From a virus, in the IMG/VR virus record IMGVR_UViG_3300021478_000104, positions 1 to 26,172 of that record: 26,172 nt of DNA; one strand, given 5' to 3'. Positions 1 through 26,172 of the stretch are shown piece by piece. A program made the translations under genes and the position numbers. Position 1 is the stretch's first letter. Every line of letters begins with the position of its first letter. A model generated the notes under the pieces. It saw only the letters and a program-made list of their open reading frames with translations. It was not told the DNA's origin and did no database searches.

Positions 1-2
1 AG

Positions 3-1817
3 TTTGTTTTTAATAGAATACGTCGCGTTATTAATATGATAGGTGGCCATCAACGTAGAAATAGAAAATCAACTATAGTAATTCCTGTTGAAAATGCTGA
101 CATGCAAACGGCTGATCAATTCAGCAAAATCATGTTATGGATATCACGCAATGAAGGGATGCTTGAAACTATATCTGAAGCGTTTGAAGGCGGCCTTGTA
201 ACTGGCATGAATCTTTTAAATGTCTGGATGGATTATAGGTCTGATCCTATATCGGGTAATATTCGTGTTGATAATTGTTCTTATAATAGTTTTCTTATGG
301 ATCCCTATTTTAAGAAGCCTGATCTTTCAGACTGTAATGGGATTTGGAAGAGATCATTTCTTACACGTAGAGAAATAATTTCTCTTATGCCTGACCGTCA
401 GGAAGAGATTGCAGGATTAGCTAATAATGATTCAGGAACAGGACGAGATGGCAAGTTTCAATATATGCCTGAGTCTTACTCCTATAGTTATAAGAATCTT
501 TTAACGTACGACGAATTTTACTATAGAGATTATAGAACTCAAAAGATGCTAGCGGATACAGTTACGGGCGAAACTATGGAGTGGAAACCAAATGCAGAAG
601 ATGCGCTTAGAGAATTCTTGCAAGCATATCCGCAAGTTACTGTTATTGAGCAAGAAATCCCGACGGTACGTGTGGCGATTGTTGTTCAAGGAAAGGTGAT
701 GTATGACGGACCACAACCGATGGGTATTGATAAATATCCATTTGTCCCGGTGTTTAGTTATTATCACCCAGAAATGCCATATTTTCCATGGCGGGTTCAA
801 GGCGTTGTCCGTGGATTGCGCGATGCTCAGTATCTTTATAACCGACGCCGTATTATTGAATTAGATATTCTAGAATCGCAAATTAATTCTGGATTTAAAT
901 ATAAAGAAAATGCCCTCGTTAATCCCAAAGATGTGTTTTTAACCGGACAAGGTCGTGGATTAGCGCTTAAGGAAGAAGCAAATATGACGGATGTTGAACA
1001 GATTCAACCTCCAAATGTTCCTGCTTCTATGATCCAACTTTCAGAATTATTAGCCCAAGAAGTACAACAAATCTCGGGTGTTAATGAAGAGTTATTGGGC
1101 AGCGCTGTGGATGACAAAGCAGGAATTCTTTCCATGCTACGTCAAGGCGCTGGCCTTACTACCTTACAAATATTATTCGATCAATTAGATCATGCACAAA
1201 AGCTCTTAGGTCATATTATTATTGATCTAATTCAAGCAAACTTCACACCAGGAAAAGTTAAAAAAATCCTGGAAGGACAGGAACCTACAGCTCAATTCTA
1301 CAATAAAGCTTTCGGTAAATATGGTGCTGCTGTAGAAGAAGGACTTAATACAACAACGCAGAAACAAATGCAATTTGCTCAACTTATGAATTTGCGTGAA
1401 GCTGGAGTTCCTATTCCCGATGAACAACTTATTGAATCAAGTACCTTACAGAATAAAAAAGAATTACTTGAATCGCTTGCTCAACAAAAACAACAACAAC
1501 AACAAGCACAACAAATGCAAATGCAATCAGCAATGCAAGAGCAAGCTGCACGTACAAATCTTGCTAACGCTCGTGCCCAGGCTGACCAAGGTCTTGGCAT
1601 GGAAAGAATAAGTAGAATACAAGAAAATCAAGCATTAGCCATTGAGCGTCAAGCACAAGCTCGTAAAGATGAAGATATTGGCTTATTGAATATTGTTAAA
1701 GCTCTTAAAGAGATAGATACAGTAGATTTAGCTCAATTAGAAAAATTATTAGCGCTTTCTAAATTAGTTGGCGCGCATCAAACGGAACCTACTATTCCGA
1801 CAGCTACGGTAGCTTAG
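3..1817 (+). CDS. P22-like portal protein (5' end outside window)
   Basis: The portal forms the dodecameric DNA channel at the capsid vertex and docks terminase and the tail. The frame is open to the left edge: the codons before the Met at 36 read FVFNRIRRVIN and run straight into MIGGHQRRNRKST, the typical P22-type portal N-terminal region. The Met at 36 is therefore internal and the true start lies outside the window. The middle contains conserved wing/stem-like segments (for example DKYPFVPVFSYY and the GLRDAQYLYNRRR helix) and SGVNEELLG. The C-terminal quarter is helical and very Gln-rich, with a Q run near residues 480-497 (numbered from the Met at 36) followed by a coiled coil, matching the C-terminal barrel of P22 portals. 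A large terminase gene would be expected just upstream. Family recognition is from sequence pattern only. Confidence 0.88.
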   Translation, partial: FVFNRIRRVINMIGGHQRRNRKSTIVIPVENADMQTADQFSKIMLWISRNEGMLETISEAFEGGLVTGMNLLNVWMDYRSDPISGNIRVDNCSYNSFLMDPYFKKPDLSDCNGIWKRSFLTRREIISLMPDRQEEIAGLANNDSGTGRDGKFQYMPESYSYSYKNLLTYDEFYYRDYRTQKMLADTVTGETMEWKPNAEDALREFLQAYPQVTVIEQEIPTVRVAIVVQGKVMYDGPQPMGIDKYPFVPVFSYYHPEMPYFPWRVQGVVRGLRDAQYLYNRRRIIELDILESQINSGFKYKENALVNPKDVFLTGQGRGLALKEEANMTDVEQIQPPNVPASMIQLSELLAQEVQQISGVNEELLGSAVDDKAGILSMLRQGAGLTTLQILFDQLDHAQKLLGHIIIDLIQANFTPGKVKKILEGQEPTAQFYNKAFGKYGAAVEEGLNTTTQKQMQFAQLMNLREAGVPIPDEQLIESSTLQNKKELLESLAQQKQQQQQAQQMQMQSAMQEQAARTNLANARAQADQGLGMERISRIQENQALAIERQAQARKDEDIGLLNIVKALKEIDTVDLAQLEKLLALSKLVGAHQTEPTIPTATVA

Positions 1818-1878
1818 AGGAATTATTATTAACCTTGCTGCCTTTTATAGGTAAGCAGTAACTACCAAGGAGTAAGCT

Positions 1879-2349
1879 ATGGCAAGACACCATGCTTCTA
1901 AAAAACAAAGTGCTCGATCACGATATCATGAATATGCGGGAGAAGAACGCGCATTACATGGCTATCACCCACGTCGTTCATATGATACCCTTCGTCACGA
2001 ACGAGATGAGTTTAATGATGAATGGCGTCATGATGCTGCCCCTGAAGGATCAGGACCGTACATGTATGATCGTACCTCTAAAGAAGGGTATGCTCCAGGA
2101 CCTTATGCTCCCGACGTAGCAGCAGCACGTGATATGGGCCGCAGAAGACGAGAAATGAAAGATGCTGGCATGATCCACGAAGATCCACGACAAATTGCAA
2201 ATCTACCTCAAGAGGTTCGTATGGAATCGTATCCTGTTTGTGGACCTTACACACCAGAAGATATTGATGACACAATGCGTGGTGTTGACCGCCAAATTGA
2301 TTTCGATGATTCTCAGAAGATGCGCCACTTTTTTCCGAAAAAAGTTTAA
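1879..2349 (+). CDS. Hypothetical charged virion-region protein
   Basis: I do not recognise this 156-residue protein. It starts after a good ribosome site (AAGGAG, 6-7 bases upstream). Its N-terminal third is rich in His, Arg, Lys and Tyr (MARHHASKKQSARSRYHEY) and is followed by alternating Arg/Asp/Glu stretches and a Pro/Gly/Tyr-rich middle. There is no signal peptide or membrane span. It lies 61 bases after the portal and before a run of other small charged proteins that precede the scaffold, so an accessory role in head assembly or packaged DNA is possible. That role is inferred from position only. Confidence 0.7.
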   Translation: MARHHASKKQSARSRYHEYAGEERALHGYHPRRSYDTLRHERDEFNDEWRHDAAPEGSGPYMYDRTSKEGYAPGPYAPDVAAARDMGRRRREMKDAGMIHEDPRQIANLPQEVRMESYPVCGPYTPEDIDDTMRGVDRQIDFDDSQKMRHFFPKKV

Positions 2350-2383
2350 TATTTCTTTCAGATTGTATTACATTAGGAATATA

Positions 2384-2698
2384 ATGGAAGATATCAAGTT
2401 CAAAGCGCAGATGATGGCGATGTCGCCACGTCTTATTAAAAAAACTGATCCTAGAAGATTACAGGAGTTGTTAGATTCTCGTATGATTCAAGAGGATGAG
2501 AATGCCATTGCTAATTGTCCCACTCGTTTCATACATCAAGAGTTTCATCATAGTTATGTTAATCCTTATGATGATAATGATGCTATTCGTCCTATTCCTC
2601 CTAGAAATAGACGATACGTAGGCCGTGAAGACATTAGTTCTCATGAAGCGATGGAAGAAGAAGAATCATATGGTGCACCGGTAAGGAGTGAATGGTAA
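2384..2698 (+). CDS. Hypothetical protein, small acidic/basic
   Basis: This 104-residue protein starts at the ATG at 2384, preceded by AGGAAT. The frame is open further upstream to about 2195, but that part overlaps the previous gene and lacks a ribosome site, so the shorter start is preferred. The protein has a basic N-terminal region (KKTDPRRLQELLDSRMIQED) and an acidic C-terminus (EAMEEEESYG). The segment RRLQELLDSRMIQEDENAIANCP resembles the DARMIHEDPRQIANLP-type segment of the gene before it (there DAGMIHEDPRQIANLP), so the two may be distant paralogues. It overlaps the next gene by one base (TAATG). Function unknown. Confidence 0.68.
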   Translation: MEDIKFKAQMMAMSPRLIKKTDPRRLQELLDSRMIQEDENAIANCPTRFIHQEFHHSYVNPYDDNDAIRPIPPRNRRYVGREDISSHEAMEEEESYGAPVRSEW

Positions 2699-2847
2699 TG
2701 CCTATTATGCCGAGATTTAAAAACAAAGCTCGTAAGATAGCCTATAAAGTTATGGGTATTCCCAATAATATTAAATACCAAAAACCTCCTTATACAGAAC
2801 AGGTTGCTCGTAGATTATTATTTGAAGATACCTCAAGACAACGATAG
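2698..2847 (+). CDS. Small basic protein, 49 residues
   Basis: A 49-residue ORF begins at the ATG overlapping the stop of the previous gene (TAATG), with AAGGAG nine bases upstream at 2683-2688. The protein begins MPIMPRFKNKARKIAYKVMG and ends FEDTSRQR; it is strongly basic and has no membrane span. The strong ribosome site and one-base stop-start coupling are the main evidence that it is real. It sits in the cluster of short basic proteins between portal and scaffold. Function unknown. Confidence 0.6.
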   Translation: MPIMPRFKNKARKIAYKVMGIPNNIKYQKPPYTEQVARRLLFEDTSRQR

Positions 2848-2858
2848 AAATTGAGATT

Positions 2859-2889
2859 GGGAGAGGAATCTAGCGGCTCCTCTCCCTTT
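2859..2889 (+). terminator. Hairpin, possible weak terminator
   Basis: GGGAGAGGA (2859-2867) pairs perfectly with TCCTCTCCC (2878-2886) around a 10-base loop and is followed by TTT. The T tract is short and the next gene's ribosome site follows at once, so this may be partial attenuation or mRNA end protection rather than full termination. Confidence 0.5.
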
Positions 2890-2898
2890 AGGAATACT

Positions 2899-3225
2899 AT
2901 GAAAAAGAAAAAAACTACCACTAAAAAAATAACGGTAGCCAAGGGTGTAAAAGTAAAACGTGGTGTTGAAGAAAAAATGCGTTCTAAAAAAGGCAGTTCT
3001 TCAGCAGGAAAATATAAGAATGTTGCTCCTAAGGATTTTGCTGGTAAGTCTGGTGGTGCATCAAAGTTTAGTTTTCCAATCAATGATATTGCTCATGCTA
3101 GAAACGCTTTAGCACGTGCCCATTTTGCCCCTAGTCCTGAAGGTATAAAGGCTAAAGTGTATAAGAAGTTTCCTGAATTAAAGAAAAGAGCGATGGCTCG
3201 TGGAAAGTTAAAAAAGAAAAAATAG
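2899..3225 (+). CDS. Small Lys-rich conserved phage protein (DUF6582-like)
   Basis: The ATG at 2899 follows AGGAAT and is preferred over a TTG 48 bases upstream that lies in the hairpin. The 108-residue protein has a Lys-rich N-terminal tail (MKKKKTTTKKITVAKG), a conserved core with FPINDIAHARNALARAHFA and KVYKKFPEL, and a Lys-rich C-terminus (GKLKKKK). The core pattern FPI-D-HARNAL-R-...-KV--KFPE is one I know from small phage and bacterial proteins grouped as DUF6582. The strong positive charge would suit DNA or RNA contact. Role unknown; the family assignment is from memory of the motif. Confidence 0.72.
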   Translation: MKKKKTTTKKITVAKGVKVKRGVEEKMRSKKGSSSAGKYKNVAPKDFAGKSGGASKFSFPINDIAHARNALARAHFAPSPEGIKAKVYKKFPELKKRAMARGKLKKKK

Positions 3226-3232
3226 GAGTAGT

Positions 3233-3433
3233 ATGGCTAAAGACAAAAAGAAAAAGGCTAAAAAAAAGCCTATTAAAATAGCTGAAAAAGCTAAGGTTAA
3301 GAAAGTTATGCGAGAGTTTAAGGAAAAAAAATTACATTCGGGAAGTAAAAAAGGTCCCGAAGTAACCAATCCTAAACAAGCTATCGCTATTGCTCTTTCT
3401 GAAGCAAGGAAATTAAAAAAGAAACGTAAATAG
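3233..3433 (+). CDS. Small basic conserved phage protein (DUF6496-like)
   Basis: This is a 66-residue, extremely Lys-rich protein starting 7 bases after the previous stop, with GGAGTA as ribosome site. After a basic leader it carries KVMREFKEKKLHSGSKKGP followed by VTNPKQAIAIALSEARK, a pattern shared by many short phage proteins (DUF6496). Together with the gene before it, it forms a pair of tiny basic proteins at the end of a transcription unit closed by a terminator. Nucleic-acid binding is plausible from charge; no function is established that I know of. Confidence 0.72.
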   Translation: MAKDKKKKAKKKPIKIAEKAKVKKVMREFKEKKLHSGSKKGPEVTNPKQAIAIALSEARKLKKKRK

Positions 3434-3463
3434 AGCTTCATTACTTATTCTCTCCTTTTTTAT

Positions 3464-3496
3464 AACCCTCCTTGCGTAAGAGCCTGGGGGGTTTTT
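3464..3496 (+). terminator. Rho-independent terminator
   Basis: AACCCTCC (3464-3471) pairs with GGGGGGTT (3486-3493), with one G-U pair and a 14-base loop, and runs into TTTTT (3492-3496). It separates the small basic genes from the next ribosome site at 3504. Confidence 0.75.
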
Positions 3497-3511
3497 AGTA
3501 CGAAGGATATT

Positions 3512-3778
3512 ATGAAACTACTCTGGTTATTTTTATGTATATTTGTTTGTTTTAGTATGAACGATAACCAAGAACCTCAAAGTGATGACGAACGACCAAT
3601 TCGTAATAATCATCCCGAGATCTACTGTTTTAGGTTGATGGAAAAAATAGAATGGGTTATGGATAATATGGATCGGACTATAAATGAGTTCACCTGCAAA
3701 GAAGAATATGAAGATTGCATGAACTATTGGCAAGAACGATTAGATAAATTAGAAGCTAAATTGCGTAATAATGAATAG
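3512..3778 (+). CDS. Small exported or membrane-anchored protein
   Basis: An 88-residue protein starts after AAGGA (3503-3507). The N-terminus MKLLWLFLCIFVCFSMNDNQ is a clear hydrophobic signal or anchor of about 15 residues. It is followed by a hydrophilic, Cys-containing helical region (FTCKEEYEDCMNYWQERLDKLEAKLRN) likely to form a coiled coil. Two Cys residues lie seven residues apart in the likely extracytoplasmic part. It overlaps the next small gene by 8 bases. A spanin-like or envelope role is possible but no spanin lipobox is seen. Function unknown. Confidence 0.62.
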   Translation: MKLLWLFLCIFVCFSMNDNQEPQSDDERPIRNNHPEIYCFRLMEKIEWVMDNMDRTINEFTCKEEYEDCMNYWQERLDKLEAKLRNNE

Positions 3779-4010
3779 TAAAGTAATAGCGTTTTGTCTT
3801 GCTTTTGGTATTATTCCCCCTACTTATCATGAGCATGATTATGGTCTATCGGTTACTATAACCCAACGAGATACCCTTAAAAAAATGTATAAAGGAATAG
3901 AGAGTTATGAATCAAGAGCGAGAGAAGGTTGGAAAAATATCCTACGATCTATGGAACAAAAAACCCGAAGCAGCAGATGCCATAGAACAAATGCGGGAAC
4001 AACTCACTGA
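3771..4010 (+). CDS. Small protein with hydrophobic N-terminus, overlapping next gene
   Basis: This 79-residue ORF starts inside the end of the preceding gene (8-base overlap) and has no clear ribosome site of its own, so it would rely on coupling. The N-terminus MNSKVIAFCLAFGIIPP looks like a short signal or anchor. The last 35 codons overlap the following gene in another frame (3907-4010), and the C-terminal sequence there is low in hydrophobic pattern. Either this is a true overlapping gene or its real product is shorter or frameshifted. No convincing slippery site was found. Confidence 0.48.
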   Translation: MNSKVIAFCLAFGIIPPTYHEHDYGLSVTITQRDTLKKMYKGIESYESRAREGWKNILRSMEQKTRSSRCHRTNAGTTH

Positions 4011-4359
4011 CTATGATAAAAACATAGCTGAGTGTATAGAACGAGGAAAAAAAGATCATCCTCAGGATTTTTATATAGTTGTTATAACCAAAAGAGAACG
4101 GTTAATGCCTAATGTTTTCCGTAATTATTTTACCAATAGATTATCGTGTCCGACTCCTGATTATGATCAAACCGTCTATAAATACACAAAGTTAGATCAA
4201 AGCGTAGAATTTATCTGGGTTGTTCCTAGCAAACAGACGTGTTTATATATGATGAGTAATCCATTAGAGATTAGAGAAAAAGAATTACTACACTTTGTCA
4301 TTGATTTTGCTAATGGTACACTAGGAAAAAAAGCATTAGTACTCAACAATGAAATTTAA
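3907..4359 (+). CDS. Conserved hypothetical phage protein upstream of scaffold
   Basis: This is a 150-residue soluble protein. The start is fixed: a TAG in the same frame lies at 3898-3900, and AAAGGA (3891-3896) provides the ribosome site. The N-terminal half is helical (KISYDLWNKKPEAADAIEQM); the second half has an alternating strand pattern (DFYIVVITKRERL, VEFIWVVPSKQTC). Proteins of this type, with the DFYIVVITKRERLMPNV segment, lie just before the scaffold gene in related podoviruses as I recall them. Exact function unknown; a head-assembly role is inferred from position. Confidence 0.72.
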   Translation: MNQEREKVGKISYDLWNKKPEAADAIEQMREQLTDYDKNIAECIERGKKDHPQDFYIVVITKRERLMPNVFRNYFTNRLSCPTPDYDQTVYKYTKLDQSVEFIWVVPSKQTCLYMMSNPLEIREKELLHFVIDFANGTLGKKALVLNNEI

Positions 4360-4367
4360 GGATAAGT

Positions 4368-5108
4368 ATGATGGATGAAAAAGAATTACATCAAGAGGTA
4401 GTTGATGAAACGCAGACCAATGAGCAAAACCCGCAACAGACAACCACAGATTCAAGTGACCAAACAGGAAGAGTTACCAATCCCACCAAAGAAGAACACG
4501 AAGCTAGAAACTTTTCTCTCTTGCGCGAAAAAGCTTTGCGAGCAGAGCGTGAACGTGATGAAGCGTTACGTATGGTGCGTGAAATGGAAGCAAAAAAACA
4601 ATCAGTAGAAGAAGATATTGAAGATATTAATCTTCGTGATGATGAGATTGCAGAAGGTAAACATCTCTCTAAAGTTCAGAAGCAAATTAAGGGCTTACAG
4701 AACGAGCTCAAAAAATACAAACAAGAAGCTAATTTAAATAGCGTTGAAGCAAAAATTCGATCTAACTATCCAGACTTTGATTCCGTTGTTTCTAGAGAGA
4801 ATATAGAGTCTTTACGGAATAGTTATCCAGAATTAGCACAAGTACTCGTAACATCACCGGATGAATATAGTAAAGCTGCTTCTGCTTATACCTTAATAAA
4901 GAAACTTGGCATAGATTCTCATGGGAGTTATGAAATGGATAAGAAACGAGTTCAAGAAAATGCTTCGAAACCTAAACCATTGGCAAGCATTGGTGCTCAA
5001 ACAGGTGCTGGTCCTCTTGCCCATGCCAACGCATTTGCTGGTGGTTTAACAAAAGAACTTCAACAACAACTCATAAAAGAAATGCAGGATGCTCGTAAAG
5101 GATTCTGA
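4368..5108 (+). CDS. Capsid scaffolding protein
   Basis: The scaffold guides coat protein assembly into the procapsid and leaves before DNA fills the head. The 246-residue protein is polar and highly charged, with an acidic Gln/Thr-rich N-terminus, a conserved NFSLLREKALRAERERDEAL segment (residues about 48-67), a central coiled coil, a segment around YPDFDSVVSRENIESL, and a basic, Gly/Ala-rich C-terminal tail. It sits between the portal and the major capsid gene, the classic position. The ATG at 4368 follows AAGGAT; a second ATG is three bases on. It overlaps the next gene by one base (TGATG). No protease domain is seen. Confidence 0.85.
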   Translation: MMDEKELHQEVVDETQTNEQNPQQTTTDSSDQTGRVTNPTKEEHEARNFSLLREKALRAERERDEALRMVREMEAKKQSVEEDIEDINLRDDEIAEGKHLSKVQKQIKGLQNELKKYKQEANLNSVEAKIRSNYPDFDSVVSRENIESLRNSYPELAQVLVTSPDEYSKAASAYTLIKKLGIDSHGSYEMDKKRVQENASKPKPLASIGAQTGAGPLAHANAFAGGLTKELQQQLIKEMQDARKGF

Positions 5109-5293
5109 TGGAATGGATTTCTGTTCATGATAAAATGCCACCAATAGATACTAAAGTATTTGTATGTAATAAAGATAATGGTGCCACTGAAGCATTTTTT
5201 ATTTCTACGGGTGAACTTTATTATTTCTGTATTGGACAAGATGTAAAACAATCTTGGGATCCCGACTATTGGGCATTACCACCAAAGGAATAA
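5108..5293 (+). CDS. DUF551-like small protein
   Basis: A 61-residue protein is coupled to the scaffold gene by TGATG. It starts MEWISVHDKMPPIDTKVFV and ends SWDPDYWALPPKE, the start and end signatures of DUF551 proteins (W-IS--D-MP ... V-V ... W-LP). These are common in phages, usually as cargo genes with no known function. Two more genes of the same general plan occur at 13216 and 14018, also wedged between structural genes. Confidence 0.72.
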   Translation: MEWISVHDKMPPIDTKVFVCNKDNGATEAFFISTGELYYFCIGQDVKQSWDPDYWALPPKE

Positions 5294-5295
5294 TT

Positions 5296-5517
5296 ATGTA
5301 TATAATAATAGTTCTTCTTTTTTGGAATTGCTTGTTATATGCACCTTATGATTACGAATATATTAAATTACGTAAAAAGAAGCAGTTCTTTGTGCGCTGG
5401 GATCCTCAATCAGAAAGCTTTGTAAAAATTAGAGTAAGATCCTGCATTATTGATGAAGAACATACAAATCCCCCTAAAATAATTAAGGGAGCTTTTAAAA
5501 GCTCCCTTAAAGATTAA
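5296..5517 (+). CDS. Small membrane-anchored protein
   Basis: The ATG at 5296 follows AAAGGA (5284-5289). An earlier in-frame start would only add residues overlapping the previous gene. The 73-residue product has an N-terminal hydrophobic stretch MYIIIVLLFWNCLLYAPY, then a basic, strand-rich domain (IKLRKKKQFFVRWDPQSES) with one Cys and a Pro-rich segment. The last codons are made from a perfect 28-base palindrome that probably acts as a terminator, so the C-terminus (GAFKSSLKD) may be a by-product of the hairpin. Function unknown. Confidence 0.58.
   Translation: MYIIIVLLFWNCLLYAPYDYEYIKLRKKKQFFVRWDPQSESFVKIRVRSCIIDEEHTNPPKIIKGAFKSSLKD
5483..5510. terminator. Perfect 28-base palindrome, bidirectional terminator
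   Basis: Two 14-base arms (5483-5496 and 5497-5510) are exact reverse complements; the stable core is AAGGGAGC/GCTCCCTT with a TTTTAAAA loop. It lies between a plus gene ending at 5517 and a minus gene ending at 5554, so it can stop transcription from both sides. The minus-strand tail (AATTATTTTA) is T-rich; the plus tail is poor. Confidence 0.68.
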
Positions 5518-5553
5518 GACGTACGACCAGTTTTTATCAAATCTACGTACTGT

Positions 5554-5766
5554 TTATTTTTCAAATCTGTCCCAAAAACATTCGCTATTAGATTCCTTTT
5601 GTCCTAAACCTGCCCAACCAGTCTTATCACTAAAATCATAACCTGACGATGATGAAGATGATGATGAATCGTCTGAAGATGATGTTGAAGTTGTTGTGGT
5701 ATCCATAGCTGATATACCAAGACACATAGCTAATAAAGCCGTTAAAGAAAATAGTTTGAAATTCAT
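5554..5766 (-). CDS. Secreted Ser/Thr-rich protein, reversed single gene
   Basis: This 70-residue product is read against the surrounding structural operon. The ATG at 5766 follows AAGGAA; a longer in-frame start 90 bases upstream lacks one. Residues 1-21 (MNFKLFSLTALLAMCLGISAM) form a standard signal peptide. Then comes a low-complexity segment of Thr, Ser and Asp (about residues 22-42) and a compact tail with aromatic residues (GYDFSDKTGWAGLGQ, ECFWDRF). It behaves like a moron: own orientation, own terminator (5483-5510) and a leader shared divergently with the capsid gene. The role is probably in the host envelope or beyond; function unknown. Confidence 0.62.
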   Translation of the reverse strand: MNFKLFSLTALLAMCLGISAMDTTTTSTSSSDDSSSSSSSSGYDFSDKTGWAGLGQKESNSECFWDRFEK

Positions 5767-5809
5767 AAAGCGTTCCTTCTTGCTTTTATGTAGTTTAACA
5801 ATAGTTAAT

Positions 5810-5837
5810 AGTTTAGAATCCTCGATAGTTTTTGCAA
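5810..5837 (-). promoter_or_regulatory. Possible promoter of the reversed secreted-protein gene
   Basis: Reading the minus strand, TTGCAA (5837-5832) is followed after 16 bases by TAAACT (5815-5810). Each box matches the sigma-70 consensus at 4 of 6 positions. It lies about 45 bases upstream of the ATG at 5766. Weak evidence. Confidence 0.28.
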
Positions 5838-5874
5838 ATCTTGTAATAAATTTCAATTCCGTAGTACTCTGCCC

Positions 5875-5946
5875 TTGCGTATCGAGTCTCGCACCTCTTC
5901 CCGACGTATTGGCCTCGTCAGCCGTGACGTATTGGTCTCGTCAACC
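5875..5946 (+). repeat. Three degenerate hairpin repeats in the capsid gene leader
   Basis: There are three related units. Copy 1 (5875-5894) holds TGCG TATCGAGTCT CGCA; copy 2 (5903-5923) holds GACG TATTGGCCT CGTC; copy 3 (5925-5946) holds TGACG TATTGGTCT CGTCA. The loops are similar, and the arms change together: an A and its pairing T are both absent in copy 1. This suggests selection on pairing. The second and third copies are spaced 23 bases apart. They lie 45-115 bases upstream of the capsid ATG and could be RNA hairpins or a protein-binding site for late control. Confidence 0.62.
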
Positions 5947-5951
5947 TGGAT

Positions 5952-5981
5952 AATATTTTTCTAATACAAAATATTCAGGAG
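5952..5981 (+). promoter_or_regulatory. AT hairpin next to capsid ribosome site
   Basis: AATATTTT (5952-5959) pairs with AAAATATT (5968-5975) around an 8-base loop. The Shine-Dalgarno AGGAG (5977-5981) starts two bases later, 8 bases before the capsid ATG. The hairpin would expose the ribosome site rather than hide it and may protect the mRNA. Confidence 0.5.
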
Positions 5982-5989
5982 AAAATAGT

Positions 5990-6937
5990 ATGTCAATAAC
6001 GACAACTAGTACGCTTCCTGCGCCAGTTCAACAATCGTTTTCCTATAAGCTATTATCGGTTCCTGTTCCAAACATGATCCATAATATTCCTGCTGTTAGA
6101 AAACAGATGCCACGTAATGGTGGTACAACGTTGCGCATGAGACGTTATAACCCTTTAAATACAGCGATGGTGCCACTTGGAAATTCAGGTGTAACACCTC
6201 CGCCTCAGAATCTTACGGCTATCGATATCGATGCTAAGATAAGTTTCTATGGAACCTATGTTCAATTAAACGAACAAGTAACCTTACAAAACCAAGACCC
6301 TGTCTTAAACGAATGTGCAGCACGACTTGGTGTTTCACTTCGTCAAACAGAAGATCAACTTACACGAGATATGCTTGCTTCAACCGCGAGTTTTATTAAC
6401 TGTACAGGTGGTGTAAATGGTGATTCTCCAACAGAAATCACGCGTGCTGATGTTGATGAAGTTGTAAGAACTTTGCTCAATAATAATGCATATACTTTAA
6501 TGGATAACATTGAAGGTGAAGATAAGTTTGGTACAGCGCCTGTTCGTGATGCTTATTTTGCATTATGTTCTACGCAGTTGACCGGAAACTTAGATAACGT
6601 TGCTGGATTCATTCAAAAGAACCAATATCCAGCTCCTATGAATGCATTGCGTTCAGAATGGGGTGCAATTGGTAACCTTCGTTTCCTTATTTCTTCAATC
6701 GGCAGTGTATTTCCAAACGCTTCTGCATTAGGTGCTAATGTTTTTAACATCTTCTGCACAGGCCTTGAAGCATATGCAACCATTGAACAAGATGGTTATT
6801 CTGCATCATTTATTTACAGGCCGCCTATTTATGACGGACCTCTTGCGCAAAATGTTTCAGTTGGGTATAAATTTGCAACGGTCCCTAGGATCTTAAACGA
6901 TCTTTGGATCATAAATTTACGCGCAACTTTAGCGTAA
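5990..6937 (+). CDS. Major capsid protein, N4-gp56 family
   Basis: This is the main shell protein, expected to have the HK97 fold. The 315-residue length is close to the family's usual size. Recognisable features are the N-terminal arm (about residues 1-40), the strand pattern GGTTLRMRRYNPLNTAMVPL with the following GVTPPPQNLTA, the helix LNECAARLGVSLRQTEDQLTRDML (spine helix with the R-TED--TRDML pattern), and a C-terminal domain ending in a strand with FKFATVPRILNDLWIINLRA-type sequence (here YKFATVPRILNDLW). It has a strong ribosome site and a structured leader, suiting the most abundant virion protein. It follows the scaffold, as expected. There is no sign of a fused protease or of a cleaved pro-region. 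Confidence 0.88.
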   Translation: MSITTTSTLPAPVQQSFSYKLLSVPVPNMIHNIPAVRKQMPRNGGTTLRMRRYNPLNTAMVPLGNSGVTPPPQNLTAIDIDAKISFYGTYVQLNEQVTLQNQDPVLNECAARLGVSLRQTEDQLTRDMLASTASFINCTGGVNGDSPTEITRADVDEVVRTLLNNNAYTLMDNIEGEDKFGTAPVRDAYFALCSTQLTGNLDNVAGFIQKNQYPAPMNALRSEWGAIGNLRFLISSIGSVFPNASALGANVFNIFCTGLEAYATIEQDGYSASFIYRPPIYDGPLAQNVSVGYKFATVPRILNDLWIINLRATLA

Positions 6938-6947
6938 GGAGAACATT

Positions 6948-7937
6948 ATGGCTTATAATACAACTACTTCGCAAGGTACTTTTGTTAGTACTGGTGGATC
7001 CCAGTTTCTTCCATTTCCATCAGGAGTGGATTGGATCCATACTTATAATATTACTCAGTTAACAACGCCTGCTACACCAGGTGTGGTCGTAGAAGCATAT
7101 TGGCAACGACCAATGATTAGTGGTTCTGCTATTTTTTATGGCAATACTTCTGGCACTACCGCTCTTAACGCTCTTTATGATCCAACGGGCGGATTTTATC
7201 TTTTCGATACAACAGCATTGCCATTAAATGCACCTGTTGCAATAACTGCAGGTACAAATGCTGTGCAACCAGTATTTTCAACAGCTAATACAGCCAATTT
7301 ATTTACCGGCAGTATTGTTCGTGTAACAAATCTTGCTACAGCTCCTAATCTTAATGGTTATGACTTTAGTATTGATACTGTTGTTGCAAATACAAGTTTT
7401 AGAGTAAAAAACCCACTAGCTAATGCTCCCGGGGCAGTATCAGGTGCTGGTTTCTATACACTTATTAGTTCATTCTCGCCAACAATAATACCAGTTCCTT
7501 ATTGGTATCCTTCACTACGACGTATTGTTAATATAACCCAAGCTGCACAAGCAGTTATTACAACATCAGTTGATAGTGGTTATGTGGCAGGACAATCCAT
7601 TAGATTATCAGTGCCTCCACAATTTGGCATGATCCAAGCTGATGGATTATTAGTGAATATTGTATCCGTAACAGGTGGTAATATAACCGTTAATCTTGAT
7701 ACAACAGGATTCACGGCATTCAAGTTCCCTCTTGTCGCGGCATATCCATTCACTCCTGCACAAACAATTCCAGTAGGTGAAGAAACTGATGCGTTCAGTA
7801 ATCCTAACTTACTTGATGATGCTACGCTTAATACAGGCGCTTCTGGCCTAGTATTAACAGGTGGCTCTGGTGGTCCAGGTGGTGCAATAGGTGATGTTAT
7901 CAATTGGATTGGTGGCAAAACTTTTAATGGATCATAA
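6948..7937 (+). CDS. Beta-rich virion protein, probable head decoration/fibre
   Basis: This 329-residue protein begins 10 bases after the capsid gene (AAGGAG site). It is rich in Thr, Val, Gly, Asn and Pro with an alternating strand pattern. Two beta modules are visible: about residues 118-172 (GSIVRVTNLATAPNLNGYDF...) and about 188-265 (RRIVNITQAAQAVITTSVDS ... FGMIQADGLLVNIVSV). The second resembles the FCCH-like domain annotated in phage structural proteins. The C-terminus is Gly-rich and ends GAIGDVINWIGGKTFNGS, a motif I recall in similar capsid-adjacent proteins. It shares a transcription unit with the capsid gene and is closed by a terminator, which suggests high expression in the virion. 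Decoration role inferred. Confidence 0.68.
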   Translation: MAYNTTTSQGTFVSTGGSQFLPFPSGVDWIHTYNITQLTTPATPGVVVEAYWQRPMISGSAIFYGNTSGTTALNALYDPTGGFYLFDTTALPLNAPVAITAGTNAVQPVFSTANTANLFTGSIVRVTNLATAPNLNGYDFSIDTVVANTSFRVKNPLANAPGAVSGAGFYTLISSFSPTIIPVPYWYPSLRRIVNITQAAQAVITTSVDSGYVAGQSIRLSVPPQFGMIQADGLLVNIVSVTGGNITVNLDTTGFTAFKFPLVAAYPFTPAQTIPVGEETDAFSNPNLLDDATLNTGASGLVLTGGSGGPGGAIGDVINWIGGKTFNGS

Positions 7938-7953
7938 TCTGTACTAGTCTTGA

Positions 7954-7977
7954 GGGGAGTCACATGACTCCCCGTTT
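7954..7977 (+). terminator. Terminator after capsid/decoration unit
   Basis: GGGGAGTCA (7954-7962) and TGACTCCCC (7965-7973) form a 9-base-pair stem with a minimal loop (in practice 8 pairs and a four-base ACAT loop). It is followed by GTTTAAATT. It probably limits readthrough from the highly expressed capsid unit. Confidence 0.7.
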
Positions 7978-7999
7978 AAATTCTTAAAAAAGGACATCT

Positions 8000-8473
8000 A
8001 TGACAACTACTGGCATCGTAAATAACGGCAAAATATCGGTTACCAAAACAGCACCTACTGCTGAAGAAAAACGAGAATTAGCAAAAAAACTAGAAAAAAT
8101 GCGTATGGATGATAGAGAACCCGTACGCGGTATATTCACCTATCATGAAGTTCCCAATGGTGTATTGGAGTTTAGTTATAAGAAATATTCTAAAGATCCA
8201 AACGAGACCTATCAATTGTTTGATAAACAGATTTATACATTACCAAAAGGTGTCGCTAAGCATTTGAACACGTTAGGTTATCCAGAATATGAATATATTG
8301 TGGGCGAAGAAGGAAAAATTATATCCGGTTTTAATAACATGGCCAATCAGGGCATGAGAATAACCAAAAAGACACGAAGATGTAGCTTTCAAAGCCTTGA
8401 ATTATTGGACATGGATTTTGAGAATGCTCATAAACGAGTAGTAGAAGTTGAACAAGTATTAACTAATGGCTAA
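8000..8473 (+). CDS. Conserved hypothetical phage structural-region protein
   Basis: This is a 157-residue soluble protein with AAAGGA as ribosome site. It has a Lys-rich helical N-terminus (EEKRELAKKLEKMRMDDREP), then a conserved core: VRGIFTYHEVPNGVLEFSYK, the YTLPKGVAKHLN motif and YEYIVGEEGK, and near the C-terminus a basic RRCSFQSLELLDMDF segment. The same order of motifs is found, as I recall, in genes downstream of N4-gp56-type capsids in other podoviruses. No enzymatic motif is seen. Likely a virion or assembly protein; precise role unknown. Confidence 0.7.
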   Translation: MTTTGIVNNGKISVTKTAPTAEEKRELAKKLEKMRMDDREPVRGIFTYHEVPNGVLEFSYKKYSKDPNETYQLFDKQIYTLPKGVAKHLNTLGYPEYEYIVGEEGKIISGFNNMANQGMRITKKTRRCSFQSLELLDMDFENAHKRVVEVEQVLTNG

Positions 8474-8476
8474 ATA

Positions 8477-8854
8477 ATGGCTGATTACCAATGTATTGCA
8501 CTCCAATTTCCTGTTATACAACCCGCTATGAGACTTATTGCGGCAATAACCAATAGTAATCCGTGTGTGGTCACGACTACATTTGCCCATCAGTATGTTT
8601 CAGAAACTATTATTCGTTTTGATATTCCTACGGCATGCGGTATGCCACAAATAAACCAATTATTTGGGCCGCTAACGGTTATTGATAGTGTTACGTTTAG
8701 TGTGCCGATTGATACGACTACTTTTAGCCCCTTCTCCGTCCCTACCGGGCTGGGGCCTAATATAAATATTTGCGCTCAATCAGTACCTATAGCAGAAAAT
8801 AATGATACATTGGCAGCTGCGGTGCGGAATGTATTACCATATCCATTACCCTAA
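8477..8854 (+). CDS. Small beta protein with FCCH-like domain
   Basis: This 125-residue protein starts 3 bases after the previous stop without a clear ribosome site, so translation is probably coupled. Residues about 14-90 follow the pattern I-AIT---PCVVTTTFAHQY...IRFDIPTACGMPQINQLFGP LTVIDSVTFSVPIDTT..F, which resembles the FCCH-like domain (named after ubiquitin-activating enzyme E1) that phage annotation pipelines assign to virion proteins. The Pro-rich tail ends NVLPYPLP. It lies between head and connector genes, so a head-completion or tail-joining role is likely. Inference from domain and place. Confidence 0.66.
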   Translation: MADYQCIALQFPVIQPAMRLIAAITNSNPCVVTTTFAHQYVSETIIRFDIPTACGMPQINQLFGPLTVIDSVTFSVPIDTTTFSPFSVPTGLGPNINICAQSVPIAENNDTLAAAVRNVLPYPLP

Positions 8855-8863
8855 AGGAAAGCG

Positions 8864-9991
8864 ATGGCAACCAATCCAAATAGCACGTTAGCAGCAATAC
8901 AAACAAAGGTTCGACGATTAACTAGAAGTCTATCTGAAGCTCAATTGAGCACGACAGATCTCAATAACTATATTAATACGTTTATTGTATATGATTTTCC
9001 TGAACATTTAAGAACGTTCAAATTACGTCAGCAATTCAACTTTTGGTGTAATCCTTATCAAGATGTGTATAACACTGATGAACTGTCTTTTGGTGATCCA
9101 GTAGCTAATCCTACGATTGTCGACAATCCTTTATATAATTTTCAAAATATCTATTTAACTGTCCATCCCCCTGTGTATATAGCTGGTTATAATTCAATGT
9201 ACACACAATCCCGAGAACAATTCTTTGGGATATATCCCTTTGTAAACTCTATTGCTTCGATTGGACAAACGGGGGATGGTGCTACTACATCATTTTCAGG
9301 GGTAATAAATTCACAACAGGCATTAGTTCCCGGTAACTTAAACCAACAAGTAGTTACCTTAGTACAAAACCAAGTTTTATTTAGCTCCGTTGATGTTAAT
9401 TTGAACGGGCTAGCTTTAGTAGATGTTCCTTTGATTGTCCCAGCCACTGGCAACCCGAGTGTGCTGGGAAATCTTTATGTACCCGGAACGCAACCAACAA
9501 CACCACCAACTACGGTAGATTTTGATCCAAATAATTTTATTAACTACTTCACTGGCCAATTTAAGATAACATTTCCTACTGCTCCTAACGTAGGAACCTT
9601 GATTAATAGTCAAACGGTTCCACAAGTAGTAGCAATTCCCCAAGCAATGTTATTCCATAATAACCAATTTACCTTAAGACCAGTGCCTGATCAGCCCTAC
9701 CAAATAAACTTTGAAGTTGATATTAGGCCAGTTGCTTTATTAGATAGCGAACAAGTGCCTCAGCTTGAAGAATGGTGGCAATATATATCCTATGGTGCAG
9801 CCAAAAAAATCTTTGAAGATAGGATGGATTTGGATAGCGTGGCATTAATATTGCCTGAATATAGAAAACAAGAAAATTTATGTAACCGACGAACTATTGT
9901 TCAATATACCAACGAACGAGCGGCAACTATTTATACTGAACATAATGGTGCTGGTAACGGCCAATGGGGCTGGTTTGGTGGTAATTTCTAG
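8864..9991 (+). CDS. Putative head-to-tail connector/adaptor protein
   Basis: A 375-residue protein starts after AAAGGAAAG. The N-terminal part is helical (LAAIQTKVRRLTRSLSEAQLSTTDLNNYINTFIVYDFPEHLR) and resembles the helical core of podovirus head-tail adaptors. The middle (about 130-270) is an inserted beta domain with a TGQFKITFPTAPNVGTLI motif. The C-terminal part returns to helices (EQVPQLEEWWQYISYGAAKKIFEDRMD). The order helix core, beta insertion, helix core and the position between capsid and nozzle-like genes support a connector role. It is not close enough to a named family for a gene symbol. Confidence 0.6.
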   Translation: MATNPNSTLAAIQTKVRRLTRSLSEAQLSTTDLNNYINTFIVYDFPEHLRTFKLRQQFNFWCNPYQDVYNTDELSFGDPVANPTIVDNPLYNFQNIYLTVHPPVYIAGYNSMYTQSREQFFGIYPFVNSIASIGQTGDGATTSFSGVINSQQALVPGNLNQQVVTLVQNQVLFSSVDVNLNGLALVDVPLIVPATGNPSVLGNLYVPGTQPTTPPTTVDFDPNNFINYFTGQFKITFPTAPNVGTLINSQTVPQVVAIPQAMLFHNNQFTLRPVPDQPYQINFEVDIRPVALLDSEQVPQLEEWWQYISYGAAKKIFEDRMDLDSVALILPEYRKQENLCNRRTIVQYTNERAATIYTEHNGAGNGQWGWFGGNF

Positions 9992-9999
9992 GAGAATGA

Positions 10000-10101
10000 A
10001 TGGATTTTTTAAAGTATTTGCATAGTTACCCACTGCTAATAGTACTACTTTCGTTAGTTCTTTTGGGAGTACTCTTGGTATATAACTCTTTGAAGGGATA
10101 A
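10000..10101 (+). CDS. Single-span membrane peptide, 33 residues
   Basis: The ATG at 10000 lies 5 bases after AGGAG (9990-9994). The product MDFLKYLHSYPLLIVLLSLV continues with a hydrophobic stretch and ends YNSLKG. It is one membrane helix of about 20 residues with short polar ends, C-terminal basic. The good ribosome site and tight packing (8 bases after the previous stop, 2 before the next start) support it. It could be a holin-like or regulatory peptide; no homology is claimed. Confidence 0.55.
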   Translation: MDFLKYLHSYPLLIVLLSLVLLGVLLVYNSLKG

Positions 10102-10103
10102 GA

Positions 10104-10730
10104 ATGAGTGGTCCTTTTACCTATTTTCCTAATATCCCACAAGCAACTGACCAGATAGCTAATTCTCAACCACAGATATTAAATAACTTTGGCTCTATTC
10201 AATCAATAATTGATGTCAACCATGGAGATTTCGCTACAAATGTTGCTGGTCAACATACTTATGTGCAAATGACTCTCCAGGCGAGCAGACCTATTTCTAA
10301 TCCTGGTGATGTAGGGTTATATAACTTTCCTGATTCCACACCAACAAACCAAATGTGGGTACGAAGTAGTGATGGAAATTTAGCTCATGATGTGCCTATG
10401 ACTAAAGCTAGTTTAGCTAATCCTGGGTATACCTATTTACCATCAAGAATAATACTTCAATGGGGCACCGTAACAGCAAGCGGATCAAATCCTTTCGGAC
10501 CTATAAATTTCCCCATAGTATTTCCTAATGCGTGTCTTACGGTAAATGTTTCAATGAATACAAATTTTTCTGGCATTAATCCCACTGATTCCAATACATT
10601 TGTGTATGTAGTTACGACACCGCCACCAACTACTACTTCATTCTTTGTGAATCGTTTCAAAAGAGATGCTCATGATCAAATTCCCTCTACAAATCCCACA
10701 ATATTCTACTTTCTAGCAATAGGATATTAA
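10104..10730 (+). CDS. Tail fibre/virion protein with gp53-like C-terminal domain
   Basis: This 208-residue protein starts after AAGGGA. The N-terminal part has NIPQATDQIANSQPQILNNF, typical of short podovirus fibre or tail proteins, then FATNVAGQHTYVQM. The C-terminal half follows the pattern RIILQWGTVTASGSNPFG... INFPIVFPNACLTVNVSM ... FYFLAIGY. This Q-WG / F-FP / IGY pattern matches the C-terminal domain of tail-fibre gp53-like proteins. It lies immediately before the nozzle-like gene. Likely a trimeric fibre or tail tip element; receptor unknown. Confidence 0.68.
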   Translation: MSGPFTYFPNIPQATDQIANSQPQILNNFGSIQSIIDVNHGDFATNVAGQHTYVQMTLQASRPISNPGDVGLYNFPDSTPTNQMWVRSSDGNLAHDVPMTKASLANPGYTYLPSRIILQWGTVTASGSNPFGPINFPIVFPNACLTVNVSMNTNFSGINPTDSNTFVYVVTTPPPTTTSFFVNRFKRDAHDQIPSTNPTIFYFLAIGY

Positions 10731-10731
10731 T

Positions 10732-13041
10732 ATGCCACAAGATCGTTTTCTCATAGCACCCTTTAAGACCGGTCTTCAAACTAACCTACGTCCTTGGCAA
10801 ATTATGGACGATGCGTTCAATACGTTACAGAATGCGTATGTTTTTAGAGGACGTGTACGAAAACGATTTGGGGCACAATTAACAGGAACTGGTTTTCCTA
10901 ATACAACATTGGCACCATTTTTTTCTCAGGTAGCAGTATTAGTAGGAACAACGAATGGTTCAGGTAATTTATCCGGTACGGTTCCTGGCGCCATATTCAA
11001 TATGGGCCAAACATTTACGGTAGGTACAAATATTTTTACCGTATGGCAAAATGGAACTCCCGCAGCTATGTTATCAACGGGTCCGGGGACAGGAACTTTT
11101 AATACGACAACAGGAGCATTCGTTATAACTGGTGCGCCTATTAATACAGCCGTTTATTGGTATCCTGCACAACCTATTATGGGTTTGACTCAATATGGGG
11201 AAGGTCCTATAAACGATCAACCAGCAATAGCCTTTGATACTCAATTCGCGTATCAGTTTGCTGGGGGTTTTTGGGTTCAGTTTCCTACTCCTATTTGGCA
11301 CGGCAGTAATACGGATTTTTTCTGGGCAACTACATGGCAAGGATTAAACAGTGGACTTACCGCTCTTACTCGCGCTTTGTTTGTTACTAATTTTCATATC
11401 GTTAATCCCAATGGTGCGACTAGTGCTAATGATGATCCCATTTGGACTTATGATGGAACTACTTGGTCTACTTATGTTCCTATCTTTCTTACGGATGGTA
11501 GTTTCGTTGCTTCTGCTCGTCTTATTGTTGTATACCATGACCGGTTAGTATTATTAAATACTATAGAATTTAGTGTAGGCGCTAATACAAATACTCAATA
11601 TCAAGCTCGAGCACGATTTACGTTTGTAGGATCGCCATTTAATGCTGATGCATGGTTAGAACCTAATCAAGTTGGTTATGCAGGAGCTGGTTATACTGAT
11701 GCCTATACTACCGAAGAAATAATAAGCGCACAGTTTGTTAAAGATAGATTAATAGTTTTCTTTGAACGAAGTACCTGGGAGCTTGCCTATACAGGTAACC
11801 AAGCTGATCCTTTTAGATGGTACAAAATAAATACGGAGCTCGGCAGTGAAGCTACATTCTCATCGGTACCTTTTGATAAAGATATTCTTACTATTGGTAA
11901 TACGGGCGTACATGCCTGTAACGGTGCTAATGTCCAACGAATCGACACCCTCATACCCGATGAAATATTCCAATTTAAAGACCCACAAGCTGATACTCAA
12001 AGAATCGCCGGCATAAGAGATTATTATGCAGAAATGGTCTATTGGACTTTCCCTGCGGTTACCGAGAATTCTTTTAACACATTCCCTAATCAAATCTTAG
12101 TCTATAACTATCAAAATAGTTCATGGGCCTTAAACGATGATTGTATTACTGCATGGGGTTATTTCGAACAACAATCAGGATTAACATGGGCAGAAGCTAT
12201 ATTTAGTTGGGAATCAGCTAATATGACCTGGGGTTCGGGTGTAGAATCGGCACAATTTAGACAAGTTATTGCTGGTAACCAACAAGGATTCATCTTTAAA
12301 ATAATTGTAGATGATAGCCAAAATGCGCCCGTTATGAGTATTACCAATGTAACTATAGCTAATACAGCGCCACAACAACAAATTATAACACTGACTATTA
12401 TTAACCATAATCTTACCAACGCTCCCGCTAATCCTTGGAATATCACGGGTGATTATATTTATATCACGGGAGATCCAACAATAACCGGGATAGCTGGACC
12501 ATTTAGTAATACTATCTTTAGGGTTGTTAGTGTGATAGATGCTGATACGGTCACTATCGCCAACATTCCTTTACCAGGAAATAATTTTGTACCTATAACA
12601 GGAACCTATTTAGGTGGTGCAAGTGTAACGAGAGTTTCTAATATCCAGATCGCCACAAAGCAATGGAATCCCTATGTTAATAAAGATAGAAACTTCTATT
12701 TATCACGCATAGATTTTGGGGTTGAAGCAACCAATAAAGGCGAGATAACCATCGATTATTCTCCTTCTGCAGCACAAATATCTCTCGTTAATGATGGATT
12801 TGGTACTGATTCTATAATGGGAACAAGCGTCCTAGAAACATCACCTTATGCATTAGTTCCCTTAGAACAATTCCAAGAACGACTATGGCATCCAGTTTAC
12901 TTCCAAACTGATGGCGAATGTATACAATTGTTTATGTATCAGGATGATATTCAATTAAGAACGCCTAGGATAGCATTTGAAGATTTCCAATTAGAAGGAA
13001 TGATTCTCTATACATTACCAACGGCACAAAGGTTACAATAA
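10732..13041 (+). CDS. Large tail protein, nozzle-like (P22 gp10 / T7 gp12 type role)
   Basis: The 769-residue protein starts one base after the previous stop, with AGGATA upstream. It begins with a strongly conserved-looking segment (RFLIAPFKTGLQTNLRPW, NTLQNAYVFRGRVRKRFG). A beta insertion follows (about 65-145), then repeated strand blades with YHDRLVLLNTIEF, KDRLIVFFERSTWELAYTG, the turn FRWYKINTELGSEATFSSV and a DGANVQRID-like element (here NGANVQRIDTLIPDEIF). This blade pattern is typical of podovirus nozzle proteins, which are beta-propeller-like. Residues about 535-640 hold another FCCH-like beta module. Role assigned by pattern, size and gene order. Confidence 0.66.
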   Translation: MPQDRFLIAPFKTGLQTNLRPWQIMDDAFNTLQNAYVFRGRVRKRFGAQLTGTGFPNTTLAPFFSQVAVLVGTTNGSGNLSGTVPGAIFNMGQTFTVGTNIFTVWQNGTPAAMLSTGPGTGTFNTTTGAFVITGAPINTAVYWYPAQPIMGLTQYGEGPINDQPAIAFDTQFAYQFAGGFWVQFPTPIWHGSNTDFFWATTWQGLNSGLTALTRALFVTNFHIVNPNGATSANDDPIWTYDGTTWSTYVPIFLTDGSFVASARLIVVYHDRLVLLNTIEFSVGANTNTQYQARARFTFVGSPFNADAWLEPNQVGYAGAGYTDAYTTEEIISAQFVKDRLIVFFERSTWELAYTGNQADPFRWYKINTELGSEATFSSVPFDKDILTIGNTGVHACNGANVQRIDTLIPDEIFQFKDPQADTQRIAGIRDYYAEMVYWTFPAVTENSFNTFPNQILVYNYQNSSWALNDDCITAWGYFEQQSGLTWAEAIFSWESANMTWGSGVESAQFRQVIAGNQQGFIFKIIVDDSQNAPVMSITNVTIANTAPQQQIITLTIINHNLTNAPANPWNITGDYIYITGDPTITGIAGPFSNTIFRVVSVIDADTVTIANIPLPGNNFVPITGTYLGGASVTRVSNIQIATKQWNPYVNKDRNFYLSRIDFGVEATNKGEITIDYSPSAAQISLVNDGFGTDSIMGTSVLETSPYALVPLEQFQERLWHPVYFQTDGECIQLFMYQDDIQLRTPRIAFEDFQLEGMILYTLPTAQRLQ

Positions 13042-13051
13042 AGGAGTACTT

Positions 13052-13219
13052 ATGGGAATCGGTTTAGTTATAATCCTTATCGCAAGTTTATATTTGGCTG
13101 GTGATAATGTGTATGAAAAAATAAAACAATATGAAAATAATGTATTAGAAGAAAAGAAAAAAAATAATTTTCTTCATTATAAATACTATAAACAAAAAGT
13201 AAAAGAGTTATTACAGTGA
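13052..13219 (+). CDS. Small membrane-anchored protein, 55 residues
   Basis: The ATG at 13052 follows AAGGAG (13041-13046). The product begins MGIGLVIILIASLYLAGDNV (one membrane span) and continues as a Lys/Glu/Tyr-rich helix (YEKIKQYENNVLEEKKKNN). It overlaps the next gene by 4 bases (GTGA). The N-terminal anchor plus coiled helix could be an inner-membrane spanin or an adaptor, but this is unproven. Confidence 0.58.
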   Translation: MGIGLVIILIASLYLAGDNVYEKIKQYENNVLEEKKKNNFLHYKYYKQKVKELLQ

Positions 13220-13425
13220 AATGGATTTCGTTTTCTGATATCTATGAAATTCCTAAGGATGATTGTTTTATAATATTTTATCCAAAACAAGATTTAGAAA
13301 ATGATAAAGATTCTCGAAATATCATAGTTATTCTGTTAAAAGGTAATACGGAACATAAAGAAGATGAGTTTAATTATTTTAAAAGATATTTCACCCATTG
13401 GGCAGCTATTGAAGGACCAGAATAA
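13216..13425 (+). CDS. DUF551-like small protein (GTG start)
   Basis: This 69-residue protein starts at GTG, overlapping the previous stop as GTGA. The choice is supported by alignment of MKWISFSD with MEWISVHD of the gene at 5108. The C-terminus FTHWAAIEGPE matches the HW---P ending of DUF551. The middle is charged (KQDLENDKDSRN, EHKEDEFNYFK). It is coupled to the next gene by TAATG. Function unknown; it is the second of three similar genes in this window. Confidence 0.66.
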   Translation: MKWISFSDIYEIPKDDCFIIFYPKQDLENDKDSRNIIVILLKGNTEHKEDEFNYFKRYFTHWAAIEGPE

Positions 13426-14009
13426 TGGCATTTCCAGCTCCTACACCCCAGCAAAATCAAGTTGGCGCATTTGTTGCCACCAGTTATATTTGGGATGTAG
13501 CAAGGCTCCATGAAATAGAAGTAAATAGCCCTGAATTCAAAGAGCTTTTAGTTCGTCTTTATCAGAACTTAGCTAATATAGCTAATGTGTTAAATATAAA
13601 AGATTCTGGTTATTACAATGTTTTAGAGTTTGTTAATGGCCAATTATTCTTTCCTAATCCAAACTTTGATTCCCAAACATCACAGACTGCTACCTATAGA
13701 CAGGTAATTCGTAAAGTAATTAACTTTGGGCCATTACCTAATACGGGAACTAAAAGCGTAGCCCATGGTATAACTTGTATTGCGTTTAGCGCTGGACCAC
13801 CGATTGTTCCAGGAACCACATTTACTAGGATCTATGCTACAGCTACTGATAATACCGGATTGAACTATATTCCTATCCCCTATGCATCGCCTATACTTGC
13901 AAATAATATTGAATTGAGCGTTGATAGTACTAATGTTACTATCACAACAGGAAGTAATAGGAGTAACTTTAATATCTGTTTGGTTATTTTGGAATTTTTG
14001 CAAACTTAG
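13425..14009 (+). CDS. Conserved virion/tail protein
   Basis: This 194-residue protein starts in a TAATG overlap. It contains segments I recognise as conserved among podovirus structural proteins without a firm name: VGAFVATSYIWDVARLHEIE, NSPEFKELLVRLYQNLANIA, GYYNVLEFVNGQLFFPNP, then a beta part with YRQVIRKVINFGPLPNTGTK, SVAHGITC, FTRIYATATD and the YIPIPYASP motif. The N-terminal helix plus C-terminal beta layout suits an attachment protein at the tail or a fibre base. Its place between nozzle-like and ejection genes agrees. No enzyme motif is seen. Confidence 0.62.
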   Translation: MAFPAPTPQQNQVGAFVATSYIWDVARLHEIEVNSPEFKELLVRLYQNLANIANVLNIKDSGYYNVLEFVNGQLFFPNPNFDSQTSQTATYRQVIRKVINFGPLPNTGTKSVAHGITCIAFSAGPPIVPGTTFTRIYATATDNTGLNYIPIPYASPILANNIELSVDSTNVTITTGSNRSNFNICLVILEFLQT

Positions 14010-14017
14010 GAATCTTC

Positions 14018-14203
14018 ATGAATTTAGTAGATATAAACATAAGAAACCCAGAAAAAGATGGGTTATACTTTTGTATTAATTACAAGGGCTTAGTAAGTAT
14101 TTGTGAATATGAAAATAATACATGGTACTATATTAGACATGGCATTAAAGAAAAATTTGATAGCAAAGGTTCTGAAATTTCGTGGATTGATTTAAAGGAG
14201 TAA
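14018..14203 (+). CDS. Small protein, remote DUF551-like
   Basis: This 61-residue protein follows an AGGAA site. It has the layout NPEKDGLYFCINYKGLVSI, a YENNTWYYIR middle and the ending SEISWIDLKE. The opening P--DG-Y and closing W--L are shared with DUF551-like proteins, but it lacks the WIS-start, so the link to the genes at 5108 and 13216 is tentative. It is tightly packed (8 bases and 2 bases to its neighbours). Function unknown. Confidence 0.58.
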   Translation: MNLVDINIRNPEKDGLYFCINYKGLVSICEYENNTWYYIRHGIKEKFDSKGSEISWIDLKE

Positions 14204-14205
14204 TA

Positions 14206-14838
14206 ATGGCTAACATATTTGGTGGATTATTTGGAACTCCATCACAAACAAAACAACTTTCGGTGTTATCACCTGAACAGTTAAGTGGTCAACGAACTGT
14301 TTTGATGGGAGGGCAAAATACACTACAAAATACGCCATTAAGTTTCGCTCCTATTAAACAGCAATACCAACAACAATTCAATCAACAGGTTATACCTACG
14401 TTGGCTGAAAGATTTTCGGGTAATTTAAGTTCGGGTGCTTTTAAAGGTGCTTTAGGTAATACTGCAAGTGACTTTTATTCGAAACTTGCTGGCTTAGAAT
14501 CACAATATAATCTTCAAGCACGAGGACAGGGATTACGAGAATTACAAACTGGTTTACAACCAGAATTCCAAAACTTATTACAACCCAGAGAAGCTGGATT
14601 ATTTGAGAATTTAGCTGGTGGTTTAGGTTATGGACTAGGTTCAGCCGCTCCAAGTTATCTTGGCGGTGGTGGTTTAAATAGCCTATTAGGATTATTAGCT
14701 CAATTATTTGGTGGTGGAGAACAACAAACTCAAGCGCAGCCAATTAGTTTCCAAAATAAATTACAACCATCTCCTGGTAATGCAGTTGGTGCCGAACAAT
14801 TAATGAATCTATTAAGACAAACATTTGGAGGACAATGA
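14206..14838 (+). CDS. Putative DNA-ejection (internal virion) protein
   Basis: This is a 210-residue protein (AAAGGAG site). The N-terminus is Gly/Phe-rich (MANIFGGLFGTPSQTKQLSV). Then comes a helical region with the ERFSGNLSSGAFKGALGNTA motif and SDFYSKLAGLESQ, a Gln-rich helix, a Gly-rich hydrophobic patch (FENLAGGLGYGLGSAAPSYL and GLNSLLGLLAQLFGGG) and a Gln-rich tail. Small, Ala/Gln/Gly-rich proteins with such amphipathic patches and the VIPTLAERF-type segment are common as the first of three ejection proteins in podoviruses. The next two genes fit the set. Assignment is inferred. Confidence 0.55.
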   Translation: MANIFGGLFGTPSQTKQLSVLSPEQLSGQRTVLMGGQNTLQNTPLSFAPIKQQYQQQFNQQVIPTLAERFSGNLSSGAFKGALGNTASDFYSKLAGLESQYNLQARGQGLRELQTGLQPEFQNLLQPREAGLFENLAGGLGYGLGSAAPSYLGGGGLNSLLGLLAQLFGGGEQQTQAQPISFQNKLQPSPGNAVGAEQLMNLLRQTFGGQ

Positions 14839-14839
14839 C

Positions 14840-15919
14840 ATGGCACTTCCTTTACAAATATTACCCCAAGAAGAAAATATATTAAGTAGATTGGGCACAG
14901 GGTTAGGTGCTGGTATAGGTGCTGGATTGCAAAATCTAGCCAAGATAAAGTTAAATGAGTTATCACAACGCCAACAAGCAGCTCAAGCCGGTAAATTCTG
15001 GCAAGATTTAGGGTTACCGCCATCTATTGGTTCATTACCAGCTCCAGTACAAAAAGGCATTCTAGACCGATTAGAAGGTATCAGCTTAGGCGGTCAACAA
15101 CCACAAGGAATGCAGGCATTACAACAGGCTTTACCGGGACAAGAAGCTGTTCAAACTAGTCCAGTTTTAGGACCTAATCCTGTAGAACGTCGCCATAGAG
15201 AAACCTTAAAAGCAGAAGAATCTAAAGTTGAACAACGTCGAGAAGAAGCACAACAAAAACAAATGGAACGTGCTTACACTGCCACAAAAGATATACGTAA
15301 ACAGATTGTGGATGACAAAAGAACGGCTGAAAAAGATATAAATTCTATTACCCATCAAGAAGAACTAGAAAAGAGTGGGAATTTGATATCGCCAGGTTAT
15401 TATTCTGCCCTTAAAAAAGTAGGACTAGATATTCCTGCACTATTAGGATCGCCAGAATCTGAAGCTTATATCAAATCTACCCAACAATTCTTAGGAAATG
15501 CACGCCAAGTATATGGTGGTAGAGTAACAAACTTTGAATTAGAACAGTTCATGAAATCTATTGCTACCTTGGAAAATACTCCTAAAGGCAGAAAGATAAT
15601 TCTAGAGCAAATGAAAAATTTAGCTCAAGCTAAAATTGCTCGGTATAATGCAATGGAGAAAATTCTCGCTGATAATAAGGGAGTTCCTCCTTTTGATCTT
15701 AATGAACAAATAGAAAGAGTTGCTGGTAAAAAGTTGGATAAATTATCTAAAAAATTTACCAGAAGTATTGATAAAATAACTGGTACTCCTTCAGATAATT
15801 TTACTGTTATGAGTAGAAGAACAAGTCAACCAACCGAAGAAGGAACTAAGTTTAGAAAAGCTGGTAGTAACGAAGTTATGATCATTAGAAATGGACAAGC
15901 AGTTCCATTCGAAGGATAA
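14840..15919 (+). CDS. Putative ejection protein, helical
   Basis: The ATG at 14840 lies 7 bases after GGAGGA (14827-14832), so it is preferred over a TTG in that ribosome site. The 359-residue protein is almost all helical: a Gly-rich amphipathic N-terminus (LSRLGTGLGAGIGAGLQNLA), a Gln-rich linker, a long charged coiled coil (about 115-165), a folded part with LGSPESEAYIKSTQQFLGNA and GGRVTNFELEQFMKSI, and a C-terminal region with NKGVPPFDLNEQIERVAGKK. No lytic or protease motif is seen. The position after the tail genes and the amphipathic pattern support an internal virion protein ejected with the DNA. Confidence 0.55.
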   Translation: MALPLQILPQEENILSRLGTGLGAGIGAGLQNLAKIKLNELSQRQQAAQAGKFWQDLGLPPSIGSLPAPVQKGILDRLEGISLGGQQPQGMQALQQALPGQEAVQTSPVLGPNPVERRHRETLKAEESKVEQRREEAQQKQMERAYTATKDIRKQIVDDKRTAEKDINSITHQEELEKSGNLISPGYYSALKKVGLDIPALLGSPESEAYIKSTQQFLGNARQVYGGRVTNFELEQFMKSIATLENTPKGRKIILEQMKNLAQAKIARYNAMEKILADNKGVPPFDLNEQIERVAGKKLDKLSKKFTRSIDKITGTPSDNFTVMSRRTSQPTEEGTKFRKAGSNEVMIIRNGQAVPFEG

Positions 15920-15921
15920 TC

Positions 15922-17177
15922 ATGGCTCAAGATGTTTATGAAATATTAGGCGAAGCAAAACCACCTTCAACTGCAGCAAATATCGCCCATACGGTTGGTA
16001 GAGGATTAGCTCGGGGTGGAATAGAAGCCGCTTCAACTTTGGCCGGGATTCCTCGAGGATTGGCTGATGTCGTGGTGCTGGATTGCAATTTCTAGGAACA
16101 CCTCAAGAAACACTACAAAAATCTCAACCTACTTTTCTTCCAACAGGACAGGAAGCAAAACAGTTTATTCAACAACAAGCAGAACCTTATTTACCAGAAA
16201 ACTATCTAAAGCCACAATCAAAAGGCGAAGAAGCCTTTGATGAAATTGTAGCCACAACAACTGCTTTAGCTACGCCATTTTTAGGAAAGGCCCCTAGCTT
16301 ATTAAAATCTGTTGGCGTTGCTAGTGTTGGCCAAGGCGCTAAAGAATTAGCTAAACTCTTTAGTTTTCCTGAAGAGACTGCCAACAATATTAAACTTGGG
16401 GTAATGATTCCGGCCTCTATATTTGGTACAAGAGGTACCATTCGTAAAACTTCCCAACAAAGCTATAAAAAAGCAGAACAAGCCTTAAAAAATGCAACCA
16501 TTTCACCTGATAAATTAAGAGATAATCTCTTGAAGGTTTACGATGAAGTTTCATCAAATGCTATGCCGGCACGAGAAGAAACACTCAAGATTCTGAAACC
16601 AGTAGTGAAAAGTATCTCAGTAGGTAATAAAATACCCGTTAAGAAAGTTTGGGATCTTAAAAAAGATATGAATGCTTGGTTAGGAAACTATAAAACTCCA
16701 AAGCAATCGATTCCTTTTGTGGAAAGAACGAGTGGAATTCTTAATGAAAGTCTCCGTGATTATGGCAAAACTAATCCTGAATTCTTACAAAATTATTCTC
16801 TGGGTGATCAGTTACATGGTGCTTTAAGTAATCAATCTATTTTAAATAGATTTGCCCGTGCCAATCCAAGTTTAGACACGGCAATAAAACATCCATTAAC
16901 AAAGATATTATTGTATGGCGCCCCTAAAATAGCAGGATTAGGATCGCTGGCTAAACCGTCTACATTGCCTGCCGTTGGCGCTGCTCTAGGAGCTCGAGAA
17001 ATATATCGTATGGCTAATGTTATGGCTAAAAGTCCAGAAGCAAGAAAGATCTACACAAAAGCTATCAATGACGCCCTAAAGCAAGATATTAAAGCATTTA
17101 TGACTGATGCTAAAAGATTAGACGCTATTATTGGAAAAGAGCCAGAAGAAGGCGAATACTACGAAATATTAGGCTAA
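15922..17177 (+). pseudogene. Putative third ejection protein, split by a -1 frameshift
   Basis: The ATG at 15922 opens a 57-codon frame ending at TAG 16093-16095. The frame from about 16074 to 17177 continues the protein without its own ribosome site or ATG. Joining them at 16074 (GTC GTG then GGT GCT GGA) gives the natural reading RGLADVV-GAGLQFLGTPQ; one extra G in GTGG would restore it. The rejoined product would be about 418 residues: an amphipathic Gly/Ala-rich N-terminus, helical middle (QSYKKAEQALKNATISPDKL), KVWDLKKDMNAWLGNY, and a hydrophobic stretch (LYGAPKIAGLGSLAKPS). It starts with a VYEILG motif and ends with YYEILG. A single-base sequencing error, a real mutation or recoding are all possible; a split gene of two products is least likely. 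Confidence 0.6.
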
Positions 17178-17260
17178 AATTCAGATGGTTCAGCAATAAA
17201 TGCTATCCATAAAACCCATAGAAATCCTATAAATGCAAAAACCATTAATTTAAATATCAT
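17174..17260 (-). CDS. Single-span membrane peptide, 28 residues
   Basis: On the minus strand the ATG at 17260 follows AGGGGA with about 5 bases of spacing. The product MIFKLMVFAFIGFLWVLWIA continues to a short acidic end (EPSEF). It is one membrane helix. Its stop overlaps the stop of the plus-strand ejection gene by a few bases, and it lies beyond the SPFH gene at the end of the minus operon. It may belong to a membrane or lysis function. The length is too short for homology, so this rests on the ribosome site and the clean hydrophobic pattern. Confidence 0.42.
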   Translation of the reverse strand: MIFKLMVFAFIGFLWVLWIAFIAEPSEF

Positions 17261-17337
17261 GATATCCCCTAAAAGTATTCTCTTATAGAATATCATAAGG
17301 GATTATAAAGTCAACTAATATATTACAAATTTCTAGA

Positions 17338-17390
17338 AATTATTCAGATGGAAACCTGTGAAATTTTGTCACAACCTCATCTAGATAATT
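17338..17390 (-). terminator. Nested hairpin at the end of the SPFH gene
   Basis: Outer arms 17338-17350 and 17378-17390 pair with only a two-base mismatch; an inner TGTGA (17357-17361) pairs with TCACA (17369-17373). A 14-base perfect palindrome, AATTTCTAGAAATT, lies at 17328-17341. The T tail on the minus strand is poor, so it may be a terminator or an mRNA end-stabilising structure. Confidence 0.42.
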
Positions 17391-18177
17391 GAATAAATGG
17401 TATTATTTTTCCTGTCACTTGTGGTAATGACCCATCCCATTTCTCAATTGCTTTAACTTGTGCTTCTATTTCTTGAATTCGAATCAATTCCGGCGTAACT
17501 GAAACTTTTTTTACTTGCATAGAGAATGCTTCAGCTTCAGCACGAGCCCTTGTCTGAACGGCTTCTTCGTGCACTTTTAAGGTCAGGTTCTTAGCAGTCT
17601 TCGCGCTTTGTTCAGCAATTTGTTTATCTTCAACTGCTTTAATAAACTCCGGTGTGAAATCTAAATGAATGAAGTTAAAATCTATAAGATCAAGATAAAG
17701 AGGCGCTAAACGCTCTTTAAGTTCGATAATAACTCTCTCTTTAGCTTCATGACGACTTTGAATAAGATCTTCCGCAGTGAACTTAGCAATAACCGCTTTT
17801 ACGCTTTCTTGGGTGAAAGGATCGATAATAATATCATTAAACTCTACGCCAATCTGCTGATATATTCTCAAAGGATCAATGATCTTATAGTTTATTACCA
17901 TACCAACCGATACTGTTTGTAAATCACGAGACATACCTTTAGTTTCAATCTCTGCAGCATTTATACGGGTATTAATTGCTACGGTAGAATCTATAAAGGG
18001 AAACTTAAAATAGAATCCAGAAACTTTTTCTGTTCTTATAACTTTACCTAATCGTAATTGTATAACGGTGAATCCTGGATCTACAATGAAATAAGACTCA
18101 AAGAATAATACACCAAAGATAATAAATAAAACTATAGCAACAATATAACGATTGGGAATATTAATAGTCTCTTGCAT
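17377..18177 (-). CDS. SPFH/Band 7 (prohibitin-stomatin-like) membrane protein
   Basis: The ATG at 18177 follows GGAG with good spacing; a TTG 36 bases upstream is less likely. The 266-residue protein has a membrane span at residues about 11-30 (YIVAIVLFIIFGVLFFESYF) and the SPFH entry motif DPGFTVIQLRLGKVIRTE. It continues with GFYFKFPFID, the strand DLQTVSVGMVINYKI, the helix FTQESVKAVIAKFTAEDLIQ and a C-terminal Ala/Glu/Arg-rich coiled coil (about 185-225) ending before GKIIPFIQLSR. SPFH proteins form large rings on membranes; bacterial HflK/HflC control the FtsH protease. In a phage this could alter host membrane proteolysis or create a membrane platform. The function here is inferred. 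Confidence 0.85.
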   Translation of the reverse strand: MQETINIPNRYIVAIVLFIIFGVLFFESYFIVDPGFTVIQLRLGKVIRTEKVSGFYFKFPFIDSTVAINTRINAAEIETKGMSRDLQTVSVGMVINYKIIDPLRIYQQIGVEFNDIIIDPFTQESVKAVIAKFTAEDLIQSRHEAKERVIIELKERLAPLYLDLIDFNFIHLDFTPEFIKAVEDKQIAEQSAKTAKNLTLKVHEEAVQTRARAEAEAFSMQVKKVSVTPELIRIQEIEAQVKAIEKWDGSLPQVTGKIIPFIQLSR

Positions 18178-18194
18178 AGTTCTCCAACTAAATT

Positions 18195-18247
18195 CCCCTT
18201 GAGGGAGGCCCAAGGGGTAGAAAAAACTCTTATGGGTTTTGCCATAA
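18195..18247 (-). promoter_or_regulatory. Two hairpins in the SPFH gene leader
   Basis: TTATGG (18230-18235) pairs with CCATAA (18242-18247); on the minus strand it is followed after GAG by TTTTTT (18226-18221), like a second terminator. Then CCCCTTG (18195-18201) pairs with CAAGGGG (18211-18217), ending 18 bases before the SPFH start codon. With the terminator at 18261-18301 they form three hairpins in a row. Confidence 0.5.
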
Positions 18248-18260
18248 AAGGATTAGGTTC

Positions 18261-18301
18261 AAAAAAACCCCATTAAGGAACAGAAACGAAACTCAATGGG
18301 G
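18261..18301 (-). terminator. Minus-strand rho-independent terminator
   Basis: On the minus strand CCCCATT (18301-18295) pairs with AATGGGG (18274-18268) and is followed directly by TTTTTTT (18267-18261). The loop is 20 bases. It follows the small membrane gene 18344-18523 and would reduce transcription into the SPFH gene. Confidence 0.68.
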
Positions 18302-18343
18302 AGTGTAAAAATAGGAAGTTGCGTACCAACTATCTATAAGGAT

Positions 18344-18523
18344 TTACTCTTTTACTTTATCATTCCCCATCATTTTATCAATCCGGTTAATAAGATCTCT
18401 AATTGATCGTTCACTAACCATAGAATGGTTTCTTTCATTAGCAATCTTGAATTCACGCCAGATAAGGTAGGAGAAAATAACTCCTAAAAAAGAAATAAAT
18501 AATGAGAGTCCAAATGCTTCCAT
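18344..18523 (-). CDS. Small single-span membrane protein
   Basis: The ATG at 18523 follows AAGGAG with 8 bases of spacing. A longer in-frame start at 18574 overlaps the previous gene and lacks a ribosome site. The 59-residue product begins MEAFGLSLFISFLGVIFSYL (a membrane span with little before it) and continues as a basic amphipathic helix (REFKIANERNHSMVSERS, RDLINRIDKMM). The short exposed N-terminus and cytoplasmic-type basic tail suggest an N-out anchor. Holin or SPFH-partner roles can be imagined but are unproven. Confidence 0.58.
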   Translation of the reverse strand: MEAFGLSLFISFLGVIFSYLIWREFKIANERNHSMVSERSIRDLINRIDKMMGNDKVKE

Positions 18524-18563
18524 GACATAATCTCCTTGGAGGATATAATCTAGTACGTAAAAC

Positions 18564-18755
18564 TCATCGTTCATAACGATCTTTTCTTGTTTCAGGTGGT
18601 AATGTTATTCGCTTTTTACACCATGTTGATATTCTATGAACTACTTGCTTAGTATTTTTTATAGCGTTATCACGTTCTCTATAGATATACCCACTTAAAC
18701 AAAGCAGTCCTACTATAACCACTATCATAGTGTTACGTTGTGTATAATTATTCAT
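18564..18755 (-). CDS. Small single-span membrane protein
   Basis: This 63-residue protein starts 8 bases inside the end of the preceding minus gene, with AAGGGA upstream. It has a polar N-terminus (MNNYTQRNT), one membrane span (MIVVIVGLLCLSGYIY) and a basic tail (RERDNAIKNTKQ...CKKRITLPPETRKDRYER). The layout resembles small phage membrane proteins of the Rz/spanin or holin kind, but no diagnostic motif is present. It is part of the same operon as the terminase-like gene. Confidence 0.57.
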   Translation of the reverse strand: MNNYTQRNTMIVVIVGLLCLSGYIYRERDNAIKNTKQVVHRISTWCKKRITLPPETRKDRYER

Positions 18756-19251
18756 TATCTTTATCTTCCCTTGTTGGCACTAAATTAGAATGAGGAACCT
18801 CTGGGATAACCGCAATAATAGTCTGCCCTTGGGCAACCTCAGCCTGAGACAATCGTTTAATCTTGGCTAATTTCTCTTCATTTTCTACCCATTCAGGATC
18901 ATACCGTGGCATCATCCTTAAAAGAACAGGGTGAAGTTTATACTTTCCTACACCTAATTCTCTACGTGAAGCTATTTTATCTAATGCCCATTCATATTCT
19001 TGTTTAAACTTATCATTCCGTTCAACAAATGAATAAAATGTTCTATGGCCAATTCTATTCTCAGTTAAGAAATCTTTAATACGCAATGAAGTAGGTTTAT
19101 CGGACCATTCTCGCATAATAATTCTAAGTTCTTCTATAAAAGAATCTGGTATTGGCATTCCGTACGATTCCAAAAGCGTAATTCGTTGCTCAATCTCATC
19201 CGTAGGTTTATTTTTACTCTGCGTAGTATTATTAGTAATTTTCTTTTTCAT
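18748..19251 (-). CDS. Putative terminase small subunit-like DNA-binding protein
   Basis: This 167-residue protein has a Lys-rich N-terminus, then a helix-turn-helix-like region (SLRIKDFLTENRIGHRTFYS, residues about 55-75). It continues with FVERNDKFKQEYEWALDKIA, SRRELGVGKYKLHPVLLRMM and YDPEWVENEEKLAKIKR, and ends in an acidic tail. The order HTH, ALDKIASRRE-type helix, then the M--YDPEW motif is what I recall for small terminase subunits of some podoviruses, which recognise the packaging site. It is on the opposite strand from the portal and far from it, which is unusual. No clear ribosome site is seen; an inverted repeat lies just upstream. Alternative: a regulator. Confidence 0.45.
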   Translation of the reverse strand: MKKKITNNTTQSKNKPTDEIEQRITLLESYGMPIPDSFIEELRIIMREWSDKPTSLRIKDFLTENRIGHRTFYSFVERNDKFKQEYEWALDKIASRRELGVGKYKLHPVLLRMMPRYDPEWVENEEKLAKIKRLSQAEVAQGQTIIAVIPEVPHSNLVPTREDKDNE

Positions 19252-19256
19252 AATTA

Positions 19257-19439
19257 TTAACTGTCGACATTTTGTCGATGGTTGATTTCCGGATATTGCT
19301 CGGTGGTTCTTTCTTTAATATCAGCCATTATTTCATCAATAATCTCTAATTCTTCTTTAAAGCAATCCGTAGTTTGTTCGATAATTTTCTTAATAGAATA
19401 GAGGCGTGCTGAAATAGTTTTTAAAAATAGTTCATCCAT
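19257..19439 (-). CDS. Small helical hypothetical protein
   Basis: A 60-residue protein starts 2 bases after the previous gene's stop, with AAGGAT as ribosome site. It is helical and charged (LYSIKKIIEQTTDCFKEELE, IIDEIMADIKERTTEQYPE) with no membrane span, likely a coiled-coil dimer. Function unknown. Its last codons contain the inverted repeat that precedes the terminase-like gene. Confidence 0.58.
   Translation of the reverse strand: MDELFLKTISARLYSIKKIIEQTTDCFKEELEIIDEIMADIKERTTEQYPEINHRQNVDS
19264..19278. promoter_or_regulatory. Inverted repeat TCGACA-TTT-TGTCGA
   Basis: These are perfect 6-base arms with a 3-base spacer, 13-27 bases upstream of the ATG at 19251, where a ribosome site would be expected and none is seen. 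It could be an operator or an RNA hairpin controlling the terminase-like gene, or a binding site of that protein. Confidence 0.4.
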
Positions 19440-19441
19440 AA

Positions 19442-19651
19442 TTATCCTTCAGCCTTTTTATATGCCCATTCATAATCTCTAATCCTTCTTTTAAGTTCTA
19501 TGAACAATTCTTCTCGTTCATGGAGTTGATCATAGAGAAAATCTACGGGAATGAGAAGGTGGGTGATATCATGATCAGCGTCTATGAGAAAATGAATCTC
19601 ATACTCTTCATAATCGGGTAATGGTAAATTCTGTTCGGGGATTTTCATCAT
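19442..19651 (-). CDS. Small acidic hypothetical protein
   Basis: This 69-residue protein begins MMKIPEQNLPLPDYEEYEIH and has a hydrophobic strand (HFLIDADHDITHLLIPVDFL) followed by a charged helix (LHEREELFIELKRRIRDYEW). Its start lies inside the end of the RusA-like gene (44-base overlap) after AAAGG. A second ATG is the next codon. No family is recognised. Conserved operon packing supports it. Confidence 0.6.
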   Translation of the reverse strand: MMKIPEQNLPLPDYEEYEIHFLIDADHDITHLLIPVDFLYDQLHEREELFIELKRRIRDYEWAYKKAEG

Positions 19652-20069
19652 AGACCTTTTGCCAGGAACCGTGGGATATTAAACAATCATCGCGGAATAT
19701 AATTCCATTACAAACATCTTCGTAGAACTTAATAAGATTTGAGCTATCGGGCCTGATCATATGCGGTTGTCCTATCATGTGGGGCTTTTTCTTTTTAACC
19801 GAAAATGGAATCTCCATAAAGAATCGCCAGTCAATTCTTAAGGGCCCATCAAAAAGCGGTTTATCATTATGTTGCTTAGAAAGTTCTATGCCAACCATAA
19901 GCTTTACCGATTTCTGGGTGTCATACATTCTACGCTCCCCATAATTGGGCGCAACCCTCATCCAATTAATAGGTGGTCCTTCAATAATATAGGTAGCTTC
20001 AGGAGTAAGTAAAAAACTCGAATGAATTTGCCCCATATTTAAATCTCTTTCGTATTTGAAGCCTCTCAT
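19608..20069 (-). CDS. RusA-like Holliday junction resolvase
   Basis: RusA-type enzymes cut four-way DNA junctions made by recombination or replication. The ATG at 20069 overlaps the upstream stop as ATGA; an upstream ATG at 20126 would overlap the initiator gene by 61 bases. In the 153-residue product the family features are IIEGPPINWMR (28-38), RMYDTQK (47-53), FFMEIPFS (83-90), the core RPDSSNLIKFYEDV with D108, N111 and D118 (106-119), IIFRDDCLI with D127/D128 (123-131), a Lys at 138 and PRTEFTITRL at the end. These match the RusA acidic active-site pattern. It lies directly after the putative initiator, suiting resolution of replication or recombination intermediates before packaging. 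Confidence 0.85.
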   Translation of the reverse strand: MRGFKYERDLNMGQIHSSFLLTPEATYIIEGPPINWMRVAPNYGERRMYDTQKSVKLMVGIELSKQHNDKPLFDGPLRIDWRFFMEIPFSVKKKKPHMIGQPHMIRPDSSNLIKFYEDVCNGIIFRDDCLISHGSWQKVYDENPRTEFTITRL

Positions 20070-21319
20070 ATTGCCATACCCCAAATCATTTGTTTTAAAG
20101 AATCCTCGTTCGTGTGGGTGGTACATTTTTGCTTAGGAGTATCCTCTTTTTTAAGTGGCTGATGTTTTTGGGGTTCAGTATAGGCTTGAGTCTGTCGTTT
20201 GGCTATAGCTTCTTTACTATGTTCGGTGATCAGTTTTTCCAACTCTTCTTTAGTTCCTGGAAAAAAAGCAGCCATAGACCTCATTACTTCCTCGGATGCT
20301 GGAGGCAATGAGTTTACAAATGCCTTTCTTTGAAATTTGTATTTATCATAAATCGCTTGCTCTTGAGCAGAATATTTTTTGCCTTCCCTTTTTTGGGACT
20401 GAATTTGATAAGTTTGGGAAGTTGGTTTGGGAGTTGTCGACAAACTGGCTACAACTGAAAACTGTTCTGGTTTGCTTTTATAAGCTCTTTCCAACTGTGA
20501 TGCCCATTCGTAGTCTGGTTCTAGACCATGACATGAACAATAATCTTTACAGACAAACCTCAACCATTTAAACACGGACTTAATGTTTTTTGATTGTCGA
20601 ATAGCTTTCAAGGCGTAAATAATTGCTTCTCTCGGGAAGGCCGAGAGTTGAATTTTTTCATGCATAGTAATAGATGCGATAGCCATAATTTCTGGCAAAA
20701 TCGGATTGTTCATGGAAAATCCTTTTCGTTTTCTATGTGCAACATGATCTTTTGATTTTTTTACTACTTTCTTCGTAGATAATCCTCCTCCCTTGGATAT
20801 CCAATGAGAGAGAGATTTAATATAAACAAAGGGACTCTTAACTTGTGTCGCCCTGAATTTAGAAATTATTTCAGAGTGTAATATTGAAGCTGTAATAACT
20901 GAAAGAGAGACATACTTAAAGGCATTAATAAGATGGGATAGTGCTTCTCTAACTGGCATAAATAAGAAATAATCAGAGATTTTATAAACACAGCTAGTCA
21001 TATGTCTATATTCTGAGTTTATATAACCTCGTTCTCTTAAAGAACTAAGAACTTTGTTTGCAGTTTGACGAGTTATTTTAAGTTGTTTAGCTAACCATTC
21101 TTGTTTGAAATAGATTGAATTACAGTTATTACTAAACCAAATGATGATGCTCATAGCTTGAGCTTCAAGTTCTGAAAGGTGATGAAACTCTTTTATGGGG
21201 TCAGACGCTAAAGGAAATAAATATTTTTTTCTATGTTGCTTTTTTATTTTAGAAGTGCTAGTATTACTACTAATTATTGATTCTTTGAGATTTACTAAAC
21301 GAAATAAAGAAGTCACCAT
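20066..21319 (-). CDS. Winged-helix DNA-binding protein, putative replication initiator
   Basis: The start follows a strong AAAGGAG site. The 417-residue protein has a basic N-terminus, a winged-helix region (about residues 45-105) with LSELEAQAMSIIIWFSNN, the recognition helix EWLAKQLKITRQTANKVLSS and the wing LRERGYINSEYRH. A middle helical region contains SMNNPILPEIMAIASITMHE and a Cys/His cluster VCKDYCSCHG (about 257-266), which could bind metal. The C-terminal third is Lys/Gln/Thr-rich and disordered-looking with a QAIYDKYKFQRKAF helix. It is preceded by iteron-like repeats and followed by RusA. A plasmid- or phage-type initiator is the best guess; a transcription regulator is the alternative. 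Confidence 0.6.
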   Translation of the reverse strand: MVTSLFRLVNLKESIISSNTSTSKIKKQHRKKYLFPLASDPIKEFHHLSELEAQAMSIIIWFSNNCNSIYFKQEWLAKQLKITRQTANKVLSSLRERGYINSEYRHMTSCVYKISDYFLFMPVREALSHLINAFKYVSLSVITASILHSEIISKFRATQVKSPFVYIKSLSHWISKGGGLSTKKVVKKSKDHVAHRKRKGFSMNNPILPEIMAIASITMHEKIQLSAFPREAIIYALKAIRQSKNIKSVFKWLRFVCKDYCSCHGLEPDYEWASQLERAYKSKPEQFSVVASLSTTPKPTSQTYQIQSQKREGKKYSAQEQAIYDKYKFQRKAFVNSLPPASEEVMRSMAAFFPGTKEELEKLITEHSKEAIAKRQTQAYTEPQKHQPLKKEDTPKQKCTTHTNEDSLKQMIWGMAI

Positions 21320-21463
21320 ACGTTCTCCTTTGGGTTATTATCCTTTGGGTTGATGAATGATGATTCTTTGAGGGTAACTATTCGGTGTTTACTAAACGAA
21401 ATAAACGTTTTTACTAAAAAAGTATTTATTAAAAACGAATTTAGTTTTACTAAACGGAATGAA
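21291..21463 (-). repeat. Iteron-like direct repeats upstream of the initiator
   Basis: TTTACTAAACGAAATAAA occurs exactly at 21291-21308 (inside the initiator's first codons) and 21388-21405, and with two changes at 21446-21463. The core TTTACTAAA, itself an inverted repeat around C, is also at 21410-21418, and TTTATTAAA is at 21425-21433. Core starts from 21388 are spaced 22, 15 and 21 bases apart. TGATTCTTTGAG is repeated at 21278-21289 and 21361-21372. This looks like an origin with iterons or an initiator autoregulation site. Confidence 0.6.
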
Positions 21464-21492
21464 TAACAAGAACAAAAAGAAAACGAATTCAT
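21313..21492 (-). CDS. Short leader ORF overlapping the initiator start
   Basis: On the minus strand an ATG at 21492, after AAGGA with about 7 bases of spacing, opens a 59-codon frame ending TGA at 21315-21313. It overlaps the initiator ATG (21319-21317) by 7 bases. The product is Ser/Phe/Lys-rich (MNSFSFCSCYSFRLVKLNSF at the start, NPKENVW at the end), and its sequence is largely imposed by the repeats. Such an overlap can couple initiator translation to leader translation, as with leader peptides in some plasmid replicons. It may be only a chance frame. Confidence 0.4.
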   Translation of the reverse strand: MNSFSFCSCYSFRLVKLNSFLINTFLVKTFISFSKHRIVTLKESSFINPKDNNPKENVW

Positions 21493-21707
21493 CCTAAATT
21501 CCTTGTGGTTTTAGCTTGAACTTCGCTGCTTAATGTTTCGTTACTACAATTTCTTCTTAGCTTCAAAATTTCATCTTTCCTGGTAGAAAGTTATCAATAT
21601 AAAAATATTAGACGTCAGGCCCTGTGCTTGGCGTCTTTTGTTTTACTGCGGAAGCAGTTTTGTGATTTCAAAAATCTAGTGTACTCAAAAAGATATATAA
21701 TTCTAGT
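21320..21707. other. 388-base non-conserved-gene control region
   Basis: Between the initiator and the small HTH gene there is no large ORF. The region holds the iteron-like repeats, the short leader ORF, an AT-rich stretch (21500-21600) with no clear promoter that I can find, and two terminator hairpins. The layout of HTH gene, control region and initiator resembles a plasmid replicon. The whole block is a candidate origin. Confidence 0.5.
21610..21662 (+). terminator. Tandem plus-strand terminators (possible end of an antisense RNA)
   Basis: AGACGTCAGG (21610-21619) pairs along its full length with CTTGGCGTCT (21627-21636), including two G-U pairs, and runs into TTTTGTTTT. A second hairpin, ACTGC (21645-21649), GGAA loop, GCAGT (21654-21658), is followed by TTTTGTG. 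The best T tails are on the plus strand, although no plus gene precedes; a minus-strand tail also exists (AATATTTTTA), so it could end the HTH gene's transcript. Confidence 0.6.
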
Positions 21708-21905
21708 TTATAATCCTAGTTCTTTCTCTTTCTGTTGTATCCAAGCCTCTATTTTAAGCTTTGTTAAAAACCTCATAGGCCATTTAGTATCATGCTTCAT
21801 TACCTTAGCTAGCATTTGGTAGTTTACCCCAATCTTTTGTGCTAAGTCAATAATATCCATCGGTTCTTTAAGTAATATCCTATACAATCTATCTTTTAAT
21901 TCCAT
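21708..21905 (-). CDS. Small helix-turn-helix regulator
   Basis: This 65-residue protein begins MELKDRLYRILLKEPMDIID and contains a helix-turn-helix pattern LAQKIGVNYQMLAKVMKHDT, followed by a basic helix MRFLTKLKIEAWIQQKEKEL. Its size and fold type suit a Cro-like or copy-number repressor. It is the first gene of the minus operon, directly downstream of a good promoter whose -35 box lies in a dyad, so autoregulation is likely. The ribosome site is weak (AAAGAAAA). Function inferred. Confidence 0.65.
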   Translation of the reverse strand: MELKDRLYRILLKEPMDIIDLAQKIGVNYQMLAKVMKHDTKWPMRFLTKLKIEAWIQQKEKELGL

Positions 21906-21938
21906 ATTATTTTCTTTTATTTATCATTGTTTTATGCG

Positions 21939-21967
21939 TTGACATGTAGTAGTATATAGTTTAACAT
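21939..21967 (+). promoter_or_regulatory. Rightward sigma-70-type promoter
   Basis: TTGACA (21939-21944), a perfect -35 box, is followed after exactly 17 bases by TAACAT (21962-21967). Transcription would start near 21974, about 36 bases before the ATG at 22010, and drive the ERF operon. Confidence 0.68.
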
Positions 21968-21979
21968 TATTAATGTAAA
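21951..21979 (-). promoter_or_regulatory. Leftward sigma-70-type promoter
   Basis: On the minus strand TTTACA (21979-21974) is followed after 17 bases by TATACT (21956-21951). It would start near 21944 and drive the HTH-initiator operon. It overlaps the rightward promoter almost completely, so the two should exclude each other. Confidence 0.6.
21964..21976. promoter_or_regulatory. Dyad ACATT-ATT-AATGT, putative operator
   Basis: This is a perfect inverted repeat of 5-base arms covering the end of the rightward -10 box and the leftward -35 box. A regulator bound here would affect both promoters. The small HTH protein at 21708 is the obvious candidate. Confidence 0.48.
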
Positions 21980-22009
21980 TAGTGAGTTTATAGAAAACTT
22001 AGGGATATT

Positions 22010-22333
22010 ATGGAAATAAATACTCTACATATCAACGATGTGCCAATAGAAAAATGGCAAGAGGTTTGCACTCAGCTCAAAATAAACCTTGCTGGAGCAA
22101 TGCAAGATCTTCAAGATCAAAAAAATAGACTTAAAGATAATAAAGACCTATCAGAAGATGAAAAATATAGAATACACTTCGATCTATTTATAGAACAAGG
22201 AAAACTAGGAACTTTTTTACAAGAGTTAATTTTTTTCTATAGAAATGAAGAAGAAAAAAAATTCAATCTTTCCTCTAAAAATAATATTAATGTATTAAAT
22301 GAAACTCTTGATGAAATAAAAGAAGAAAAGTAA
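22010..22333 (+). CDS. Hypothetical early protein
   Basis: This 107-residue soluble protein starts after AGGGAT. It is helical and highly charged (IEKWQEVCTQLKINLAGAMQ, DLQDQKNRLKDNKDLSEDEK, EEKKFNLSSKNNINVL) with no membrane span; a coiled coil is likely in the first half. It is the first gene of the rightward operon, before ERF. No family is recognised. It could be an accessory of recombination or a regulator. Confidence 0.66.
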   Translation: MEINTLHINDVPIEKWQEVCTQLKINLAGAMQDLQDQKNRLKDNKDLSEDEKYRIHFDLFIEQGKLGTFLQELIFFYRNEEEKKFNLSSKNNINVLNETLDEIKEEK

Positions 22334-22351
22334 TAATAATATCCACATAAA

Positions 22352-22420
22352 ACCCGGAGATTATATTCTCTTCGTTGCGAATACCGGGTCCCTCTACAGT
22401 TTTTTCATAGCTGTAGAGGG
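22352..22420 (+). promoter_or_regulatory. Two stacked hairpins upstream of ERF, possible attenuator
   Basis: ACCCGG (22352-22357) pairs with CCGGGT (22384-22389). Directly next to it CCCTCTACAG (22390-22399) pairs perfectly with CTGTAGAGGG (22411-22420). Only AGTAATTTTA follows, so termination would be partial. The ERF gene begins 23 bases later with a weak ribosome site. Confidence 0.55.
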
Positions 22421-22443
22421 AGTAATTTTAACGAAAGAACAAG

Positions 22444-23220
22444 ATGGAAAATAAAGTATTAGAAGAAACTTTACGCGATATATCAAAGCGTTTTGCTGAA
22501 TTAGAAACTAAGATTTTTTTATTGCAAAATCATTGGCAAAAAGAGCCTTATCATTCTGATCAAACCGACAAGATATTTGCGGCTATTTCAAAAGCACAAG
22601 GCGAATATACTACTATTGGTGCTAATAGTATAAACCCTCATTTTAAGAATAATTATGCTGATTGGCATACTATTCTTGATGCTATTCTTCCTATTCTTTC
22701 AAAACATGAACTAGGATTAATTCAGGAACCACGATTGGTACCTATAGGCGAAGGACTCACATCTATTCTCTATACTATTGTTACCCATTCATCGGGACAA
22801 TGGATATCATGTCGTTCTCTTATTCAAGCTGAAAAGCCTGGTAATCAAGGATATGGTGGGGCTGTTACCTATAGAAAAAGATATGATGGTTGCGCTATTT
22901 TAGGAATTAGTTTTGATAAGGATCCTACAGACGATGACGGAGAAAGCGAAAGAAAATATATTGAGAAAAAAAAACCAATGACCGAATCAGATCTACATAA
23001 ACCTAAATATATTACATATCCATCTCATCCCGTAGATTTAATTAGCCAAGAACAATTACAAGAATTGCGCGATGAACTAGAAAATCATATTGATATTGCT
23101 CAGATGGTATTAGATAAACTTAATATCCAAAAGCTTGCTGATGTACCTAAAGTACAATTTTCAAGTTTAATGAGACGCATTAGAGAAATAAAACAAAAAG
23201 AAGAACAAGCAAAATCATGA
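22444..23220 (+). CDS. erf: ERF-family single-strand annealing protein
   Basis: ERF proteins anneal complementary single strands and promote phage recombination and genome circularisation (P22 Erf is the type). The 258-residue protein shows the family pattern: AAISKAQGEY (46-55), NPHFKNNYADWHTILDAILP (64-83), ILSKHELGLIQEP (84-96), the strand TSILYTIVTHSSGQWISC, and GYGGAVTYRKRYDGCAILGI (137-155) followed by an acidic patch DPTDDDGE. The C-terminal part is a helical, charged extension. It pairs functionally with the RusA-like resolvase of the opposite operon. The start at 22444 has only a weak ribosome site (GAAAGAAC), so a hairpin-controlled leader may matter. Confidence 0.87.
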   Translation: MENKVLEETLRDISKRFAELETKIFLLQNHWQKEPYHSDQTDKIFAAISKAQGEYTTIGANSINPHFKNNYADWHTILDAILPILSKHELGLIQEPRLVPIGEGLTSILYTIVTHSSGQWISCRSLIQAEKPGNQGYGGAVTYRKRYDGCAILGISFDKDPTDDDGESERKYIEKKKPMTESDLHKPKYITYPSHPVDLISQEQLQELRDELENHIDIAQMVLDKLNIQKLADVPKVQFSSLMRRIREIKQKEEQAKS

Positions 23221-23495
23221 TTACAGAATTATTCTTACTCGGTCTCGTTTCAGTCATAACCGCTCATGAAATTAAAAAGGATCTAGCAATGGAGCACAAA
23301 GCTTATATCCGCCACGATAAACCCCATAAATATGATCAGCTTCCTTTTTGTTCGGAAGTGGTAGTCAAAAAAAATCCCTGCACCTATGAATTATACTTAC
23401 AAATCAGCAAAGATTCAGAACATCCACAATGGGAAAAGATTGGAACAATTTTCAAGGATACGGTTACAAACACCCTTGAAAAATCCCAGAACTGA
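23217..23495 (+). CDS. Small membrane-anchored hypothetical protein
   Basis: This 92-residue protein is coupled to ERF by ATGA. The N-terminus MITELFLLGLVSVITAHEIK is a short hydrophobic anchor or signal. The rest is polar with two Cys (FCSEVVVKKNPCTYELYLQI) and strand pattern, then a helix near the end. Its stop codon lies in the hairpin that ends the converging fibre operon. Function unknown. Confidence 0.6.
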   Translation: MITELFLLGLVSVITAHEIKKDLAMEHKAYIRHDKPHKYDQLPFCSEVVVKKNPCTYELYLQISKDSEHPQWEKIGTIFKDTVTNTLEKSQN

Positions 23496-23515
23496 CGTTG
23501 TGAATCAGCCCTGGG
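23479..23515 (-). terminator. Terminator for the fibre operon
   Basis: CCCAG (23485-23489) pairs with CTGGG (23511-23515) and CTGA (23492-23495) with TCAG (23505-23508), separated by a two-base internal loop. On the minus strand it is followed by ATTTTT (23484-23479). It lies in the end of the converging ERF operon. Confidence 0.6.
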
Positions 23516-23547
23516 AAAAAGGTAGAGTAGTAATGAAGGACGAATAT

Positions 23548-24009
23548 CTATTTAGATTTCCCACCAATACCATAAAAAAATATAGTTATTGCTGTTAATC
23601 CAACGCCACAAGCACCCGAAATAAAGTTACTTATATAAGGATGTTTTTCAGCAAATTTTCTATTTTGTTTAAATGTATTGACTGCATCTTCTTGGATTTT
23701 TTCCGAATTAGTCGCATTAAAAAACTGTGCGAAAGGGAAGTGTGTCTTGCTTGACTCAAAATCTTGTGGGTGTAAAGCAACATATGCTGTATTAGAAGAC
23801 AAATCTCGCTTATAAAAATTTCTTTTAGGATCCAAAGGCAATACATATAATTCTTGAAATCGACCCTGACCACCTTCGTCATTAACCATCTTACCAAAGA
23901 TGATATTCTTGTGATCCAAAAATATATCTCCCACAACTGGTTCTTCAAGTCCCTGCATTGCTTTTAAGGACACAATACCAAAAAGAGAAAGTAATAATAG
24001 CTTTTTCAT
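23548..24009 (-). CDS. Secreted/membrane protein with signal peptide
   Basis: This 153-residue protein follows a strong AAAGGAG site. Residues 1-18 (MKKLLLLSLFGIVSLKAM) form a signal peptide. The mature part has strand and helix mixture (VVGDIFLDHKNIIFGKMVND, RFQELYVLPLDPKRNFYKRD, YVALHPQDFESSKTHFPFAQ), a charged helix and, near the C-terminus, a hydrophobic span (ISNFISGACGVGLTAITIFF), so the product is probably anchored at its C-terminus. It is the last gene of the fibre operon. A host-envelope or superinfection-exclusion role is plausible but not shown. No family is recognised. Confidence 0.66.
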   Translation of the reverse strand: MKKLLLLSLFGIVSLKAMQGLEEPVVGDIFLDHKNIIFGKMVNDEGGQGRFQELYVLPLDPKRNFYKRDLSSNTAYVALHPQDFESSKTHFPFAQFFNATNSEKIQEDAVNTFKQNRKFAEKHPYISNFISGACGVGLTAITIFFYGIGGKSK

Positions 24010-24024
24010 ACAAGCTCCTTTAGT

Positions 24025-24225
24025 TTAAGGTTGTTCAGGTTCCCGATACTGCCTATCAGCTCGGATAATAGTATTAGTTTCGGCATCAAATCTATCACCA
24101 ATATCACATTCATCAAACTGTTTAAGAATATGGTTTGGTCGGGAGTATGAATATGGGGTAATACCATCCCATATGATAACATTTACGACTTCATTATTAG
24201 TATTAATTACTGCATGTCTTTTCAT
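24025..24225 (-). CDS. Small conserved fibre-associated hypothetical protein
   Basis: This 66-residue protein has AAGGAT as ribosome site and lies 8 bases after the fibre gene. It begins MKRHAVINTNNEVVNVIIWD and contains ECDIGDRFDAETNTIIRADR. Small proteins with the N-terminal pattern MKR-AVI-...VVNVI-WDG are often found next to phage tail-fibre genes. A role in fibre assembly or attachment is possible from position; no chaperone motif is seen. Confidence 0.66.
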   Translation of the reverse strand: MKRHAVINTNNEVVNVIIWDGITPYSYSRPNHILKQFDECDIGDRFDAETNTIIRADRQYREPEQP

Positions 24226-24233
24226 GGCTATCC

Positions 24234-26150
24234 TTATAGATATTCAACAACAATGACGGCACCATTACCACCATTACCTCCAGCGCCACTCGTTTTAGTT
24301 CCTATATTAGTTTTACTACCACCACCGCCGCCGCCTCCTCCTCCAGGAACACTACCATTACCACCATTACCACCTTTTACAGAAACAGCACCGCCGCCGC
24401 CACCGCCTCCTCCACCAGCCACAAACATACAACCAGAAGTAGGAGCACTAATACCTACGGTACCGTTAGCATCTGGACCTCCACCACTAGCACCAGGATA
24501 AAGTACGGTACCACTCAAAACCCAATCTTGACTTGAGATTGTAGTACCGCTACCACCAGTATGTGCTGATGCACTTGCAGTTCCAGCTCCTCCGCCACCC
24601 GAACCTGGAATATAAGGTGAAAGTATACCTGAGGGGCCCGTTGAAGTACCTTGAGGTAAAATTCCTAAATTAGTTACCGCACCTGCACCATTACCCGTAT
24701 TCCCGTTTCCTCCTTGTGATCCAGATGAAGGAAATGAAACATAATCAGTACCAAAGGGAGCCCAACCACCGCCGGAAATAAAGTTACCACCTCCAGTTCC
24801 AAATGGTTGACTATGTCCACTTACACTCGTCCCACTAATACCCGGATTATAATTATTAATTCCTACGATAGTAATGCCACCAATGGAACCATTATTTCCA
24901 TTCGTATTTCCAGCAGAAGAAGTTATTGCGGCACCTCCTGATCCACCAGCTCCTATTGTAATAGGTTCTGACGCACCACAAAATGAAGGGAACATTTTAT
25001 AAAGAGTGAAGTTTCCTCCAGCACCACCACCGCCTCCTCCAGAATCAGTAGTAGTAGTTACACTACCACCACCACCGCCAGAACCACCACTCCAGATATA
25101 AAACTCAACCATTTTTGTATTAGGATTTTTTGTCCATGTTCCAGAAGTAAGAAAGGTAGTAACAATAACGCTACCAGTCTGACCACTTTCCATAGTTCCT
25201 AACTTACCCGTATTATCTATAAATACTTGCGCATTTGTAGCACCAACACTTTGGTTATAAACGCCAGCCATAAAAGCAGACGTTTGTGTTGCTTCTACTC
25301 CAATACGAATAGTATTTGACTCAGACACAACACCAGGATTACCTATAAGAATATTATTAGATTCTGAACTGGTATAATTTAATCCAGCCTGAAATCCAAA
25401 TGCGATGTTATTAGTGCCAGAAACTAATGATGATAATGATAAGAGTCCAAAAGCACTATTAGCAGATGTTGTGGTGAGGGAAGATAACGATGACGCACCA
25501 AAAGCACAATTACCACTCCCTGAGGTTAATGAATCTAAAGAAATAGACCCCATTGCTGTATTCGTAGCACCCGTTGTTAATCCACTTAATGCTAGATTCC
25601 CAAATCCAGAATTATCAGTAGCAGATACTACGGTTAACGTAAGATTGCCAGCTAAATTACCAACAAATGTATTACCAGTGCCATAATTATGGAGAAAAGT
25701 AGAGCCACCAACGCCACCAGTTGATCCCAAAAATAGTACACCTTGTGAACCATCAGCAGATGTATTGGGTAGGTGAATAGATTCATTAAGATTAATGGTT
25801 ATCTTATTAACATTATCACCAACAGTGTTGATATTCTCACCACCCTTAACAAGAATAACACCTAAAGCTGGAACAGCTATACCCGTATCTTCATCAAATT
25901 GATCAGCGCCACCACCGCCAGAACCAGGGAATAATTGCTTCCAAGTCGCTATACCTTGACTAAGATCAACGAGAATCCAAAGTTCCCAATCAGTTGTAGG
26001 AGGAGGAGCTGCAATAAGCCAATAAGTGCCTAAATTAAAGTTATTATCATTAATAGTAGGAGGTCGGGTTTCAACAAGCATCTGAGGAGGTGTGGAAGGT
26101 TCCACACCCATATACGCGAGCGGGTTAATACCCGAAAGTTTATAGCTCAT
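24234..26150 (-). CDS. Glycine-rich tail fibre / receptor-binding protein
   Basis: The ATG at 26150 lies 6 bases after AGGAG; an ATG two codons upstream touches that site and is rejected. The 638-residue protein has an N-terminal virion-anchor-like part (MSYKLSGINPLAYMGVEPST, then WELWILVDLSQGIATWKQLF), a beta segment (FDEDTGIAVPALGVILVKGG), five 17-residue head-like repeats (about 180-264), and an NTIRIGVEATQTSAFMAGVY ... KLGTMES segment of the type that normally precedes an S74 chaperone. The chaperone is absent; instead there is a GTWTKNPNTKMVEFYIWSGG start of a glycine-rich adhesin with runs of 6-9 Gly, ending GGNGAVIVVEYL. It is probably the host-range determinant. It is on the minus strand, apart from the other tail genes. 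Confidence 0.78.
   Translation of the reverse strand: MSYKLSGINPLAYMGVEPSTPPQMLVETRPPTINDNNFNLGTYWLIAAPPPTTDWELWILVDLSQGIATWKQLFPGSGGGGADQFDEDTGIAVPALGVILVKGGENINTVGDNVNKITINLNESIHLPNTSADGSQGVLFLGSTGGVGGSTFLHNYGTGNTFVGNLAGNLTLTVVSATDNSGFGNLALSGLTTGATNTAMGSISLDSLTSGSGNCAFGASSLSSLTTTSANSAFGLLSLSSLVSGTNNIAFGFQAGLNYTSSESNNILIGNPGVVSESNTIRIGVEATQTSAFMAGVYNQSVGATNAQVFIDNTGKLGTMESGQTGSVIVTTFLTSGTWTKNPNTKMVEFYIWSGGSGGGGGSVTTTTDSGGGGGGAGGNFTLYKMFPSFCGASEPITIGAGGSGGAAITSSAGNTNGNNGSIGGITIVGINNYNPGISGTSVSGHSQPFGTGGGNFISGGGWAPFGTDYVSFPSSGSQGGNGNTGNGAGAVTNLGILPQGTSTGPSGILSPYIPGSGGGGAGTASASAHTGGSGTTISSQDWVLSGTVLYPGASGGGPDANGTVGISAPTSGCMFVAGGGGGGGGGAVSVKGGNGGNGSVPGGGGGGGGGSKTNIGTKTSGAGGNGGNGAVIVVEYL
25359..25613 (-). 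repeat. Five tandem 51-base (17-residue) coding repeats in the fibre
   Basis: Residues 180-264 of the fibre read as five 17-residue units beginning NSGFGNLALSGLTTGAT, NTAMGSISLDSLTSGSG, NCAFGASSLSSLTTTSA, NSAFGLLSLSSLVSGTN and NIAFGFQAGLNYTSSES. The consensus is N-x-A-F-G then L--L and T-x-G. This is the left-handed trimeric head-like repeat known from phage fibres and trimeric adhesins. Confidence 0.75.
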
Positions 26151-26172
26151 ACACATCTCCTGAAACTTGTTC

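Follow-up and report, generated by a model that had tools for sequence, protein, structure and literature searches.

In phage lambda (NC_001416), a counter-transcribed RNA, OOP, runs from the start of the initiator gene O to an upstream hairpin (PMC3349717, PMC5869508). OOP overlaps the last 52 nt of cII, the 33 nt between cII and O hold no leader ORF, and the four 18-bp iterons of ori-lambda lie inside O. There is no settled role for OOP beside the lambda origin, and the authors of one study presented their result as "a new idea in search of an explanation" (PMC3349717). In phage P22 (NC_002371), the annotated order is c1-oop-orf48-18-12-nin, in which a regulator is followed by an antisense oop terminator and promoter, a short ORF (orf48) overlapping the start of gene 18 by 8 nt, and the O-like initiator encoded by gene 18. 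The P22 origin lies inside gene 18, and gene 12 encodes a DnaB-like protein. Downstream of the initiator is a junction-resolving nuclease (NinG/Rap), and the erf gene is on the left arm. Plasmid R1 (IncFII) has the order copB-copA-tap-repA, with repA translationally coupled to the leader ORF tap (PMC5717011).

Here, we analyzed a linear virus record of 26,172 bases without end repeats (referred to as the window), in which an original prediction had placed a plasmid-style replication control locus at positions 21291 to 21979. The parts listed there are present, namely, a helix-turn-helix (HTH) gene, two hairpins (the second one weak), a 59-amino-acid (aa) leader ORF, three 18-bp repeats, and a winged-helix initiator. 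The locus reaches past these limits, since the first repeat lies within the initiator gene, which occupies positions 20066 to 21319. We think it probable that the locus is the early replication module of a phage with a P22-type portal, built on the lambda/P22 plan with a counter-RNA. Comparison of sequences indicates that this module recurs throughout a large uncultured phage family with freshly evolved sequences. When the locus was sought in related genomes, its parts were found to be conserved in kind and not in sequence.

The initiator and its neighboring genes

Relatives were collected with a portal-protein scan of viral contigs (the best 80 of about 290 matches, with portal identities of 67 to 77%), and larger relatives of 33 to 40 kb were also fetched. 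The main tests used 47 initiator loci, with 840 other gene starts as controls. Coding sequence upstream is commoner at the control starts than at the initiator loci, and the contrast between sense and antisense strands therefore serves as a guard. Initiator starts were taken as the first possible start codon and may be wrong at some loci. The rules were fixed while the first set of loci was in view; loci fetched later are the cleaner test for terminators.

A P22-type portal gene lies at the left end of the window, followed by the major head protein and tail genes, with the early block at the right. No terminase large subunit was identified within the window, which is probably missing about 10 kb relative to the larger relatives (33 to 40 kb). 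Portal and initiator are on the same strand in the relatives compared and on opposite strands in the window, where the early block and tail fiber (17377 to 26156) are inverted relative to the structural block, with the junction at 17177 to 17377 (about 17.2 to 17.4 kb). This inversion may be either real or the product of a chimeric assembly. An SPFH/Band 7 membrane protein is encoded at 17377 to 18213 on the minus strand (PF01145, E = 1.5e-28; phrog_200), and two relatives (G014 and G040) carry similar genes. Two small minus-strand ORFs (5554 to 5856 and 23548 to 24009) have translations that start with or contain signal-peptide-like stretches, which are unusual in phage and perhaps hint at an unusual host. 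Binning placed the contigs of two relatives (L081 and L082) in MAGs from Chlamydiia and Methylococcaceae, an assignment that is unreliable for viral contigs.

The initiator gene (20066 to 21319, minus strand) is preceded by the Shine-Dalgarno sequence AAAGGAG at 21325 to 21331 (minus strand) and encodes a protein of 417 aa with a winged helix at about residues 49 to 126. Its only profile matches are weak ones to "replication initiation protein" PHROGs (E = 1.4e-4). The family comprises 41 ORFs in the fetched contigs by iterated profile, and its members match the PHROG annotations "replication initiation O-like" (E values down to 7e-9), "replication initiation protein," and DnaD-like loader, as well as Pfam HTH_36/DnaD_N. 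The PHROG matches overlap with those of lambda O and P22 gp18, both of which match phrog_678 and phrog_345 of this family in addition to phrog_391 (O) and phrog_270 (gp18). When the profile of the family was compared directly with lambda O and P22 gp18, the match was weak and spanned only the winged helix. A fold unrelated to Rep, DnaA, or DnaD-like proteins had been named as grounds for rejecting the original prediction; instead, the closest viral models to the predicted structure (mean pLDDT of 65, two confident domains) include entries for GpO-N, DnaD, and replication initiators, with low TM-scores, and among solved structures it matches only generic winged-helix folds (MarR-type). Judged by profiles and predicted model, the window protein is O/DnaD-like rather than a proven O homolog. 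For the initiator and Erf of the window itself, scans turned up no close relatives. In the initiator, the winged helix is followed by a hydrophobic helix (about residues 129 to 155) that recurs in many relatives.

The relatives share an order in which erf, on the opposite strand, is followed by a gap, the initiator, and RusA, often with an HTH gene ahead of the gap. In the window, the RusA Holliday-junction resolvase (19608 to 20126, minus strand; PF05866, E = 2.6e-16; phrog_140) is directly downstream of the initiator. The divergent operon starts with an ORF of 107 aa (22010 to 22333, plus strand) that has no significant match in Pfam or PHROGs and continues with an Erf-type single-stranded-DNA-annealing protein (22444 to 23220, plus strand; PF04404, E = 4e-18; phrog_2324, 1.5e-32). 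Between these two genes lies a terminator-like hairpin of 13 bp (22389 to 22421, plus strand), perhaps an attenuator of the divergent operon. By Pfam and PHROGs, recombination genes (ERF and RusA) flank the initiator locus as they would in a lambda/P22 module. As in P22, a junction-resolving nuclease lies downstream of the initiator, erf is on the divergent side, and the portal is of the P22 type, whereas the nuclease is NinG/Rap in P22 and RusA in the window. In contrast to P22 with its gene 12, no DnaB-like counterpart was found with DnaB_C, which detected no helicase gene in 16 relatives.

The small HTH gene (21708 to 21905, minus strand; 65 aa) occupies a Cro/CII-like position, and its product has weak matches to phage repressor/CII profiles (E values of 0.03 to 0.08; PF06892, E = 0.03). 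Like the regulator of the lambda/P22 module, this predicted HTH ORF is upstream of the initiator and co-directional with it, and a same-strand HTH ORF is found 180 to 1,010 nt upstream of the initiator in about 15 relatives. It differs from the P22 arrangement in being a candidate CII only by weak match, with no C2/S24-type repressor found. Overlapping divergent promoter-like sites are present at 21939 to 21979 (minus strand, 21979 to 21951; plus strand, 21939 to 21967; 10/12 matches each). They are suitably positioned for the HTH gene and for the ORF at 22010, and, as originally predicted, they contain a dyad (ACATTA-T-TAATGT, 6-1-6; 21964 to 21976), a possible operator for the HTH protein. 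They are consensus-level sites only, and the number of such sites is at chance level (16 found versus 13.3 ± 4.4 expected from shuffles).

Predicted antisense terminators and promoters at the initiator start

Both hairpins in the gap between the HTH gene and the initiator are oriented against the initiator gene (plus strand). The main one (21610 to 21636) is tO-like, with a stem of 11 bp followed by TTTGTTTT, and a terminator scan detected a second, weaker terminator-like hairpin at 21645 to 21658. The main hairpin lies in a noncoding gap, whereas that of P22 is at the 3' end of the regulator gene. Because the stem includes G-U pairs, it is more stable in plus-strand RNA (−17.6 kcal/mol; z, −5.7) than in minus-strand RNA (−9.1 kcal/mol), and it therefore looks suited to a transcript running antisense to the initiator. 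The best candidate for an antisense promoter is TTCGCT-17-TACAAT (21522 to 21550, plus strand); an RNA started from it would be about 85 nt long (about 21557 to 21641). This promoter is weak, with a score of 7.2 compared to 7.0 ± 1.2 in shuffles, and the best score near the initiator start is 4.3. Since the promoter of the window is no better than shuffled sequence, the RNA of the window rests on the strand-specific terminator and on the family. From these, we infer both that the window phage produces a counter-RNA and what this RNA would pair with.

A first relaxed look at the gaps of the relatives hinted at terminators oriented against the initiator. Under a stricter, fixed rule, an antisense terminator was present in 12/31 loci of the first set versus 2.2% of other gene starts. 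Among the loci fetched later through two further portal searches, when the rule was already fixed, the count was 6/18, an approximate figure because a few of these loci are fragments or close relatives. Pooled, antisense terminators were found upstream of the initiator in 18/47 loci compared to 2.3% of the 840 controls, and sense terminators were found in 2/47. Antisense promoters scoring above the 95th percentile of the controls and with a start no more than 25 nt from that of the initiator occurred in 17/47 loci (controls, 5%). Terminator and promoter were found together in 10/47 loci versus 0.12% of the 840 controls, and at least one of the two, each under its strict rule, was found in 25/47, which leaves about half of the loci with neither. 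In 27 of the 28 cases that could be decided, the antisense strand gave the more stable hairpin; this bias is in part inherent in the search, which permitted G-T pairs on the strand being scanned.

The predicted RNAs of the family are about 60 to 220 nt long and cover the leader of the initiator gene without overlapping the regulator gene. In this they would resemble OOP, which likewise reaches from the initiator start to an upstream hairpin, and would differ from it in that the RNA of the window would cover the leader only. An identical scan of lambda, used as a positive control, gave a pO start at −10 and tO at −84 to −57, in agreement with the published 5' end of OOP (38,675) and start of O (38,686) (PMC5869508). 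No Rfam family reached the gathering score in the window, in lambda, in P22, or in any of five relatives, and the locus gave only chance-level matches.

Could the hairpin instead be simply a bidirectional terminator for the HTH transcript or for stray reverse transcription, with no small RNA and with the repeats serving the HTH protein or the initiator as operators? The lack of a good antisense promoter in the window agrees with such an arrangement, as does the location of the repeats where an operator would be. However, a bidirectional terminator sits poorly with the scarcity of sense terminators compared to antisense ones (2/47 versus 18/47), with a hairpin that is nearly half less stable on the sense strand in the window, and with the strong enrichment of antisense promoters at the initiator start, accompanied by a terminator in 10 loci. 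We therefore regard this explanation as unlikely.

Comparison with IncFII plasmids and phage lifestyle

The original prediction took the IncFII plan as the best parallel and suggested a phage-plasmid lifestyle. Stated in full, the locus would be a captured R1-like replicon in which the HTH protein corresponds to CopB, the antisense RNA to CopA, and the leader ORF to tap, with persistence as a plasmid and a copy number set by the RNA. The parts follow the order of R1 copB-copA-tap-repA (PMC5717011), with a regulator, a predicted antisense RNA, a leader ORF predicted to be coupled to the initiator, and the initiator itself. The candidate RNA of the window is upstream of the leader ORF, like CopA, leader ORFs are enriched in the family, and no integrase is visible. 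The initiator, however, belongs to another family. Neither the window protein nor its 17 relatives have a Pfam match to IncFII RepA, the profiles being of the O/DnaD type instead, and phage and plasmid records (PLSDB for plasmids) gave no match to the initiator. Rfam gave no match, including to its families of plasmid counter-transcribed RNAs; RusA and a divergent erf operon lie beside the locus and, together with the P22-type portal, agree with an early region like that of P22; and no partition genes (ParA or ParB) were found in 16 larger relatives. Capture of an IncFII-type replicon is thus, in our judgment, rather improbable.

Because the initiator family matches O-like and DnaD-like profiles and the P22 region shares the order of parts, including the overlapping ORF, IncFII gives way to P22 as the best parallel. 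Compared by arrangement, the series of regulator, predicted counter-RNA, leader ORF, initiator, and junction resolvase, with erf divergent, is closer to P22 than to IncFII. CopA-type logic may well apply to the lambda/P22-type module favored here, by analogy, with the RNA covering the leader of the initiator rather than the regulator gene.

As for lifestyle, the observation that no integrase is visible stands and extends to the family: no tyrosine integrase was found in the window or in any of 49 relatives, records that may be incomplete. Searches of the 16 larger relatives likewise found no ParA, ParB (ParB_N), S24 repressor, serine recombinase, or telomere resolvase (ResT/TelK), and matches to HTH_3 were below the curated cutoff. 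Since the absence of integrase comes without ParA, ParB, an S24 repressor, or a telomere resolvase, the available genomes leave the phage-plasmid proposal unsupported, and a plasmid prophage lifestyle is not favored. These results fit a phage that is virulent or has an unrecognized form of lysogeny. The replication module of lambda itself can persist as a plasmid (lambda-dv), and therefore a lambda-type module alone does not imply a plasmid lifestyle.

Leader ORFs, repeats, and a model of replication control

The leader ORF (21313 to 21492, minus strand; 59 aa) has the sequence AAGGA 7 nt before its ATG, and its end overlaps the initiator ATG by 7 nt, comparable to the 8-nt overlap of orf48 with gene 18 in P22. 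From this arrangement, its translation is probably coupled to that of the initiator. Leader ORFs with at least 25 codons and a Shine-Dalgarno sequence and ending at the initiator start were present in 11/47 loci versus 1.2 in shuffles, an excess of about tenfold.

A repeat scan identified two exact copies of the iteron-like repeat TTTACTAAACGAAATAAA at 21291 to 21308, inside initiator codons 4 to 10, and at 21388 to 21405, and a third copy with 2 mismatches at 21446 to 21463; a half copy, TTTACTAAA (TTTAGTAAA core), lies at 21410 to 21418 (all on the minus strand). At up to 3 mismatches, the 18-bp repeat has 3 matches in the window compared to 0.11 expected, none of 100 shuffles reached 3, and the cluster is the top scoring of the entire window. 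Lambda also has 18-bp iterons, four to the three of the window, although the positions differ. The repeats of the window straddle the initiator start (−144 to about +28), whereas the same scan placed the iterons of lambda at +347 to +430 and those of P22 at +360 to +415, inside O and gene 18.

Relatives also have direct repeats around the initiator start, with a sequence that differs by genome; examples are CGGAGTAACTA (five copies), AAAAAAGGTTT (five copies at k = 11), ACATGAGGTTC, CCCGAAAGAT, and AAAAGAAGCT. When 11-mers with one mismatch were compared to the rest of each locus's own genome, 10/33 loci had a P value of ≤0.05 (two of these ten being near-duplicates) and 6/33 had a P value of ≤0.01. 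The strength of this signal depends on the setting, since under other settings the number of loci at P ≤ 0.05 ranged from 2 to 8. Exact 9-mers showed no enrichment across the family, so that the signal requires at least one mismatch to be allowed, and the first test (k = 12, all loci combined) gave a Fisher P value of 0.10, with 5/33 loci individually below 0.05. Repeats inside the initiator genes of relatives, as in lambda, were sought and were mostly absent. A scan of viral contigs for the exact 18-bp repeat returned 19 single matches, a chance level, none of them beside an initiator of this family. In the window, GC skew tracks gene strand and located no origin. We infer that the repeats are binding sites for the initiator and that they mark the start of replication.

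It is very improbable that ordinary coding sequence or low complexity accounts for the repeats and that the leader ORF is a chance open frame: the region is AT rich and the repeats lie partly within reading frames, but their spacings (97 and 58) are not multiples of three and so the repeat DNA is read in different frames, no shuffle equaled the cluster, comparable arrays of other sequences occupy the same place in relatives, and leader ORFs exceed shuffles by the margin given above. The central proposal of a replication control locus with regulator, counter-RNA, leader ORF, and iteron-like repeats has gained from the family, in which the predicted RNA, the leader ORF, and the repeats have independent statistical support.

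The lambda/P22-type module with a counter-RNA can be described on the observed gene order, repeats, strand-specific hairpin, and leader ORF, and on the observed enrichment of terminators, promoters, leader ORFs, and repeats in the family. An early promoter would drive the small HTH regulator, followed by the initiator and RusA, and the divergent promoter would drive erf. A short OOP-like RNA, read in the opposite direction between the HTH gene and the initiator, would end at the hairpin at 21610 to 21636. By pairing with the leader of the initiator mRNA, it could lower translation of the leader ORF and, through coupling, that of the initiator, as CopA does, and/or it could act like OOP and destabilize the message upstream. 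Binding of the initiator to the repeats that surround its own start would make this stretch both an origin and a site of self-repression of transcription, and the repeat-bound initiator would then load the host helicase. As a more speculative step, which we offer tentatively and would not ourselves bet on, the family may use an RNA in the position of OOP in the manner of CopA, on an initiator-coupled leader ORF, with origin repeats that wrap the initiator start. Initiator binding, sense and antisense transcription, and origin firing would then compete at one site, and fast turnover of repeats and RNAs at fixed positions could lead to phage-specific incompatibility.

In this distant phage family, position and direction of the predicted counter-transcript element are kept while sequences have turned over, which suggests that the element serves replication control itself, beyond cII. 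A predicted RNA that lies over the initiator leader, and not over the regulator gene, separates the two roles of OOP. It also brings the lambda-type and plasmid-type control plans close to each other, and the family offers many natural variants as a testable set.
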